Below, piece by piece: positions 1 to 64,000 of a DNA stretch of 64,000 bases. The notes beneath the pieces are model-generated. The model was not told the DNA's origin and searched no databases. It saw nothing but the letters and a program-made list of their open reading frames with translations. A program made the position numbers and the translations under genes. Each line of letters begins with the position of its first letter. The first letter of the stretch is position 1. Source of the DNA: Haloprofundus salilacus (GTDB lineage Archaea; Halobacteriota; Halobacteria; Halobacteriales; Haloferacaceae); assembly GCF_020150815.1 (NCBI RefSeq), contig NZ_CP083723.1:1302001-1366000 (forward strand). Reading direction: 5' to 3'.

Positions 1-1240
1 CGTCAGCACGTCCTCGTCCGTCGGCGAGCGCGCGTCGTACTCGGCGACGAACTCGTCTACCGCCCGCTCGTCGTCGACGCCCGGCAGCCGCTCCTCGGCG
101 GTGCGGCACGGTTCGTCGACGCCGAGCGCCTCGCAGACGTGGTCCGCCGCCGCCTCGGCCATCATCCGGTACGTCGTCAGTTTCCCGCCGACGATGCTCG
201 CGAAGTTTGCGACGCCGTACGTCTCGTGGTCGAGCAGGAAGAACCCGCGCGAGATGCCGCGGGCGTTGCCCTCGCCACCGTCCATCGTCTCGCGCTCGGC
301 CTCGTCGGGCGCGTACAGCGGGCGGACGCCCCACCACGTGCGGAGAATCTCGCTCGTCGCCACGTCCGGCAGCATCTTCGAGCACTCCTCGATCATCTTC
401 TGGACCTCCCAGTGTTCTTCGTCGAACTCGTCGGGGTCATCGACTTCGATGCTGGTCGTCCCCAAGACTGCTTGCGTCTCGTGGGGGACGATAATATCGC
501 CGTCGGCCGGGGGTCGGCAGCGATTGAGTACCGGGCCGAGTCCGGGGTAGTCGACCGAAACCATCACGCCCTTCGTCGGGCGCATCTCCACGTCGACGCC
601 CGCGAGTTCGGCGCATTCGCCGGCCCACGTTCCGGCGGCGTTGACAACGTACTCCGCCTCGACGTCCTCGTCCACGTCGCCGCCGAGCGCCGCCCCCGTC
701 GCTCGCCCGTCCTCGACACGGATGTCGGTGACCGGCGCGTGCGTGAGCACCTCCGCGCCGTGGTCGGCCGCGCTCGCCGCGTTGGCGGCGACGAGACGCG
801 AGGCGTAGACGACGCCGTCGGGTACCTTCATCACCCGTTCCGCGTCGGGTGCGAGTCCCGGCACCTCCTCCTGAGCTTTCACGCTGTCGAGCAGTTCGGC
901 TTCGATGCCGATGTCTTCGCATGCGGCTAATTTTTCCTCGAAGAACTCCGGGTCGTCTTCGGGGAGTTGGACGAAAAACCCGCCCGTATCGCGAATACAG
1001 TGGCCCGCGATGTCACGGAGAATACGATTCTCGCGGATACACTCCTCCGCGCCGAGTTCGTCGGCCTCCGCGTATCGAGCTCCGCTGTGCAGTAAGCCGT
1101 GCGACCGCCCGGAGGTACCGCTGGCGAGACCGCCGCGTTCGGCGACGACCACGTCGACGCTCCGCATCGCGAGGTCGCGTGCGATTCCCACACCCGTTGC
1201 TCCACCGCCGATGATGAGGACTTCAGTTTGGATAGTCATA
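1..1240 (-). CDS. GlpA-like FAD-dependent glycerol-3-phosphate dehydrogenase, second copy, 3' end outside window
   Basis: Partial gene: the start codon is at 1240 and reading runs off the left edge after about 413 codons. The N-terminus is a dinucleotide-binding fold ([20 protein letters not shown]) followed by SGTSGRSHGLLHSGARYA, the FAD and substrate region of glycerol-3-phosphate dehydrogenases; [14 protein letters not shown] lies near residue 350. It is clearly homologous to the GlpA at 4544-6301 (both have [12 protein letters not shown] and WGVRPLY motifs) but is diverged. The C-terminal BFD-like iron-sulfur part seen in the other copy would lie outside, so it is unknown whether this copy keeps it. 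It should oxidise glycerol 3-phosphate to dihydroxyacetone phosphate at the membrane. It sits downstream of glpC on the same strand, separated by a broken gene. The role as a second GlpA is inferred; another FAD-dependent 3-hydroxyacid oxidase is possible. Confidence 0.85.
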
Positions 1241-1355
1241 GTCGTCGGGCGAGTCGCTCGCCCGCTCTCAGTTCGGGTGTTAGGACCCGACGTGGAAAAG
1301 CCCTCCGCGGGGGAGATTCGCCCGCGGACTCGACCTCAGTCTCGTCGGATCGCCG

Positions 1356-1959
1356 TCAGGTCCCCGGAAGGATGTCGCCGAGCGCTGCCCCGATAGCCAT
1401 CGGGACGAACGCGACCGTCGGCTCAGTCCAACTGACGCGCCCCCAGACGGTCATCGGGACGGGCGCCGTCAGAAACGAGGTGCCGAGCACGCCGACCAGT
1501 CGTCGCGGGATCACGCCGAGGATGGGGTTCGTGATACGGACGTCCTGGATGTTCGCGACGTAGATGATGCCGATGACGAGCCCTACCGTGACGAGGAGCG
1601 TCCCATCGAGAAACGCCGGGTGGCCGGCGACGAACCGGCCAACGTCCAACGTGCCGTCCTCGACGAGCATCGGGATACCGAAGAGAACGTTCCCGAGGAG
1701 CGCTTCGGCCACGTCACCCCGGCCGAACCCTTTACGACCCGTCCGAATACGGCCGATGGGTTCGTTCGAGCCAGTCGCCGTGCCGCTTCCGTCGCCCTGC
1801 GAACTCGCCTGTGCTCGTCGAGCGTTTGAACGCTCGCTTCGAGCGACCCGATATCCTCGAGAAGTTCGTCGACGGCGGCCGTCTCCTCGGCTCCGTGTCG
1901 CCTTCGGACATACCGAGACCGGTCGGCGGCGTCGAGTGAATACTCCGTCGTGTCGCCGC
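1356..1959 (-). pseudogene. DUF2391-type integral membrane protein, frameshifted
   Basis: Two overlapping minus-strand frames together make one haloarchaeal membrane protein. The upstream frame reads YSLDAADRSRYVRRRHGAEE, then a coiled stretch (DELLEDIGSLEASVQTLDEH), then FGRVVKG. The downstream frame continues FGRGDVAEALLGNVLFGIPM with three or four hydrophobic segments and ends GAALGDILPGT. The switch falls at the AAAGGG run near 1729-1734, where one extra G would restore a single frame. No ATG or GTG start is visible in the upstream frame after the glpC stop, so the 5' end may also be damaged. It lies directly behind glpC. Either a true pseudogene or a single-base sequence error; the family assignment (DUF2391) is from memory of the motif pattern. 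Confidence 0.6.
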
Positions 1960-3261
1960 TCAGACGAGGGCTTCTTCGAGGACCTGCAGCGGGTGGCGAA
2001 TCTCGTAACCGGTGCCGTGTTCCATCTGCATCGAGCAGGTCGGACACTCGGTCATCCCCACGTCGCCGGAGGCGTGACTCATGTGATCGAACATCTCCTC
2101 ACCGATTTTCATCGACTTCTCGTACTTCTCCTCCTTCCAGCCGTAGGTGCCCGAAATGCCCGAACACGACGACCCGACGTCCTCGATGGTGATGCCGTCC
2201 AAATCGCGGAACAACTCCACCGCTTGGCGGTCGAGACCCTGATTGCGCGCGTGACACGGCGCGTGGTACGCATATGATTGTTCGGAGACCTCGCTGTCGG
2301 CGAGCGCGCCCTCCAAATCCTCGTGGATGCGAAGGTACTCCATCGCCTCGTAGGTGTGTGCCGAGACGTCTTCGATGCCGTCCAAATCGAAGAGTTCGGG
2401 GTACTCCTGCTTCAGCGACATAGAACACGACGTACAGGAAGCGATGACGTCGTAGCCGTCGGCGATCAGGCCTGAGAAGTTCTCGACGTTGATGCCCGCC
2501 GCTCGTTTGGCGTCGGCGAGCATCCCGTTGGCGAACATCGGCGTGCCCGAACAGCGCTGTTTCGGCACGACAACTTCGTAGCCGAACGATTCGAACACGC
2601 GAACCATCGCCTTGCCGACTTCGGGCGTATTGTAGTTCGAGTAACAGCCGTGGAAGTACGCCACCCGTTTCTCCTCGTCTCTGACCTGCGGCCCGCCGCG
2701 TTCGTCCCACCACTCCCTGAACGTTTGAGTGGCGAACTCGGGGAACTCGCGCTCCGAGGTGATACCGAGGACCTTCTCGTTGAACTGCTGGGTAATACCG
2801 AGATCCATCACGAAGTTCGTCAGCCGCGGAACCGTACTCCCGAGTTCGGCCATCGTGCGGTAGTTCGCGAGGATACGATTACGAATGTACTCGCGGGAGA
2901 GTTTCTCCATCTGCTCGTCAACGAACTCGCCTCGCGCGGTGTTGTGCATCTGACTCAGCGGGACCGACGAGGGGCAGGCGTTGTCGCAGCGCATGCAGTT
3001 CGAACAGTCCATCACCGACGCGTCGATGTCCTCGTCGCCCTTACGTTTGAGTCGCCACTGCTCGGGACCCTGAAATTTGGGACCGGGGAACTCGTCGTCG
3101 ACTTCGGCGACCGGACACGCCGAGTCGCAGGTCGTGCACTTGTAACAGTTGTCCGCGCCGGGGCGGAGATCCATCTCGTCGGCTTCGGGGAACACCTGCA
3201 CCGGTTCGAAGTCGTCCTGTGCTACGTTCGGGTTACTGTCTGGTTGTTCTGCGTCGCTCAT
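1960..3261 (-). CDS. glpC: Anaerobic-type glycerol-3-phosphate dehydrogenase subunit C
   Basis: 433 residues. GlpC is the iron-sulfur electron-transfer and membrane-anchoring subunit that passes electrons from GlpAB to the quinone pool. Two 4Fe-4S clusters are visible near the N-terminus: C39-x2-C42-x2-C45-x3-C49 and a second CSNCMRCDNACP set around residues 86-97. Two cysteine-rich segments of the heterodisulfide-reductase type follow (CTSCSMSLKQEYP; CSGISGTYG with CPTCSMQMEHG). The start at 3261 was chosen because it gives the usual acidic haloarchaeal N-terminus (MSDAEQPDSN) and fits the operon; a longer upstream reading overlaps glpB with low-quality arginine-rich sequence. Third gene of the glpABC operon, 8 bases after glpB. 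Confidence 0.95.
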   Translation of the reverse strand: MSDAEQPDSNPNVAQDDFEPVQVFPEADEMDLRPGADNCYKCTTCDSACPVAEVDDEFPGPKFQGPEQWRLKRKGDEDIDASVMDCSNCMRCDNACPSSVPLSQMHNTARGEFVDEQMEKLSREYIRNRILANYRTMAELGSTVPRLTNFVMDLGITQQFNEKVLGITSEREFPEFATQTFREWWDERGGPQVRDEEKRVAYFHGCYSNYNTPEVGKAMVRVFESFGYEVVVPKQRCSGTPMFANGMLADAKRAAGINVENFSGLIADGYDVIASCTSCSMSLKQEYPELFDLDGIEDVSAHTYEAMEYLRIHEDLEGALADSEVSEQSYAYHAPCHARNQGLDRQAVELFRDLDGITIEDVGSSCSGISGTYGWKEEKYEKSMKIGEEMFDHMSHASGDVGMTECPTCSMQMEHGTGYEIRHPLQVLEEALV

Positions 3262-3269
3262 GAATTCGA

Positions 3270-4544
3270 TTAGATACTCGCTCCTGCGCCTCGCCCGGCG
3301 ACGACGCCGGTCGCGAGGGAGATGCCGCTGCTCGATTTCTCGGCCGCGCCGTCGGCGCCGCCGACGACCGCGCCTGCCGCCCGCAGGTTCGCGAACTGGC
3401 GGTCGCCGTCGCCGTCCAACACGCGCATTTCGTCGTCGACGACGACGCCGAACTTCGCGAACGGATGCTCGCCGAAGGCGTTCTCGTCGAACCAGTTGTA
3501 GCGGTCCGACGAGTGCGGGACGTACGAGTCGAAGATGGGTTCCCGGACGCCGTCGCGGTCGGAGTCGATGCCTTTGCCGACGAGACCGCCGGTCGCGAGC
3601 ACGAACTCGTCGGCGTGGTACGGCACCCGCGCCCCGTTGCGGTCGACGTGTACGGCGGCGATTCGCCCGCCGTCGCCCACCCAATCGACGACCGGGTTGC
3701 CGGAACTGATGCGGACGCCGGCGTCGTCGAGCGCGGAGAAGAGCGCGTCTTCGAGTCTGAGTCCGGGGAGGCTCGGCGGCCCCATCGGAATCTCGAACAC
3801 GTCCGCGCCGAGATGAGATTCGAGGTCCGCGCGCACCTCGGCGGCGCGGTCGTCGCCGAGCATCGACGGGAAACCGACGCGCTCTGCGCGTTTGAGACGC
3901 GGTTTCACGGTTTCGGCAAGCGCCTCGCGCGCGCCCACCGACCGGCCCGCGAAACGAACCTCCTCGTCGGCGTCGAGCGCCTTCGCGAATCTGGTGATCT
4001 TCGCGTCCGCCCGGAACTCCTTGGGGAACGAGAGCTCTGCGCCGCGGACGTCGAAGGGAACGCCCGCCGCCGAGAGATGGTCGGAAACGAGTCGGGCGTC
4101 GAACTCCGTCAGCGAGCGGAAGCCGACGACGAGCATCGGGCGCGCGTCGCTGGCGACGCCCGCCGCCGCTGCGTCGGGGTAGCGCGCGGTCGGTTTGACG
4201 GTGCCGCCGTAGGTCGGGATGAGTGCGTTCGCGTCGGTGTGGCCGCCGCGGTAGCCGTCGCCCGTCACCTCGTCGAATAGCGAGAGACCGTCGCGTATCG
4301 CCTCTTCGCCGACGAGTGAATAGGGATGGTCGTCGGGCAGTGACGAGAGTGCGGCGTATGGATTTGAAACGGGACCGTCGCTGTTCGGGTAACCCAGTAC
4401 GTCAACGAGGCCGCTCGCGAAGCGCAACGTGCTCTTCTTGTAGGAGACGAGTCGGACGCTCGCGCCCGTCTCGGCGGCTGCGAGCGCCGCCACCGACCCG
4501 GCGAGACCGCCGCCGACGACGACCACGTCTTCTCGAATCGGCAT
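3270..4544 (-). CDS. glpB: Anaerobic-type glycerol-3-phosphate dehydrogenase subunit B
   Basis: 424 residues. FAD/FMN-binding subunit that couples GlpA to GlpC. The N-terminus has the Rossmann motif VVVGGGLAGSVAALAAAETG, and the C-terminal part keeps the second flavin-binding stretch (GAVVGGADGAAEKSSSGISL). The length fits GlpB. Its ATG overlaps the TGA stop of glpA by one base (ATGA), which indicates translational coupling. Expected in a membrane-associated GlpABC complex converting glycerol 3-phosphate to dihydroxyacetone phosphate. Confidence 0.94.
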   Translation of the reverse strand: MPIREDVVVVGGGLAGSVAALAAAETGASVRLVSYKKSTLRFASGLVDVLGYPNSDGPVSNPYAALSSLPDDHPYSLVGEEAIRDGLSLFDEVTGDGYRGGHTDANALIPTYGGTVKPTARYPDAAAAGVASDARPMLVVGFRSLTEFDARLVSDHLSAAGVPFDVRGAELSFPKEFRADAKITRFAKALDADEEVRFAGRSVGAREALAETVKPRLKRAERVGFPSMLGDDRAAEVRADLESHLGADVFEIPMGPPSLPGLRLEDALFSALDDAGVRISSGNPVVDWVGDGGRIAAVHVDRNGARVPYHADEFVLATGGLVGKGIDSDRDGVREPIFDSYVPHSSDRYNWFDENAFGEHPFAKFGVVVDDEMRVLDGDGDRQFANLRAAGAVVGGADGAAEKSSSGISLATGVVAGRGAGASI

Positions 4545-6301
4545 CAGCGCTCACCCCGTTGGCCGTCGCCAACGGTTCCCCCGTCGGCGGCCGTCGCGCT
4601 CGAACGCCCCGACTCGCTTTCCTCGACGCCGACGACGCCGCCGTCGAAGGCGGCGAAATCGACGGCTTCGTCCGTCGCCGCCGGGTCGCCGTCGCGGTTC
4701 ATCGTCGTCGCGTGGAGCGCGTAATTGAGCATGGCTTGCGAGAGCTGTTCGCCCCAGAGCGCGTGTCGTTCGCCCTTCCAGCGCTCCTGAAATAGTTCGT
4801 CGAGCGCCTCTCTCGCCGTCGGTTCGCCGTACTCGGGGTAGAGTTCGTTCGCCATTCGGTGACAGCAGAAGCCGCCCTGGCAGTTGCCCATCGACGCGCG
4901 CGTACGGATGCGGACGGCGTTGAGGTCCGACCCCGACTGCTCGATAGCGTCTTGGATTTCGGCGCGGGTGACCGCCTCGCAGTCGCAGACAACCGGATTG
5001 GGCTCGGCGGTTTTGAGTACTTCGTCGGCGCGCGAGCCGAGTCGCTGGACGCTGCGGCGGGCGATAGGCGAGCGGAGACCGAACTCGTCCATGTAGTCGC
5101 GAAGCACGGAGAAGTCCTCGCTGCCCGGAAGCGGCTCGTCCGCCGTGCGGCAGGTAGCGTCGATGCCGAACTGCTCGCAGACGTGGTCGGAGATCTTCTC
5201 GGCCATCATCCGGTAGGTGGTGAACTTGCCACCGACGATGCTGGTCATCCCCGGCAGGTCGTCGCGGTCGTCGTGGTCGAGCAGGAAGAAGTCGCGCGTG
5301 ATGTCGGTCGGGTCGGTGGTGCCGGTCCCCGGCGGTTCGTACAGCGGCCGGACGCCCCAAAAGGAGCGGATGGTGCGGGCTTCCTTGAGAATCGGAACCA
5401 ATTCGGAGAGCGTGTCGATCATGAGGTCGACCTCCCACTGCTCTTCGGGGTAGTCGTCGGGGTCGTCGACTTCTTCGTCGGTGGTGCCCAGGATCGCCGT
5501 CGTCTCGTGGGGGACGATGATGTCGGCGTCGCCCTTCGGTCGACAGCGGTTGACGACGGTGTCGACCTGGCGGGTGTTCATGATGGTCATGACGCCTTTC
5601 GAGGGGCGGACGGCGACTTCGACGCCGGCCATCTCGCCGATTTGGCCGGCCCACGCGCCCGAGGCGTTGACGACGTAGTCGGCGTGGATCTTCTCGGTCG
5701 ATCCCGGAGTTCGGTGGACGCGCTTGCCCGGCCCCGAGTCGTGTTTGACCTCGACGCCGACGACCTCTCCTGACTCAACGAGCACGTCGATGACTTCGGC
5801 GTGGGTTTCGATGCGCGCGCCGTACTCTTGGGCGCTGGCGGCGTTGGCGACGCAGAGGCGGAACGGGTCGATAGCGCCGTCGGGGACTTTGATAGCGCGC
5901 TCGATATCTTTGGCGAGGTAGGGTTCGATCTCTCTGGCTTCGTCGGCGGTGAGTTCTTCTGCGGGGATACCACACTCGCGACAGCCGTCGAGCTTTTCTT
6001 GGAAGTAATCGTCGGGGTCGTCGGGTTTCTGGACGAAGAGGCCGCCGGTCATCTCGACGCAATGCGCGGCGATGTCGCGGAGGACGCGGTTCTCCTCGAT
6101 GCATTCAGTGGCGCTGGCCTGGTCGGAGACGGCGTATCGGCCGCCGCTGTGGAGGAGACCGTGCATGCGGCCCGTAGTTCCGTGGGTCAGGTTGCCTCGT
6201 TCGACGAGGGTGACGTCGAGGCCGCGCATCGCGAGGTCGCGCGCGATGCCCGTACCGGTCGACCCGCCCCCGACGACGAGCACGTGGGGTGAGTCCGTCA
6301 T
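4544..6301 (-). CDS. glpA: Anaerobic-type glycerol-3-phosphate dehydrogenase subunit A
   Basis: 585 residues. Catalytic FAD subunit. The N-terminal Rossmann motif ([19 protein letters not shown], residues 9-27) is followed by the DAO fold with [21 protein letters not shown] and [11 protein letters not shown]-terminal BFD-like [2Fe-2S] domain is present, with Cys at about 439, 441, 474 and 479 (CDCEAVT ... GNCQGGFCC). First gene of glpABC, divergent from glpK across a 281-base spacer. This is the main glycerol catabolic copy, judged by its position next to glpB, glpC and glpK. Confidence 0.96.
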
Positions 6302-6582
6302 TGGTTCACTTGGACGAGGGTTTGCGGAGACTTCACTCTACCTCCGCTGAACCGGATTATCCGAAACGCGGAACGGTTTGATCGTTGAACTACGGGACAT
6401 ATAAACTGAATAATTGACTGTCGTCTGCAATATCACGTTACGAAGGTGCTCAGTCCGACTACGAGGTTCAAAAGTGAGTAACGTTTATCATCTTCTTTCG
6501 CGGTTTTTCATTGTGGTGTGGGGCGCTAGCACGCTAGCGTAAAGCGCGGACTACGTCCGACACACGTGAGGGTGAACACAAT
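6302..6582. promoter_or_regulatory. Divergent glpA/glpK control region
   Basis: 281 AT-richer bases between the divergent glpA and glpK. A TATATAAA-like element at about 6399-6406 reads best on the minus strand (GTTTATATG) and would place a glpABC start near 6375, giving a leader of about 70 bases. A second box, CGTTTATC at 6482-6489, would start glpK transcripts near 6513, also about 70 bases before its ATG. This differs from the leaderless pattern elsewhere in the window. A perfect inverted repeat at 6524-6539 falls in the predicted glpK leader. Box assignments are by eye. Confidence 0.6.
6524..6539. promoter_or_regulatory. Inverted repeat CGCTAGC-AC-GCTAGCG upstream of glpK
   Basis: Perfect 7-base arms around two bases, 44 bases before the glpK start codon and just downstream of the predicted transcription start. 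It could be a repressor operator (GlpR or the nearby Bat-type regulator) or an RNA hairpin in the leader. No experimental motif is assumed. Confidence 0.55.
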
Positions 6583-8121
6583 ATGGCAACAGAGACGTAC
6601 GTTGGCGCTATCGATCAAGGGACGACGGGAACGCGATTCATGGTCTTCGACCACGGCGGACGCGTCGTCACAAGCGCGTACGAGAAACACGAACAGATAT
6701 ACCCCGAACCGGGGTGGGTCGAACACGACCCGACCGAGATTTGGGAGAAGACGCAGTCGGTGATGACGACTGCGCTCCAGGACGCCGATCTGACGGCCGA
6801 CCAACTGGAGGCTATCGGCATCACGAATCAGCGCGAGACGACGCTGCTGTGGGACGCCGACACGGGAACGCCGGTCCACAACGCAATCGTCTGGCAGGAC
6901 CGCCGGACGACCGACCGCGTCGAGCAACTCGAGGCCGAGGACAAAGTCGAGTGGATTCGCGGGAAGACCGGTCTGGAGGCCGACGCGTACTTCTCGGCGA
7001 CGAAGGCGGAGTGGTTGCTCGATAACGCCGACCCGATGAAGATGCAACGCGCACGACCGGCCGACGTTCGCGAGCGCGCCGAGGACGGCGAGGTGCTGTT
7101 CGGCACGATCGACACGTGGCTCATCTACAAACTGACGGGGAACCACATCACCGACGTGACGAACGCGTCGCGGACGATGCTGTTCGACATCCACGAGATG
7201 GACTGGGACGAGGAGCTCTGCGAGGAGTTCGACGTCCCGATAGCGATGCTGCCGGAAGTTCGCCCGTCGAGCGACGAGAACCTCTACGGAACGACCGACT
7301 CGGAGGGGTTCCTCGGGAGCGAGGTGCCCGTCGCGGGCGCGCTCGGCGACCAGCAGGCGGCGCTGTTCGGTCAGACGTGTTTCGACGAGGGCGACGCGAA
7401 GAACACCTACGGCACGGGTTCGTTCATGCTGATGAACACGGGCGAGGAGGCCGTCGAGAGCGAACACGGCTTGCTCACGACCGTCGGATTCCAGCGCTCG
7501 GGCCAACCGGTGCAGTACGCCCTCGAAGGGGCAATCTTCGTCACCGGCGCCGCGATCGAGTGGCTCGAAGACATGCAACTCATCTCGAACGCCTCCGAGA
7601 GCGAGACGCTCGCACGGAGCGTCGAGTCGACGGACGGCGTCTACTTCGTTCCGGCGTTCACGGGTCTCGGCGCGCCGCACTGGGACGGCCGCGCCCGCGG
7701 TACCATCGTCGGGATGACGCGCGGGACGCGCCGCGAACACATCGTCCGCGCAGCGCTCGAATCCATCGCGTTCCAGACGAAAGACGTCGCCGACGCGATG
7801 GAGGCCGACTCCGGTATCGAGATGACCGACCTCCGCGTCGACGGCGGCGCGGTGAAGAACAACTTCCTCTGCCAGCTGCAGGCGAACATCGTCGAGTCGA
7901 CCATCGTCCGCCCACAGGTCGACGAGACGACGGCGCTTGGCTCCGCGTACGCCGCAGGACTCGCCGTCGGCTACTGGGAGACGGTCGACGAACTCCGCGA
8001 CAACTGGCAGGTCGACCGCGAGTTCGACGCCGAGGACGGCAAGAACGTCGAGGGACGCCACGAACGCTGGCAAGAGGCGGTCAAGCGTTCACTCGACTGG
8101 GCGCGCGACGGGAGTGAGTAG
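6583..8121 (+). CDS. glpK: Glycerol kinase
   Basis: 512 residues, usual length for GlpK. Phosphorylates glycerol with ATP to glycerol 3-phosphate, the substrate of GlpABC. FGGY-family signatures are present: the N-terminal phosphate-binding loop YVGAIDQGTTGTRFMVFDH, the glycerol-binding ITNQRETTLLW, the central GDQQAALFGQ and AKNTYGTGSFML motifs, and the C-terminal LRVDGGAVKNNFL. The start at 6583 gives the expected short N-terminus. Followed after 2 bases by the GlpX-like gene, so the two are probably cotranscribed. Confidence 0.97.
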   Translation: MATETYVGAIDQGTTGTRFMVFDHGGRVVTSAYEKHEQIYPEPGWVEHDPTEIWEKTQSVMTTALQDADLTADQLEAIGITNQRETTLLWDADTGTPVHNAIVWQDRRTTDRVEQLEAEDKVEWIRGKTGLEADAYFSATKAEWLLDNADPMKMQRARPADVRERAEDGEVLFGTIDTWLIYKLTGNHITDVTNASRTMLFDIHEMDWDEELCEEFDVPIAMLPEVRPSSDENLYGTTDSEGFLGSEVPVAGALGDQQAALFGQTCFDEGDAKNTYGTGSFMLMNTGEEAVESEHGLLTTVGFQRSGQPVQYALEGAIFVTGAAIEWLEDMQLISNASESETLARSVESTDGVYFVPAFTGLGAPHWDGRARGTIVGMTRGTRREHIVRAALESIAFQTKDVADAMEADSGIEMTDLRVDGGAVKNNFLCQLQANIVESTIVRPQVDETTALGSAYAAGLAVGYWETVDELRDNWQVDREFDAEDGKNVEGRHERWQEAVKRSLDWARDGSE

Positions 8122-8123
8122 AG

Positions 8124-9215
8124 ATGACAGCGATGTCGACAGCCGTTCTTCAGATCGACTTCGGCGCGCTGTTCGACCCGATGATGCTGCTCGCCGCGCT
8201 GGCGGGCGGTGCGTTCGGCGCAGCGCTCGGTGCGTTGCCCGCTTTCATCTTCACCGGCTTCATGGTCGTCTACGGCCAGACCGCCGAGTACTTGAACCCC
8301 GACGCCGCCGACATCACCGGCCTCATCGCGTTCGGTCCGGTGTTCTCGCCTGCCATCAGCTTCGCCGGCGGCGCGGCGGCGGCCGCGTACGCCGCCGACC
8401 GCGGGTACATGGATTTCGGCTTCGACTATCACGAGGCGAAGAACATCGCCGCGGCGCTCGGGACGCGACCCGACGTGCTCGCTGTCGGTGCTGTCTTCGG
8501 CGTCGTCGGCTACTGGATTCAGACGCTGTCGGGGCAACTGCTGCTCCCGTGGGACGGTATCGCGATGGGGGTCGTCCTCTCCGCGCTGCTGCACCGTCTC
8601 GCGTTCGGCTACGACCTCATCGGGAAAGTCCGCGGCGACGGCGTTCTCGACATGTCGCCGTTCGAGCGCGAGGAGATGCGCGTGATGGGCGAATCCGCCG
8701 CGGGTGGTGACGGCTCGGAAGCCGTGACCGACGGTGGCACGGTGACCAAGCAACGCTTCGCCGTCGAACCGTGGCTTCCCCAGCAGTACAAATGGAGCGG
8801 CGTCGCGGCCATCGGTCTGACCGCCGGGACGCTCGGCGCGTTCATCTGGGCTGTGACCGGTCTGCCGTTCCTCGGCTTCGGTATCAGCGCAGCGAGTCTT
8901 CTCTTCCTGAACTGCGGCGTCGAGAAGATCCCCGTCACCCACCACATCACGCTCCTCGGGAGCGCAGGTGCGTGGGCGTTCGTCGGCAGCGCCTCGCCCG
9001 AAAGCGCCGGCGTGCTCGCGATCCTCGTCGGTGCGCTGTTCGGTCTCATCTCCGCGCTGTTCGGCGAACTGTTCCAGCGGGTGTTCTACGCCCACGGCGA
9101 CACCCACTGGGACCCGCCGGCCGCCGCTATCGTCTTCACCACGCTCCTGATCGCCGTACTCCACATCATCGGCGTACTCGCTGGGTCGGCCTACATGCCG
9201 ACCCTCGGGCTCTAA
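8124..9215 (+). CDS. GlpX-like multi-spanning membrane protein linked to glycerol kinase
   Basis: 363 residues with about eight hydrophobic segments in two blocks (residues ~15-165 and ~228-360) separated by a hydrophilic loop (EREEMRVMGESAAGGDGSEAVTDGG). The homologous gene next to glpK in Haloferax volcanii has been called GlpX and suggested as a glycerol facilitator. That role is not evident from sequence: no NPA boxes of the aquaporin family are visible. It starts 2 bases after glpK, so a role in glycerol entry or sensing is inferred from context alone. It must not be confused with bacterial GlpX, a fructose-bisphosphatase. Confidence 0.8.
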   Translation: MTAMSTAVLQIDFGALFDPMMLLAALAGGAFGAALGALPAFIFTGFMVVYGQTAEYLNPDAADITGLIAFGPVFSPAISFAGGAAAAAYAADRGYMDFGFDYHEAKNIAAALGTRPDVLAVGAVFGVVGYWIQTLSGQLLLPWDGIAMGVVLSALLHRLAFGYDLIGKVRGDGVLDMSPFEREEMRVMGESAAGGDGSEAVTDGGTVTKQRFAVEPWLPQQYKWSGVAAIGLTAGTLGAFIWAVTGLPFLGFGISAASLLFLNCGVEKIPVTHHITLLGSAGAWAFVGSASPESAGVLAILVGALFGLISALFGELFQRVFYAHGDTHWDPPAAAIVFTTLLIAVLHIIGVLAGSAYMPTLGL

Positions 9216-9333
9216 ATCCCGACCGCGAGCCGCTTTCTCTCGTTTCGACTGTTCTCGACGCTTCGTCGACGGCTGACTTTCGGTTCTAGAGCGGCGACGC
9301 CCCGAGAGGCGCGTCTGCTCTCACGACCTCGCC

Positions 9334-10017
9334 TCACCCTCTTCCCAGCGGTTCGGCTTCGTTCTCGGTGATCTCCGCGAGGTGAAGCGTGCTCTCGGCC
9401 AGCGAGTTGTGCGCTCGGCGGAGGCGCTCGGAGAGCGCCTGCTGGGTGATGCCGATTTCGTCGGCGAGTTCGGTAAGCGTCACGTCCCGCGGGACCTTGA
9501 AGTAGCCGCGCTGGTGAGCAATGACGAACGCTTCCCGCTGCTCGTCGGTAAGTGTGAACTCGCTGCGCCCGAACGTCTCGTCGAGCTCCGAGATTCGTTC
9601 GACGGTTATCGAGAGGCCGTGAGACTCCCAGCGGTCGTGTGCGGTCGCCAGTTGTTCGTGTCGCGGAAACAGCGTCCGAAAACGCCACTGACTCTCCTTG
9701 GCCGACGCGCCGAGCAACGTCGAACTCTCTAGTAACGTCGCGAGCGTCTCTCGAACCGACGCCGTCCACTCGACCTGATAGAGCCATTTGCCGTTCAAAT
9801 CCGCCAGCAGCGTCGCCGCCTCGACGGATTCGTCCGCGGCGAGCGCGGGTTCGACGTCCGTGGAGTCGCTGTGGTCGAACCACAGGAGTGAAGCGGGGCT
9901 CGCCGTGTCGTGTGCCGCAGTTCGGAGAACGTCGACGCAGACGCCCGGATAGCGCTCGAAGAGTTCCTCGAGCGCGAACTGTTCGGCCGAAATACGTAGT
10001 TCTGCAATTGTTGTCAT
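9334..10017 (-). CDS. Bat-type HTH transcriptional regulator
   Basis: 227 residues. The C-terminus carries the HTH_10 (Bat) domain typical of haloarchaea: LTDEQREAFVIAHQRGYFKVPRDVTLTELADEIGITQQALSERLRRAHNSL, residues ~158-208. The N-terminal ~150 residues are a diverged sensor-like region with no clear cofactor motif. The start at 10017 (MTTIAELRIS) is preferred to the longer open frame, whose extra 70 residues come from a tandem repeat in the upstream DNA. A TTATCG box near 10048 fits a leaderless transcript. It lies between glpK-glpX and the dha genes, so control of glycerol or dihydroxyacetone genes is plausible but inferred. Confidence 0.85.
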   Translation of the reverse strand: MTTIAELRISAEQFALEELFERYPGVCVDVLRTAAHDTASPASLLWFDHSDSTDVEPALAADESVEAATLLADLNGKWLYQVEWTASVRETLATLLESSTLLGASAKESQWRFRTLFPRHEQLATAHDRWESHGLSITVERISELDETFGRSEFTLTDEQREAFVIAHQRGYFKVPRDVTLTELADEIGITQQALSERLRRAHNSLAESTLHLAEITENEAEPLGRG

Positions 10018-10117
10018 ATCTGGTAGTATCGGTCTGAGTTGTTCCCGATAACCTCGCCGCGGAGGTGCCCGTCTGCCTTCGAACAATGGTCGACGAGTAG
10101 TGAGATAAACGGTTTTC

Positions 10118-10171
10118 CGACTCTCACGGACATACACCGAAACACGACTCTCACGGACAGACACCAAAACT
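10118..10171. repeat. Two-copy 27-base tandem direct repeat upstream of the Bat-type regulator
   Basis: Two adjacent copies beginning CGACTCTCACGGACA at 10118-10144 and 10145-10171 differ at only three positions. They lie about 100 bases upstream of the regulator's start, in a 257-base spacer (10018-10274) that otherwise holds only a weak promoter. Could be an operator pair or a recent slip duplication. Confidence 0.75.
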
Positions 10172-10274
10172 GACTGCGCTTGCGACGAAACTCGAACCGA
10201 CACGTCACGCTCCGAAGCTGGCGTCACGCCGCGAAAATCCTCGGAGGTGCCTCGAAGCCGATAGGTCTCGTCCG

Positions 10275-10661
10275 TCAGTTCAGCTTTCGGTAGTCGCGGG
10301 CTTCCTCGGCGGACTCGGCGACCGAATCGAGCGTCGCCTTCGACCCGCTCGCCTCGACGGCGGCGTTGAGCGCCCCCTCAAGTATCGGCGCGTCGGCGAT
10401 TCGCACGTTCGCGTCGCCCATCTCCACCGCGAGTTCGGTGTTCATCACGGCGCTCCCGAGGTCGACGAGGACGACGACGCCGTCACCGTCGTCAGCGTCG
10501 TCGATGGCGGCTTCGATTCGGTCGACGCTCGTCCCGATTTCGCCGTCGGGGTCGCCTCCGGCGGCTTCGATTCGGGCGTCGTCGCCGCCCATCTGTGCGG
10601 CGATCTCGCAGATACCCTCCGCGGCTTTCTCGCTGTGGGAGACGACGACGAGTCCGACCAT
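10275..10661 (-). CDS. dhaM: Dihydroxyacetone kinase phosphotransfer subunit, EIIA-man type
   Basis: 128 residues: a single PTS EIIA-mannose-like domain without the HPr or EI extensions of E. coli DhaM. The phosphorylated histidine is in VSHSEKAAEG (His9), with VVLVDLGSAVMNTELA in the middle. It passes phosphate from phospho-HPr to DhaL-bound ADP. Its ATG directly abuts the dhaL stop, so the genes are cotranscribed. The donors PtsI and PtsH are encoded about 44 kb away in this window. Confidence 0.93.
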   Translation of the reverse strand: MVGLVVVSHSEKAAEGICEIAAQMGGDDARIEAAGGDPDGEIGTSVDRIEAAIDDADDGDGVVVLVDLGSAVMNTELAVEMGDANVRIADAPILEGALNAAVEASGSKATLDSVAESAEEARDYRKLN

Positions 10662-11405
10662 CTACTCGTCCTCTCCGCCGAGCGACTCGTCGGCGGTTTC
10701 CTCGGGGGATTCGTCCGGCACGTCCGGCGACCGGGCGTCTCGCACTACTTCGCCGTCGAGATACTCCTCGGCCGTGTCGAGGAGTTCCTCCAGGATGTAG
10801 AGCGTGCTCGTCGCGCCGGGGTCCTGGTGACCGACGGAGCGCCAGTCGAGGTACGACGCGCGACCTTTTCGCGCTCGAAGCGGCACCGTGTATCGGACGC
10901 CGCGTTCGCAGGCGTCGACCGCTTTCGAGAGCGCGGTCAACGGCGGCAGGTCGTCCTGCTCGATGGATTTCTTGTACGTGTGGACCGCCGGAACGAGGGC
11001 GTCGACCATCGTCTTCGCGCCGATCTCGGCTTTCCCTCGGTCCTGGACCTTCTGGAGATACGTCTCCGCGAACGCCACGCTCGTCTCGGCGGTAATGCCG
11101 TCTTCGAGCTCCGTGCTGGCGAGCATCGTCGAACCGCCGTACAACGGTCCCGCCGCCCCGCCGACGTTCGAGATGATGGTCTTACCCACTAACTTGACGA
11201 GTTCGTCGGGTTCCATGTCGTCGACCTCGTCGCCGTCGACGGCCTCGACGACGGCCTGAAAGCCTCGGTTCATGTTCGCCCCGTGGTCGGCGTCGCCGAT
11301 GGCCGAGTCGAGGTCAGTCAGATGCGACTTTTCGTCGGCGATGCGCGCAGCGACGTTCTCTACGGCCGCCAGAACGGCCTCTCGCTGAATCTCCGCGTCT
11401 ACCAT
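10662..11405 (-). CDS. dhaL: PTS-dependent dihydroxyacetone kinase, ADP-binding subunit
   Basis: 247 residues. DhaL carries ADP as a fixed cofactor that DhaM re-phosphorylates. The metal and nucleotide motif DLDSAIGDADHGANMNRGF is at residues ~29-47, and GPLYGGSTMLAS (near 85) and the downstream helices fit the family. The acidic C-terminal tail (ESPEETADESLGGEDE) is longer than in bacteria, typical of halophiles. The start at 11405 was preferred over an upstream in-frame ATG that adds a basic stretch. dhaK lies 210 bases upstream, so dhaLM may have its own promoter. Confidence 0.93.
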   Translation of the reverse strand: MVDAEIQREAVLAAVENVAARIADEKSHLTDLDSAIGDADHGANMNRGFQAVVEAVDGDEVDDMEPDELVKLVGKTIISNVGGAAGPLYGGSTMLASTELEDGITAETSVAFAETYLQKVQDRGKAEIGAKTMVDALVPAVHTYKKSIEQDDLPPLTALSKAVDACERGVRYTVPLRARKGRASYLDWRSVGHQDPGATSTLYILEELLDTAEEYLDGEVVRDARSPDVPDESPEETADESLGGEDE

Positions 11406-11583
11406 ACCGATACACGGACCGCGCGGCGCAAAGTGTTTGCGTCGCTCGGCAGTCGTCACTCCGTAGTTGATAGCGAACAGACGACACGACCGATGGCCGC
11501 TTCCGCGCGACGCGGTGTCGTACTCCGCGAAACGTCGCGCGGCGAATCGTCAGTACACGGGCGGTCTAGCCGCATCACAGCTT

Positions 11584-11588
11584 AAAAA
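11584..11588 (-). terminator. T-run terminator candidate after dhaK
   Basis: On the minus strand a T5 tract (CCGTTTTTAAGC) lies about 28 bases past the dhaK stop. Archaeal termination commonly uses such T tracts. The rest of the 11406-11615 spacer holds nothing else I can support. Confidence 0.45.
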
Positions 11589-11615
11589 CGGTCGGGTGGT
11601 CGGCTGATCGCGCGC

Positions 11616-12617
11616 TTAGTCCGTACGCTTGAGCGCGAGGGTGTCCGCGGGCGCGCCGAGCAGTTCTTTCAGTTCGTCGTCCAGACGGAGCACGGTGACC
11701 GAACAACCCATCATGTCGAGCGACGTCATGTAGTCGCCGACCCACGCGTCCCACGTCTCGAGGCCGCGGTCACCGAGAATCTCCTGAACCCGGCGGTTGA
11801 CGATGTAGAGTTCGGAGAGAGGCGTGCCGCCCATCCCGTTGACGATGGTGGCGACCTCGTCGCCGTCGCCGACGTCGAGGTCGTCGAGCACCTGCTCGGT
11901 GAGTCGGTCGGCGACCTCGTCGGCGCTCATCACGTCGGTCCGTTCGACGCCCGGTTCGCCGTGGATACCGATGCCGAGTTCGATCTCGTCGTCGCCGAGG
12001 TCGAACGTCGGTTCGCCCTTCTCGGGCGTCACGCAGGAGGTGAGCGCCATCCCCATCGTACCGACGTTGTCGACGACCTTCTCTGCGACCGTTCGAACTT
12101 CCTCCAGGTCGCCGCCCGCGGCGGCTTTCGCGCCTGCAATTTTGTGGACGAAGATGGTGCCGCAGACGCCGCGACGACCGCTCGTGTACAGCGAGTCCTC
12201 GACAGCGACGTCGTCGTCGACGACGACCTCCGCTACCTCCACGTCCTCTATCTCGGCCATCTCGCCGGCCGTCTCGAAGTTCATCACGTCGCCCTCGTAG
12301 TTTTTGACGACGCAGAGAACGCCCTCGCCGCTGTCGCAGGCGCGGACCATCTCCTCCAGTTGGTCGGCCGTCGGCGAGGTGAACACCTCGCCCGCCGCCG
12401 CGCCATCGAGCATCCCGTTGCCGAGGTAGCCCGCGTGTGTCGGTTCGTGACCGCTGCCGCCGCCGGAGACGATGCCGACTTTGCCCTCGACCGGCGCGTC
12501 CGCGCGGACGAGCACCTTCGTTCCGTCGAGTCGTCGGACGCGGTCGGGGTGGGCCGCGATCATTCCGTCGAGCATCTCGTCTACGTAGTCTGCCGGGTCG
12601 TTGATGAGTTTCTTCAT
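11616..12617 (-). CDS. dhaK: PTS-dependent dihydroxyacetone kinase, substrate-binding subunit
   Basis: 333 residues. DhaK binds dihydroxyacetone covalently and receives the phosphate from DhaL to form dihydroxyacetone phosphate. Visible motifs are GIVSGGGSGHEPTHAGYLG (residues ~53-71), VKNYEGDVMNFE, and GIGIHGEPGVER, whose histidine forms the hemiaminal with substrate. The start at 12617 (MKKLINDPADYVDEML) is the family-typical N-terminus. A CTTTTGG box about 28 bases upstream suggests a leaderless transcript. Confidence 0.95.
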   Translation of the reverse strand: MKKLINDPADYVDEMLDGMIAAHPDRVRRLDGTKVLVRADAPVEGKVGIVSGGGSGHEPTHAGYLGNGMLDGAAAGEVFTSPTADQLEEMVRACDSGEGVLCVVKNYEGDVMNFETAGEMAEIEDVEVAEVVVDDDVAVEDSLYTSGRRGVCGTIFVHKIAGAKAAAGGDLEEVRTVAEKVVDNVGTMGMALTSCVTPEKGEPTFDLGDDEIELGIGIHGEPGVERTDVMSADEVADRLTEQVLDDLDVGDGDEVATIVNGMGGTPLSELYIVNRRVQEILGDRGLETWDAWVGDYMTSLDMMGCSVTVLRLDDELKELLGAPADTLALKRTD

Positions 12618-12785
12618 GGTTCGTGGTATCAATGGTGAAAAAGGGCCAAAAGCTTTCCTCGCTGAGGGGTCCGTCTCCGAGCGTCGACGCGTCGAAAGTC
12701 CGCCGGATCGGTATCCCCGCGGTCTCCGTGCGTCCGTCGTCCGGAACGTCTCGCCGTTTTCGACTGCCCGCCCTCGCTCGTGAGA

Positions 12786-12803
12786 GGGCGAGATTTATCG
12801 CCC
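12786..12803. promoter_or_regulatory. TATA box inside a perfect inverted repeat (GGGCGA-gattta-TCGCCC)
   Basis: The element TTTATC at 12794-12799 is 27 bases before the ATG at 12822, so it is probably the promoter of the HAD phosphatase gene with a leaderless start. Perfect 6-base arms flank it, so a protein bound to the repeat would block TBP. Confidence 0.6.
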
Positions 12804-12821
12804 CGACGACGAACATCCGGT

Positions 12822-13487
12822 ATGGCTCCGCCGCTTGCGCTCGACATCGACGGGACGCTCACTCGCTCGGACGGCTCGGTCGACCCGCGACTCTTCGACG
12901 TGCTCCGAGACTGGGACGCGCCGGTCGTCCTCGCCACTGGGAAGTCGTTTCCCTACCCGGTTGCGCTGTGTCACTTCGTCGGCATTCCCGAGACCGTTGT
13001 CGCTGAGAACGGTGGTGTCGTCTACGCGGCCGACGAGGTGACGTTCACCAGCGACCGCGAGAGCGCCGCCGCCGTCTCCGACGAGTTCGTCGCCCGCGGC
13101 GGCGACCTCGGCTGGGGAAGAGCCGACACCGCGAACCGCTGGCGCGAGACGGAGATCGCGGTCAACATCGACGCCGATGAAGCGCTCCTGCGAGCGGTCG
13201 CCGACGAGTACGGGATGGAGGTGGTCGACACCGGTTACGCCTACCACGTGAAGTCGCCGGGCGTCTCGAAGGCCAAAGGTCTGAAAGCAGTCTGCGAGAC
13301 GCTCTCGCTCGACCCGACGACGTTCGTCGCCGTCGGTGACAGCGAGAACGACGTCTCGACGTTCGAGTTGGTCGACGAGTCGTACGCCGTCGCCAACGCC
13401 GACGACCGGGCACGCGCCGCCGCCGGAACCGTCATTGAGGAGAGCTACAGCGATGGGACGCTCTCGGTGCTGAAGTCGCTTCGGTAA
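12822..13487 (+). CDS. HAD-family phosphoglycolate phosphatase-type hydrolase
   Basis: 221 residues. HAD type IIB hydrolase: motif I LALDIDGTLTRSDG (the two catalytic Asp), motif II VLATGKS, and motif III/IV KAKGLKAVCE ... VAVGDSENDVSTFE. This matches the archaeal phosphoglycolate phosphatase family (TIGR01487), which also includes sugar-phosphate and sucrose-phosphate phosphatases. The start at 12822 is set by the promoter 27 bases upstream. Substrate uncertain. Divergent from dhaK. Confidence 0.85.
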   Translation: MAPPLALDIDGTLTRSDGSVDPRLFDVLRDWDAPVVLATGKSFPYPVALCHFVGIPETVVAENGGVVYAADEVTFTSDRESAAAVSDEFVARGGDLGWGRADTANRWRETEIAVNIDADEALLRAVADEYGMEVVDTGYAYHVKSPGVSKAKGLKAVCETLSLDPTTFVAVGDSENDVSTFELVDESYAVANADDRARAAAGTVIEESYSDGTLSVLKSLR

Positions 13488-13513
13488 CTGGTTGATTACT
13501 ACTTGTCGGTCGT

Positions 13514-13828
13514 CTACTCCTCGTCTCCGCCGACCGCGCCCGCGCGCCACGCCGCGAACGACTCTAGCACGTCGTCCTCGTCGAACCGCTCGATGCAGGG
13601 CGTCTCGTGCGGGTGGAGTTCGAGCACCCGGTCCCGGAGTTCGTCGTACCCCTCGTCGGTCGTCTTCGCCAACAGCAGCGCTTCGTCTTCGTCCACAACC
13701 TCACCCTCCCAGCGGTACGTCGAGGCGCAGGGGAGTTGGTTGACGCAGGCGGCCAGTCGCTCGTCGACGAGCGTCCGCGCGAGCGCCGAGGCGTCGCTCT
13801 CGGGGGCGGTGATGTAGGCGGTAGGCAT
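13514..13828 (-). CDS. cutA: CutA divalent-cation tolerance protein
   Basis: 104 residues, full length for CutA1. Small trimeric cytoplasmic protein. Visible family motifs are VDERLAACVNQLPCASTYRWEGEVVDEDEALLLAKTT and the C-terminal LHPHETPCIERFD. The start at 13828 (MPTAYITAPESD) gives the expected length. The biological role is unclear despite the copper-tolerance name. Confidence 0.92.
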   Translation of the reverse strand: MPTAYITAPESDASALARTLVDERLAACVNQLPCASTYRWEGEVVDEDEALLLAKTTDEGYDELRDRVLELHPHETPCIERFDEDDVLESFAAWRAGAVGGDEE

Positions 13829-13841
13829 AGTTCGATTCGGG

Positions 13842-14030
13842 TTAGCCTTCGATGGGGAGGAAGTTACCGTTGATGTCCCACTCGTGGATGCAGTGGACGC
13901 TCCCGGCCTGCGGCTCTTCGGCGTCGCGGGCCACGCGCCACGATTCGCTCTCGTCGTTCCATACCTCGCGGCGGCCGCAGCGCTCACAGGTTCGGTCTGT
14001 CGGTCGGCGGAGTCGAACACCACTGCTCAT
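13842..14030 (-). CDS. HEWD-family small haloarchaeal protein
   Basis: 62 residues. One CxxC pair (CERCGRREVW) and the C-terminal IHEWDINGNFLPIEG, which gives the family its name. A single CxxC plus later Cys and His (SVHCIHEWD) may bind one metal ion. Fourteen bases upstream of cutA on the same strand. Function unknown. Confidence 0.82.
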   Translation of the reverse strand: MSSGVRLRRPTDRTCERCGRREVWNDESESWRVARDAEEPQAGSVHCIHEWDINGNFLPIEG

Positions 14031-14217
14031 ACGTGTCGGAAGCGCGCCGAGCGAGTTAAGCGTACTCCCGTTGGAGACAAGCATCTATCAATCCGCCGAG
14101 AGCGTCGCTTTCGGCGGCGGTTTCCCGCGACCGACCGGGGCCTCTCGGACGGCGAGTCGGCGGCTCCGGGAGGACTGTAACCGATAAGGGCAAGTCGCCT
14201 CTCCGAGAGGGTCTCGT

Positions 14218-14541
14218 ATGATTAAACTGGTAGAACTGTTGGTGCGCCGAGACGGGATGAGCCACGACGAGTTCGTCGACTACTGGCTGAACGAACACAG
14301 TCCCATCGCCGAGGAGATGCCCGGCCTCCGCAAGTACGTCACGTCGGTGCCGAAAGACCCCGAGCGAACCGAGTACGACGGCGTGCTCGAACTGTACTTC
14401 GAGGACACCGACGCGATGCGCGCGGCCTTCGACTCCGAGGCGGGCGAACGAACGCTCGCCGACGCCGAACAGTTCTTGAAGACCGGCGCGGGACCGCGCC
14501 TCGTCCTCGACGAGACGGTGCAACTGGACGAACTGCAGTAG
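14218..14541 (+). CDS. EthD-family protein
   Basis: 107 residues. A dimeric alpha-beta barrel of the EthD type: IKLVELLVRRDGMSHDEFVDYWLNEHSPIAEEMPGLRKYVTS, then GVLELYFEDTDAMRAAFDS. EthD proteins accompany diverse degradation enzymes and some act as small decarboxylases or oxygen-dependent enzymes; nothing here fixes a substrate. A GATAAG box about 28 bases before the ATG suggests a leaderless transcript. Confidence 0.82.
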   Translation: MIKLVELLVRRDGMSHDEFVDYWLNEHSPIAEEMPGLRKYVTSVPKDPERTEYDGVLELYFEDTDAMRAAFDSEAGERTLADAEQFLKTGAGPRLVLDETVQLDELQ

Positions 14542-14560
14542 TCGGACGACTGACGAGCGC

Positions 14561-15211
14561 TCACTCCGCCCGCAGGTCGTCGACGGCGGCGACTACGACG
14601 AGTTCGTCGTACGCGTCGCCGGCGAACTTCTCCGTTCGCTCCCCGCGCACCTCGAATCCACGCGCGTCGTAGAACGCCCGTCCGACCTCGTTGTCGGCGA
14701 ACACAACTGCGCGAAGACGCTCGACGCCCTCGGCGGCGAGCTCCGCCGCCGCCCGTTCGACGAGCGCCGTCCCGACGCCGCGACCCCAGTAGGCTTCGCG
14801 GACGTACAGGCGGCCCAGTTCCAGTTCGGCGGGCGCGTTCGCCCCTCCGAGTTCGTTCTCGCCCCGGCCGATTCGCTCGTCGTCGCCGTCGTAGACGTGC
14901 GCAAAGCCGGTGAGTTCGCCCTCGATTTCGGCGACGTAGACGCCGCCGATCCTGTTGCGGTCGAGTTGGTCGCGGAGGTCTGCCGGGTCGTACCACGCGT
15001 CGACCGTCTCGTCGACGACGGACGGCGAGAGCAGGTCGTCGTACGCCGCGTGCCACGACCCACGGGCGATGTCGGCGACCGCGGCGGCGTCGTCCAGCGT
15101 TGCCTCTCTGACGTTCGCGGGTTCGACTCTCGGGCGGGACAGTTCGGTGTTTCGCTCGCCGGTCCCCGTTCGGCCGTCCGTCGGTCGCCTGTCCCACGTG
15201 TCTCGCTCCAC
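14561..15211 (-). CDS. GNAT N-acetyltransferase
   Basis: 216 residues. GCN5-related acetyltransferase fold starting near residue 33 (NVREATLDDAAAVADIARGSW); the acetyl-CoA binding motif is LGRLYVREAYWGRGVGTALVERA and motif B is RLRAVVFADNEVGRAFYDARGFEVRG. The start at 15211 is GTG; the first ~32 residues are outside the domain, so a later start is possible. Convergent with the EthD gene. Substrate unknown. Confidence 0.85.
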   Translation of the reverse strand: MERDTWDRRPTDGRTGTGERNTELSRPRVEPANVREATLDDAAAVADIARGSWHAAYDDLLSPSVVDETVDAWYDPADLRDQLDRNRIGGVYVAEIEGELTGFAHVYDGDDERIGRGENELGGANAPAELELGRLYVREAYWGRGVGTALVERAAAELAAEGVERLRAVVFADNEVGRAFYDARGFEVRGERTEKFAGDAYDELVVVAAVDDLRAE

Positions 15212-15249
15212 CCGACACCTTCCTTACGTCACCGCGCGAACGGGCCGCC

Positions 15250-15804
15250 ATGGGCTTTCACACGTACGACGTCGACCGCGCCGACGCTTTGGAGGACGAG
15301 AGTCGCTACCGCCACCTCTCGGCTGAGGAACTGCTCGCGGCGCTCCGTCCTCACCCCGAGATGACCGTCGCGGACCTCGGCAGCGGCACCGGTTTCTACA
15401 CCGACGACGTGGCCCCGCACGTCGGTCACCTCTACGCCGTCGACGTGCAGGAGGCGATGCACGACATCTACCGCGAGAAAGGACTCCCCGAGACTGTCGA
15501 GACCGTCGTCGCCGACGTGGCGTCGCTCCCGTTCGGAGACGACGACCTCGACGCGGCGTTCTCGACGATGACCTACCACGAGTTCGCAAGCGCGGAGTCG
15601 CTCGCGGAACTCGCGCGTGTCCTCCGGCCCGGTGGGTGCGTGGTCGTCGTCGATTGGAGCAAGACGGGCGACGGCGCGGACGGTCCGCCGACGGACGAGC
15701 GCTACGGCGTCAGCGACGCAGCGTCGTCGCTCGAAGATGCCGGATTCGCGGTCGACCGCGCCGAGTCGCGACTCGAGACGTTCCTCTGTATCGCGTCCGT
15801 CTGA
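15250..15804 (+). CDS. Class I SAM-dependent methyltransferase
   Basis: 184 residues. Motif I for S-adenosylmethionine is TVADLGSGTGFYTDDVA (residues ~39-55), followed by VDVQEAMHD and DVASLPFGDDDLDAAFSTMTYHEF and LARVLRPGGCVVVVDWSKTG. Best described as a Methyltransf_11 / UbiE-like enzyme; the acceptor cannot be told from sequence. Divergent from the acetyltransferase with a 38-base spacer. Confidence 0.88.
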   Translation: MGFHTYDVDRADALEDESRYRHLSAEELLAALRPHPEMTVADLGSGTGFYTDDVAPHVGHLYAVDVQEAMHDIYREKGLPETVETVVADVASLPFGDDDLDAAFSTMTYHEFASAESLAELARVLRPGGCVVVVDWSKTGDGADGPPTDERYGVSDAASSLEDAGFAVDRAESRLETFLCIASV

Positions 15805-15843
15805 ACGCGGTACCGTATCCGTTTGAGTCGCCGCAGTCGCGCC

Positions 15844-15850
15844 GAAAAAA
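15844..15850 (-). terminator. T6 terminator candidate after DUF368 gene
   Basis: On the minus strand GGAGTTTTTTCGG lies 8-14 bases past the DUF368 stop codon, between convergent genes. Confidence 0.5.
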
Positions 15851-15857
15851 CTCCGTT

Positions 15858-16841
15858 TCAGTCGAGGTCGATACCGGCGTAGCGGTCCACGGCGACGACG
15901 AGCGCACCGCCGACCAGCGCCGCGGCGGCGAAGACGGCAAGTACCTCGGTCGTCCACGACCCCCCGTGCTCTGCGAGGTTCGTCGAGAGCTGAGAGACGG
16001 GCGCTCGGAGCGCGCCGAAGATGAGCGCGATGAGGAACGCGAACGTCGCCTCGCGGTAGTGTTCGAGCGCCCAGTCGACGGCGTGGGCGACGGTGAACAG
16101 ACCGACGAGTGCGCCCGAACAGAACGTGACGATGGTGACGAACGGGCCGGCGAGCGCGTCGATGCTCCCGCCGCCGAGCAAACCGAACACGCCGTCTCTG
16201 AACGTCGAGAGCGTGTCGGTCATGTAGAAGTACTGCCCGAGGATGAGCAGCAGGAGCGACCCCGAGATGCCGGGGAGAATCATCGCGCTGATGGCGATGG
16301 CGCCGGCGACGAACGTCACGGCCGGGCTGTGCCCGAGCGCCGACTGCGCTTCGCCGGAGACGACGAACGCGAGGGCGAATCCGACGATAGACGCGGCCAT
16401 CCGCCCATGCGTGTCGACGGACACCTCGGTGATGAGGACCAGCGCCGACGCCGCGATGAGTCCGAAGAAGAACCCGAACGTCGGCGCGGGCACCGTCTCG
16501 ACGGCGACTTCGACGAGACTTGTGATGGTGACGATGGCCGTCATAATGCCGAACCCGAGCGTCACGAGAAACGCCGTGTCCATCTCCCGCAGCGACGCGA
16601 ACGCGTCCCCGGTGTCGCCGGTGACGCCACGGAGCACGCGGAACATGTTGTCGGCGTCGATGGCCGTCACCGCGTCGATGAGCCGTTCGTAGATGCCGGT
16701 GATGAGCGCGATGGTGCCGCCGGAGACACCGGGAACCGCGTCCGCGGCGCCCATACAGATGCCTCTGAGGTAGATGCCCAGCCACCCCCGGAGACCGCCG
16801 GACACCGTGTTCACGTCGGATAGCGTCTCTCCGTCGGCCAT
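15858..16841 (-). CDS. DUF368 membrane protein, putative polyprenyl-phosphate translocase
   Basis: 327 residues with about eight or nine hydrophobic segments. The family signature GICMGAADAVPGVSGGTIALITGIYERLIDA is at residues ~29-60 and a second copy-like motif GAIAISAMILPGISGSLLLLILGQY is at ~174-198. Bacterial DUF368 members (PopT) have been shown to recycle undecaprenyl phosphate across the membrane. Here the gene lies only 4 bases behind aglB, so by inference it returns the dolichol phosphate released by the oligosaccharyltransferase. A T-run follows the stop. Confidence 0.9.
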   Translation of the reverse strand: MADGETLSDVNTVSGGLRGWLGIYLRGICMGAADAVPGVSGGTIALITGIYERLIDAVTAIDADNMFRVLRGVTGDTGDAFASLREMDTAFLVTLGFGIMTAIVTITSLVEVAVETVPAPTFGFFFGLIAASALVLITEVSVDTHGRMAASIVGFALAFVVSGEAQSALGHSPAVTFVAGAIAISAMILPGISGSLLLLILGQYFYMTDTLSTFRDGVFGLLGGGSIDALAGPFVTIVTFCSGALVGLFTVAHAVDWALEHYREATFAFLIALIFGALRAPVSQLSTNLAEHGGSWTTEVLAVFAAAALVGGALVVAVDRYAGIDLD

Positions 16842-16845
16842 CGAG

Positions 16846-19800
16846 CTAGCTCCACACCGCCGCCGGAGCGGTCACCAGTGCGGTCGTCGCTCCGCGAACG
16901 GTCGCGGCGTCGGGTGCGACGAGCGCGCTCTGGTCGTCCGTCTCGTTACCGGCGTCGTTCGAGGAATTCGACGAATCGCTCGTCGACGAGTTTCCGGTCT
17001 CGTTGCCGGACCCGTCACTGGCGCTCTCGTTACCGAACGGATCGTCTCCGGCCGTCTCGTTTCCGGCCGTCTCGTCACCCGACTCGTTGCCGGCGTCGGT
17101 TTGCAGCGGCGACTCGGTCAGTTCGACCTGCGTCGCGCTGTCGTCCTCACCGACGACTTTCGCGTCGGAGACCTCGACCGTTCCGTCGTAGATGACCTGC
17201 TCACCCGACTCGTTCTCCGTCGGTTGCGTGCTGACGTAGTACGGACCGGTCGCACGGACGCTGACGTTCGTGTACTCGTCGCCCGTCTCGTCGTAGCCGG
17301 TCGTCGAGTACGGCAACGTCAACTCGAAGTTGCCGTTCGCGTCCGTCTCGGCGTACTGGACGTAGGTAAACGTCTCGTTCGTCGTTCCCATCCGCATCTC
17401 GACCGCCGCGCGAACTTCGCTGTTGGCGGGCGCACCGCTGCCTTCCACCGTCGCGCCAGGGACGCGCTCGAACGTCTTGACCCAGCTCGGCGGCGTCTGC
17501 GTCAGGTACTGGCTGTCGAGCTGGGTCACCTGCGACGTACTGAACAGTTCCTGAAGGTACGACCGCGACTGCGTCGCTGACGACTCGCTGACCTTCACGA
17601 GGCGGTAGTGTTCCATCGCCTCGACGCGCTCTTCGGGGTACGGACCGACGCCGCCGACCTGGGCGGTGCCGTCCTCCTCGGCGAACTCGCGGGCGGCGCT
17701 CATGTTGTCGAACGTCCGCAGCAGCGTCGCGTTCTCGCCCTCGCCGACGGGCGTCGGGACCGTGACCTCCTCGCCGGTCTGCTGGTTCACGGCGGGCGTC
17801 GGTTCCCAGTCGACGACGAACGGTTGCGGGTCCATCGCGCTGCCGTGGTACTCGTAGAGGCGGACCATCGTGCTGTCGTAGTAGCGCTGGTCCTTGAGGA
17901 GGAAACTCGTCGTGAACCCTTCCGCGTAGATGCGCTGGTAGAAGTCCGCCTGCGAGAGGCTCTCGTTCTCGTCGTAGAACACCACTGGCGCGCTGAACTT
18001 CTGGCTCGTCGACACCATCTCCCAGTCGATCATCACGTAGCGGGTCTGGTTACCTTCGGAGCTCAGGTCGGCCAACACCTCCTCGGACTGCTGCTCGCTT
18101 GGCGCGAGCAGGAAGTTCGCGGCCGCGGTCGCGCCCTGCTGGAACGGGTTCGCGTTCGGAATCCGCTCGCTGCCGAGCGTTATCCAGTGACCGTAGTCCC
18201 ACCACGACATGACGCCGTACGTGCCCTCCGGGTAGTTGTAGTCGCCGTCGGCGGGCCGCTCGAATCGCTCGTAGTAGCCGAGTTCGTCGGCGTTGCCCGC
18301 GCCGCCGTAGTTGCCTTCCTGGGGCGTGTTGTTCGCCATCCAGTCGAGGCTGTCGTCCCACTGGGTGTACGCGCCCGGTTGATTAGCGGCGCCGATCTGT
18401 TGGGCCGTCGCCGTCGACCCGCCGCCTATCGGGAACAGCAGCACCGGCGCGATGACGAGCATGACGACCGTCGCCACTACGAGCACCTGATACCCCTCGA
18501 CGTTGTCGGCGACGCGGGTGATGGATTTCCGGAGACCGAGGTAGCCGAGAATCTCGCCGAGCAGGTACGCGTTCATCACGACGACGACCAGCGCGAGGTA
18601 GTAGTTGAAGCGCAGTTGCGTGAACGCCGCGGCGGTCATGAACGCGGCCCAGACGACGACGAGGAGGTGTTCGGACCGGTAACTCGTCAAAAGCGTCCCG
18701 CCGACGATGAGACCAAAGACGACGATGAGACCTAGGAGGGCGTGGTCGATGCCGAGCGCACCGCCGATGGCTTTCGGAGCCGTCGGAACGAGGTAGATGA
18801 GGCCAACAACGGCGACTGAGCCGGCGACGTAGCCGACCTTGCGCGTGTTGCCGCCGCGGAGCAGCGGTTTCGCGAGCATCCACGTCGCCGCGGCGACGCC
18901 GGTGAAGATGGCAAATCCGTACTCGCTCAGCAGTTGCATCGTCGCCGTCGTCCCGAACTGCGCGAGGGTGTTCGGGTCGAGGAACGGCTGGGCCTCGCTG
19001 ATGGTTCGGGTTCGTGCCCCGGCGCTGAAGCCGAGAATCCGATTGAAGTTGTTCGTCAGCTGTTGGAAGGCGTCGGGGAGGACGACGGCCATGAGGCCGA
19101 GCGAGACGGCGATAGCGCCGCCGACCGCGACGGGGTACAGCGAGACCGAGAGGTCGCGCGACTCCCACTCGCGGGCCAGCCACGCGAGAAACACGCAGCC
19201 CGCGCCGACGGCGAACGCGAGCACCGGTTGGATGAGCGAGTACTGCGTCGCGCTGAACTCGAACGTGTCGATGCGGACGGTCATCAAGAGCGTCGTGACG
19301 CCCATCGACACCGCGCCCGCGAAGGCGATGGGTTCGGGCGACTCGTCGTTGACGGTGTCGCTCACCGTCTTCACTACGAGGAACAGGCCGACGACGCCGA
19401 CGAGCAGGACGCCCGGCGGCCAGACCCACATATACAGCGAGAGGGCGACGCCGGCGAGCGCGGACCACTTCAGCGGCGAGCGGAGGGCGTCGACGTCGCG
19501 CTCGGCGACGAGTTCCCAGATGGGCTTCTCGCGCTCGGCGACGGCGAACGCGAGCATGAACGCGAGGATGGCGATGGCCATGAAGAACGGCTCGACGCCG
19601 TTGTGGTCGGAGACGCCGACGAGCGACCGCTGGAGGAACGACCCCGGTAGCAGCATCAGGATGACCGCGCCGAACAGTCCGGCGAACCGACCGCCGAGGC
19701 GCTTGCCGATGTAGTAGACCGGAATCGCGGTCAGCGCGCCGAAGACGGCGGGTGCGACGAGCAGCGTCTGCGCGACGAGTTGGTCGCTGGGACTGCCGAG

Positions 19801-20133
19801 ACCGGCTATCAGGGCGGCGGTCGCGACGATCTGGTCGTATAGTGTCCCGAACTGCCCCTGGTAGGTTCCGTAGGGGAAGTAGGTCCACGGGTCGAACGGC
19901 ATGGTGAAGGGCCAGTGTCGGACGGTGTACTCGACTTCGCGGAGGTGGTACCAGGCGTCGTTGCCCGAGAAGATGACGGTACCGTCCTCGGTGATGTAGT
20001 TGCCGTAGCCCTGCATCCGTATGTAGAACATCACGGCGACGACCCCGAGGAGGGCAGGGACGTGGTACCAGTCTTCGAGATAGTCGAGGTAGGAGTCCTC
20101 TGTCTCCTCGACGCTCTCTGTTCGATGACTCAT
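16846..20133 (-). CDS. aglB: Dolichyl-glycan protein oligosaccharyltransferase
   Basis: 1095 residues, STT3 family. Transfers lipid-linked glycan to Asn in N-x-S/T sequons on the outer face. The N-terminal half (~25-590) is polytopic; the first external loop has the acidic metal-site motif FSGNDAWYHLRE (Asp59), and the catalytic signature WWDYGHW is at ~644-650. The C-terminal soluble domain contains Ig-like segments. The last ~90 residues are a Ser/Thr/Asp-rich tail holding seven sequons, then a short hydrophobic end. The start at 20133 is supported by a CTTATG box 28 bases upstream. Followed by DUF368 after 4 bases. Confidence 0.97.
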   Translation of the reverse strand: MSHRTESVEETEDSYLDYLEDWYHVPALLGVVAVMFYIRMQGYGNYITEDGTVIFSGNDAWYHLREVEYTVRHWPFTMPFDPWTYFPYGTYQGQFGTLYDQIVATAALIAGLGSPSDQLVAQTLLVAPAVFGALTAIPVYYIGKRLGGRFAGLFGAVILMLLPGSFLQRSLVGVSDHNGVEPFFMAIAILAFMLAFAVAEREKPIWELVAERDVDALRSPLKWSALAGVALSLYMWVWPPGVLLVGVVGLFLVVKTVSDTVNDESPEPIAFAGAVSMGVTTLLMTVRIDTFEFSATQYSLIQPVLAFAVGAGCVFLAWLAREWESRDLSVSLYPVAVGGAIAVSLGLMAVVLPDAFQQLTNNFNRILGFSAGARTRTISEAQPFLDPNTLAQFGTTATMQLLSEYGFAIFTGVAAATWMLAKPLLRGGNTRKVGYVAGSVAVVGLIYLVPTAPKAIGGALGIDHALLGLIVVFGLIVGGTLLTSYRSEHLLVVVWAAFMTAAAFTQLRFNYYLALVVVVMNAYLLGEILGYLGLRKSITRVADNVEGYQVLVVATVVMLVIAPVLLFPIGGGSTATAQQIGAANQPGAYTQWDDSLDWMANNTPQEGNYGGAGNADELGYYERFERPADGDYNYPEGTYGVMSWWDYGHWITLGSERIPNANPFQQGATAAANFLLAPSEQQSEEVLADLSSEGNQTRYVMIDWEMVSTSQKFSAPVVFYDENESLSQADFYQRIYAEGFTTSFLLKDQRYYDSTMVRLYEYHGSAMDPQPFVVDWEPTPAVNQQTGEEVTVPTPVGEGENATLLRTFDNMSAAREFAEEDGTAQVGGVGPYPEERVEAMEHYRLVKVSESSATQSRSYLQELFSTSQVTQLDSQYLTQTPPSWVKTFERVPGATVEGSGAPANSEVRAAVEMRMGTTNETFTYVQYAETDANGNFELTLPYSTTGYDETGDEYTNVSVRATGPYYVSTQPTENESGEQVIYDGTVEVSDAKVVGEDDSATQVELTESPLQTDAGNESGDETAGNETAGDDPFGNESASDGSGNETGNSSTSDSSNSSNDAGNETDDQSALVAPDAATVRGATTALVTAPAAVWS

Positions 20134-20158
20134 TGGCCGAAAGGACTGGCAAAACCCG

Positions 20159-20164
20159 CATAAG
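20159..20164 (-). promoter_or_regulatory. TATA box for aglB
   Basis: Minus-strand CTTATG (in AGGCTTATGCGG) centred 28 bases upstream of the aglB ATG, the position expected for a leaderless archaeal transcript. Confidence 0.6.
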
Positions 20165-20306
20165 CCTTGTCATCTATCCACGGCTGCGGCCGTGGAAACG
20201 ACCGGGGGACGGGATACAGCCGTCGTGCGGTTCCGCCGGAGCTGTCGGCTTTCGCTCAGAACGACGGCCGCGGGTACTCCCTCGGCGTTCGTCGACCGCC
20301 AGCGCC

Positions 20307-20390
20307 CAACAGCCACTGTGCAACGGTCACTGCGTCGACAGCCACCGCACAACGGTCACCGTGTCAACAGCCACTGCGTCGACAGCTGCC
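20307..20390. repeat. Degenerate tandem repeat between flippase gene and aglB promoter
   Basis: Repeated units built on CAACAGCCACTG and CAACGGTCAC(T/C)G, with CGTCGACAGC links, occur two to three times in 84 bases just downstream of the flippase stop codon (20393) and upstream of aglB. The whole 20134-20392 spacer has no convincing gene. Confidence 0.65.
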
Positions 20391-20392
20391 CA

Positions 20393-21856
20393 TCACCGCA
20401 TCTCACCGGTCAGGTCCCGGACGACCCACCAGGCGTCGTTTCTGAGCCGTCCGTTCACGACGAGCAACGACGCGAAGTACGCCACTCCGCCGACGCCGAG
20501 CAGCAGACACAGAGAGAGGGGGCCGGAGACTCCGCCGAGAACCGCGTACAGCGCCGCGACGACCGCCATCATCGCCACTGTCGCCGCCAACTGGCTCCCG
20601 ATGTCCTTCGCTACCTCCCGCGCCGGTCGGTAGTCGAGTTTCCGCCAGAGGAACAGACAGCTTCCGCCGAAACTGACGGTCGTCACGACCCCCAACCCGA
20701 TGGGGCCGCCGGCGACGGCGAGGGGAACGACGAGGACGGCGTACGTCGCGATGAGGACGACCGAACTCAGCGCGCTAATTCGTGGACGGTTCGTCCCGAG
20801 GAAGTACGACTCGAGCACGCTCCGATAGCCGTTCGAGAGGTTCGCCAGCGCGAGGACGGCGATGAGGAGGTTGCCGACGCCGACTACGCCTAGGCCGCCG
20901 AGCGAGACGACTCCGGCGTTGACGCCGTAGACGACTCTGAGCAGATCGTTACCGACGACGAGTCCGCCGCCGAGCGCCGGAATCGCGAACAGCCCGGCGT
21001 ACGTCACCGACTTCGCGAGCAGTTCGCGGATTCGTTCGGTGCGGTCGTTCGCTTCGAGGCGGGAGAACTCCGGGTACGACACGTTCGACAGCGCCGAGGA
21101 GAACAGCATCGCCGCCTCGGTCAAGGTGAACGAAATCTTGTACAGTCCGGCCGCGCCGGTGCCGAACAGCTGTCCGAGGACAATGTAGTCGGCCTGCTTG
21201 AACAACTGCGACCCGAGCGACTGTACGTACGTGTACTTCGAGAACGCCAGAAAGTCGCCGACGAGTTCGGTCGACGGAAAGGCAGGAATCACCCGGGCGT
21301 AGCCGAGATACGCCACGAGGAACGTCGTCAACTGTCCGAGGACGAGACCCCACAGCAGCGCGTACACGCCGTGCCCGGCGAGCAGCAGCGCGGTCTGGAT
21401 GCCGACGATGACGACGTAGCGTCCGTTTTCGAGGAAGCCCGCCAGCGCGACGCGACCTTTCCCTTCGAGGAACGCACCGGTCAATCGCATGAGGCTCCAC
21501 GAGAGAACCCCTAAGGGGACCAATAGCGCGGCCTCGACGTCGAGGATGCCGTTGACGAGCGGCGCGGCCGCCGCGAACGCGACAGCCGAAAGGGTCGTGC
21601 CGACGAGGACGATGAGCACCCCGCTCGTGAAGTGTTTCGCCTGATTCTCGCCCTCGCTCACCCGCTTGGTGACGGCGCTGAACAGGCCGAACGTCACGAG
21701 CGTCGCCATCGCCATCTGGAAACTCGTGAAGATGGCGTAGACGCCGAGTCCGGGCGCGCCGAGTTCCTGCGTAAAGTACACCGTCCCGGCGAACCCGGCG
21801 ACGGTTCCGAAGACGTTCGCGACGAACCGCTTCGACACCTCCGCGCCGACCTTCAT
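20393..21856 (-). CDS. Polysaccharide/lipid-linked glycan flippase, AglR-like
   Basis: 487 residues with 12-14 hydrophobic segments, MVF/Wzx-type polysaccharide biosynthesis protein. It begins KRFVANVFGTVAGFAGTVYFTQELGAPGLGVYAIF, which fits haloarchaeal Wzx-like proteins; AglR of Haloferax volcanii, placed at the same agl locus, is proposed to flip dolichol-phosphate-mannose. The assignment as AglR orthologue is likely but not certain. Its ATG overlaps the TAA of the upstream phosphodiesterase gene by one base, so the two are translationally coupled. Confidence 0.85.
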   Translation of the reverse strand: MKVGAEVSKRFVANVFGTVAGFAGTVYFTQELGAPGLGVYAIFTSFQMAMATLVTFGLFSAVTKRVSEGENQAKHFTSGVLIVLVGTTLSAVAFAAAAPLVNGILDVEAALLVPLGVLSWSLMRLTGAFLEGKGRVALAGFLENGRYVVIVGIQTALLLAGHGVYALLWGLVLGQLTTFLVAYLGYARVIPAFPSTELVGDFLAFSKYTYVQSLGSQLFKQADYIVLGQLFGTGAAGLYKISFTLTEAAMLFSSALSNVSYPEFSRLEANDRTERIRELLAKSVTYAGLFAIPALGGGLVVGNDLLRVVYGVNAGVVSLGGLGVVGVGNLLIAVLALANLSNGYRSVLESYFLGTNRPRISALSSVVLIATYAVLVVPLAVAGGPIGLGVVTTVSFGGSCLFLWRKLDYRPAREVAKDIGSQLAATVAMMAVVAALYAVLGGVSGPLSLCLLLGVGGVAYFASLLVVNGRLRNDAWWVVRDLTGEMR

Positions 21857-23403
21857 TATTCGAGGTAGCCGAGTTCTCGGAGGCGGGATTTGACCTCGGT
21901 CTCGCGCTCGTCGTCGCCGGCGACGCCGCCCTCGCTGACCGCGCGCTTGCCGACGAAGTCGTAGTACTCGGGGGCACGCTCGGCGGCATCGATATCCAGC
22001 GCGAACACGTCTAGCACGTCACCGTCGGTCGATTTTGGGACCGTTCGTCCGAGCGCGTGCAACACCGTCGGCGCGATGTCGGTGATGGCGGCGCCCTCGA
22101 CGGTCCCGGTGCGGAACGACGGGCCGCGCGCGAAGAAGATGCCGTTGCGAGCGTGGCCGCTCGTCGAGACGTCGAACAGCGGCGAGTCCACGTCGAACCG
22201 CGAGGAAGCGTGTACTTCGGGCGTCTCGATGACCATCGCGAGGTCCGGCGTGTGCGGGCCGCCGCGTTCGAGTTCGACGAACCGCACGTTGAGACCGACC
22301 TCGTCGGCCGCTTCAGTGAGTTTTCTTCGAACATCTGTGACGATTTCCGACCGCACCTCGGGATCGTCGGTGAGCGCGTACACCATCGTCGTCTTCTGGC
22401 CCACGTCGGCGACGGCGCGGGTTCGCTCCCAGTCGATTCGACCGAGGCTGATGGCGTTGTCGAGGCCGAGCGTCGACCCGGTCGGAAGGTCGGCTACGTA
22501 GCTCTCGGGGACGACGTTGCGTGCGAGCGTCAGCAGACCGACCCGGCCGAGCGCGTCGCTGGCGGCGTCGCGGAGTTTGCCGAGCGCTCGTTTCTTCTCG
22601 TCACCTCTCTCGTGGAGGTGGACGAACCCCGCCCGCGATAGTACGTAGTTCGGCGCGAACTTCCGCGTCACCGCCTCGAACCCGTGGTCGCTCATCACGA
22701 CGATGTCCTCGTCGTCGTGGGCGTCGAGGAACTCACCGAGGCGCTCGTCGACTCGGCGGTACACCTCGAACAGCGGATTGGAGTCCTTGGGTTCGGCCGA
22801 CCAGTAGTGGTGGGCGACCCGGTCGGTCGCGCGGACGAGTCCCACTGCCAACTCGGGCTGTTCCTCCTCAATGAAGTGCTCGAAGCCGTCGAAGCGTTTG
22901 TCGACGAGCGAGAGACTCTGTTCGACGTAGCGCTGGCTTCCGGGCGTCGCGTCGTTGCGGAGTTTGTACCCGCCGACGACCGACTCCAGTTCGTCCCAGC
23001 GGTCCTCGGGGTAGCTGTAACTCTCCTTGTACTCGGGTGCGGCGGCGATTATCGTGCCGTCGATGGCCTGCCACGGGTACGACCCGGGGATGTTGAACAC
23101 GACGCAGCGGCCGCCCTGGTCGTCGACGGCGTCCCACATCTTTCCGGGGACGTACTCGTCGTGGCTGAGGTCCAACTCGCGCGTCTCGCGGTTGAAATGG
23201 GTGAAGCCGTACACGTCGAGTCGTTCAGGGTTCCGCCCGGTGGCGAAGGCGGGCCACGCCGGAACCGTGATCTCCGGAATCGTGCTCTCGAGGTCGCCGT
23301 GAACGCTCTCCTCGTAGAGACGGGCGAACGTCGGCAGGTGTCCCGCTTCGACCCACGGTCGAATCAGCGAGTGGGTCGCGCCGTCCAAACCGAGGACAAT
23401 CAT
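21856..23403 (-). CDS. Alkaline-phosphatase-superfamily protein, type I phosphodiesterase/nucleotide pyrophosphatase-like
   Basis: 515 residues. Metal-site strand MIVLGLDGATHSLI at the extreme N-terminus, nucleophile Thr in STIPEITVPAWPAFATGRNPERLDVYGF (~45-72), second metal motif VMSDHGFEAVT, and C-terminal TDIAPTVLHALGR. No signal peptide precedes the first strand, so the protein should be cytoplasmic. It ends RLRELGYLE, a tail shared with the other six superfamily members here. The start at 23403 removes nine residues before the conserved strand. Coupled to the flippase gene, suggesting a role in glycan-lipid metabolism. Substrate unknown. Confidence 0.88.
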   Translation of the reverse strand: MIVLGLDGATHSLIRPWVEAGHLPTFARLYEESVHGDLESTIPEITVPAWPAFATGRNPERLDVYGFTHFNRETRELDLSHDEYVPGKMWDAVDDQGGRCVVFNIPGSYPWQAIDGTIIAAAPEYKESYSYPEDRWDELESVVGGYKLRNDATPGSQRYVEQSLSLVDKRFDGFEHFIEEEQPELAVGLVRATDRVAHHYWSAEPKDSNPLFEVYRRVDERLGEFLDAHDDEDIVVMSDHGFEAVTRKFAPNYVLSRAGFVHLHERGDEKKRALGKLRDAASDALGRVGLLTLARNVVPESYVADLPTGSTLGLDNAISLGRIDWERTRAVADVGQKTTMVYALTDDPEVRSEIVTDVRRKLTEAADEVGLNVRFVELERGGPHTPDLAMVIETPEVHASSRFDVDSPLFDVSTSGHARNGIFFARGPSFRTGTVEGAAITDIAPTVLHALGRTVPKSTDGDVLDVFALDIDAAERAPEYYDFVGKRAVSEGGVAGDDERETEVKSRLRELGYLE

Positions 23404-23462
23404 GCCGGAAGCGATGTCGGTTCCGACCAAAAGACGTTCGGTCTATCGGGCGGAGCCATCAC

Positions 23463-23795
23463 TCAGCTATCCCCGCGGGAGGCTCTCACCACATTTACAA
23501 GCGTTGTGAGTATCAATCCGACACCGACGACTATCGGGAAGGCTGAACTATTGCGCCCATTACAACCATCATACCAAAACATCTCCAGCGTCGGAAACTG
23601 TATCTCAGAAATCCGATAGTCAAACACGGAGGGAGGTTCACTACACGCTGCCAACGTTCCTCCTGCGAAGATGAACGGGAGGCAGCAGAGGAGGATCCCG
23701 AGTACGACGAGGGCGAGTCTGGTTCGGCGTGAGTCGAGCAGGAACACACAGAGCAGTTCTCTGACAGAGAACAAGTAGTGTTCTGCCAGTCTCAT
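23463..23795 (-). CDS. Small two-helix membrane protein, orphan
   Basis: 110 residues, not recognised. Two hydrophobic segments (~26-50 and ~85-103) flank a loop with two Cys and an NSS sequon (FWYDGCNGRNSSAF), which would lie outside. The region is clearly lower in GC than its neighbours (about half versus about two thirds), with frequent A/T in third positions, suggesting recent arrival. Sits between two phosphodiesterase genes on the same strand. Confidence 0.6.
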   Translation of the reverse strand: MRLAEHYLFSVRELLCVFLLDSRRTRLALVVLGILLCCLPFIFAGGTLAACSEPPSVFDYRISEIQFPTLEMFWYDGCNGRNSSAFPIVVGVGLILTTLVNVVRASRGDS

Positions 23796-23814
23796 TGCTT
23801 GAACTGTTCTGAAA

Positions 23815-25425
23815 CTACTCTAGATACCCCAAGTCAGCGAGTCGACTCTCGACGTCTTCGTCGTCGGTTCGCGCTCGCCCGCCAACGTTGAATTCGGGAT
23901 AAGTCTCGGGCTTTGGTCCAGATACACAGGAGAGTACCGAGCCGTCCATCTCGACGTCCGGTGCGACGCCCAATGTCGTCAACACCGTCGGCGCGACGTC
24001 GAACAGGTGGGCCTCCGAGAGGTCGGCGTCGGCGTCGACGCCCTCACCGGACACCGAGACGACACCGTCGAGTTTGTGGTTCCACGATTCGGGGTCGCCG
24101 AACTGCTCGCCGACGAGCGCCGACAGCGAGTGCTCGAACTCGGTCGGCACAGTGACGATGTCGACGGCTTCGTCCGCATAGGGCCCCTCGAACAGTTCCT
24201 CCCGCAGAACGACGCGGTCGAACACCGGGGTTCCTTCGGGCGTCTCTGCCGCGCGCAACTCGTCCATCAGCGCCTCGCGAACGGCGTCGTACTCCTCTTC
24301 GGCCACCGCGCCGTTCGGCTCTCTTCCCTCGACGTTCAGTCGGACGCCCAACTCCGAGGGCGACCGGAGGTACGCCTCCGAGGCAGCAAAGTCGACGGAC
24401 TCACTGGCGGCGAATACAACTGAGACAGGAACGTGGCGGCCGACGAACTCCGCGATTCCGAAGCGGTCGAGAATCGCCTTACCGCGCTGGTACGTCAGTC
24501 CCGCCCGCGCCGCCGCGGCCGCGACCGCCGAGAGCAGTTGCTTGTCGCGGCTCTCGTCCCCGCCGGACTCGTCGGTCAGTTCGCTGTCCTTTATCTGGAA
24601 CCACGACGGCACGTCCTGTCCGCCGCGGACGGTGACGACTCGACCCTGTTCTTTCAGGAACTGGTTGACGCGGAACTCGTAGCCGTCGTACTCGCCCATC
24701 CCGTGGTCGCTGGCGACGACGACCGTGTCGGGGTCGCAGGCGTCGAGAATCTCGGCGAGTTCCTCGTCGACAGCGCGGTAGATGTCTCGAACCTTCGCTT
24801 GGTCGCCGGGGAAGTCGTGGAAGACGGCGTCGGTCTTCTGGAACTGGACGAAACCGAACTCGGGGTCGAACCGGTCGGCGAGGTAGCAGAACGTCCGCCC
24901 GCGGAGGTGCGTCAGTTCGACGTAGTCGCGGAACTTCGCCTCGTCGCTGCGGCGCTCGTCGGTCTCTCGCTCGGCGTAGACGCGGTACGGACCGACCTCG
25001 TCCTCGATGTCCTCCAGAATTCCCTCGGGGTGACAGCGCGGCTTCTCGGTCGCCAGATAGCCCGGCACGAGCGCGCCGTCGAACTCCCGGGGTGGGTCGG
25101 TGACCGGGGCGTTGACGACGACGCTCGTCAGGCCCGCCTCGTCGGCGTACTCCCAGACGGTCCGCGCCTTCACGTCCGTCGAGTTGACGATGTCCCACTC
25201 GTAGCCGTCGAAGGAGAGAAAGTCGAAGACGCCGTGCTTGCCCGGGTTCTTCCCAGTGTACAGCGACGGCCACGCGCTCGCGGTCCAGGGCGGAATCTGC
25301 GACTCCAGCGGCGCGGTCGCGCCCTCCTCGAACGTCTCGCGGAGCGTCGGCAGCTCCCCGTCGTCGAACAGCGGTCGAAGAACGGGGAGACAGGCGGCGT
25401 CGAGTCCGACCAACAGGGTACGCAT
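23815..25425 (-). CDS. Alkaline-phosphatase-superfamily protein, phosphodiesterase-like
   Basis: 536 residues. TLLVGLDAACLPVL opens the protein (metal Asp), nucleophile Thr in SQIPPWTASAWPSLYTGKNPGKHGVFDF, VVASDHGMGEYDGYEFRVNQFL for the second metal, and DVAPTVLTTLG near the end. No signal peptide. Ends RLADLGYLE. Compared with the neighbour at 21856 the first motif lacks the usual Gly after Asp (LDAAC instead of LDGAT). The start at 25425 gives the conserved first strand at once. Function inferred as hydrolase or transferase of phosphoesters on glycan or lipid intermediates. Confidence 0.87.
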   Translation of the reverse strand: MRTLLVGLDAACLPVLRPLFDDGELPTLRETFEEGATAPLESQIPPWTASAWPSLYTGKNPGKHGVFDFLSFDGYEWDIVNSTDVKARTVWEYADEAGLTSVVVNAPVTDPPREFDGALVPGYLATEKPRCHPEGILEDIEDEVGPYRVYAERETDERRSDEAKFRDYVELTHLRGRTFCYLADRFDPEFGFVQFQKTDAVFHDFPGDQAKVRDIYRAVDEELAEILDACDPDTVVVASDHGMGEYDGYEFRVNQFLKEQGRVVTVRGGQDVPSWFQIKDSELTDESGGDESRDKQLLSAVAAAAARAGLTYQRGKAILDRFGIAEFVGRHVPVSVVFAASESVDFAASEAYLRSPSELGVRLNVEGREPNGAVAEEEYDAVREALMDELRAAETPEGTPVFDRVVLREELFEGPYADEAVDIVTVPTEFEHSLSALVGEQFGDPESWNHKLDGVVSVSGEGVDADADLSEAHLFDVAPTVLTTLGVAPDVEMDGSVLSCVSGPKPETYPEFNVGGRARTDDEDVESRLADLGYLE

Positions 25426-25514
25426 GCTTTTGCGCACAGGCTTGGTGGTTAAAACGCTCCCTATCTGGTCGTTTTCGGACGCGGCCCTCGGTCGACCGCT
25501 GGTCGACGGCGACC

Positions 25515-27050
25515 TCACTCCAGGTAGCCGAGTTCGCGGAGGTTCCGCTCGACGCCCGCGCTGTACTCGCGTTCGTCGTCGACATCGACGACGAACTCCT
25601 CGCCGAGCGTCCCGACTAGTCGTTCGCGGAGCGAGTCGGCCACCTCCGGTTCGTCGATCTCATCGCCCGTCCGCACGTCGTACAGTCGTTCGCTACCGTC
25701 CGACCGGCGTTCGAGGCGGTGCGTCACCGTCCGAATCGACTTCTTGCCAGTCTCAAACGCCGCGAGTGTCTCCGCCGACACATCCGAGGCCGCCTCCCGG
25801 TCGCGTTCGTCCATGACCGCCGTCTCGGCGAACACCGCGCCGCGTGCGGCATCCACTGTATCCGCGTCGCTCGCGTCGCTCGCGCCATCGGCGAACAGCG
25901 ACCGCCCGCTCGTCGCCTCGGGCGCCGGGACGCCCGCGAGGTCGCAGAGCGTGTCGAAGAGGTCCACGAGCGAGACCAGGTCCGAGCGACGCTCCCCGGC
26001 GGGAACCTCCGGGCCGCTCAGGACGAGCGGGACGCGGAGCAGTTCGTCGTGCAGGAAGTAGCCGTGGTACATCGTCCGGTGGTCGCCGAAACACTCGCCG
26101 TGGTCGGAGGTGAGCACGACGTGGGTCTCTTCGCGGCGCCCCGTCTCGTCGAGCCAGTCGAACAGCGCGCCGAGTCGGGCGTCCAGATACCGGACGCAGG
26201 CGCGGTACCACGCCCGGAGCACCGAGTGCTCCGCCTCCGTGAGATACTCGCCGGTCTCGTACTGCCGCATCGCGATGCTCGTCGCCGACGCGCCGTCGGC
26301 CGCCGCGAACAGCCGTTCGGGTCGCACGTCGTCGCGGTCGAACCGCACCGTCGACGGCAGAAACTCTTCGAGGAGCGGAAAGAACGGACGACTGAGTTCC
26401 GGCGTCTCCTCGCACATGTACGGCTTCGGCACCCAGTACGGCGCGTGAACCGTAGTGAGGTTCGCCATCGCGAACCACGGCGCGTCGGCGTCGGCGACGA
26501 ACCGGCGGAGTTTCTCCAGTTTGATCTCCGTGTAGTAGTCGTTGCCGCGGGTGGCGAGTCGGAACAGGTCGCGGCGGACGAACCCGTCCGTGAGCAGTTG
26601 GCGGAGGTACGGCAGCGACGGCCGCGCCGCCATCTCCTCGTACACCTCGTAGTACTCGTCGAACCCCCGGTCGAGACCGACCGGCGAACCCATCTTCGAC
26701 GGGCCGGGAATCCCGATGGTCGCGTAGCCCACCTCGGCGAACCGCTCGGCCAGAACCGTCTCGTCGTCTGACAGCGTCGGCCACGCCCCGGCGAACCCCG
26801 TCTCGGAGGGGTACCGACCCGTGAACAGCGCGCCGTGCGACGGCGGCGTCCACGACCCGACGGCGAACGCGTTGTCGAACGTCGTTCCCTCGGCGGCGAG
26901 GCGGTCGAGGTTCGGCGTCGGCGGCGCGTCGGCGGCGTAACAGGAGAGCGCGTCGACACGCAGCGTGTCGCAGATGACGAGGAGCACGTTCGGCACGGGT
27001 GCGTCCGTCGAAAGCGCGCCCGTCGAGGACGCGTCCGTCGGGGAGTCCAT
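25515..27050 (-). CDS. Sulfatase-like protein of the alkaline phosphatase superfamily without a formylglycine site
   Basis: 511 residues. Sulfatase fold: PNVLLVICDTLRVDALSCYA (residues ~19-38), PTPNLDRLAAEGTTFDNAFAVGSWTPPSHGALFTGRYPSETGF and LTSDHGECFGDH. The position that must be Cys or Ser for formylglycine in true sulfatases is Thr (WTPPSH instead of CxPxR), so sulfate hydrolysis is unlikely and phosphoester chemistry likelier. Ends NLRELGYLE. No signal peptide. First gene of the minus-strand run towards the flippase. Confidence 0.87.
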   Translation of the reverse strand: MDSPTDASSTGALSTDAPVPNVLLVICDTLRVDALSCYAADAPPTPNLDRLAAEGTTFDNAFAVGSWTPPSHGALFTGRYPSETGFAGAWPTLSDDETVLAERFAEVGYATIGIPGPSKMGSPVGLDRGFDEYYEVYEEMAARPSLPYLRQLLTDGFVRRDLFRLATRGNDYYTEIKLEKLRRFVADADAPWFAMANLTTVHAPYWVPKPYMCEETPELSRPFFPLLEEFLPSTVRFDRDDVRPERLFAAADGASATSIAMRQYETGEYLTEAEHSVLRAWYRACVRYLDARLGALFDWLDETGRREETHVVLTSDHGECFGDHRTMYHGYFLHDELLRVPLVLSGPEVPAGERRSDLVSLVDLFDTLCDLAGVPAPEATSGRSLFADGASDASDADTVDAARGAVFAETAVMDERDREAASDVSAETLAAFETGKKSIRTVTHRLERRSDGSERLYDVRTGDEIDEPEVADSLRERLVGTLGEEFVVDVDDEREYSAGVERNLRELGYLE

Positions 27051-27190
27051 AACGGCCGTTTCCGAAGCGACTGCAATATCGCTTGCGTGTCAGGATTCTG
27101 CATCCTTCGCGTGTTCGGCTTCGGCGTCGTCCTCGACTTCGGCTTCGTGTACCCCCGTTCCGCTTCGTCCGCGTGTCCGACTCCAGCGGA

Positions 27191-27196
27191 TTTATA
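27191..27196 (+). promoter_or_regulatory. TATA box for glycosyltransferase gene
   Basis: TTTATA in GGATTTATACGG, 27-30 bases before the GTG at 27221. It decides that start over the ATG at 27248 because a leaderless transcript would begin at the GTG. Confidence 0.6.
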
Positions 27197-27220
27197 CGGC
27201 TCTCGCTCGCCGCTTCTCCC

Positions 27221-28255
27221 GTGAACCGACGGACCGCACGGGTCGCAATGCTGTATCAGGACCCCCACCCCGCTCACCGGGGGTTCGCCGAGGCCATCGG
27301 CGCCGACCTCGTCGATTTCCAGCGGCACTCGCTCGGGTCGCTCTCCGACAGCGTCGTCGGCGACGTGTACAACGGGCTTCGCTACCCCGAATACGACGCG
27401 TATCTGGTCGAAGGATCGCGCCCCCTGTACGCGGCGCTCGCACACCGCGCAATCCGACGCTCGAAACTCGTCTACCTCTGCGCTGACCACGGTCTCTACA
27501 GTCTCGGTAACCCGGAGTTCGAGGGGAGTTCGGGGTTCAAATCGCTCGTCGGCCGGTTCGGGAAACCGGCTATCAGCGCGGTCGGGTCGCGCTTTATCGA
27601 CGGCGTCGTCGCCGTCTCCGAATTTGCGGCGGAGTTCACCCGACCTATCGTCGGTCCCAACACGCCCATCGAAGTCGCGCACCCGTATGTCCAACCGGAG
27701 GTGTACGACGCGCTCGGCAACGTGACGCCGGCGCTCGACGACAACGTCGCCGTCACCGTCGGCCGCCCGTGGCGCTACAAGGGCGTCGACATGCTCGTCG
27801 AGGCGTGGCCAACGGTCCGCGAGTCGGTCCCCGACGCGGAACTCCACGTCGTCGGCGGCGGTCACCCCGAATCGTACGCCGAGACGCCCGGCGTCGAGGT
27901 CCGCGGTTACGTCGAGAATCTGGGCGACGCCCTCGCGCCCGCCTCGCTCTACGTCCAGCCGTCGCGGATGGACACGTTCCCCGTCAGCGTACTCGAAGCG
28001 ATGCGCGCCGGACTGCCGCCGCTGGTCACCGAGACGACGGGGACGCGCTCGGAGGCAGGGGCGCTTTCGCCCGAACTCGTTGTCGACCCGTCGCCGGCGG
28101 CGCTCGCGGCGGGCGTCGTCGCCTACTTCGGATGCGACAGCTCAGAGCGCCGAGTGCTCTCATCGCGTGCGCTCATGCGCGGCGCGACGTTCGACGCCGA
28201 GAGGCGGAAGGCGGCGTTCGCCGAGGCGTTCGACGGCGTTCTCGAAGCACTTTAA
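27221..28255 (+). CDS. GT4-type glycosyltransferase
   Basis: 344 residues. The C-terminal Rossmann domain has the GT-B donor-site motifs: NVAVTVGRPWRYKGVDMLVEAW (~180-201), ELHVVGGGHPESYAE, and LYVQPSRMDTFPVSVLEAMRAGLPPLVTETTGTRSEA with the EX7E-type region. Soluble, cytoplasmic. The start is GTG at 27221, chosen from the promoter position; ATG at 27248 is the alternative. Followed by a phosphodiesterase-like gene after 24 bases on the same strand. Confidence 0.87.
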   Translation: MNRRTARVAMLYQDPHPAHRGFAEAIGADLVDFQRHSLGSLSDSVVGDVYNGLRYPEYDAYLVEGSRPLYAALAHRAIRRSKLVYLCADHGLYSLGNPEFEGSSGFKSLVGRFGKPAISAVGSRFIDGVVAVSEFAAEFTRPIVGPNTPIEVAHPYVQPEVYDALGNVTPALDDNVAVTVGRPWRYKGVDMLVEAWPTVRESVPDAELHVVGGGHPESYAETPGVEVRGYVENLGDALAPASLYVQPSRMDTFPVSVLEAMRAGLPPLVTETTGTRSEAGALSPELVVDPSPAALAAGVVAYFGCDSSERRVLSSRALMRGATFDAERRKAAFAEAFDGVLEAL

Positions 28256-28279
28256 CGCGGCTACGCCGATAGCCCGGAC

Positions 28280-29824
28280 ATGACCGTCTACGTCGTCGGA
28301 CTCGACGGGGCCGACTGGTCGCTGCTCCGCGACGGCATCGACGCGGGCGACTTCCCGGGACTGGCCCGCATCGTCGACGAGGGCGTCACCGGGAACTTGG
28401 AGAGCACCCTCCCGCCCATCACCTTCCCCGCGTGGAAATGTTACTCGACCGGCAAGAACCCCGGTAAGCTCGGCGTCTACGAGTGGTTCGGCTTCGACCG
28501 CGAGTCGCGGTCGATAACGACGAACGATTCCTCGAACTTCCGCTCGCGGGAGTACTGGGACGTGCTGTCCGACGAGGGGGTCACCCCCGCCGTCGTTAAC
28601 ATGCCGACGACCCATCCGCCGAAAACCGACGACGGCGTGTTGACCGTCGCGGGGAGTCCCGCTTCCGAGCACGGCGAGTTCACGAAACCGAACTCGCTCA
28701 AATCGGAGCTGCTGGACGCAGTCCCCGAGTATCGGACCAAACCCGACCTCGTCCTCGACGAGGCGACGCCGGAGGAGCTGATTTCGGAGGCGAAGACGCT
28801 CGCCGACCAGCGCTTCGACGCCGCAGAGTGGTTCGCCGACGAGAAGGGCTGCGGCCTCGTCCACCTCACCGTCTTCGTCACCGACACGGTCCAACACCGG
28901 CTCTGGGACCGGCCCGAGAAAATTCGCGAACTGTACGAGCGCATCGACCGGCGACTCACGGCACTTCTCGACCGCGAGGACACCGAAGCGGTGTTCCTGA
29001 TGAGCGACCACGGCTTCGCCGAAATCGACGAGACGTTCCTCGTCAATCAGTGGCTCGCCGATCGCGGCGACCTCGTTGTCGGCGACGCGGGCGGGCGGAA
29101 CGCGCTCGCCACCGTCGGCATCACGCGCGAGCGTCTCAAGCGCACGGTCGCCCGACTCGGCCTCGTCAACCTCGCGCAGGCTCTGATTCCCGAGTCGATG
29201 CAGCGCTTCTTCCCCAGCGAGAGCGGTCGCGTCGCGATTCAGGACGCCCCCGTCGACTGGGCGGAGACGAAGGCGATTTCGCTCGGCCGCGGTCCCATCT
29301 ACCTCAACGACGCCGCCTTCGAGAGCGACGCTGCGCGCGCGTCGTACCGAAAGTCGCTGACCGAGGCACTTTCCTCGCTGGAGACGCCCAACGGTGACCC
29401 CGTCGCAGCGGCGGTCCACGAACCCGACGAGATTTACTCGGGCGAGTTACACCGCGCGCCGGACCTCGTCGTCGAGTACGCGACGGGCGTCGACGCCCCC
29501 GAAGCAATCGGCGGCCGGGTCTTCGGCGAGCGGACCGAGTGGCTGGCGACCCACCGGCGACAGGGCGTCTTCGGCGCGTGGGGCGACGGCTTCGGCTCCG
29601 GGCGGTTCGACTGCAGCCTCTACGACCTCGCGCCGACCATCCTCCACTGGTTCGGTGCGCCCGTCCCCGCCGACGTCGACGGAGAGGTCCAGCGGGCCAT
29701 CCTCGTCGGCGAACCCCAGCAACGGGGCGTCGAGGAGGGACCGGAGACGGCGACGACCGGCGGCGGAGAGACGGCGGGAGGGGAGGTAGAGGAGACGCTT
29801 CGAGATTTGGGCTACATCGACTGA
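28280..29824 (+). CDS. Alkaline-phosphatase-superfamily protein, phosphodiesterase-like
   Basis: 514 residues. YVVGLDGADWSLLRDGIDAG at the N-terminus, nucleophile Thr in STLPPITFPAWKCYSTGKNPGKLGVYEWF, FLMSDHGFAEID, and LYDLAPTILHWFG towards the end. Close relative of the products at 21856 and 23815. No signal peptide. A Gly/Glu-rich linker (TATTGGGETAGGEVEE) joins the domain to the terminal TLRDLGYID tail. Probably cotranscribed with the upstream glycosyltransferase. Confidence 0.88.
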   Translation: MTVYVVGLDGADWSLLRDGIDAGDFPGLARIVDEGVTGNLESTLPPITFPAWKCYSTGKNPGKLGVYEWFGFDRESRSITTNDSSNFRSREYWDVLSDEGVTPAVVNMPTTHPPKTDDGVLTVAGSPASEHGEFTKPNSLKSELLDAVPEYRTKPDLVLDEATPEELISEAKTLADQRFDAAEWFADEKGCGLVHLTVFVTDTVQHRLWDRPEKIRELYERIDRRLTALLDREDTEAVFLMSDHGFAEIDETFLVNQWLADRGDLVVGDAGGRNALATVGITRERLKRTVARLGLVNLAQALIPESMQRFFPSESGRVAIQDAPVDWAETKAISLGRGPIYLNDAAFESDAARASYRKSLTEALSSLETPNGDPVAAAVHEPDEIYSGELHRAPDLVVEYATGVDAPEAIGGRVFGERTEWLATHRRQGVFGAWGDGFGSGRFDCSLYDLAPTILHWFGAPVPADVDGEVQRAILVGEPQQRGVEEGPETATTGGGETAGGEVEETLRDLGYID

Positions 29825-29902
29825 CGCCCGGTGAACGCCGATTCACCGCTCGGCGTCGCTAGGACCCACAAAATTCAAACGAGATGGTGATGCTAATGGC
29901 AT

Positions 29903-31273
29903 ATGTCCGACCGCCCGAACATCCTCCTCGTCTCCTGGGACAGCGTCCGCGCCGACCACCTCTCCTCGCACGGTTACGAGCGGGAGACCGCCCCGTTTCT
30001 GACGAGCGTCGCAGAAGACGGTCTCGTCTTCGAGGACGCCCAGGTTCCGGGCGTTGGCACCATCACGAGTTTCACCGGCGCGTTCACCGGTGCGCACGCC
30101 GACGCGACCCAGCAGTCTATCGAACCCGCGGACTGGAAGGCGGCTAACGCCGACCGGCGTTTCCTCTCCGAGGCGCTCTCCGAGGCCGGTTACTACACCG
30201 GCGCGGTCCACTCGAACGCGCTCATGAGCCGCTTTTACGGCTGGGACCGCGGGTGGGACGTCTACAAGGACAACGTCGTCACCGAGTCCGACGGCGACTC
30301 CGACTCCGCGCGGCGGTGGAACCGAGTGAAGAAAGAGCGGGTGCTGCCGACGCTGCGTCGCCTCGGCGTCGGCGGCGCGGTCGTCCACGGGCGAAATATC
30401 GTGCTCAAGACGCCGTCGTACGTCGAGTGGGAGCAGATGTGGGACGAGGTGGAGCAGTTCGTTAGAGAGGCGCCCGAACCGTGGTTCTTCTGGGTGCTAC
30501 TCGTCGATACGCACCACCCGTGGTGCGCGCCGCCGGAGCACCGCGAATGGGACCAACCGGGCTTCCGCGGCGCGCACTTCTGGAACTACGTTATGCGGCG
30601 GTACCCCGAACGCACCGGCGACAGACGCCCGGCCATCGTCAACGCCTACGACAACGAGATACGCCACGCAGACGCGTTCCTCCGGAAGTTGGACGGCCTC
30701 TTGGAGGAGACGGGCAACGACGACGCGGCGCTCGTCGTCCACAGCGACCACGGCGACGAACTCGGCGAGCACGGCGAGTACGGCCACTCCTCCCAGCGGA
30801 TGTACGACACGCTCACACGCGTCCCGCTCGTGATGCGCAACGTCGGCGAGACGGGCCGCGTCGACGGCCCACACACGCTCCTCGACCTCGGAAGCACGAT
30901 TCTAGACATCGCCGGGAGCGACGAATGCCTCGCAGACCGGCCGTCGCTGCTCGGCGACGAGCGCGAGAAGCGTGATTTGGTCGTCGTCGAGAACTTAGCG
31001 GGCGAGGGCGACGCCCGAGCGGCAGCGGTCGGCGACGAGTGGAAGGTGCTCCACCACCCTGACACGGGATGGCACGCCTACTACCGCCCGGACGACCCGC
31101 TCGAACGGGAGGACCGCTGGGGCGACCACCCCGAGGAGCTCGAAGCGGTGCTCAGGGCGCACCTCCGCGACCGGAAAGGCGTCACCGTCTCGGCGGGCGC
31201 TGACGACGGCGACGATGGTGACGGTATGAGCGACGTGCAGGAGCGCCTCACGAACCTTGGGTACATCGACTGA
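29903..31273 (+). CDS. Sulfatase-like protein of the alkaline phosphatase superfamily
   Basis: 456 residues. PNILLVSWDSVRADHLSSHGYERETAPFL opens the fold; the nucleophile region is QVPGVGTITSFTGAFTG with Thr rather than Cys; the second metal motif is VVHSDHGDELGEHGEYGHSSQ. An Asp/Gly spacer (GADDGDDGDGMSDVQ) leads to RLTNLGYID at the C-terminus. No signal peptide. Third gene of the plus-strand group GT / PDE / sulfatase-like. Not a formylglycine sulfatase by its motif. Confidence 0.87.
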   Translation: MSDRPNILLVSWDSVRADHLSSHGYERETAPFLTSVAEDGLVFEDAQVPGVGTITSFTGAFTGAHADATQQSIEPADWKAANADRRFLSEALSEAGYYTGAVHSNALMSRFYGWDRGWDVYKDNVVTESDGDSDSARRWNRVKKERVLPTLRRLGVGGAVVHGRNIVLKTPSYVEWEQMWDEVEQFVREAPEPWFFWVLLVDTHHPWCAPPEHREWDQPGFRGAHFWNYVMRRYPERTGDRRPAIVNAYDNEIRHADAFLRKLDGLLEETGNDDAALVVHSDHGDELGEHGEYGHSSQRMYDTLTRVPLVMRNVGETGRVDGPHTLLDLGSTILDIAGSDECLADRPSLLGDEREKRDLVVVENLAGEGDARAAAVGDEWKVLHHPDTGWHAYYRPDDPLEREDRWGDHPEELEAVLRAHLRDRKGVTVSAGADDGDDGDGMSDVQERLTNLGYID

Positions 31274-31303
31274 GAGTCGTCTGCGCTCGAAACCTTCGAC
31301 AGA

Positions 31304-32221
31304 TTAGAGATAGCCAAGCGCGCCCAGTTTCTCCTCAATATCCCCGCGCTCGACGTTTCGCTCGGTCGTCGGTTCGTGCGTCTTCTCGTCCTCAGCAGTC
31401 GTCTCGTACCACGGCACCCGCCGAACCGAGGACAACGGTACCTTCGGGTGACCGTAGACGCCCCACTCGCCCTTCGCGTTGCCGTGGTCGGCGCTGACGA
31501 CGACCCGCTCGGCGTCGAGGTTTTCGAGGAGGAGTTCAACGTCGTCCAGTACGTAGCGGAGGTTCTCCCGGTAGCTCTCCAACACTCGTTCTTCGGTGAG
31601 TTCGCCGCGTCGAAGTCGGTCCCACGGTGAGTCCCACCCGGCGCCCTCGCCAAGCGTCTCGCTGTTCATCCCGCCGCCGAGGGGGTCCGGAACCGACGGG
31701 AAGTGCGGTTGCATGTAGTGGACGACGAGTCGGTCGGCGTCCGTCTCTCGACCCGCCGCGATGGCGCGGTCCGTGATGGGGCGCGCCGGAATCGTCCCGG
31801 CGTCGTCGTCCCACGCGTAGCGCCACACGTCGTCGAGTCGCAGGAGGTCGCTTTCGGAGAGCACCCGGTGACTGAACGGGTTGCCGGTGACATACGCCGT
31901 CCGGCGCATCTCCTCGCGGTGGTCATCGGTGAACGTCCGCTCCATCCACTCGATAGAGGAACTGCCGACGGAGACCAGTTCGTCGGGACGGTTCAAGAAG
32001 GCATACTCGTCAGCGACCTCTCGCATCAGATCGACGCGACAGGCGTCGAGGAGGACGAGCGCGTCCCACTCGCGGTCGTAGACGTTCGTGCCCGCGGGGT
32101 ATAACTCGTTAACGCGGCGCAATCCTCCTAGGTACAGTTCGTAGCCGCTCTCGCGGAGGCCCGCGATGCCGTCGTCTCGGACTCTATCTCCGGTGTCCGA
32201 GACCCAGTCGCCCAGCGTCAT
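31304..32221 (-). CDS. Short alkaline-phosphatase-superfamily-like protein
   Basis: 305 residues, about 150-200 shorter than its paralogues. It keeps LVLLDACRVDLMREVADEYAFL (first metal strand), GSSSIEWMERTF as the likely nucleophile region, VVHYMQPHFPSVP and VVSADHGNAKGEWGVYGHP. It ends GALGYL without the usual acidic last residue. The N-terminal ~45 residues (MTLGDWVSDTGDRVRDDG...) are an extra hydrophilic segment. The ATG overlaps the TGA of the upstream sulfatase-like gene (ATGA). Function unknown. Confidence 0.82.
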   Translation of the reverse strand: MTLGDWVSDTGDRVRDDGIAGLRESGYELYLGGLRRVNELYPAGTNVYDREWDALVLLDACRVDLMREVADEYAFLNRPDELVSVGSSSIEWMERTFTDDHREEMRRTAYVTGNPFSHRVLSESDLLRLDDVWRYAWDDDAGTIPARPITDRAIAAGRETDADRLVVHYMQPHFPSVPDPLGGGMNSETLGEGAGWDSPWDRLRRGELTEERVLESYRENLRYVLDDVELLLENLDAERVVVSADHGNAKGEWGVYGHPKVPLSSVRRVPWYETTAEDEKTHEPTTERNVERGDIEEKLGALGYL

Positions 32222-33630
32222 TCCATGTACCCCAAATCCCGCAGGTGTTTCTCGACCATCTCGTCGTCCTCGTCGACGGCGACGTCGTCGCTGCGGAGGC
32301 GACGCATCCGCTCGCGGTGGTCGTCGAGCGCCGCGCTCAGCGCCTCGTACTCCGTCGGGTTCGACTTGCGGCGGTCGTCCTCGGGTCGCTCGTCGGGCGT
32401 CTCGCGGACGTTGAAGAAGAACTCGCCGTCGTCGACGTGGCGGAGCAGTTTCCACCCGTCGGCGCGCCGAGCGTAGCAGCGCCCGTAGTCGACCTGTCGG
32501 CCCACGTCGCCGAAAGCGTACTCGCGGGCGTCGACCTCGCCCCGCGCGAGTTCGAGCGCCGACTCGCCCTGCCACGCCGTCGGGGCGTCGACGCCTACCG
32601 CGTCCGCGAGCGTCGGCGCAGTGTCGAGCAGTCGAATCTGGCCGTCGACGGTTCCGCTCTCGTACGCTGATTCGTCTTCGTTAGCGACGCCGTCGAGGAC
32701 GAACGGCACGCGGACGACGCCCTCCCAGAACTCGGGGGGGTGGCCAGCGTGGCCGTGCTCACCGACGAGTTCGCCGTGGTCGGCGGTGAGACAGACGACC
32801 GTCTCGTCTCGTACCCCCCGCTCCTCTAACGCGCCGACGAGCGTCTCGAACTGGTCGTCGGCGTAGGCACACTCGGCGTCGTAGAGGCGGCGAACTGTCT
32901 CCCACTCGTTGTCGGTCATCTCCTCTGGGTGGTGCGTCCCCTTCCGCGAGAGCCGGCGGCAGTCGGCGACGCTGCGCGGCGCGTCGAGAAACCGTCGCTG
33001 GTACTCGTCGGGCGCCTCGTAGGGGTGGTGGACGTCCATGTAGTGAAGCCACGCGAACCACGGTCGGTCGTCGGAGAGCAAGTCAACCCAGTCGAGGAAG
33101 CGTCGGTTGAGCGACTCGGCGCGCTCGTACTCGCTAGCGTCGCCGCCTGAGGCCGTTGCCATCGCGGCGTCGACGCGGTTGTAGACGCGTTCGATGATCC
33201 GGAACAGGGGACCGTCTTTGTCGAGGTTCGACTGGACGAACTGTTTGAGTTTGCCCGCTTCGGCGGAGCCGCTGGCGTCGTGCATCAGGTCGAAGCCGCG
33301 GTCGTAGTGGTAACTGCCGCTGGCGAAGTGGTTGTCCGTGAAGCCCGCGGTGGCGTACCCCGCGTCGCGGAGTCGCTCGGCGAGCGTCACCACACCACCG
33401 CTTCGCGTTGCTTGCGACGAGTCTCTCGACTCGGGGATGCCCAGCCCTTCGATGCTCGCGAAGTGGCGACTGGCGTGAATCGCCGGGAACGACGCCGGCG
33501 TCGACGGCCCGTTGGCGACGCAGTCGGCGAACTCCAGCGCGCCGTCGGCGAACGACCGGGCGAACGGCATCACCCGGTCGTCCACCCGATCGGCCCGCAG
33601 CGAGTCGACGGTGACGAGGAGGACGTTCAT
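32218..33630 (-). CDS. Sulfatase-like protein of the alkaline phosphatase superfamily
   Basis: 470 residues. MNVLLVTVDSLRADRVDDRVMPFARSF at once from the start codon, nucleophile region VANGPSTPASFPAIHASRHF with Thr in the formylglycine place, WFAWLHYMDVHHPYEAPDEY, and CLTADHGELVGEHGHAGHPPEFWEGVVRVPFV. Ends KHLRDLGYME. No signal peptide. The start at 33630 overlaps the upstream glycosyltransferase stop by four bases (ATGA), so GT4, this gene and the next are one coupled operon. Confidence 0.88.
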   Translation of the reverse strand: MNVLLVTVDSLRADRVDDRVMPFARSFADGALEFADCVANGPSTPASFPAIHASRHFASIEGLGIPESRDSSQATRSGGVVTLAERLRDAGYATAGFTDNHFASGSYHYDRGFDLMHDASGSAEAGKLKQFVQSNLDKDGPLFRIIERVYNRVDAAMATASGGDASEYERAESLNRRFLDWVDLLSDDRPWFAWLHYMDVHHPYEAPDEYQRRFLDAPRSVADCRRLSRKGTHHPEEMTDNEWETVRRLYDAECAYADDQFETLVGALEERGVRDETVVCLTADHGELVGEHGHAGHPPEFWEGVVRVPFVLDGVANEDESAYESGTVDGQIRLLDTAPTLADAVGVDAPTAWQGESALELARGEVDAREYAFGDVGRQVDYGRCYARRADGWKLLRHVDDGEFFFNVRETPDERPEDDRRKSNPTEYEALSAALDDHRERMRRLRSDDVAVDEDDEMVEKHLRDLGYME

Positions 33631-34703
33631 GGCCGACCCTCCGCGTCGGAGGATAAAAGCGCACGGTACTTTCTCTCGAGCGCGTCGACCACCTCGCTCC
33701 ACGTCGGCAGCGGCGTCGCGGGCGCGTCGAACTCCACCACCGTCCTGACCGCGTCGGCCACCGTCTCGGTGTCGACCCGCGAGACGCCGAGGCAGTCCGG
33801 CCGGTCGGTCCAGTCGACGAGCGCGCCCGCCTCCCTGACGAGCGCGGGCGTCCCGGCTGCGAGCGACTCGGCGACCGTCATCCCGTACGCCTCGTGCGTC
33901 GACAGCGTGAGGTGCGCCGCCGCGCCCGCGTAGAGCCTCGGCAACTCCCCGTCGTCGACGTACCCAAGAAACTCGACGCGGTCGGAGACGCCGCTCTCGC
34001 GCGCGAGCGTCTCCAGTTCAGTCCGATACGGGCCGCTTCCGGCGACGAGCAGGTCGTACTCCGGTAGCGACGCGAGCGCGCGAATCGCGTACTGGACGCC
34101 CTTGTACTCGACGAGTCGGCCGACTGCGAGGAGATACGGCCGGGAGCGCTCGAGGGGCGTCGCGTCCTCGAACCGCGCGACGTCGAGTCCGTTCGGAATC
34201 ACCGTCGCGTTGACGCTGAAATCCCGTTTCAACTGTTCTCGCTCCCACTCACTGACCGCGACGACGGCGTCGGCGCGGCGAAGCGCCTGCCCGCCGACCG
34301 GTCGGTACAGTCCGAGCAGTCGGTCGCGGAGGCCATCGGCGCTGGATCCATGGTAGTGCGGCGTGGCGACGAACGGGCGCGACCCGACGCCCAGTGCCGC
34401 CAGCGCGAGCGGAAACGAGTGGTAGTTGTGCGCGTGAACCACGTCGGCGTTCGCGCCCACGTTGGCGACGACCCGCGCGACGCTTGGCGCGAGGTGGAAC
34501 GCGCCGCCGGGGGCGACACCGCGGCAACGACGGATTTGGACGCCGTTTCGGCGCTCGTGCCGCGACACGCCGGACCCGGCGTCGGCGGTGACGACGGTGA
34601 CGACGTGACCGCGAGCGGCAAGTTCCTCGCTCACTCGCCGGACGTGCGTCTCGACGCCGCCCGCTCGGGGTGGGTATCGGTGCGTGACTTGGAGAACCTG
34701 CAT
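33627..34703 (-). CDS. GT4 glycosyltransferase
   Basis: 358 residues. GT-B fold: N-terminal MQVLQVTHRYPPRAGGVETHVRRVSEELAARGH (acceptor domain with the GGVE-H motif), VHAHNYHSFPLALAALG, and the donor domain with AVSEWEREQLKRDF, VIPNGLDVARFED, YLLAVGRLVEYKGVQYAIRAL and LTLSTHEAYGMTVAESLAAGTPALVREAGAL. Cytoplasmic enzyme adding a hexose-type sugar to a lipid-linked glycan or polysaccharide; donor unknown. Confidence 0.92.
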   Translation of the reverse strand: MQVLQVTHRYPPRAGGVETHVRRVSEELAARGHVVTVVTADAGSGVSRHERRNGVQIRRCRGVAPGGAFHLAPSVARVVANVGANADVVHAHNYHSFPLALAALGVGSRPFVATPHYHGSSADGLRDRLLGLYRPVGGQALRRADAVVAVSEWEREQLKRDFSVNATVIPNGLDVARFEDATPLERSRPYLLAVGRLVEYKGVQYAIRALASLPEYDLLVAGSGPYRTELETLARESGVSDRVEFLGYVDDGELPRLYAGAAAHLTLSTHEAYGMTVAESLAAGTPALVREAGALVDWTDRPDCLGVSRVDTETVADAVRTVVEFDAPATPLPTWSEVVDALERKYRALLSSDAEGRP

Positions 34704-34772
34704 CGTCGGCTCACTCGAGGCGCGTTCGCCGTTTCCCTCGCAGTCGCCGCGGCGCCGACTCGGCGCTCGGGT

Positions 34773-35915
34773 TCACTCGTACGCCTCCCGCAGTTCGGCG
34801 TCTACCTCCCAGATGGGACCGCCTTCGCCCTGCAGAAGCCTGACGCTAGCCCACCACAGCGAGATCTGCGTGTCGAACAGCGCGTACGCCGGCTGCGCCG
34901 GGCCGAGTCGCTCCGCCGACCCCAGCGCGACAACGGTCAGAAGAAGCGCCGGAATCGCGAGTGCGAGCGGACCACCGAACGCCGCCAGTGCGAGCGTGAA
35001 GAGGACGATGCCGCCGGCCAGCGCCCACGGCGAAATCACCATGAAACACCAGTTGAACGGGAGGACGACCCAGCCGTACAGTCCGTGGTTGAACAGCGCG
35101 TCACGGTTGCGCGAGAGCAGACGGATGAGGCCCATCGCGCGGCGGTCCTTCTGCTTTCGTCGCTTTCGGAACGCCGAGTGCGACGCCTCCATGTACTGTA
35201 TCGCCGGGTCGAAGACGACTCGGCCCCCGTTCTTGCGGATCTTCAGCGCCAACTCCGTGTCGTCGGCGATGGAGTCCTCGTCGATAGGGACGATAGCGTC
35301 GCGCTCGAACGCCGAGAACGGGCCGTGGAAGATGAGCGTCGAGTCGAGATGCGACTCCAGCGTCTGAATCCGCGCCTGAACGTCGCGGTACCCCTCCTCG
35401 ACCTCGCTGCCGCCGAGCACGTCGACGTTGCGGCCGGTCACGCCCTGCACCTCGGGGTCGGCGAGGTTCGCCACTGCCTCGCGGAGCGCGTCGGGCGCGA
35501 TTTTCGAGTCGCAGTCGGTCTTGACGACTACCTCATTCGTCGCCGCCGCGTACGCCTCGTTGAGCGCGATTGCCAGTCCGCGGCGCTCCTCCTCGCGCAA
35601 TAGCGTCAGCGTCGGCGCGTCGCGCTCATCGAAGAACGCCTCGACGAGTTCGGGCGTCGCGTCGTCGCTCGAATCGACGACGACGACTTCGACTTTCTCC
35701 ATCGGGTAGTCGAGCGACAGGATATCTTCGAGTTTGTTCTCGACGATTCGCTCCTCGTTGTACGTCGGGAGGATGACGCTGACCGTCGGTTCTCTCGGGC
35801 GCTTCTCGGCGGGCGACCCCTCCGGTCGGACGAGTCCCAACAGTAGCAGGAACAGCGCGTACGGCAGACCGGCGAGGAAGAACAACAAGCCGGAGAGCCG
35901 GGCGAGACGCTTCAT
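34773..35915 (-). CDS. GT2 glycosyltransferase, membrane-associated
   Basis: 380 residues. One N-terminal membrane helix (~8-30), then a GT-A domain: VSVILPTYNEERIVENKLEDILSLDYP, VVVDSSDDATPELV, VVVKTDCDSKIAPDALREAVANL (DxD), and EDSIADDTELALKIRKNGG; it ends with two or three membrane segments (~290-355). This layout is of processive cellulose-synthase-like or ceramide-type GT2 enzymes. The start at 35915 places the helix at the N-terminus. Divergent from aglJ with a 117-base spacer. Confidence 0.88.
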   Translation of the reverse strand: MKRLARLSGLLFFLAGLPYALFLLLLGLVRPEGSPAEKRPREPTVSVILPTYNEERIVENKLEDILSLDYPMEKVEVVVVDSSDDATPELVEAFFDERDAPTLTLLREEERRGLAIALNEAYAAATNEVVVKTDCDSKIAPDALREAVANLADPEVQGVTGRNVDVLGGSEVEEGYRDVQARIQTLESHLDSTLIFHGPFSAFERDAIVPIDEDSIADDTELALKIRKNGGRVVFDPAIQYMEASHSAFRKRRKQKDRRAMGLIRLLSRNRDALFNHGLYGWVVLPFNWCFMVISPWALAGGIVLFTLALAAFGGPLALAIPALLLTVVALGSAERLGPAQPAYALFDTQISLWWASVRLLQGEGGPIWEVDAELREAYE

Positions 35916-36001
35916 AGCTGCCGATATCCGACGCGGCGACAAAAATCCCCGCGATGTGGTTTTCGAACTCGGTCGCCGACGCCGAAACAGGAGGAAGCGT
36001 T

Positions 36002-36007
36002 TTTATA
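36002..36007 (+). promoter_or_regulatory. TATA box for aglJ
   Basis: TTTATA in GTTTTTATACGACC, 26-31 bases before the aglJ ATG at 36033, consistent with a leaderless transcript. Confidence 0.6.
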
Positions 36008-36032
36008 CGACCCTCACACAGGTCATCTCGAA

Positions 36033-36992
36033 ATGGACCGTGCCGACGTCTGTGTGCTCATTCCGACGTACGACGAGGCCGAGACTATCGGCGAGGTCGT
36101 CGACGGATACCGCGCGGAGGGGTTTTCCGACATCCTCGTCATCGACGGCAACTCGACGGACGGCACGCGCGACATCGCCCGCCAGTGCGGTGCGCGCGTC
36201 GAGACGCAGACGGGGACGGGAAAGGGGCAAGCGATCCGCGAGGCGATGCAGTACATCGACGCGCCGTACGTGCTGATGGCCGACGGCGACGGAACGAACC
36301 CGCCGAGCGACGCCGCTGCGATGCTCGAACCGCTCAACCGCGGCTACGAGCACGTCGTCGGCAACCGCTTCGCCGACATGCGCTCGGGCGCGATGACGAG
36401 GTTGAACAAACTCGGTAACCGCATCGTCAACCGCGCGTTCGCCTACATCCACGGGGAGAACTTCGTCGACATCCTCAGCGGTTACCGCGCGTTCACTCGC
36501 GAGTCGTTCGAGCGACTCAACCTCACCGCCGACGGCTTCGGCATTGAGACCGAAATGTCTATCGAGTGTGCGAAGCGGAACGTGCCGACGGCGGTCGTAC
36601 CGGTTACCTACCACCCCCGGCCGGACGGGTCGGACACGAACCTCCGCCCGTTCCGCGACGGCAGCGTCATCTTCCTCGAACTGTACCGCCGCGCGAAGAC
36701 GAACAACCCGCTGTTTTACTTCGGCAGCATCGGTACGCTCTCGACGCTCACCGGCGTCGTCATGGCCTTTTACGTCGCTTTCGAGTGGTTCGTCCCGCCC
36801 CGGACCTCCCACGAGGTCATCGCCCTCGGCGCGGCCGCGGGCATCCTCTTTGGCGTCCAACTGCTCATCTTCGGCGTGCTGGCGGACATGATTCTTACCT
36901 TCCACCGCGAACAGCTCCGCCGAATCGAGGAACTCGACGACGGGGAGTCGGACGCGTCGCCGGCTAAGCGAACGCAGAAACAGAGACGGTAA
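36033..36992 (+). CDS. aglJ: Dolichol-phosphate glycosyltransferase starting N-glycan assembly
   Basis: 319 residues. GT2 domain with VCVLIPTYDEAETIGEVVDGYRAEGF, ILVIDGNSTDGTRDIARQ, VLMADGDGTNPPSDAAAML (DxD) and DILSGYRAFTRESFERL. Two C-terminal membrane helices (~227-245 and ~255-280) and a charged tail. AglJ of Haloferax volcanii adds the first hexose to dolichol phosphate at the cytoplasmic face, and its gene sits at the edge of the agl locus as here. The orthology call rests on domain layout and context; a dolichol-phosphate mannose synthase paralogue is the alternative. Confidence 0.85.
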   Translation: MDRADVCVLIPTYDEAETIGEVVDGYRAEGFSDILVIDGNSTDGTRDIARQCGARVETQTGTGKGQAIREAMQYIDAPYVLMADGDGTNPPSDAAAMLEPLNRGYEHVVGNRFADMRSGAMTRLNKLGNRIVNRAFAYIHGENFVDILSGYRAFTRESFERLNLTADGFGIETEMSIECAKRNVPTAVVPVTYHPRPDGSDTNLRPFRDGSVIFLELYRRAKTNNPLFYFGSIGTLSTLTGVVMAFYVAFEWFVPPRTSHEVIALGAAAGILFGVQLLIFGVLADMILTFHREQLRRIEELDDGESDASPAKRTQKQRR

Positions 36993-37000
36993 CGGGTCCC

Positions 37001-37327
37001 TCAGAACGGAACCAGCGCGCGGAGGCGACCGAAGACGCTCTTGCCGACGGCCGCCCGTTCCTCCTCGAACACCGGGTGGAGTTTGTCGAGGAGTTCCATC
37101 TTGTTCTCGAAGCGGTCCTGGTGTACCCGGCTAAGCGCCTCCGAGAGCGAGAGCGTGTTCCCCGACGCGTCGCAGGGGATCTCGGTGGCGTCGATTGACT
37201 CGACGAGTTCGTCGCTCGTCGCCGGGAACTCTACTCCAGCGTTCGAGAGCCGCGCGTCGAGAGCGGCGATGCCGAACTCGATCTGGTCTGGTTCGGAGTC
37301 ATCGCGTTGTGGGGGCCGCGCTGCCAT
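37001..37327 (-). CDS. Small haloarchaeal protein, possibly DUF5789-like
   Basis: 108 residues, acidic, no membrane segment. Contains GVEFPATSDELVESIDATEIPCDASGNTLSLSEALSRVHQDRFENKMELLDKLHPVF, resembling haloarchaeal mini-proteins that pair a beta-hairpin with a helix, but I am not sure of the family. The start at 37327 was preferred to a short upstream extension. Convergent with aglJ (8 bases apart). Function unknown. Confidence 0.6.
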   Translation of the reverse strand: MAARPPQRDDSEPDQIEFGIAALDARLSNAGVEFPATSDELVESIDATEIPCDASGNTLSLSEALSRVHQDRFENKMELLDKLHPVFEEERAAVGKSVFGRLRALVPF

Positions 37328-37407
37328 TGAGCGCTGTTGGGACTCGAAGGACAAAAACCCCGGCGACAGTCAGCGTCTTTATCCGACCGCCGTCCCTGAT
37401 GGTGCGT

Positions 37408-37617
37408 ATGACGGAGTACACGACCGTCTCCATTCCGAAGGAACTCGCCGAACGCGTCGACGAGACCATCGAAGGGACGAGTTTCTCCAGTACGAGCGAC
37501 CTCGTCCGGTTCCTGCTCCGGAGTATCGTCATCCAACACCAGCGACAGGGCCAACTCACCGAGGCCGAGTTCGAGGAGATCGCCGACCAACTGACCGACC
37601 TCGGTTATCTAAAATAG
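37408..37617 (+). CDS. Ribbon-helix-helix (CopG-like) protein
   Basis: 69 residues. TEYTTVSIPKELAERVDETIEGTSFSSTSDLVRFLLRSIVIQ is a canonical MetJ/Arc ribbon followed by two helices. The last residues, ADQLTDLGYLK, resemble the LxxLGYhE tail of the phosphatase-superfamily proteins in the adjacent island. DNA-binding regulator by family; target unknown. Divergent from the small gene at 37001. Confidence 0.8.
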   Translation: MTEYTTVSIPKELAERVDETIEGTSFSSTSDLVRFLLRSIVIQHQRQGQLTEAEFEEIADQLTDLGYLK

Positions 37618-37693
37618 CGCCGCGTCCTCTCGCGTCTCGCCTCTCTCCGCGGACGCGACGGTTCTGTTTCTCGCGTGGCTCGGTCCCCGCGCC

Positions 37694-38107
37694 TCACGTC
37701 AACGACTCTTTCGGCGGTTCGCCGTCGAGAATCGACAGTTCGAGTCGCGTCCCCGTCCGGTCGAACGCCGCGAGCGACTCGTCCTCCCAGGGTGGGACGG
37801 CGACGAGCACGACCCCGGCGAGGTCGTCGCGCTTCGTCACTTCGAGCTTCCCCTGTGGATGGCTGATAAACCGTGCGCGACCCCGACCCGCGGGCGTCGC
37901 GAGGTCGACGCCGAAGATGGCGTTGACCGACCGGCCGGCGTCGGGCAGGTAGAAATGCGTCAGCACGGGCGTCTCGGGCGCCAGTCCGAGGTTCGCCTCG
38001 AACTCGTCGGCGGGCGTTGTCGCCAACACGACGTTCGTCCGTTCCGGTTCGGCGTCCTCGGCGAGGTCCAAGAGCACCTCGACCAACCCGCGGGTTACGT
38101 AGACCAC
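37694..38107 (-). CDS. Conserved haloarchaeal hypothetical protein
   Basis: 137 residues starting from GTG at 38107. Soluble. Readable stretches are TNVVLATTPADEFEANLGLAPETPVLTHFYLPDAGRSVNAIFGVDLATPAGRGRARFISHPQG and VVLVAVPPWEDESLAAFDRTG. No motif I recognise. Codon use is like its neighbours, so it is likely real. Confidence 0.65.
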   Translation of the reverse strand: MVYVTRGLVEVLLDLAEDAEPERTNVVLATTPADEFEANLGLAPETPVLTHFYLPDAGRSVNAIFGVDLATPAGRGRARFISHPQGKLEVTKRDDLAGVVLVAVPPWEDESLAAFDRTGTRLELSILDGEPPKESLT

Positions 38108-38183
38108 GCGCGGGCGTTCTGGGTGCGGTGGTATAACCTCGTTGACTCGACGCGGGCGGTCGCTCGGGGTCGCTGTCCCGGTG

Positions 38184-38867
38184 TCAACCGGAGACCATCA
38201 TCTTCAGCGTCTTGCCGTACAGCGACGGCGTCCGCCTCCGCGAGTTCTCCAGCGCGTCGGCGAGCGCGCCACGGGCGTTTTCGTGGAGGCCCGCTCCGTG
38301 ACCCACGAGAATCCGCTCGGGATTGAAACTCGACAGCGGACGCGTCGGCGGGAACAGACGAATCATCGGATGGACGCCGAGGCGTTCGCCCTCGGCGAGG
38401 AAGAACGGGGCCGTTCCGAGCGACTCGGGGACGACGAGCGTCCCGCTGGACTCGTCGTACAGGCCGACCTCCTGCCATGGTGGCACCGTTGAGTCGCGGA
38501 CGGTGAGCGCCCGAACGCCGGTGTCGCCGAGTTCGCGGCCGAACCGCTCTACGTCGGCGTTCAGTTTCTTCGCGACGCCGCTCATCCAGTCGGGGACGTA
38601 CACCGAGACGCCGTGTCGGCATGCGAGCGTTGCGGCGTCGCGTTTGTGGCGGTCGAGACCGACGACGACGCCGGCCACGTCGCCGAGGTCATCGAGCAGG
38701 TCGTCGACGCCGTCGGCGTCCACGGGGTCGACGACCCACACATCGCCGTCGAGCTCCAGCGCGTGACTCGCCCGCTGCATCTCCTCGTGGGGGTGAGCGA
38801 TCCACCCGACGCCGTGGTCCCACCGGTCTATCTCGCGGAGGTCCTCGCGGCCGCCTTTCATCGGCAT
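38184..38867 (-). CDS. Conserved hypothetical protein, possibly degenerate metallo-beta-lactamase fold
   Basis: 227 residues. Segments DGDVWVVDPVDADGVDDLLDDLGDVAGVVVGLDRHKRDAATLACRHGVSVYVP and PERILVGHGAGLHENARGAL follow the order of strands in MBL-fold hydrolases, but the HxHxDH metal ligands are missing (only one LDRHKRDA), so catalysis is doubtful. The start at 38867 has a minus-strand TTTATCC box about 27 bases upstream. Fold assignment is inference. Confidence 0.6.
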   Translation of the reverse strand: MPMKGGREDLREIDRWDHGVGWIAHPHEEMQRASHALELDGDVWVVDPVDADGVDDLLDDLGDVAGVVVGLDRHKRDAATLACRHGVSVYVPDWMSGVAKKLNADVERFGRELGDTGVRALTVRDSTVPPWQEVGLYDESSGTLVVPESLGTAPFFLAEGERLGVHPMIRLFPPTRPLSSFNPERILVGHGAGLHENARGALADALENSRRRTPSLYGKTLKMMVSG

Positions 38868-38951
38868 GGTTTCTCGTTGGGGCGGAAGACGGATAAATGA
38901 CGCTCCGAGGAGGCGTCGTCGGCTCGCTCGGCCGCTGTCTTCGGCTTTCGG

Positions 38952-39006
38952 GTCGCTCCAGAATCGCTCCGGGATCGCTCCAAGATCGCTCCGGGACAAC
39001 TCCGGG
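38952..39006. repeat. Five-unit 11-base tandem repeat in a divergent promoter region
   Basis: Units GTCGCTCCAGA, ATCGCTCCGGG, ATCGCTCCAAG, ATCGCTCCGGG and ACAACTCCGGG follow one another with an exact 11-base period between divergent genes at 38867 and 39060. Units 2 and 4 are identical. Confidence 0.8.
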
Positions 39007-39059
39007 GCCTCGTTGTTACCGAGCAGAACGTTCAAGTTCGACTGTCGATTTTCTCATCT

Positions 39060-39551
39060 ATGGTCAATCTCCGACGGCTGAAGCCGCTCGTCGCCGGGTT
39101 GCTCGGGTTGACCGTCACCGGTCTCGGACATATCTACCTGCGACGGTGGCGGCGCGCGGCGGCGTGGCTACTTCTCGTCATCGTCGTCGGGCAGGTGTTC
39201 GTCTCCCCGGAGACGCTCGACTTCGTCAACGCGTCGTTCGCGCAGGGCGGACTGTTCGCGCCCCCGCAGACGCCGATTCCGTCGGCGGTGCTCGAAGAGT
39301 TGCTTTTGCTCTCGGTCGTCGCCACGGCGAGCGCCGTCGACGCGTACCTCGTCGGCGTTCGGTCGCTGAGAGACGCCGAAGCCGAGGCAGGAACCGGGAC
39401 CTCGGCCGCCGACGCTGTCGGCGCTACCGCCGCGGATTCGACCGCCGACGCGACGGTGAACTGCCCCAACTGCGGCAAGGAGTTCGAGGCCGGGATGGAG
39501 TTCTGCCCGTGGTGCGCCGAGCGAGTCGCCGTCGCCGACGACGAGAACTGA
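39060..39551 (+). CDS. Membrane protein with C-terminal zinc ribbon
   Basis: 163 residues. Hydrophobic N-terminal half with two or three membrane segments (LVAGLLGLTVTGLGHIYL; AAAWLLLVIVVGQVFV; VLEELLLLSVVATASAVDAYLV), an Ala/Asp-rich linker, and a zinc ribbon CPNCGKEFEAGMEFCPWC at ~137-154, as in the haloarchaeal DUF7575 group. Role unknown. Confidence 0.8.
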   Translation: MVNLRRLKPLVAGLLGLTVTGLGHIYLRRWRRAAAWLLLVIVVGQVFVSPETLDFVNASFAQGGLFAPPQTPIPSAVLEELLLLSVVATASAVDAYLVGVRSLRDAEAEAGTGTSAADAVGATAADSTADATVNCPNCGKEFEAGMEFCPWCAERVAVADDEN

Positions 39552-39620
39552 CCGAGACTCCCGAGTCGCCGGCGATAGACAGAAGGTATAAGCGCCGCGT
39601 TCGACGAGTCAAACCGAGCG

Positions 39621-40229
39621 ATGGGTGACACCGAGACGACGGACAGACCGACGCGCGACGCCATCATGAAGGCAACGTTCACCGCGCTGACCAAGCACGG
39701 CTACGCCGGCCTGACGATGCAGAAAATCGCCGACGAGTTCGACAAGAGCAAGTCGCTTCTGCACTACCACTACGACACCAAAGACGAACTGCTCGTCGCG
39801 CTGCTCGACTACATGCTGGCACAACTCGACGAGCGCCTCGCGCTTGACGAGGAGTCAGACCCGCTGGACCGCCTGACGACGCTTGTCGACATGCTACTGT
39901 TCGGTCCTGACCGCGAGGCGCACAAGGCGTTTCAGACGACGCTCTTGGAACTTCGGGCACAGGCGCCTCACAACGAGGCGTTCCGCGAGCAGTTGGCGAC
40001 CAACGACGCCGCCATCCACGACCTGTTCGTCGACATCGTCGCCGACGGCGTCGAACAGGGGACGTTCCGCGAGGTCGACCCCGACGCCGTCGCGACGCTC
40101 GTGCTCTCGGCGCTGCAGGGCGCGCGCGTCCGCTGGGTGACGCTCGACGAGGACGACGCGCCCGACGAACTCCGCGACGCGCTCTTTCAGTATCTCATCG
40201 ACGAACTCCGTCCCGAGGACGACGCGTAG
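39621..40229 (+). CDS. TetR/AcrR family transcriptional regulator
   Basis: 202 residues. The N-terminal HTH is TRDAIMKATFTALTKHGYAGLTMQKIADEFDKSKSLLHYHYDTKDELLVALLDYML (~11-66). The C-terminal ligand domain is all-helical, of the type found in BetI-like and haloarchaeal TetR proteins. No divergent transporter gene next to it gives a target. Ligand unknown. Confidence 0.9.
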   Translation: MGDTETTDRPTRDAIMKATFTALTKHGYAGLTMQKIADEFDKSKSLLHYHYDTKDELLVALLDYMLAQLDERLALDEESDPLDRLTTLVDMLLFGPDREAHKAFQTTLLELRAQAPHNEAFREQLATNDAAIHDLFVDIVADGVEQGTFREVDPDAVATLVLSALQGARVRWVTLDEDDAPDELRDALFQYLIDELRPEDDA

Positions 40230-40335
40230 TCGCTTTCGGCGACGGTCTCTCTCGGCGTCCGCCCCTGACGTTCGCTCCTCGACGCGTTCCGATTCGGCGA
40301 CGCCCTCTTGACGCCCACGAGCGTACCGTCAGTCC

Positions 40336-41115
40336 ATGCTGGTCGGTCTCGCACACCTCGGGCTGGAAGTGAAGTACCTCGACCGCGCGCGGTCGTTCTA
40401 CGGCGACCGCCTCGGTCTCGATCCAGAGCGCGCCTCAGAGCGGACGCTCGTCTACCCCGTCGGTCCCGTCGACCTGCGAATTTGCCGTCCGACGGGCGTC
40501 CCGCGCGGCGGACTCCACACCCACTTCGCGTTCTCGGCGCCCGGCGAGGAGTACGACCGGTGGCTGGACCGCCTCGCGGAGTTACAGCCCGAGGAGGTGC
40601 AGTTCGGGTCGTACCGGTCGCTGTACGTCGACGACCCCGACGACCACTGCGTCGAGATCGGCGGCACCGACGGCGAGGGGGGTGGGGATGACGCTTCCGC
40701 CGCCGCCGACGCTTCCCCGCCGTCGCTGACGGGTATCTTCGAGGTCGTCCTCGAAGTGACCGACCTCGACGCCGCGGAGCGACGGTACGCCGAACTCGGC
40801 TTCGAGGAGGTCGACCGCGGCGACGACCGGCGGCGTGTTCGCCTCCGTGGACCGGCCGAGCCTCGCGAAGACTCGCCTTATCGCCCATTCGACCTCGAAC
40901 TGTGGGAACCGCAGTTGGGACTCGCCGACGCGCGCGGCGGCGTCCACGTGGAGTTGGGTCTCGCCGTCGACGACCCCCAAGCGACCGCGGCGACGTTCTC
41001 CGAGTTCGCCTGTGAGTCACTGGCCACCGACGCCGCCGATGAGCGACGACTCCGCGATCCAGACGGGCACGTGCTGACGTTCGTCCCTGCCGACACCGAC
41101 GCGTCGTTCGGGTGA
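40336..41115 (+). CDS. VOC (glyoxalase/dioxygenase fold) family protein
   Basis: 259 residues with two VOC modules: residues ~1-112 (LAHLGLEVKYLDRARSFYGDRLGLDPERAS ... VDDPDDHCVEIGG) and ~130-255 (GIFEVVLEVTDLDAAERRYAELGFEEVDRG ... LRDPDGHVLTFVP), joined by an Asp/Ala-rich linker. Metal-binding His/Glu positions are partly visible (H9, E at the DHCVEI strand). Substrate unknown. Confidence 0.87.
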   Translation: MLVGLAHLGLEVKYLDRARSFYGDRLGLDPERASERTLVYPVGPVDLRICRPTGVPRGGLHTHFAFSAPGEEYDRWLDRLAELQPEEVQFGSYRSLYVDDPDDHCVEIGGTDGEGGGDDASAAADASPPSLTGIFEVVLEVTDLDAAERRYAELGFEEVDRGDDRRRVRLRGPAEPREDSPYRPFDLELWEPQLGLADARGGVHVELGLAVDDPQATAATFSEFACESLATDAADERRLRDPDGHVLTFVPADTDASFG

Positions 41116-41194
41116 CGAACCGGGACCGACGCGTAGCCAGTCGGTTCTGCCGCGGTCCGCGGACGTAAGGGCGAGGGGCCTGAATCCCCGTTCC

Positions 41195-41677
41195 ATGCCC
41201 GAGTACCGCAAGGTGTCCGTGGAGTCGGTGCCGAACACGCCGAACCCGACACGCGAGAAGAAGGAGATAGACGAGGCGGTCGGCGCGACCGAGTTCGGTT
41301 TCAACGTCTTCACCGCCGAACCGGGCGAGCAGATCCCGTGGGGGTACCATCGCCATCCCGATCACGAGGAACTGTTCTACGTGCTCTCGGGCGAACTCCG
41401 CGTCGAGACGCCCGACGGCGAGTTCCGGGTTGGGACGGACGAGGCGTTCTTCGTTCCGAGAGGCGCGCCGAACCGCGCCGTCGCCGCGGGTGAGGAACCC
41501 TGCAGATTCGTCGCCGTCGGCGCGCCGAAAGACGCCGACGGCGCGGTTATCGAGGAGGAGTGTCCGGCCTGCGGCGACGCGACCGACCGAACGTACGAGG
41601 CGGTCGAAGACGCTGGGCGGACGGTGTACGTCCTCTCCTGTGCGGAGTGCGGCGTCGAGACGCGGCGCTTCGAGTGA
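41195..41677 (+). CDS. Cupin protein with C-terminal zinc ribbon
   Basis: 160 residues. The cupin core is at ~40-105: GEQIPWGYHRHPDHEELFYVLSGELRVETPDGEFRVGTDEAFFVPRGAPNRAVA, with the HxH..E metal site. A Cys4 ribbon follows: CPACGDATDRTYEAVEDAGRTVYVLSCAECG. The fused ribbon is an unusual addition seen in some haloarchaeal cupins. Likely binds a small ligand; function unknown. Confidence 0.85.
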   Translation: MPEYRKVSVESVPNTPNPTREKKEIDEAVGATEFGFNVFTAEPGEQIPWGYHRHPDHEELFYVLSGELRVETPDGEFRVGTDEAFFVPRGAPNRAVAAGEEPCRFVAVGAPKDADGAVIEEECPACGDATDRTYEAVEDAGRTVYVLSCAECGVETRRFE

Positions 41678-41731
41678 GTGTCGCGCCCCGCTACCCGTCC
41701 GTCACGTCTCGCCACCTGCTTGTCGCGTTTC

Positions 41732-42022
41732 TCACCGCAGTCGGTCCGTGTCGATGTCGACGCCCGGCGGACTGACGACGAGGAACTTCCGGAAGTGCAT
41801 CAGTTGGCCTCCCATGTCCTTGACCTCGCGGGCGAACCCGGCAGCGAGTTTGTTTAGGTCGCCGTGTACTGACAACACCAGCACGTTTCCTTCTCTGACA
41901 TTTCGGACCCACTCGGCCGGTTCGGTCGACCCGTCGAGAACGCCGAGAACCACGTCGCCGCGGATCTCGGCGTTCTCGATGTGGGATTCGGCGTTTCGCA
42001 GGTCGAGGTCGAACTCGCTCAT
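41732..42022 (-). CDS. DUF5779 family haloarchaeal protein
   Basis: 96 residues. Starts MSEFDLDLRNAESHIENAEIRGDVVLGVLDGSTEPAEWVRNVREGNVLVLSVHGDLNKLAAGFAREVKDMGG. Soluble alpha/beta mini-protein conserved in Halobacteria. A TTTTTCTC tract about 27 bases upstream may be its promoter. Function unknown. Confidence 0.8.
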   Translation of the reverse strand: MSEFDLDLRNAESHIENAEIRGDVVLGVLDGSTEPAEWVRNVREGNVLVLSVHGDLNKLAAGFAREVKDMGGQLMHFRKFLVVSPPGVDIDTDRLR

Positions 42023-42341
42023 ACTGCGCCACTTGCGCGAGGGTGAGAAAAATCCTCGCCTTCTCCGTGCGCCTCGCTCTCACTCCCGGGCGCGCTCGGC
42101 TCCGATTCTCTGTGACCGATCGGTCACCTGCGTCGCCAACTGGAGTCCCGTTCCGAACGAGTGTCCAGTTTTCGTCACTCGTCGTGACGATCCGCGCGCG
42201 ACTCGTTAGCACGGTGATCTGCCACCGTTTTCGGTCCGTTTCGCGTGACGCTCGCCTGTAGCTCCCCTCCAACTCTACTGTTGAATATAAGGACACCCAA
42301 TGAATAATAGGACGTTGCTGTCGTACGATTCGATGATCGTT

Positions 42342-42355
42342 CACGAACGTTCGTG
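42342..42355. promoter_or_regulatory. Perfect palindrome CACGAACGTTCGTG upstream of leuA promoter
   Basis: 14-base perfect dyad, with an overlapping GTTC-AC-GAAC repeat at 42339-42348, centred about 48 bases upstream of the leuA TATA box. Well placed for an activator or Lrp-type regulator. Confidence 0.6.
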
Positions 42356-42393
42356 TCCCCCTCGCCGCACTGCGAATCTGTCGGAGGGACAGG

Positions 42394-42401
42394 TTTATAT
42401 A
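42394..42401 (+). promoter_or_regulatory. TATA box for leuA (TTTATATA)
   Basis: Consensus-like archaeal box predicting a transcript start at about 42422-42428, close to the ATG at 42428 rather than the in-frame leuA ATG at 42438. Confidence 0.65.
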
Positions 42402-42437
42402 TGTGGTCACCCCGAGCACGGGACACGATGTCTCACA

Positions 42438-43652
42438 ATGACACGGAGGACACGTCGGATACCCCGGCGGGTCGAGTTCTTCGACGGCACACTGAACTGC
42501 GAATCTGAAATCGAGACGGTACGACTGTTCGACACCACCCTGCGCGACGGCGAGCAGTCGCCGCGTACCTCGTTCAGCTACGACGACAAGCGGGAGATTG
42601 CGTCGATTCTCGACGCGATGGGCACTCACGTCGTCGAGGCTGGGTTCCCTGTCAACTCCGACGCGGAGTTCGAGGCGGTCCGCGACATCGCGGCCGCGAC
42701 GGAGACGACGACCTGCGGGCTCGCCCGCGTCGTCGACGGCGACGTGGAAGCCGCGCTGGACGCCGGTGTCGACATGGTCCACGTGTTCGTCAGCACCAGT
42801 GACGTACAGCTACAGGACTCGATGCACGCCTCCCGCAATGAGGCGGTCGAGCGAGCGGTCGCATCGGTCGAACGAGTGAAGGAGGCGGGCGTCGACGCGA
42901 TGTTCTCGCCGATGGACGCCACGCGGACCGACGAGGCGTTCCTCTACGAGATCATCGAGGCCGTCACCGAGGCGGACGTCGACTGGATCAACGTCCCCGA
43001 CACGTGTGGGGTGGCGACGCCGACGCGCTTCGGCGACCTCATCGGATCCATCAAAGAGCACACCGACGCGCGCATCGACGTCCACACACACGACGACTTC
43101 GGCCTCGCCAGCGCCAACGCGATGGCGGGGTTCGAGGCGGGCGCGACGCAGGCGCAGGTGTCGGTCAACGGCATCGGCGAACGCGCCGGCAACGCCGCCT
43201 TTGAGGAGGTCGTCATGGCCGCCGAGAGTATCTACGGCGTCGACACCGGCGTCGACACCACGCGCATCACCGAACTCTCCCGCATCGTCGAGGAGAAGTC
43301 GGACATCCCGGTGCCGGCGAACAAACCGGTTGTCGGACGGAACGCCTTCTCGCACGAGAGCGGCATCCACGCAGCGGGCGTCATCGAGAACGCCGACACC
43401 TTCGAACCCGGCGTGATGACGCCGGAGATGGTCGGCGCGAAACGCGAGTTCGTGCTGGGCAAACACACCGGCACGCACTCGGTCCGGAAACGACTGGAGG
43501 ACGCGGGCTACTCGCCGACGGACGCCGAAGTCCGCCAGATAACCCGCCGCATCAAGGACTACGGCGCGGACGGCGGCCGCGTCACGATGAGCGTGCTGGA
43601 ACAGTTCGCCCGCGACACGGGCGTCGAGGAACCGGAGGAGGTCCAGGCCTGA
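42438..43652 (+). CDS. leuA: 2-isopropylmalate synthase (or related HMGL-family synthase), N-terminus possibly frameshifted
   Basis: 404 residues from ATG 42438. Condenses acetyl-CoA with 2-oxoisovalerate, first step of leucine synthesis. LFDTTLRDGEQSPRTSFSYDDKREIA (~30-55) carries the catalytic Arg/Asp; VHTHDDFGLASANAMAGFEAGA and NGIGERAGNAAFEEV complete the site. The C-terminal leucine-sensing LeuA dimer domain (~130 residues) is absent, so it ends soon after the linker helices. The first residues in this frame are unusually basic (MTRRTRRIPRR), while the frame from ATG 42428 gives an acidic MSHNDTEDTSDT and meets this frame at the CCCC run 42462-42465. Citramalate synthase is the main alternative function. 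Confidence 0.87.
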   Translation: MTRRTRRIPRRVEFFDGTLNCESEIETVRLFDTTLRDGEQSPRTSFSYDDKREIASILDAMGTHVVEAGFPVNSDAEFEAVRDIAAATETTTCGLARVVDGDVEAALDAGVDMVHVFVSTSDVQLQDSMHASRNEAVERAVASVERVKEAGVDAMFSPMDATRTDEAFLYEIIEAVTEADVDWINVPDTCGVATPTRFGDLIGSIKEHTDARIDVHTHDDFGLASANAMAGFEAGATQAQVSVNGIGERAGNAAFEEVVMAAESIYGVDTGVDTTRITELSRIVEEKSDIPVPANKPVVGRNAFSHESGIHAAGVIENADTFEPGVMTPEMVGAKREFVLGKHTGTHSVRKRLEDAGYSPTDAEVRQITRRIKDYGADGGRVTMSVLEQFARDTGVEEPEEVQA

Positions 43653-43871
43653 TGTTCCGGCGCGGCGTCGCAGGCTCCGGCGAGCCACGGGTGTACCACT
43701 CGGCGACGAACCGTGCGCCCGGGACAGCTTGCGTTCCCACCTCGCTCCGCGGGGTCTGGACACCATCCCGCCACGGGGTCCGAGCACCCTCCCGTGCGAG
43801 AGCGACTCGTCCGGGCAACGTTTGCACGGCACGAAAGGGTTTTTACCGACCGGCGATAGCAGGTGAACGAG
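43653..43871. promoter_or_regulatory. leuA-ilvB spacer with promoter for the ilvB leader transcript
   Basis: 219 GC-rich bases without a supported gene. At its right end TTTTTACC (43840-43847) lies 28 bases before the ATG at 43872, the distance expected for a leaderless start at the candidate leader peptide. Confidence 0.5.
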
Positions 43872-43976
43872 ATGCGACAGTCAGTCACGCGCCGCATGTC
43901 CGCGACGGCCCCCGAGCCGTCGCCCCGCGGCGACAGCACTGTCGTCCGGTCGCTCATTATTGTAGGGGCCGCCTAG
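43872..43976 (+). CDS. Candidate ilvB operon leader peptide
   Basis: 34-residue open frame from ATG 43872 to TAG 43974. It ends STVVRSLIIVGAA, with six Val/Leu/Ile residues in its last 13, the end products of the ilvBNC-leuCDB genes that follow. A TTTTTACC box 28 bases upstream would start the mRNA at or near the ATG. Three small hairpins lie in it, the last (GGGGC/GCCCC, 43965-43980) spanning the stop codon. ilvB begins 157 bases downstream, so its mRNA has an untypically long 262-base leader. By analogy with bacterial ilvB and ilvL leaders, ribosome stalling at scarce branched-chain tRNAs could control ilvB. Not an annotated archaeal system that I know of. Confidence 0.55.
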   Translation: MRQSVTRRMSATAPEPSPRGDSTVVRSLIIVGAA

Positions 43977-44133
43977 CCCCTCACCACCCCCTCTTCCGAC
44001 CCCGTTTCGCACCGTTTTCGAGAAGGAGCCGCGCGGTCACCGCGTGCGCTCCGCGACACCGAGCCACACGCACACCACCGATGCGACCGTACCGACCACC
44101 CACACACGACCGAGACCGAAGAGGAAGCACAGC
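43977..44133. promoter_or_regulatory. Candidate attenuator/5' leader between leader peptide and ilvB
   Basis: Pyrimidine-rich after the leader stop (CCCCTCACCACCCCC, CCGTTTCGCACCGTTTTCG), then a 13-base dyad CGCGGT-C-ACCGCG at 44032-44044. No TATA-like box lies at the distance needed for a separate leaderless ilvB transcript, so ilvB is probably read from the upstream promoter. Confidence 0.4.
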
Positions 44134-45894
44134 ATGAGCGAACAACAGACCGCCGCGACGACCGACGAGACGACGGACGCGGCGACGGAGACCGACGGGA
44201 AACGGACGCCGGTCACCACCGGCGCGTCGTCGGTCGTTCGCGCGCTCGAAAACGCGGGCGTCGAAGCCGCGTTCGGCGTGCAGGGCGGGGCCATCATGCC
44301 CATCTACGACGCGCTGTACGACTCCGACATCCACCACGTAACGATGGCCCACGAACAGGGGGCGGCGCACGCCGCCGACGCCTATGGCGTCGTCCGGGGC
44401 GACCCCGGCGTCTGTCTGGCCACGTCAGGCCCAGGCGCGACGAACCTCGTCACCGGTATCGCCGACGCCGACATGGATTCGGACGCCATGCTCGCGCTGA
44501 CGGGACAGGTCCCGTCGACGATGGTCGGCTCCGACGCGTTCCAGGAGACCGACACCACCGGCGTCACCGCGCCCATCACGAAGCACAACTACTTCGCGAG
44601 CGACGCCGACACCGTCGGCGACACGGTGGGCGAGGCGTTCGCGCTCGCCGCGGAGGGACGACCGGGACCGACGCTGGTCGACCTGCCGAAGGACACGACA
44701 ATGGCCGAGACTGATCGCGAACCCGGTCCGGCCAAACCCCCCGAGACGACGACGCCGCCGACGGACGCCGAGATTGAATCGGTGAAGACGGCCGCCCGCG
44801 CCATCGAGCGCGCGGAGAAACCGTTGCTGCTGTTCGGCGGCGGCGTCGTCAAGGCGAATGCGACCGAAGAAGCCCGAGCGTTTGCCGTCGACAACGGCAT
44901 TCCCGTCGTCACGACGATGCCCGCCATCGGGTCGATGCCCGAGGACCACGAGCTCTGCCTGTCGTGGGCAGGGATGCACGGCACCGGTTACGCGAACATG
45001 GCGGTCACGCACTGCGACCTGCTCGTCGCCGTCGGCTGCCGGTTCGACGACCGACTCACCGGCGGCGTCGACACCTTCGCCCCCGAGGCCGAGGTCGTCC
45101 ACGTCGACGTCGACGAGGCCGAAATCTCGAAGAACGTCCACGCGGACTACCCGGTCGTCGGCGACGCGAAAGCCGTCCTCGAACAGTTTGCCGACGAAGT
45201 CGGCCAGTCGCCGGACGCCCGCGAGTGGCGACAGCAGTGTCAGACGTGGAAGGAGGAGTACCCGCTGGCGTACGAGACGCCCGAAGACAAACCGCTGAAA
45301 CCGCAGTTCGTCGTCGAGGCGCTCGACGAGGCGACCCCCGACGACACCATCGTCACCACGGGCGTCGGCCAGCACCAGATGTGGGCCGCGCAGTTCTGGA
45401 CGTTCACGAACCCGCGGACGTGGGTCTCCTCGCACGGTCTCGGCACGATGGGCTACGGTCTCCCCGCGGCCATCGGCGCGAAACTCGCCGCGCCGGACAG
45501 AGACGTGGTCTGCGTCGACGGCGACGGCTCCTTTTTGATGACGATTCAGGAGCTGTCGGTCGCCGTCCGCGAGGAACTCGACATCACCGTCGCCGTCCTG
45601 AACAACGAGTACATCGGGATGGTCCGGCAGTGGCAGGACGCCTTCTTCGACGGCCGCCGGATGGCCGCCGAGTACGACTGGTGTCCCGACTTCGCCAAAC
45701 TCGCGGAGGCGTTCGGCGCGCGCGGCTTCAGCGCCGAGAACTACGACGAGGCCGCCGACGCCATCGAGGGCGCGCTGGCCTACAACGGGCCGTCTGTGAT
45801 CGACTTCCGAATCGATCCGACGGAGAACGTCTACCCGATGGTCGCAAGCGGCGGCGCAAACGGCAAGTTCGCCCTCTCGGAGGACCAGCTATGA
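44134..45894 (+). CDS. ilvB: Acetolactate synthase large subunit
   Basis: 586 residues. TPP/FAD enzyme making acetolactate or acetohydroxybutyrate, first common step of valine, leucine and isoleucine synthesis. The TPP-activating Glu is in TMAHEQGAAHAADAYG, the FAD region in the middle domain (GGVVKANATEEAR ... GMHGTGYANMAV) and the TPP-binding GDGSFLMTIQEL ... NNEYIGMVRQWQ in the C-terminal third. The acidic N-terminal ~30 residues (MSEQQTAATTDETTDAATETDG) are a haloarchaeal extension. Start at 44134; ilvN overlaps its stop. Confidence 0.97.
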   Translation: MSEQQTAATTDETTDAATETDGKRTPVTTGASSVVRALENAGVEAAFGVQGGAIMPIYDALYDSDIHHVTMAHEQGAAHAADAYGVVRGDPGVCLATSGPGATNLVTGIADADMDSDAMLALTGQVPSTMVGSDAFQETDTTGVTAPITKHNYFASDADTVGDTVGEAFALAAEGRPGPTLVDLPKDTTMAETDREPGPAKPPETTTPPTDAEIESVKTAARAIERAEKPLLLFGGGVVKANATEEARAFAVDNGIPVVTTMPAIGSMPEDHELCLSWAGMHGTGYANMAVTHCDLLVAVGCRFDDRLTGGVDTFAPEAEVVHVDVDEAEISKNVHADYPVVGDAKAVLEQFADEVGQSPDAREWRQQCQTWKEEYPLAYETPEDKPLKPQFVVEALDEATPDDTIVTTGVGQHQMWAAQFWTFTNPRTWVSSHGLGTMGYGLPAAIGAKLAAPDRDVVCVDGDGSFLMTIQELSVAVREELDITVAVLNNEYIGMVRQWQDAFFDGRRMAAEYDWCPDFAKLAEAFGARGFSAENYDEAADAIEGALAYNGPSVIDFRIDPTENVYPMVASGGANGKFALSEDQL

Positions 45895-46598
45895 GCGGCG
45901 ACGAATCGGCCGACGCCCCCGGGTACGAGTTCGACGGACCCGGCATGCCGGGTCCCGCGCCCGACGAGAGACCGCACCCCGACGGTCGACGCAACGCCCA
46001 CGGCGTCCGCATCGATCCGGAGGTTGAAGCTGAACCACGCTACCGAACGGCCGTCGTCTCCGCGCTGGTCGAACACGAACCGGGCGTGCTCTCGCGCGTC
46101 TCGGGGCTATTCTCCCGGCGGCAGTTCAACATCGAGAGCCTCACCGTCGGCAAGACGACGGTCGACGGCCACGCGCGAATCACGCTCGTCGTCGAGGAGA
46201 CCGACGCCGGCATCGACCAGGTAAAAAAGCAACTGGGGAAGCTCAAACCCGTCATCCAGGTGGGCGAACTCGACGGCGACGCCGTGCGCGCCGAACTCGT
46301 CCTCCTGAAAGTACGGGGCGACGAACCCGACAAGGTCCACGCCATCACTCAGATGTACGAGGGCGAGACGCTGGACGCCGGGCCGCGAACCATCACGGTC
46401 CAGATAACGGGCGACCAGCAGAAGATAGACGACGCCGTCGACGCGTTCCGGCAGTTCGGCATCATCGAGATCGCGCGGACGGGCCAGACGGCGCTCGCCC
46501 GCGGCGACACGCCGACGACGCCCGGCGAGGAACCTGGCCACTCCACCGAACCCAAGAATTCGACGTACCGCGACGAAACCGACGCGGAAGACAACTGA
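45891..46598 (+). CDS. ilvN: Acetolactate synthase regulatory subunit
   Basis: 235 residues. ACT domain ([40 protein letters not shown], ~43-82) followed by the ALS small-subunit C-terminal domain ([17 protein letters not shown] ... [17 protein letters not shown]). Binds valine and activates IlvB in known systems. N- and C-terminal extensions are acidic and disordered-looking. Overlaps ilvB by four bases (ATGA). Confidence 0.95.
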
Positions 46599-46608
46599 CA
46601 CACCAACC

Positions 46609-47664
46609 ATGACAGACGAACTCAACGCGACGATCTACTACGACGACGACGCGGACGCAACGCACCTCGACGACAAGACGGTAGCCGTCCTCGGCTACGG
46701 CAGCCAGGGCCACGCCCACGCGCAGAACCTCGCCGACAGCGGCGTCAACGTGGTCGTCGGTCTGCGCGAGGGCTCCTCGTCCCGCGCGGTGGCGGAGGAC
46801 GACGGACTGGAGGTGGAGACGCCGGTAGAGGCGGCCGCCGCCGCCGACGTCATCTCCGTACTGGTTCCCGACACGGTCCAGCCGGCGGTGTACGAGGTCA
46901 TCGAGGACGAACTCGAACCCGGCGACACGCTCCAGTTCGCCCACGGCTTCAACATCCACTACAACCAGATTCAGCCGTCGGAGGAGATCGACGTGACGAT
47001 GGTCGCGCCGAAGTCGCCGGGCCACCTCGTCCGCCGTAACTACCAGGCCAACCAGGGGACGCCGGGTCTCGTCGCGGTCTACCAGGATACGACGGGCGAG
47101 GCGAAAGGCGAGGCGCTGGCGTACGCGAAAGCCATCGGTTGCACGCGCGCGGGCGTCGTCGAGACGACGTTCCGCGAGGAGACCGAAACCGACCTGTTCG
47201 GCGAGCAGGCCGTCCTCTGCGGCGGCGTCACCTCGCTCGTGAAGACGGGCTACGAGACGCTTGTCGACGCGGGCTACAGCCCCGAGATGGCGTACTTCGA
47301 GTGCCTGAACGAGCTGAAACTCATCGTCGACCTCATGTACGAAGGTGGGCTCGGCGGAATGTGGGACTCGGTCTCCGACACCGCCGAGTTCGGCGGACTG
47401 ACCCGCGGCGACGCGATCGTCGACGACCACGCCCGCGAGCGGATGGAGGAGGTGCTCGAACAGGTCCAGAACGGCACGTTCGCCCGCGAGTGGATCGTCG
47501 AGAACCAGGCCGGACGGCCGAGCTACCAGCAACTGCGCGAGGCCGAGAAGAGCCACGACATCGAGGCGGTCGGCGAGGAGCTTCGGGGCCTGTTCGCGTG
47601 GGCGGAGGAATCGAGCGAGACGACCGACGAGGACGAAGACGAGAAATCGCGGGTGAAAGCATGA
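46609..47664 (+). CDS. ilvC: Ketol-acid reductoisomerase
   Basis: 351 residues, class I length. Converts acetolactate to 2,3-dihydroxyisovalerate using NADPH. The Rossmann motif is [17 protein letters not shown] (~26-42); the metal and catalytic region includes [17 protein letters not shown] and [19 protein letters not shown]. The C-terminus has an acidic tail ([14 protein letters not shown]). Starts 10 bases after ilvN; its stop overlaps the next small gene. Confidence 0.96.
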
Positions 47665-47963
47665 GCGAACGAAACCGACGAGACCGACGAGAAGTGAACG
47701 ACGAAGACGAGAAAACGACGATGGCCGCCGTGAGCCACACCCATCCGCACACGAGTGAGACGTTCGGCGCGGTGTTCCAGCGCGGGCCGGCGATGGCCGA
47801 CGGCGGTGAGCGAAGTGAGCGCGCCCGACGCGGAACGATGCGCGACGTGGACCACACGCCCCGACACGGTGAGGACGTGTCGGAAGTGTGGGCGCGCGGG
47901 GGCAACGAACGGCAAGCAGTACGCGACGATAGAGAGAGTACGGGTGCATCGGTAGATGAGTGA
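47661..47963 (+). CDS. Small conserved-position hypothetical protein between ilvC and leuC
   Basis: 100 residues, not recognised. Very charged, no membrane segment. Two similar short motifs occur: [11 protein letters not shown] and [11 protein letters not shown], each preceded by a His-containing run ([15 protein letters not shown]). The ATG overlaps the ilvC stop (ATGA) and the end overlaps leuC by eight bases, so it is embedded in the operon and likely translated. Haloferax also has a small hypothetical gene at this place. Confidence 0.6.
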
Positions 47964-49377
47964 GGGAACGCTGTACGACGAGGTGTGGGACCGCCACGCC
48001 ATCGCGGAGTTGCCGACCGGACAGACACAGTTGTTCGTCGGTCTCCACCTCATCCACGAGGTGACGAGTCCGCAGGCGTTCGGCATGCTGCGCGAGCGCG
48101 ACATGGAGGTCGCCTACCCCGAACTCACCCACGCGACGGTCGACCACATCGTCCCTACGGCGGATCAGTCGCGCCCGTACGGCGACGACGCCGCCGAGGA
48201 GATGATGGCCGAACTAGAGGAGAACGTCCGCGAGGCGGGTATCGACTTTTCGGACCCGACTAGCGGCAATCAGGGCATCGTCCACGTCATCGGACCGGAG
48301 CAGGGCATCACACAGCCCGGCAAGACCATCGTCTGCGGCGACAGCCACACCTCGACGCACGGCGCGTTCGGGGCGCTCGCGTTCGGCATCGGCACGAGCC
48401 AGATTCGCGACGTGCTCGCGACAGGCTGCGTCGCCATGGAGAAACAGAAGGTGCGCAAAATCGAGGTCACTGGCGAACTCGCCGAGGGCGTCGAAGCCAA
48501 GGACGTCATCCTCGAAGTCATCCGCCGACTCGGTACCGACGGCGGTGTCGGTTACGTGTACGAGTACGCCGGAGAGGCGGTCGAGCGCCTCGACATGGAG
48601 GGCCGGATGAGCATCTGCAACATGTCCATCGAAGGCGGCGCGCGCGCGGGCTACGTCAACCCCGACGAGACCACCTACGAGTGGCTCGCGGAGACCGACG
48701 AGTTCGCGGACGACCCCGAGCGATTCGAGGAACTCAAACCGTACTGGAAGTCGATTCGCTCCGACGACGATGCCGAGTACGACGACGTGGTCGTCGTCGA
48801 CGGCGACGAACTCGAACCGGTCGTCACGTGGGGCACCACCCCCGGGCAGGGCGTCGGCGTCACCCAGCCGATTCCCGCCCCCGAGGAACTCCCCGAGGAG
48901 AAGCGCGAGACCGCCAGAATGTCGCAGGAGCATATGGGCGTCGAACCCGGCGACACGATGGAAGGCTACGAGATCGACGTGGCGTTCCTCGGGTCGTGTA
49001 CGAACGCCCGACTGCCCGACCTGCGCCGCGCGGCGAAAATCGTTGAAGGACAGCAGGTTCACCCGGACGTTCGCGCGATGGTCGTCCCCGGCAGCCAGCG
49101 CGTCCAGAAGCAGGCGGAGAAGGAGGAACTCGCCGACGTATTCCGCGAGGCTGGCTTCGACTGGCGCAACGCCGGGTGTTCAATGTGTCTCGGGATGAAC
49201 GAGGACCAACTGGAGGGCGACGAAGCCTGTGCTTCCTCGTCGAACCGCAACTTCATCGGGCGACAGGGGAGCAAAGACGGCCGTACTGTCCTGATGAACC
49301 CGCAGATGGTCGCGGCAGCGGCGCTCGAAGGGAAAGTTACCGACGTGCGGAACCTCTCGGAGGTGACGACGGTATGA
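47956..49377 (+). CDS. leuC: 3-isopropylmalate dehydratase large subunit
   Basis: 473 residues, aconitase family. Isomerises 2- to 3-isopropylmalate with LeuD. The [4Fe-4S] ligands are in FLGSCTNARLPDLR (~Cys343) and NAGCSMCLGMN (~Cys404/407); substrate motifs IVCGDSHTSTHGAFGALAFGIGTSQ are near residue 125. The start at 47956 ([16 protein letters not shown]) is the family-typical N-terminus. leuD overlaps its stop. Confidence 0.96.
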   Translation: MSEGTLYDEVWDRHAIAELPTGQTQLFVGLHLIHEVTSPQAFGMLRERDMEVAYPELTHATVDHIVPTADQSRPYGDDAAEEMMAELEENVREAGIDFSDPTSGNQGIVHVIGPEQGITQPGKTIVCGDSHTSTHGAFGALAFGIGTSQIRDVLATGCVAMEKQKVRKIEVTGELAEGVEAKDVILEVIRRLGTDGGVGYVYEYAGEAVERLDMEGRMSICNMSIEGGARAGYVNPDETTYEWLAETDEFADDPERFEELKPYWKSIRSDDDAEYDDVVVVDGDELEPVVTWGTTPGQGVGVTQPIPAPEELPEEKRETARMSQEHMGVEPGDTMEGYEIDVAFLGSCTNARLPDLRRAAKIVEGQQVHPDVRAMVVPGSQRVQKQAEKEELADVFREAGFDWRNAGCSMCLGMNEDQLEGDEACASSSNRNFIGRQGSKDGRTVLMNPQMVAAAALEGKVTDVRNLSEVTTV

Positions 49378-50009
49378 GTGCAGGTGAGGAAAACGCCGAC
49401 GGACCGGCCGACACGGTCCGCCACGTCTCCGGCACCGGCGTCCCCGTCCGCGGCAACGACATCGACACCGACCAGATAATTCCGGCGCGGTTCATGAAGG
49501 TCGTCACGTTCGACGGTCTCGGCCAGTTCTCCTTTTTCGACCAGCGGTTCGGCGACGACGACGAACCCAAGGAGCACCCGTTCAACGAGGACCGCTTCCG
49601 CGACTCCTCGGTGCTGGTCGTCAACGCCAACTTCGGCTGCGGGTCCTCCCGAGAACACGCCCCGCAGGCGTTGATGCGCTGGGGTATCGACGCCCTCGTC
49701 GGCGAGTCGTTCGCCGAAATCTTCGCGGGCAACTGCCTCGCGCTCGGCATCCCGACGGTCACCGCCGACTCGGAGACCGTCGCCGACCTGCAGGCGTGGA
49801 TCGACGAGAACCCCGACGGCGACATCGACGTCAACGTCGAAAACGAGACGGTCACCTACGGCGACACCGTCGTCGACTTGGAGGTGGACGACGCCCAGCG
49901 GAAGGCGCTCGTCGAGGGCGTCTGGGACACCACCGCGCTGATGAAGTCGAACAGGAACGCGGTTCGGGAGACCGCCCAGTCGCTTCCGTACGTGGAGAGC
50001 GATGACTGA
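49374..50009 (+). CDS. leuD: 3-isopropylmalate dehydratase small subunit
   Basis: 211 residues. Swivel domain of the LeuCD complex: VPVRGNDIDTDQIIPARFMKVVTFDGLGQFSFFDQRF and NFGCGSSREHAPQALMRWGIDALVGESFAEIFAGNCL. The length fits the bacterial-type LeuD. The first ~20 residues are an acidic extension. ATG overlaps the leuC stop by four bases. Confidence 0.95.
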   Translation: MSAGEENADGPADTVRHVSGTGVPVRGNDIDTDQIIPARFMKVVTFDGLGQFSFFDQRFGDDDEPKEHPFNEDRFRDSSVLVVNANFGCGSSREHAPQALMRWGIDALVGESFAEIFAGNCLALGIPTVTADSETVADLQAWIDENPDGDIDVNVENETVTYGDTVVDLEVDDAQRKALVEGVWDTTALMKSNRNAVRETAQSLPYVESDD

Positions 50010-50042
50010 AGCGGCGAGCGCGCCGACCGAGGAGGGTCGACA

Positions 50043-51020
50043 ATGACCGACGAAATCGTCGTCATCCCCGGCGACGGCATCGGTCAGGAGGTCGTTCCGG
50101 CGGCCGTACGCGTGCTCGAGGAGGTCGGCGAGTTCGAGTTTGTCGAAGCCGAGGCGGGCGACCGGGTGAAAGAGGAGACAGGCGAGGCCCTGCCCCGAGA
50201 AACGTACGACCTCGTCGCCTCCGCGGACGCGACGCTGTTCGGCGCGGCGGGCGAGACGGCCGCGGACGTCATCCTCCCGCTTCGGAGAGCGGTCCACTCG
50301 TTCGTCAACGTCCGCCCGGCGAAGGCGTACCCCGGCGTCGACGCGCTCCGATCGGAGACGGACCTCGTCTTCCTCAGAGAGAACACCGAGGGGGTCTACG
50401 CAGGTCACGAGGACCGCCTCTCGGACGACCTATCGACGCTCACCCGAGTCGTCACCGACTCTGCGTCGAGGCGACTCGCCAAGTACGCCTGCGAGTTCGT
50501 CTCCACCGACAACCACGACGGCTTCACTGTCGCACACAAGGCGAACGTGATGCGCGAGACCGACGGCCGGTTCCGCGAGGCCGTGCTCTCGGTCGCCGAC
50601 GAGCGCGGCGTCGACACCGACGAGGTGTTGATGGACGCGTTCGCGACCCGCGTCTGTCTCGATCCGAAGCAGTTCGACGTGGTCGTTTGTCCCAACCTCG
50701 CGGGCGACGTGCTCTCGGACCTCGCGGCGGGTCTCGTCGGCGGTCTCGGCCTCCTGCCGTCAGCGAACGTCGGTCCCCAGCGCGCGCTCTTCGAACCGGT
50801 CCACGGCACCGCGCCCGACATCGCGGGTGAGGGCGTCGCCAACCCCTCAGCGACGCTCTTTTCGGCGGCGATGCTGCTCGAACACCTCGACCACGACGAA
50901 ACCGGAGCGAACGTCCGGTCGGCCGTCGAAAGCGTCCTCGAAGACGGCCCGCGGACGCCGGACCTCGGCGGCGACGCGTCTACGGAGGACGTGACGGCCG
51001 CCGTCGTCGACCGGCTCTAA
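50043..51020 (+). CDS. leuB: 3-isopropylmalate dehydrogenase
   Basis: 325 residues. NAD-dependent beta-decarboxylating dehydrogenase family: [24 protein letters not shown] at the N-terminus, [40 protein letters not shown] and the metal-binding [27 protein letters not shown], then [21 protein letters not shown]. Closes the leucine branch. Isocitrate or tartrate relatives are excluded mainly by context. Confidence 0.95.
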
Positions 51021-51155
51021 GCGCGGCGAGGTACCCGTCGTTTCTGTTCCGTCTCTCTCGGCGCCTCGTGAGTTCGGACTCTGTACTCCCGAGCGAGAAT
51101 CCACATAAACAATTATGGCCGAAGAAAAACAGTCACAAACGGGAGGGACCTCGAG

Positions 51156-51920
51156 ATGCTACCCGCGGAGCGAAAACGGAGAATCGTCGAACTAGTGACC
51201 GAGTCCGACGGACGGTCGGTCGAAGAGCTCGCGTCGACGCTGGAGTACTCGAAGGCGACGATACGCCGCGACCTACGCCAACTCGAACAGGAAGGGATGG
51301 TCGAGCGCTCCCACGGCGGGGCGGTCCCGGCGACGACGGTCGGCCGTGAGCAGACATACGGCCAGCGCGAGGTGCAGAACCTCGAGCAGAAGATCGCTAT
51401 CGGCCGGCGGGCCGCCGAGGAACTCGTCGACGGGCAGGTGGCGTTCTTCGACGCCGGGACGACGACGATGGAGGTGGCGCGCCGGACGCCGCGGGACGGT
51501 TCGTTTCTGGCGGTGACGAACGCGCCGCGGTTGGCCGTCGAACTCGGCGAGTCCGAAACCGAGGTGAAACTCACCGGCGGCACGCTCCGAAAGCGGACCC
51601 GCGCGCTCGTCGGTCCGACGGCGGAGTCGTTCATGAACCGCATGAACTTCGACGTGCTCTTTCTAGGAACGAACGGCGTCTCGCCGGAGTCGGGGCTGAC
51701 GACGCCGAACGAGGACGAAGCGCGGATGAAGGAACTGATGGTCGAGCGGGCCGAGCGGGTCGTCCTCGTCGCCGACGCGACGAAAGTCGGCAAGCGGAGT
51801 TTCGTGCAGTTCGCCGACCTCTCGGACGTGGACCTGTTCGTCACCGCGGGCGATATCCCGAACGAGGCTCGCGACGCGTTCGACGGGGCCGGACTCGCGC
51901 TGGAGGTGGTGTCCGCGTGA
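51156..51920 (+). CDS. glpR: DeoR-family repressor of glycerol and fructose genes
   Basis: 254 residues. The N-terminal DeoR HTH is MLPAERKRRIVELVTESDGRSVEELASTLEYSKATIRRDLRQLEQEGMVERSHGGAV; the C-terminal sensor is DeoRC (FFDAGTTTMEVARRTP ... LTGGTLRKRTRALVGP ... LGTNGVSPESGLTTPNEDEARMKELMVERA). In Haloferax volcanii the gene in this position, GlpR, represses fructose and glycerol catabolic genes in the absence of inducer. GTGA overlap with pfkB. Confidence 0.92.
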   Translation: MLPAERKRRIVELVTESDGRSVEELASTLEYSKATIRRDLRQLEQEGMVERSHGGAVPATTVGREQTYGQREVQNLEQKIAIGRRAAEELVDGQVAFFDAGTTTMEVARRTPRDGSFLAVTNAPRLAVELGESETEVKLTGGTLRKRTRALVGPTAESFMNRMNFDVLFLGTNGVSPESGLTTPNEDEARMKELMVERAERVVLVADATKVGKRSFVQFADLSDVDLFVTAGDIPNEARDAFDGAGLALEVVSA

Positions 51921-52834
51921 TTCTCACGGTGACACCGAACCCCGCGCTGGACCACACGCTCACCGTCGACGAACCGCTGGAGCCCGAGCAGGTGACCCGC
52001 ACCGACGCCGCGCGGTACGACCCCGGCGGAAAGGGAATCAACGTCTCGAAGTACCTTAACGCGCTGGAGACGGAGACGCTCGCGACGGGGTTTCTCGGCG
52101 ACGCCTTCGGCGCGTTTCTCGAACGTCGGCTCCGCGACACCGATCTCGCGACCGACTTCGTCAAAATCGACGGCGTGACCCGACTCAACACGACGATTCT
52201 CGCGTCGAACGGCGAGTTCAAGGTGAACCAGAGCGGTCCCCGGGTGTCCGCGTCCTCCGTCGACGCCGCCGTCGACACCGTCGTCCGACACGACCCTGAG
52301 ACGGTGGTCGTCGCCGGGAGTCTCCCGCCGGGGACGGGTTCGGAGACGGTCGACCGTATCGCCGACTCCGGCGCGTGGGACACCGTCGTCGACGTCGACG
52401 GACCGCTGCTTCGTCGGCTGAACGCCGACTACGCGCTCTGCAAGCCGAACCGCGAGGAACTCGCCGTCGCCGCCGACGCGCCGGTCGACACCGTCGAACA
52501 GTGTCTCGACGCGGCCGAGCGACTCCGAGACGGGCGGAACGGACGGTACGAACGCGTCGTCGCCTCCCTCGGCGGCGACGGGGCGATCCTCGTCTCCGAC
52601 AACGGGGCGTACCACGCGTCGGCGCTGGATACGTCGGTCGTCGACACTGTCGGCGCGGGGGATGCGTTGCTGTCAGGCGTGCTGTCGGCGTTCGCTCGCG
52701 GTGCTTCCGAACCAGAGGCGATCAAAACCGGAATCGCCGTCGCGGCGGCGGTCGTCGCCGTCTCGGGAACCCGAGTTCCGACGTTCAAGGACGTTTCGGA
52801 GCGTATCGAACAGGTATCTCTCAGTCTGTTGTGA
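51917..52834 (+). CDS. pfkB: 1-phosphofructokinase, PfkB family
   Basis: 305 residues from a GTG start that overlaps the glpR stop (GTGA). PfkB/ribokinase fold: ILTVTPNPALDHTLTVDEPLEPEQVTRTDAARYDPGGKGINVSKYLNALE, then NTTILASNGEFKVNQSGP, and the C-terminal catalytic DTVGAGDALLSGVLSAFARG (Asp base). Phosphorylates fructose 1-phosphate from the PTS to fructose 1,6-bisphosphate. Known haloarchaeal partner of ptfC. Confidence 0.94.
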   Translation: MILTVTPNPALDHTLTVDEPLEPEQVTRTDAARYDPGGKGINVSKYLNALETETLATGFLGDAFGAFLERRLRDTDLATDFVKIDGVTRLNTTILASNGEFKVNQSGPRVSASSVDAAVDTVVRHDPETVVVAGSLPPGTGSETVDRIADSGAWDTVVDVDGPLLRRLNADYALCKPNREELAVAADAPVDTVEQCLDAAERLRDGRNGRYERVVASLGGDGAILVSDNGAYHASALDTSVVDTVGAGDALLSGVLSAFARGASEPEAIKTGIAVAAAVVAVSGTRVPTFKDVSERIEQVSLSLL

Positions 52835-52860
52835 ACGCCGTCGCGAGACGACGCTGTCGT

Positions 52861-52951
52861 CACGTAATTATATCGGAATAAAACGAAAACAAACGAACCT
52901 ATCCGAAACTATTTTTGAACAGTTACAGTAACAATCGTGAGGGTAAGAGCC
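52861..52951 (+). promoter_or_regulatory. AT-rich internal promoter region before ptfC
   Basis: The only long spacer inside the fructose cluster. ATTATATCGGAATAAAACG (52868-52886) and CTATTTTTGAAC (52909-52920) are TATA-like; the second fits a start shortly before the ptfC ATG. Suggests ptfC onward is separately transcribed from glpR-pfkB. Confidence 0.5.
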
Positions 52952-54121
52952 ATGTCAGCACGAGATTCCACAGAACGCGCGCTTCGCTCGCACGTCACCT
53001 CGGTCAAAGAGGACCTGATGACCGGCGTATCGTTCATGATTCCGTTCGTCACCATCGGCGGCATCTTCCTGGCGCTGGGGTATGCCGTCGCGTCGTTGCC
53101 CGGGGGTGTGACCGTCGAAGGCGTCTTCGACGAGACCGGGTCAATAGGTTGGTTCCTCGCGCAAATCGGCAGCGCGGGTCTCACCATTATGGTGCCTATT
53201 CTGGGCGCGTACATCGCCTACGCCATCGCCGACAGGCCCGGGTTAGCGCCGGGATTCCTCCTGGCGTACATCATTCAGCAAGGAGAGGTTCTCGTCGCCG
53301 CGGGCAACGTTATCGGTCTCGGCGGTGGCGAAGCCGGTGCAGGCTACCTCGGCGCGCTGGTCGCCGGGTTCCTGGCGGGCTACGTCGCGCGGTGGTTCAA
53401 GCAGCGAGACGTGCCGGGGTTCATCGAACCGATGATGCCGGTGCTCATCATCCCGGTGGCGACGATGGCCGTGCTCGTGCCCGTCGTCATCTTCGTCCTC
53501 GGCGTCCCCGTCGCCATCGCCAACGCCGAGCTGACGGCGACGCTCGAAGGGCTCCAGGGGAGTCAGGCGCTGCTCGTCGGCGCGATTCTCGGCGCGATGA
53601 TGGCGTTCGACATGGGCGGCCCGGTCAACAAGGTCGCCTACGTCTTTTCGGTGGGCCTCATCAGCGAGGGCATCTACGCGCCGATGGCCGCTGTAATGAT
53701 TGCGGGGATGACCCCGCCGCTCGGACTCGCGCTGTCAAACTTCATCGCGCCGCAGAAGTACACCGCCGAAATGTACGAGAACGCCAAGAGCGCCGTGCCG
53801 CTCGGTCTCTCGTTCATCACCGAGGGGGCGATTCCGTACGCCGCGGCCGACCCGCTCCGGGTAATTCCGAGCATCATCGCCGGAAGCGCCGTCGCCGGTG
53901 CGGCGTCGATGGGTCTCGGCGTCACCGTCCGCGCGCCCCACGGCGGCATCTTCGTCGTCCCGCTGTCGAACAGCCCGCTGCTGTTCCTCGGCTGTATTGC
54001 GCTCGGCGCGCTCGTCACCGCAGTAATCGCGACGGCCATCAAGCCGGACTTCGAGACCACCGTCGCCGACGTTCGGCAGACGAGCGAGCAACTCGAAAAG
54101 AGTCCGCAGACCTCCGACTGA
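52952..54121 (+). CDS. ptfC: Fructose PTS permease, EIIC component
   Basis: 389 residues, 8-10 membrane segments. EIIC-fructose: SVKEDLMTGVSFMIPFVTIGGIFLALGYAVAS, RPGLAPGFLLAYI, LGALVAGFLAGYVARWFKQ, FDMGGPVNKVAYVFSVGLI, and the conserved GxPxE-like loop ITEGAIPYAAADPLRVIPS. Carries fructose inward with coupled phosphorylation by EIIB. ATG 52952 (MSARDSTERAL) is preferred over the GTG 15 bases earlier. Confidence 0.95.
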   Translation: MSARDSTERALRSHVTSVKEDLMTGVSFMIPFVTIGGIFLALGYAVASLPGGVTVEGVFDETGSIGWFLAQIGSAGLTIMVPILGAYIAYAIADRPGLAPGFLLAYIIQQGEVLVAAGNVIGLGGGEAGAGYLGALVAGFLAGYVARWFKQRDVPGFIEPMMPVLIIPVATMAVLVPVVIFVLGVPVAIANAELTATLEGLQGSQALLVGAILGAMMAFDMGGPVNKVAYVFSVGLISEGIYAPMAAVMIAGMTPPLGLALSNFIAPQKYTAEMYENAKSAVPLGLSFITEGAIPYAAADPLRVIPSIIAGSAVAGAASMGLGVTVRAPHGGIFVVPLSNSPLLFLGCIALGALVTAVIATAIKPDFETTVADVRQTSEQLEKSPQTSD

Positions 54122-54159
54122 CCAAAAATAAACTTTCACTGCGTACCGTACACACTACG

Positions 54160-54624
54160 ATGGATCCAAACGACATCGACCGTCTGATTCCGGCCGAACT
54201 GATATCGTTGAACGACCCGCCGACGGAGAAGGAGGCGTGCATCGAGTACCTCCTCGATATTGTCGCCGATGCCGGGCGCGTCGAGAACAGAGACGCCGTG
54301 CTCGCGGCATTGCTCCAGCGAGAAGAGGAGACGACGACCGGCGTCGGCAAAGGAATCGGCATCCCGCATGCGAAAACCGACGCCGTCGGTCGGCCGTCGG
54401 TAGCGTTCACTCGGTCGGACGCGGGCGTCGACTTCGAGTCGATGGACGACGAACCGGCGCACCTCGTGTTCATGATTCTCGTCCCCGAGAGCGGCGGCGA
54501 CGAACACCTCGCCATCCTGAGCAGCCTCTCGCGTTCGCTCATGCACGACGAGGTACGGGAGGGCCTCTACGACGCCGAGACGCCCGCGGAGGTCCAGTCG
54601 GTGATGAAGGAGGCGATGGCGTGA
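54160..54624 (+). CDS. ptfA: Fructose PTS EIIA component
   Basis: 154 residues. PTS EIIA type 2 domain; phosphorylated His70 in GVGKGIGIPHAKTDAV, followed by VAFTRSDAGVDFESMDDEPAHLVFMILVPESGGDEHLAILSSLSR. Accepts phosphate from HPr and passes it to EIIB. The start at 54160 gives MDPNDIDRLIPAELISL. Overlaps ptsH1 by one base. Confidence 0.95.
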   Translation: MDPNDIDRLIPAELISLNDPPTEKEACIEYLLDIVADAGRVENRDAVLAALLQREEETTTGVGKGIGIPHAKTDAVGRPSVAFTRSDAGVDFESMDDEPAHLVFMILVPESGGDEHLAILSSLSRSLMHDEVREGLYDAETPAEVQSVMKEAMA

Positions 54625-54905
54625 TGGAGCGGACCGTTACTATCGTTCCGGAAGCGGGACTACACGCCCGTCCGGCCTCGCAGTTCGTGCAGGCGGCGAA
54701 CGAGCACGACGCCGAGGTCACTATCGAAAAAGTCGGGTCCGACGGCGGGCCGGTGAACGCGGGGAGCATGCTCGCGGTGACGAGCCTCGGCGCGGCCCAC
54801 AGCGACGAAGTGCGCCTCGTCGCGGAGGGCGACGACGCCGAGGCGGCGCTCGACGCGCTCGAAGAAGTTCTCTCGACGCCCGAGGCAGGGGACTCCGAGG
54901 AGTGA
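54624..54905 (+). CDS. ptsH: Phosphocarrier protein HPr
   Basis: 93 residues. Phosphorylated His14 in VPEAGLHARPASQFVQAAN; a Ser at ~48 in VNAGSMLAVTSLGA occupies the place of bacterial regulatory Ser46. Acidic C-terminus. Receives phosphate from PtsI and feeds EIIA-fructose and, by family logic, DhaM at 10.3 kb. Corresponds to ptsH1 of Haloferax. Confidence 0.95.
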   Translation: MERTVTIVPEAGLHARPASQFVQAANEHDAEVTIEKVGSDGGPVNAGSMLAVTSLGAAHSDEVRLVAEGDDAEAALDALEEVLSTPEAGDSEE

Positions 54906-56623
54906 CCGTGAGCGAACGAACACTCTCCGGCGTCGGCGCGACGCCGCTGTCGGGCGTCGGCAGCGTCGTCTGGTACCGGCCCGGCGAGGCGCTCGAACTC
55001 GACGACCCGCCGGAATCGGACGCCGTCGACCCGGCGGCCGAGCGCGAACGCTTCGAGGAGGCGAGAGACACCGCCCGCGAGGAGTTGGAGACCGAGCGCG
55101 AACGCGCCCGCGAGCGCGTCGGCGACGAGGAAGCCGCCGTCTTCGACGCCCACCTCCAGTTCCTCGACGACCCCCAGATTGGGGACGCCGTCGGCGACCA
55201 ACTCGACGCCGGACTCCCCGCGGAACACGCCGTCCGCAAGGGCTTCGCTGGACCCATCGAGCAGTTCGAAGGGATGGAAGGTCGGATGACCGAACGCGCC
55301 GACGACCTCCGGGACATCCGCGACCGACTCGTCCGCCTACTCGTCGGCGGCGAGCGGACCGACCTCTCGGCGCTGCCCGAGGGGAGCGTCGTCTTCGCCG
55401 AGCGGCTCACCCCGAGCGACACGGCGCAACTCGACCCCGAGGTGGTCTCGGGGTTCGTCACCGCGACGGGCGGCCGAACGTCGCACGCCGCCATCTTCGC
55501 GCGGTCGCTCGCGCTTCCGGCGGTCGTCGGCGTCGGCGACGACTTGTTCGCCGTCGAGGAAGGCACGGCAGTCGTCGTCGACGGCGACACCGGTGACGTG
55601 ATTCTCGACCCGACCGAGGAGACGCGCGCGGCGGCCGCCGACACCGATCGCGCCGAGGTTCGCCCCGAACCGGTCGCGACCAGCGACGGCGAACCCATCG
55701 AGGTCGCGGCGAACGTCGGCCAACCGGCCGAACTGGCGGGCGCGGTCGAGCAGGGGGCCGACGGTATCGGTCTCTACCGGACCGAGTTCCTCTTTCTTGA
55801 ACGCGAGTCGCCGCCCGACGAGGACGAGCAGTACGAGGCGTACGTCGACGCACTCGACGCGTTTCCGGAGGGCCGCGTCGTCGTCCGGACGCTCGACGTC
55901 GGCGGCGACAAACCCATCCCGTACCTCGAACTCCCCGAGGAGGAGAACCCGTTCCTCGGCGAGCGCGGCGTTCGGCGCTCGCTCGGCGTCGACGCCGGCC
56001 TCTTCGAGACGCAACTGCGGGCGCTGCTGCGTGCGGCGGCCGACGGCGCAGGCGACCTCGCGGTGATGGTACCGATGGTCGCGACCGTCGAGGAGTTCGA
56101 GGAAGCGCGCGAGGCGCTCGACTCGGTTGCCGCCGACCTCGAGAGCGAGGGTGTCGCCCACGAGACTCCGGAGTTCGGCCTGATGATAGAGACGCCGTCG
56201 GCGGCGTTCATGGCCGACGAGTTCGCCGCCCGCACGGAGTTTCTGTCCATCGGGACGAACGACCTCACGCAGTACGTGATGGCCGCTTCACGGGGCAACG
56301 AGCGCGTCTCTGAACTGCACGACCCCCGACATCCGGCGGTGCTCCGCGCCATCGCGCGAACCGTCGAAGGCGCCGAAGGAACCGACGCGTGGGTCGGCAT
56401 GTGCGGCGAGATGGCGGGAGATCCCGACCTCACCGAACTGCTCGTCGGCCTCGGCCTCGACGAACTGAGTATGAGTGCCGTCACGATTCCCGACGTGAAG
56501 GCGAACGTTGCGGAGACGGACGGAGAAGCGGCGTCGGCGCTCGCGGAGCGAACGCTCCGTGCTAGCACGAAACGTGAAGTAGAACAGCTGATAACTGACA
56601 CAATAGAGAACACAAAATCATGA
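54902..56623 (+). CDS. ptsI: PTS enzyme I (phosphoenolpyruvate-protein phosphotransferase)
   Basis: 573 residues, from GTG 54902 (overlap GTGA with ptsH) or GTG 54908. N-terminal HPr-binding helices (AERERFEEARDTAREELETERERARERVGDEEAAVFDAHLQFLDDP), phospho-His in TGGRTSHAAIFARS, and the PEP-binding barrel with RTLDVGGDKPIPYL, GTNDLTQYVMAASRGN and catalytic Cys in WVGMCGEMAGD. Starts the phosphorelay. Coupled to ptfB by an ATGA overlap. Confidence 0.96.
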   Translation: MTVSERTLSGVGATPLSGVGSVVWYRPGEALELDDPPESDAVDPAAERERFEEARDTAREELETERERARERVGDEEAAVFDAHLQFLDDPQIGDAVGDQLDAGLPAEHAVRKGFAGPIEQFEGMEGRMTERADDLRDIRDRLVRLLVGGERTDLSALPEGSVVFAERLTPSDTAQLDPEVVSGFVTATGGRTSHAAIFARSLALPAVVGVGDDLFAVEEGTAVVVDGDTGDVILDPTEETRAAAADTDRAEVRPEPVATSDGEPIEVAANVGQPAELAGAVEQGADGIGLYRTEFLFLERESPPDEDEQYEAYVDALDAFPEGRVVVRTLDVGGDKPIPYLELPEEENPFLGERGVRRSLGVDAGLFETQLRALLRAAADGAGDLAVMVPMVATVEEFEEAREALDSVAADLESEGVAHETPEFGLMIETPSAAFMADEFAARTEFLSIGTNDLTQYVMAASRGNERVSELHDPRHPAVLRAIARTVEGAEGTDAWVGMCGEMAGDPDLTELLVGLGLDELSMSAVTIPDVKANVAETDGEAASALAERTLRASTKREVEQLITDTIENTKS

Positions 56624-57153
56624 AACTCGTCGCAGTCACGTCCTGTCCGACCGGAATCGCACACAGTCAGATGGGCGCAGAGAACTTAGAACAGACCGCA
56701 GAACGCCTCGGCCACGACATCAAAGTCGAGATTCAAGGCGCGATGGGCGCAGAGAACGAACTCTCCGCGGAGCAGATTCACGAGGCCGACGCTGTCATCA
56801 TCGCCGCCGACACCTCGGTCAACCGCGACCGTTTCGCGGAGAAACCGCTGGTGAAGGGAACGATCAAAGATGCCGTTAACGACCCAGAAGGGCTCATCGA
56901 GGAGGCGCAGACGGCCGCGGGCGTCGAGGAGAGCGGTACGGGCGACGGAGCAGCGGCCGCGGCCGGGAAATCCAACGTCGAGACCGCTGCCGCCTCCGAC
57001 GAGGCGACCAGCGCCGGTGCGAGAGAGGAGAGCACCGTGGCGACGACCGACGGCCCGGACGACGCGGTGCAGGCGGACACGCCGAACCCGGACCAGATAG
57101 GCGGCGACCCGAACAAGGGGCTGTTCGCCCGTCTGAAGCGCCTGTTCTCCTGA
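56620..57153 (+). CDS. ptfB: Fructose PTS EIIB component with C-terminal extension
   Basis: 177 residues. The EIIB-fructose domain fills ~1-100; phosphorylated Cys9 in VTSCPTGIAHSQMGAENLE. A ~55-residue Ala/Ser/Thr/Asp-rich linker leads to a short basic end, GGDPNKGLFARLKRLFS, predicted amphipathic. The linker plus helix may tether free EIIB to the EIIC permease or the membrane, since the B and C domains are fused in most bacteria but separate here. A T5 tract follows. Confidence 0.94.
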   Translation: MKLVAVTSCPTGIAHSQMGAENLEQTAERLGHDIKVEIQGAMGAENELSAEQIHEADAVIIAADTSVNRDRFAEKPLVKGTIKDAVNDPEGLIEEAQTAAGVEESGTGDGAAAAAGKSNVETAAASDEATSAGAREESTVATTDGPDDAVQADTPNPDQIGGDPNKGLFARLKRLFS

Positions 57154-57161
57154 GACGCGAC

Positions 57162-57166
57162 TTTTT
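57162..57166 (+). terminator. T-run terminator candidate after ptfB
   Basis: TTTTT in GCGACTTTTTCCG, 8 bases past the ptfB stop, at the end of the fructose PTS operon. Confidence 0.5.
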
Positions 57167-57268
57167 CCGTGAGTCGGTCGGGAGAGTTGTGGTTCGTCGC
57201 GAGCCTCCCCGACGACTCCACCGGGTCCGTGGTCGGTGCTTAAGACCGTGGCGCGTGAAGAGAGAACC

Positions 57269-57418
57269 ATGCCGGAGATACACCTCGACGACGACACCGT
57301 CAGTCGACTCGACAGCCTCCGCGAGGAGGACGAGGAGTACGACGAGATAGTCAACGAACTCATCAACATCTACGAAGCGGGCGAACTGACGATGTTTCAC
57401 AGCGGCGACGAGATCTAA
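57269..57418 (+). CDS. Small ribbon-helix-helix-like haloarchaeal protein
   Basis: 49 residues. MPEIHLDDDTVSRLDSLREEDEEYDEIVNELINIYEAGELTM: a short strand followed by two helices, as in the antitoxin-like DUF7557 haloarchaeal proteins. Start at 57269. No toxin partner is visible beside it. DNA or partner binding is inferred from the fold pattern only. Confidence 0.7.
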   Translation: MPEIHLDDDTVSRLDSLREEDEEYDEIVNELINIYEAGELTMFHSGDEI

Positions 57419-57463
57419 CGCGGCGGACGCCGTCTCCGTAGCCCCGCCACTTCGTCCCCCCGC

Positions 57464-57913
57464 TCACTCCTGGTAAGCGACGCAGACCTGCTGCCACTTG
57501 CCTTTCTGTTCGAGATGCGACTGCAGTTCATCGGCGTACTCCTGCGTGAGTCGCTCGGCGCGTTCGAGCTGTTCCTGGTCGACGCCGCTGCTGCCGCCGC
57601 CGAGGCCGAGCGCGCCCTTTATCGAGTCGAAGATACCGCCGCCGCTGCCGCGGTTACTCCCCTCGGGTGCGCCGCCCATCGACTGCATCTGCGAGCGCAC
57701 GTTCTCCAGTTCGGGGATTATCTGCGGGACTTTCTCCGTGTTGGCGACGATGCGCGCGTTCTCGGGGTCGTCGGCGTTCTCGATTTCGAACTCGGTGGCG
57801 GTCATGACGAGTCCCCACTCCTGACTCGTGAACGCCGAGTCACGGATTCGCTGGTTGAACTCCCGGTCGACGGTCATCCGCTCGCCGACGATGCTGTCGG
57901 TCCAGTTCTGCAT
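57464..57913 (-). CDS. DUF5799 family haloarchaeal protein
   Basis: 149 residues. MQNWTDSIVGERMTVDREFNQRIRDSAFTSQEWGLVMTATEFEIENADDPENARIVANTEKVPQIIPEL is the conserved part; then a Gly/Ser-rich linker (GSGGGIFDSIKGALGLGGGSSG) and a helix EQLERAERLTQEYADELQSHLEQKGKWQQVC. Soluble; function unknown. ATG 57913 is preferred to a TTG two codons earlier. Convergent with the mini-gene before it. Confidence 0.85.
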   Translation of the reverse strand: MQNWTDSIVGERMTVDREFNQRIRDSAFTSQEWGLVMTATEFEIENADDPENARIVANTEKVPQIIPELENVRSQMQSMGGAPEGSNRGSGGGIFDSIKGALGLGGGSSGVDQEQLERAERLTQEYADELQSHLEQKGKWQQVCVAYQE

Positions 57914-58035
57914 ACCCAACGATTAGCACACCGCCGGTATCAGCGTTGTGTCCCGGCGCGACTCCCCCTCGAACACCGTCGAGACGGCCGTTTTTCTGTC
58001 GCCGCGCTTATCACGTCGGCCTACCCTCTCGGAGT

Positions 58036-59334
58036 ATGGAGCGGTACGACCTGCTGTATCGACTGTACGACGAGTTCGACACGAAGTCGCTGCGGGAGTA
58101 TCAGGACTTCGTCGATGTCTTCCCGCCGGTCGACTCGCGCGTCGCACTCGACCACTGGCAAGAGGCGAACGACGAACTGGAGGAGCGAAAAGACGAGATT
58201 CGGTCGGCGTTCGCGATGGGTGCGACGTATGCTGAAGTCGCCGCGCGCGCGAACCGCGAACAGGCGTTCACCGCGTTGGACCTGCACTCGAAGTACGGTC
58301 GGGCGGTGAACGCGCTCGTGCTGGACGTCGACGAGACGCTCCGCTCGGCGGGGCGCACGGACAACGAGATTCCGCGCGACACGCTGCACATGCTCACCGA
58401 GTTCCACGATTCGGGCGTCCCCATCGTCATCTGCACCGGCCAGACGCTGGAGAACGTCAAGGGTTTCACGATTCAGGGGCTCGGCAACGAACTCGTCCAC
58501 TCCGGCGACGTGAGCATCGTCTACGAGGCCGGCACCGGCGTGTTCACGCCGGGGCATGGGTCGGACACGAAGCGCCTGCTGTACGAGAATCTCGACCCCG
58601 AGATTCAGTCGGTGTTCGAGGAGATTCGCTCGCGAGTGCTGCCCAACGCCGCCGACGAACTGCGGCGCTCGGTTCATCTGCAGGGCAACGAGTTCAACGT
58701 CACGCTCAAGCCGAACTTCGAGACCGGCAGCAATCAGGCCGCGGCGATCATCGACGAAGCGCTCGTCTACCTGCTCGATCTGGTCGACGAAGCCGTCGTC
58801 AACTCGCTCGACGCCGCCGAAATCGCTGACGCTGACGACACTGACACTGCTGACGCCGATTCCGGTGACGCGACCGGACGCAGTCCGTCGTGGGCGCGGG
58901 CGTACTACGCCGACGCGGACAACGAGATCCGCGAGGTGCTCGAGTCCGAACACGCGGCTCCGGAACTGTCGCTCGAAGACGTACCCCCGGTCGTCGCCGA
59001 CCGGTTCGACCGCATCGACGTCGCCTACTACCACGCCGACGCCGCCGAAGTCGGATCGCTCGAACTCAACAAGGCTGCGGGCGTCGAGTCCGCGCTCGAC
59101 GTGCTCGGCGTCGACGACCCGTTCGTCCTCGTGATGGGCGACAGCAAATCCGACCTCCGAGTGATGCGGTGGGCCGCCGAGGAAGATGCCGGACTCGCCG
59201 CCGCCCCGGATCACTCCTCCCGCGACGTGTTGGGGCATGTGATGGAGACCGACGAACTGGTGTTCGACAGGGGTCGGTCGGCAGAGATGCTCCGGACGAT
59301 TCACGTCCTCAACTTGCTCGCAAAACTGGGGTGA
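58036..59334 (+). CDS. HAD-superfamily hydrolase with helical N-terminus
   Basis: 432 residues. A ~95-residue helical region rich in acidic and aromatic residues (YDLLYRLYDEFDTKSLREYQDFVDVF) precedes the HAD core: motif I ALVLDVDETLRSAG (~97-110), motif II IVICTGQTLENVKG, and motif IV VLVMGDSKSDLRVMRWAAEEDAG near 370. An acidic low-complexity insert (ADADDTDTADADSGDATG, ~259-276) splits the cap. Looks like a type II HAD phosphatase; substrate unknown. The start at 58036 suits the conserved N-terminus. Confidence 0.8.
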   Translation: MERYDLLYRLYDEFDTKSLREYQDFVDVFPPVDSRVALDHWQEANDELEERKDEIRSAFAMGATYAEVAARANREQAFTALDLHSKYGRAVNALVLDVDETLRSAGRTDNEIPRDTLHMLTEFHDSGVPIVICTGQTLENVKGFTIQGLGNELVHSGDVSIVYEAGTGVFTPGHGSDTKRLLYENLDPEIQSVFEEIRSRVLPNAADELRRSVHLQGNEFNVTLKPNFETGSNQAAAIIDEALVYLLDLVDEAVVNSLDAAEIADADDTDTADADSGDATGRSPSWARAYYADADNEIREVLESEHAAPELSLEDVPPVVADRFDRIDVAYYHADAAEVGSLELNKAAGVESALDVLGVDDPFVLVMGDSKSDLRVMRWAAEEDAGLAAAPDHSSRDVLGHVMETDELVFDRGRSAEMLRTIHVLNLLAKLG

Positions 59335-59492
59335 GTCGCGTCGGGGCGAATCAGGGTGCATCAGGGCGCTTCGAGGCTATTCGGAGCGAACCGAGTGACC
59401 CGATGGCGGGTTGAATCGCACTACACTCACAGAAAATGAACACTCTTTGATAACGAAAATACTATGTTTAAGATGCGTATCGTATTGTCACG

Positions 59493-59876
59493 ATGCGGTT
59501 ACGTCCCTCACAGTCGTCGTTCGCCCCCGGCGACCGGCTCTCGTTTGAGGGGACGCCGTTCGACGAGCGGGAGTTCTCGAATCTCTGGTTTCTCGCCGCG
59601 GCCGGCTACGGCGTCGGTGACACCGTCACGACCATCGCGCTGATGAACTACAGCCCGACCGTGATAGAGGGGAATCCGGTTCTGCGGTGGGCCGTCGCCC
59701 AGTTCGGTCAGAGCGGTCTCGTCGGGCTGAAACTAATCGCGTTATTCGCGTGTCTCGCGCTCAGCATCGACGCCATGCGCGACGGCGACAGACTCTGGTA
59801 CTACGCACCGCCGGTGGCGCTGGCAATCGTCGGCGCGTTCACGACCGTCTACAACCTCCGTCTGATGCTCGGATAG
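59493..59876 (+). CDS. DUF5658 small membrane protein
   Basis: 127 residues with three membrane segments (LWFLAAAGYGVGDTVTTIALM; GLVGLKLIALFACLALSIDAM; YYAPPVALAIVGAFTTVYNL). The phrase GDTVTT ... EGNPVLRW is typical of DUF5658. A GTTTAAG box at 59465-59471 lies about 27 bases before the ATG, giving a leaderless start. Function unknown. Confidence 0.82.
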   Translation: MRLRPSQSSFAPGDRLSFEGTPFDEREFSNLWFLAAAGYGVGDTVTTIALMNYSPTVIEGNPVLRWAVAQFGQSGLVGLKLIALFACLALSIDAMRDGDRLWYYAPPVALAIVGAFTTVYNLRLMLG

Positions 59877-60023
59877 TCGGCGACACGGTATACGCTTGTT
59901 CAGGAGGTCAGAGAAGCGACCACTGGCTCGGCCTGAGCGTCGTCTGTCGCACCCAGAACGAGCACGCATTCGTTCGGATAGATTCGACTCGGCGGTGGGA
60001 TACGCTCAATTTCAGTAGGAAAT

Positions 60024-60032
60024 TTTAAATAT
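60024..60032 (+). promoter_or_regulatory. TATA box for the HTH-membrane gene
   Basis: TTTTAAATA in GGAAATTTTAAATATCC, centred about 27 bases before the ATG at 60055; leaderless transcript expected. Confidence 0.65.
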
Positions 60033-60054
60033 CCCCGTTAGTGACTGCTCTTCG

Positions 60055-60636
60055 ATGGGTGTCATCGAAGTGGACGAGAAGGAGTTCTCACTGTCGCGCG
60101 AAGACGTCTTCGAGACGCTGAGCAACCGGCGGCGTCGATACGCTATTCACGCGCTTTTACAGGAGGAGGGGTCGGTCGAACTCGGCGACCTCGCTCGACA
60201 GGTCGCGGCGTGGGAGACGGGTCAGTCTCCGTCGGCGGTCTCCTCCGAGGAGCGTCGACGGGTGTACAACGCGCTCCAGCAGTCGCACCTCCCGAAGATG
60301 CACGACACGGGCATCGTCGAATACGACCGCGACCGAGGAACTATCACCACGACGACCGAGGCCTCCGACCTCCACGTGTATCTGGAGATCGTTCCGGGAA
60401 ACGACATCCCATGGAGCGTCTACTATCTCCTGTTGGGCGCGTTCTCGCTCTCCTTCGCAGGGGCGGTCGTCGGTGGAGTACCGCCGTTCGGGGCGATTCC
60501 GGCGCTGGTCGGCGCGCTCGTTCCCGGGCTTCTTCTCGTCGCGTCCGCGGCGGTACACACCTTACACGGTCGCCGACAGCGACTCGGACGCGCCGGACTC
60601 CCACCGGAGCTTCGACACCGGAAAAACGACGCGTAG
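60055..60636 (+). CDS. Winged-helix protein with C-terminal membrane helices (DUF7344-like)
   Basis: 193 residues. N-terminal winged helix: SREDVFETLSNRRRRYAIHALLQEEGSVELGDLARQVAAWETGQSPSAVSSEERRRVYNALQQSHLPKMHDTGIVEYDRDRGTI (~13-95). Two membrane helices follow (~121-140; ~146-167) and a basic tail. This layout is common in haloarchaea and suggests a membrane-bound transcriptional regulator. Target unknown. Confidence 0.85.
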   Translation: MGVIEVDEKEFSLSREDVFETLSNRRRRYAIHALLQEEGSVELGDLARQVAAWETGQSPSAVSSEERRRVYNALQQSHLPKMHDTGIVEYDRDRGTITTTTEASDLHVYLEIVPGNDIPWSVYYLLLGAFSLSFAGAVVGGVPPFGAIPALVGALVPGLLLVASAAVHTLHGRRQRLGRAGLPPELRHRKNDA

Positions 60637-60749
60637 AGGTTCGTCGAGCGACATCGCACCGTCGCCGACGTACCCGACTGCCTCGTCGAATAACGATCTC
60701 ACCTCGACTGTACGCTCGCCGCCTGTCGCGCCGACGGCCGATCGAACGG

Positions 60750-61317
60750 TTACGTATCGCCGTCGCCGACGGTGACACCGTCGCTGTCGCCGTCTGAGTC
60801 CGCAGATTTTACCGATCTAGTGTCACCGTTCGTACTCGTCTCGTCGAGACTCCCGAGCGACGAATCTGCGCCGTCCGAGGAGTCCTGTTCGCTCGGTGCC
60901 ACCTACGCGTACAGGTACTCGTCGCCGACGACGTAGTACGCCTCTTCGTCGGGGTCGGCCAGGACCGCGTTCTGGGTGTCGATGGCGATGTCAACGAGGT
61001 CGCCCAACGAGGAGGCCTCGGCCCTCGGTTTCTCCCGCGCCGACGACGGAAGTCGAACGGTCGAGATCCACTCCTCGAACTCCAAGCGCTCGTCGAGGTA
61101 CGCCAGTCGCCGCCGCTCCGCCGCCGTGATGTCGGCGTATCCGAACCGCCGGGGCGGCGAGAACGCCCGAGAGGCCAACCAACGAGAGCACGAGGAGCAG
61201 CGGTCCGCCCGCCGACCAGAGCGGTCCTCGCTCGTTCGCAACGACGACGGACTCCGTCACCTCGTAGCGACGCGTCTCGTCACCCGCTTCGGCGATACTG
61301 TAGGTACTTCCGTCCAA
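60750..61317 (-). pseudogene. DUF5305-type membrane protein remnant: 5' truncated, frameshifted, with in-frame stop
   Basis: The minus strand reads SLDGSTYSIAEAGDETRRYEVTESVVVANERGPLWSAGGPLLLVLSLVGLSGVLA in one frame, then RFGYADITAAERRRLAYLDERLEFEEWISTVRLPSS ... YYVVGDEYLYA in another; the switch is near 61150. A TAG at 60903 is followed in the same frame by 50 more codons of acidic tail (APSEQDSSDGADSSLGSLDE ... to TAA at 60750), as if the stop were a point mutation. The N-terminal signal and extracellular part expected of the family are missing. Three separate lesions favour real decay rather than sequencing error. Family call from the C-terminal motif. Confidence 0.65.
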
Positions 61318-61361
61318 GGAGACACCCGACCGATGCCGTAGGACCGGGCGAAGCCGTCGAC

Positions 61362-61739
61362 GTGACTGCCGTCGCGGAGTGCGAGGAGTCGACCACGGAG
61401 ATGGTGGCGCTCACGATTGTGGGTGAGACCGACGACACGTCCGTCGAACTGACGCGCTCGATCCGCGTGACGTGCGTACCGGACGAAGGCCCTTCGTCCC
61501 TCTCGATGCAGTTCACGGGCTGCGGTAACGCCTTTGTCGACGGCGAGTTCGAGACGAAGGAGGTGACGGTCGTCACTGGAACAGGTCAGGAATCGATGCA
61601 CAACACTACTACGACTGTCGAACCGGGTGAGAAGGTGAGAGCGGTGCCTAACCCGCCCAAGGGGCGTATTCTCGCCCTCGTCATCGACAGCCACCAATAC
61701 GAGAACGACAACGACTGTCGTGACCGAGGCAGCCAGTAG
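61362..61739 (+). pseudogene. Probable 5'-truncated remnant of an exported haloarchaeal protein
   Basis: Frame open from before 61362 (GTG) to 61739, about 125 codons. It reads VDVTAVAECEESTTEMVALTIVGE, then SMQFTGCGNAFVDGEFETKEVTVVTGTGQESMHNTTTTVEPGEKVRAVPN and ends QYENDNDCRDRGSQ. Beta-rich with three Cys and no signal peptide or plausible promoter; the in-frame sequence upstream (TDAVGPGEAVDV) reads sensibly past the only start codon, so the true 5' end seems lost. Its 5' end meets the 5' end of the DUF5305 remnant. An intact small gene starting at 61362 is the alternative. Confidence 0.5.
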
Positions 61740-61802
61740 TTACAAGCAGCTTCGGCGCAATCCTCCGACTGAGAAGCGGACGAGCGTTTCGTCCATAAAA
61801 AG

Positions 61803-61810
61803 TTTTACTA
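61803..61810 (+). promoter_or_regulatory. TATA box for the sugar-acid dehydratase gene
   Basis: TTTTACTA lies 23-30 bases before the ATG at 61833, in an AT-rich stretch (CATAAAAAGTTTTACTACG), consistent with a leaderless transcript. Confidence 0.6.
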
Positions 61811-61832
61811 CGCTGAGAGTAAAGTAGTAGCC

Positions 61833-63071
61833 ATGGTGAAAAACTACGCGGAGCTCCACGACCCGAACGCGGAGTACACGATGCGAAACCTCTCTTCGGA
61901 GACGATGGGGCTCTCCAACGAGCGCGGCGGCGGCCGCGACGTGGAGATCACCGACGTGCAGACGACGATGATCAACGGGAACTTCCCGTGGACGCTCGTC
62001 CGAATCTACACCGACGCGGGCGTCGTCGGCACCGGTGAGGCGTACTGGGGCGCGGGCGTCCCTGAACTCATCGAGCGGATGCGACCGTTCCTCGTCGGCG
62101 AGAACCCGCTCGACATCGACCGGCTCTTCGAGCACCTTGTCCAGAAGATGTCCGGCGAAGGCTCCATCGCCGGCGTCACCGTCACGGCCATCTCGGGCAT
62201 CGAAATCGCGTTGCACGACCTCGCGGGCAAGATTCTCGACGTGCCCGCCTACCAGCTGCTCGGCGGGAAGTACCGCGACGAGGTCCGTGTCTACTGCGAC
62301 TGCCACACCGAAGACGAGGCCGACCCCGAGGCGTGCGCCGACGAGGCCGAGCGCGTCGTCGAGGAACTCGGCTACGACGCGCTGAAGTTCGATCTCGACG
62401 TCCCCTCGGGCCACGAGAAGGACCGCGCGAACCGCCACCTCCGACCGGGCGAGATCCGCCACAAGGCCGAAATCGTCGAGAAGGTGACCAAGCGCGTCAA
62501 GGACCGCGCCGACGTCGCGTTCGACTGCCACTGGACGTTTTCCGGAGGTAGCGCCAAGCGCCTCGCGAAGGCTATCGAGGAGTACGACGTCTGGTGGCTC
62601 GAAGACCCCGTACCACCGGAGAACCACGACGTCCAGCGCGAGGTGACGCAGTTCACCTCGACGCCCATCACCGCCGGCGAGAACGTCTACCGCAAGCACG
62701 GTCACCGCCAACTGCTCGAGTCGATGGGCGTCGACATCATCGCACCGGATATGCCGAAGGTCGGCGGCATGCGAGAGACGCGCAAGATCGCAGACCTGGC
62801 TGACACGTACTACGTACCCGTGGCGATGCACAATGTCGCCTCACCCGTCGCGACGATGGCCTCCGCGCACGTGGGCGCGTCCATCCCGAACTCGTTGGCC
62901 GTCGAATACCACTCCTACGAACTCGGCTGGTGGGAGGATTTGGTGCAGGAAGACGTCATCGAGAACGGCTACATCGAGATCCCCGAGAAGCCCGGTCTCG
63001 GCCTGACGCTCGACATGGACGTCGTCGAAGAGCGCATGGTCGACGGCGAAGAGCTGTTTGACGAGGCGTAG
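61833..63071 (+). CDS. gad: Enolase-superfamily sugar-acid dehydratase (gluconate/galactonate type)
   Basis: 412 residues. Mandelate-racemase subgroup: the N-terminal capping domain (EITDVQTTMINGNFPWTLVRIYTDAGVVGTGEAYWGAG), then a TIM barrel with metal ligands in DVAFDCHWTFSGG, WLEDPVPPENHD and ITAGENVYRKHGHRQL, and the catalytic region VPVAMHNVASPVATMASAHVGASIPNSLAVEYHS. Haloferax has a D-gluconate dehydratase of this length beside galK, for the semi-phosphorylative Entner-Doudoroff route; the same neighbour here supports that role. Exact substrate (gluconate, galactonate or a pentonate) cannot be fixed from sequence. Confidence 0.83.
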   Translation: MVKNYAELHDPNAEYTMRNLSSETMGLSNERGGGRDVEITDVQTTMINGNFPWTLVRIYTDAGVVGTGEAYWGAGVPELIERMRPFLVGENPLDIDRLFEHLVQKMSGEGSIAGVTVTAISGIEIALHDLAGKILDVPAYQLLGGKYRDEVRVYCDCHTEDEADPEACADEAERVVEELGYDALKFDLDVPSGHEKDRANRHLRPGEIRHKAEIVEKVTKRVKDRADVAFDCHWTFSGGSAKRLAKAIEEYDVWWLEDPVPPENHDVQREVTQFTSTPITAGENVYRKHGHRQLLESMGVDIIAPDMPKVGGMRETRKIADLADTYYVPVAMHNVASPVATMASAHVGASIPNSLAVEYHSYELGWWEDLVQEDVIENGYIEIPEKPGLGLTLDMDVVEERMVDGEELFDEA

Positions 63072-63161
63072 CCTCGTCATACCGCCGGCGCGAAAGGCGT
63101 TCACACGACGAGAAAATTTGCTTCTGGTACGTCTGAGCCGTCCGTTTTCGCGCAGTAGCTG

Positions 63162-63170
63162 GCTTATATA
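63162..63170. promoter_or_regulatory. Orphan TATA-like element between convergent genes
   Basis: GCTTATATA (CTGGCTTATATACGG) is one of the best boxes in the window, yet lies between convergent gad and galK and fits the start of neither. On the plus strand it would fire antisense into galK; on the minus strand into gad. No small open frame follows at leaderless distance. Confidence 0.4.
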
Positions 63171-63230
63171 CGGTTCAAACGTCGATACGACATCCAAGAC
63201 GCCTGTGAGTCACCCGATTCGTGGGTTCGG

Positions 63231-64000
63231 TCACCGTTCCACCGCGTACCCGCCGACGACGTCGCAGTCGTAGATATCCGGTTCGACGCCGGTCCGCTCG
63301 GGATACTCCCGTCGAATCGCCGCCTCGAACTCGGCGACGGCCTCCGGCGCGACGAGCGAGACGACAGAGCCGCCGAACCCCGCGCCGGTGAGTCGCGCGC
63401 CGTAGACGCCCTCGGTTTCGCGGGCGACATCGACGACCAGATCCAGTTCCGCACAGCTAACCTCGTAGTCGCCGCGCAGGCTCTCGTGAGAGTCGAACAT
63501 CAACTCGCCGACGGCGGTAAAATCGCCCTCCCGGAGCGCCGCGGCGGCGCGTCGAACGCGCTCGTTTTCGGAGACGACGTGTCGACAGCGGCGACGGATC
63601 GTCTCGGGAAGTGCGTCGGCGTGGGCGTTGAGCGCCGCCGGAGAGACGTCCCGGAGCGACCCGATTTCGGCGTCGAGTCGGTCGTCCAGCAGGTCGACGC
63701 CCCGAGCGCACTCCCGAACCCGGTCGTTGTACGCCGAGTCGACGAGTTCGTGTTCGACGTTCGTGTCCACCGCGACGATGCGAGCGCGGTCGCCGTCGAA
63801 GGGGACGAGTTCGGTCGAGCGGTCCCGGCAGTCCAGAAACAGCGCGGCGTCGGCCTCACAGAGTGCGACGGCGTACTGGTCCATGATGCCGCAGTCGAGA
63901 CCGACGAACTCGGTCTCGGCGCGCCACGCGAGATCGGCGAGGCTCCGGCGGTCAACGTCCAACTCGAACGCGGTCACGAGCGCGCCGCCGACGGCGAGTT
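63231..64000 (-). CDS. galK: Galactokinase, N-terminus outside window
   Basis: Partial: the last ~256 codons, reading in from the right edge with LAVGGALVTAFELDVDRRSLADLAWRAETEFVGLDCGIMDQYAVALCE, the GHMP-kinase ATP-binding helix and the GalK-specific GxxCGIMDQ motif. The C-terminal GHMP motif GARLTGAGFGGSVVSLV is at about 63351-63405, and it ends DCDVVGGYAVER. Phosphorylates galactose to galactose 1-phosphate, the first Leloir step. The first visible ATG/GTG (63977) is not the start. Convergent with gad. Confidence 0.9.
   Translation of the reverse strand, partial: LAVGGALVTAFELDVDRRSLADLAWRAETEFVGLDCGIMDQYAVALCEADAALFLDCRDRSTELVPFDGDRARIVAVDTNVEHELVDSAYNDRVRECARGVDLLDDRLDAEIGSLRDVSPAALNAHADALPETIRRRCRHVVSENERVRRAAAALREGDFTAVGELMFDSHESLRGDYEVSCAELDLVVDVARETEGVYGARLTGAGFGGSVVSLVAPEAVAEFEAAIRREYPERTGVEPDIYDCDVVGGYAVER

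Follow-up and report, generated by a model that had tools for sequence, protein, structure and literature searches.

The analysed window, 64,000 nucleotides (nt) of the Haloprofundus salilacus genome, carries on its forward strand an ilv–leu operon whose first gene is preceded by a short open reading frame (ORF). That gene, ilvB (44134–45894), the presumed target of regulation, encodes the large subunit of acetolactate synthase, recognized by its Pfam TPP enzyme N, M and C domains; downstream come ilvN, ilvC, leuC, leuD and leuB (45897–51020), and a leuA-type gene of the isopropylmalate/citramalate synthase family lies upstream of the leader and ilvB (both assignments from Pfam and ORFs). A TATA-like box, TTTTTA (43840–43845), the apparent leader promoter, stands before a 34-codon ORF (43872–43976, with its TAG at 43974–43976) whose ATG, 32 bases past the first T of the box, lies at the expected transcription start. 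The ORF translates as MRQSVTRRMSATAPEPSPRGDSTVVRSLIIVGAA and its 3′ codons run CTC ATT ATT GTA GGG GCC GCC TAG, among which ATT ATT GTA (Ile Ile Val; 43956–43964) are the putative control codons. A predicted hairpin (43961–43983) holds the stop codon in its loop and 3′ edge, a C/U-rich tract without G (43977–43997) begins inside its 3′ arm, and an unconserved, promoter-free remainder of the 5′ untranslated region (UTR; 43998–44133) leads to the ilvB ATG at 44134, 262 nt from that of the leader. This is the geometry that a sequence-only reading of the window had described—the 34-codon frame, AT box, end codons, stop-codon hairpin and distance to ilvB—and we found every part of it again.

A frame with leaderless geometry upstream of haloarchaeal ilvB

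Using ilvB homologues taken from named genomes (the nearest from Haloprofundus marisrubri, 92%), we find in all 82 haloarchaeal ilvB loci that have upstream DNA an ATG followed in frame by the heptamer GTAGGGG, with no need for a looser search; by protein search, the 34-aa peptide is matched in the four other genomes of the genus at 79–82% identity. A model built on the 60-nt core of the leader (R1) matches 55 of 60 family genomes and 28 of 28 genera, with one match each, as well as, in a sample of the phylum, 49 haloarchaeal genomes, a second, weak match occurring in one; in all the R1 matches examined (42 genome matches and one further, making 43), ilvB adjoins downstream. Some genomes missed by R1 prove on inspection to carry the leader, including an AT-rich genome with the end RIVGAP-stop and two more ending VVVGAV-stop and AIIGRVGAP-stop; in G013, G045, G067 and G155, no leader was found at ilvB in the loci seen. 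Outside the haloarchaeal order, the phylum sample gave only two weak R1 matches, neither at ilvB, which we take as chance and not as instances of the element, and the covariance models of Rfam 15 returned only a spurious microRNA match, far below cut-off. Absence of the frame from relatives would have refuted the sequence-only reading; instead, the frame and its Ile-Val end are kept through the haloarchaeal order.

Across 79 distinct loci the A/T signal is strongest at −32 to −27 from the leader ATG, with a box score of at least 5/6 in 75 of them. In archaeal promoters such a spacing is about that expected when transcription starts at the ATG, and the leaderless promoter geometry proposed for H. 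salilacus is upheld across the 79 loci. We also asked how ATGs 36–170 nt upstream of the GTA codon are phased when an A/T six-mer is sought at −35 to −22: those with a perfect six-mer are in frame with the Ile-Val-Gly codons in 58 of 58 cases, and those with a box of at least 5/6 in 75 of 76 (binomial p about 1e-28 and 1e-34, respectively, against 1/3, phylogeny ignored). The leader ORFs take 17 different lengths, from 16 to 55 codons, and are always in frame, confirming a leader frame well beyond chance. An attenuator calls for a short ORF between promoter and operon that contains codons for the operon's products, and such an ORF, its translation inferred, is present in the 82 loci.

Every member of the 82-locus set ends in Ile-Val-Gly, then Ala or Val, then at most one residue (x) and the stop, preceded by sequence that is wholly different between genera (APIIVGV, SIRIVGAL, GLGIVGA, RSLIIVGA, VERVIIVGA); the C terminus expected to be conserved, VVRSLIIVGAA, was drawn too broadly, and the conserved core is no more than Ile-Val-Gly-(Ala/Val)-(x)-stop. 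The last Ile is present in 79 of 79 distinct loci and a second Ile in 54%, against about 1% Ile in the remaining leader peptide, and the nearby Val also stands out from the peptide background. Codon choice is equally marked: the last Ile codon is ATT in 57 of 82 loci, versus 17% of Ile codons in the window's genes, and within the invariant GTA-GGG (Val-Gly) that follows the terminal Ile codon, the Val codon is GTA in 82 of 82, versus 5% of Val codons in those genes. Of the Val, Leu and Ile cluster first pointed out at the end of the frame, Ile and Val are conserved and Leu is not. A few genomes outside the main set carry Val or Arg where the last Ile would be, so that an Ile adjoining GTA, although very common, is not universal. 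Two loci, L303 (near 1500–1570) and L299, with the variant ends AIIGRVGAP and VVVGAV, have this Ile replaced and retain GTAGGGG, the hairpin and Ile or Val codons nearby.

The body of the peptide, by contrast with its end, shows no constraint: pN/pS is 0.97 over 25 close pairs, and purifying selection at the peptide level is rejected. No such selection is expected where the product of a leader peptide is discarded. The test proposed with the sequence-only reading, conservation with synonymous changes, is accordingly failed by the body and passed by the frame, the end codons and the hairpin. The freely evolving body and the unconserved Leu together indicate that it is the codons, not the peptide, that are selected.

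The stop-codon hairpin and the ilvB 5′ UTR

The predicted stem pairs 43964–43969 with 43976–43981 and, past a bulge, 43961–43962 with 43982–43983. Hairpins that enclose the stop are predicted in 78 of the 79 full leaders and compare favourably with dinucleotide shuffles (median z −2.9; 98.7% of loci below −1.5), with the stop codon (TAG, TAA or TGA) in the loop or at its 3′ edge and GTAGGGG paired to CCCCTAC, CCCCTCAC or CCCCAC. Both loop length and the 3′ arm vary among loci, and because of the variable loop length, pair counts on a MAFFT alignment were uninformative; the loop-closing pair, formed by the bases that flank GGGG on its 3′ side and the C-run on its 5′ side, nevertheless covaries (C-G in 46 loci, U-A in 21, other in 12, two of them U-G). 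As attenuation would need, the hairpin begins at the Val codon directly after Ile, so that a stalled ribosome would alter it.

GTAGGGG itself (43962–43968 in the window) never varies in the 82 loci, even at synonymous positions. Judging from the sequences, this invariance is more than pairing and coding by themselves can account for, as synonymous changes that keep the pairs seem possible; it may reflect a trans-acting factor, a need for GUA as a rare codon, or some overlapping recognition.

Beyond the C-run, G is scarce: 28 occurrences in 1343 positions (2%) over the next 17 nt, against 25% G in the remaining UTR. This G-poor tract includes a UUCCUC-like stretch, and no further conserved element was seen in the UTR. 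It lies where a U-run terminator would have its U-run, of which there is none 3′ of the hairpin; a missing U-run does not exclude attenuation, as archaeal termination rules differ. Nor was a conserved antiterminator found in the leaders, where only one conserved hairpin was seen and no alternative pairing partner.

The distance from the leader stop to ilvB is unconserved, ranging from 67 to 256 nt. None of the 79 distinct loci has a run of six A/T in the intervening UTR, and in 78 of 79 the box score at the ilvB start is at most 4, which bears out across relatives the earlier inference that ilvB has no promoter of its own. Lacking such a signal, ilvB is most likely transcribed from the leader promoter.

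A Phe-rich leader before pheS

By a uniform criterion, 20 of 32 haloarchaeal genomes have, ahead of pheS, a short boxed ORF that closes in Phe-rich sequence (GFGFFFxA-stop), with ends such as GFGFFFTAA-stop, GFGFFFAR-stop and RFGVRFFFAS-stop (forward-strand examples: L160, stop at 698; L163, 681; L178, 731; L294, 718). The sequence makes this ORF a likely second attenuator, for Phe, and the independent presence of such a leader makes codon sensing at ilvB much more likely. In Escherichia coli, pheST is preceded by the Phe-rich leader pheM; the haloarchaeal leader is likewise Phe-rich and placed before pheS, but is leaderless and separate in sequence. In several genomes, the stop is followed downstream by a GAAACC(G) element to which the Phe-codon region seems complementary.

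Scans of tRNA-synthetase, trp and his genes serve as a negative control. Before tyrS, trpS, trpE, hisG and valS/ileS/leuS they yielded one isolated boxed ORF in about 80 loci, and before trpC, or before trpE and trpS when the box criterion was dropped, isolated frames only and no conserved leader.

A start-site study of Haloferax volcanii reports, from mapped starts, 16 upstream ORFs (uORFs) in long 5′ UTRs, including one of 26 aa before pheS, with ilvB not in the list (PMC4983044, Table 2); its accessible part treats them as genes for small proteins or as uORFs and offers no attenuation reading. The pheS leader of H. sulfurifontis, MASEPERGARASEPTTDGFGFFFLTA, is also 26 aa, a match in length to the H. 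volcanii report, although identity as the same ORF is unverified. The same table (entry 12) places a 23-aa uORF before the H. volcanii tryptophan–tRNA ligase gene HVO_A0127; no Trp-rich leader stands before the trpS genes scanned here.

Proposed attenuation at ilvB and its alternatives

From features established at the level of sequence—leaderless geometry, frame, Ile/Val ends, stop hairpin, G-free tract, single copy at ilvB and the lack of an ilvB promoter—we consider it probable that the ilvB leader is a ribosome-mediated amino-acid attenuator that senses charged Ile- and Val-tRNA, its translation, stalling, switch and termination being inferred. The attenuator interpretation of the sequence-only reading is to that extent supported, with regulation, ribosome stalling and output still inferences. 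Transcription would start at or next to the small-ORF ATG and a ribosome would begin the leader immediately. Were Ile- or Val-tRNA short, it would stall on AUU/AUC-GUA, abutting the hairpin; given the size of ribosome footprints, when its A site holds an Ile or Val codon it would shield the 5′ arm, and the hairpin would stay open while RNA polymerase proceeds into ilvBNC–leuCDB. With both tRNAs plentiful, the ribosome would reach the stop and depart, the hairpin would close, and hairpin and C/U-rich tract together would lower ilvB expression, most simply by premature termination. A hairpin that can form only after Ile and Val have been read and the ribosome has gone would represent the 'off' state of a biosynthetic operon.

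We count in favour of this attenuator that H. volcanii ilvB1 (HVO_1508) and ilvC mutants require Val, Leu and Ile (PMC4300041), and that in an H. volcanii reporter 59% of transcripts ended at a tested hairpin motif, S12 (PMC7237163). The tract is rejected as a C-rich site for the termination factor FttA, which prefers U-rich RNA according to a structural paper (PMC11616081). Against the attenuator stand the lack of expression, start-site or ribosome data for the ilvB leader, the omission of ilvB from the H. volcanii uORF table that does include pheS, the failure to find a conserved antiterminator, the absence of a U-run after the hairpin, an invariance of GTAGGGG that appears to exceed what pairing and coding demand, the lack of conserved sensing codons for Leu, which is also an operon product, and the few genomes with Val or Arg for the last Ile. 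That the output is transcription, with termination inferred, rather than some other step, we favour only modestly.

The same sensor might act otherwise, the leader ribosome controlling ilvB translation or mRNA stability rather than transcription, for instance by uncovering or hiding an RNase site or the start of ilvB, which we regard as possible though doubtful. It would suit a long UTR after the stop and a hairpin without a U-run terminator, and some genera have, ahead of ilvB, a stretch rich in purines with which the C/U tract could pair; but many genera lack that stretch, the distance to ilvB is unconserved, and pairing between the tract and the ilvB start is no better than in shuffles (median z 0.2), which leads us to reject masking of the start by the tract.

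The palindrome GTAGGGG…CCCCTAC could also be a regulatory-protein site on DNA or RNA, with the ORF secondary. Its invariant first arm, fixed even at synonymous positions where compensated changes look possible, is what such a site would predict, but loop length and 3′ arm vary, the Ile codons are distinguished by what they encode (ATT or ATC), and the frame, start and stop placement are conserved without being needed by a protein site; we think it improbable. A single R1 match per genome also counts against it and leads us to reject a multi-site operator; an exact palindrome pattern had no match in the H. salilacus genome either, but the H. salilacus site misfits the pattern too, and the result says little. 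That the ORF is the gene of a small functional protein, or one of the long frames that stay open by chance in GC-rich DNA, is scarcely credible in view of a body pN/pS of about 1 for the former and, for the latter, the frame statistics and single-copy linkage to ilvB.

Leader-peptide attenuators govern the E. coli ilvB, ilvGMEDA and leu operons. The closest system that we found is the leader-peptide attenuator of Corynebacterium ilvBNC (PMC10272879, PMC11857589). The haloarchaeal arrangement resembles the bacterial ilv and leu attenuators in its short ORF with branched-chain codons ahead of ilvB, its hairpin beside the control codons and the ilvBNC genes downstream; unlike them, it has a leaderless start, one compact hairpin that holds the stop, no visible antiterminator, no U-run, and conservation of Ile and Val only. 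Ribosome-mediated attenuation was worked out in bacteria, and archaea have a eukaryote-like RNA polymerase and other termination machinery. Archaeal use of attenuation is an open question as far as the searched literature shows: no archaeal amino-acid attenuator was found in open-access papers (subscription papers and supplements were outside the scope, and a prior description is possible), and the terms attenuation and leader peptide do not occur in a review of archaeal transcription–translation coupling (PMC8116511).

Whether haloarchaea carry a lineage-wide form of leaderless-peptide attenuation—Ile/Val at ilvB, Phe at pheS, a compact stop hairpin at ilvB and archaeal termination independent of a U-run—we judge evenly balanced; if true, this would be a first for Archaea. 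An attenuator would explain the long 5′ leader of ilvB in organisms where leaderless transcripts prevail (72% of mapped protein-coding transcripts; PMC4983044), and would give overlooked uORFs a likely function. With the leader conserved in the genetically tractable Haloferax, archaeal transcription–translation coupling would become directly testable.
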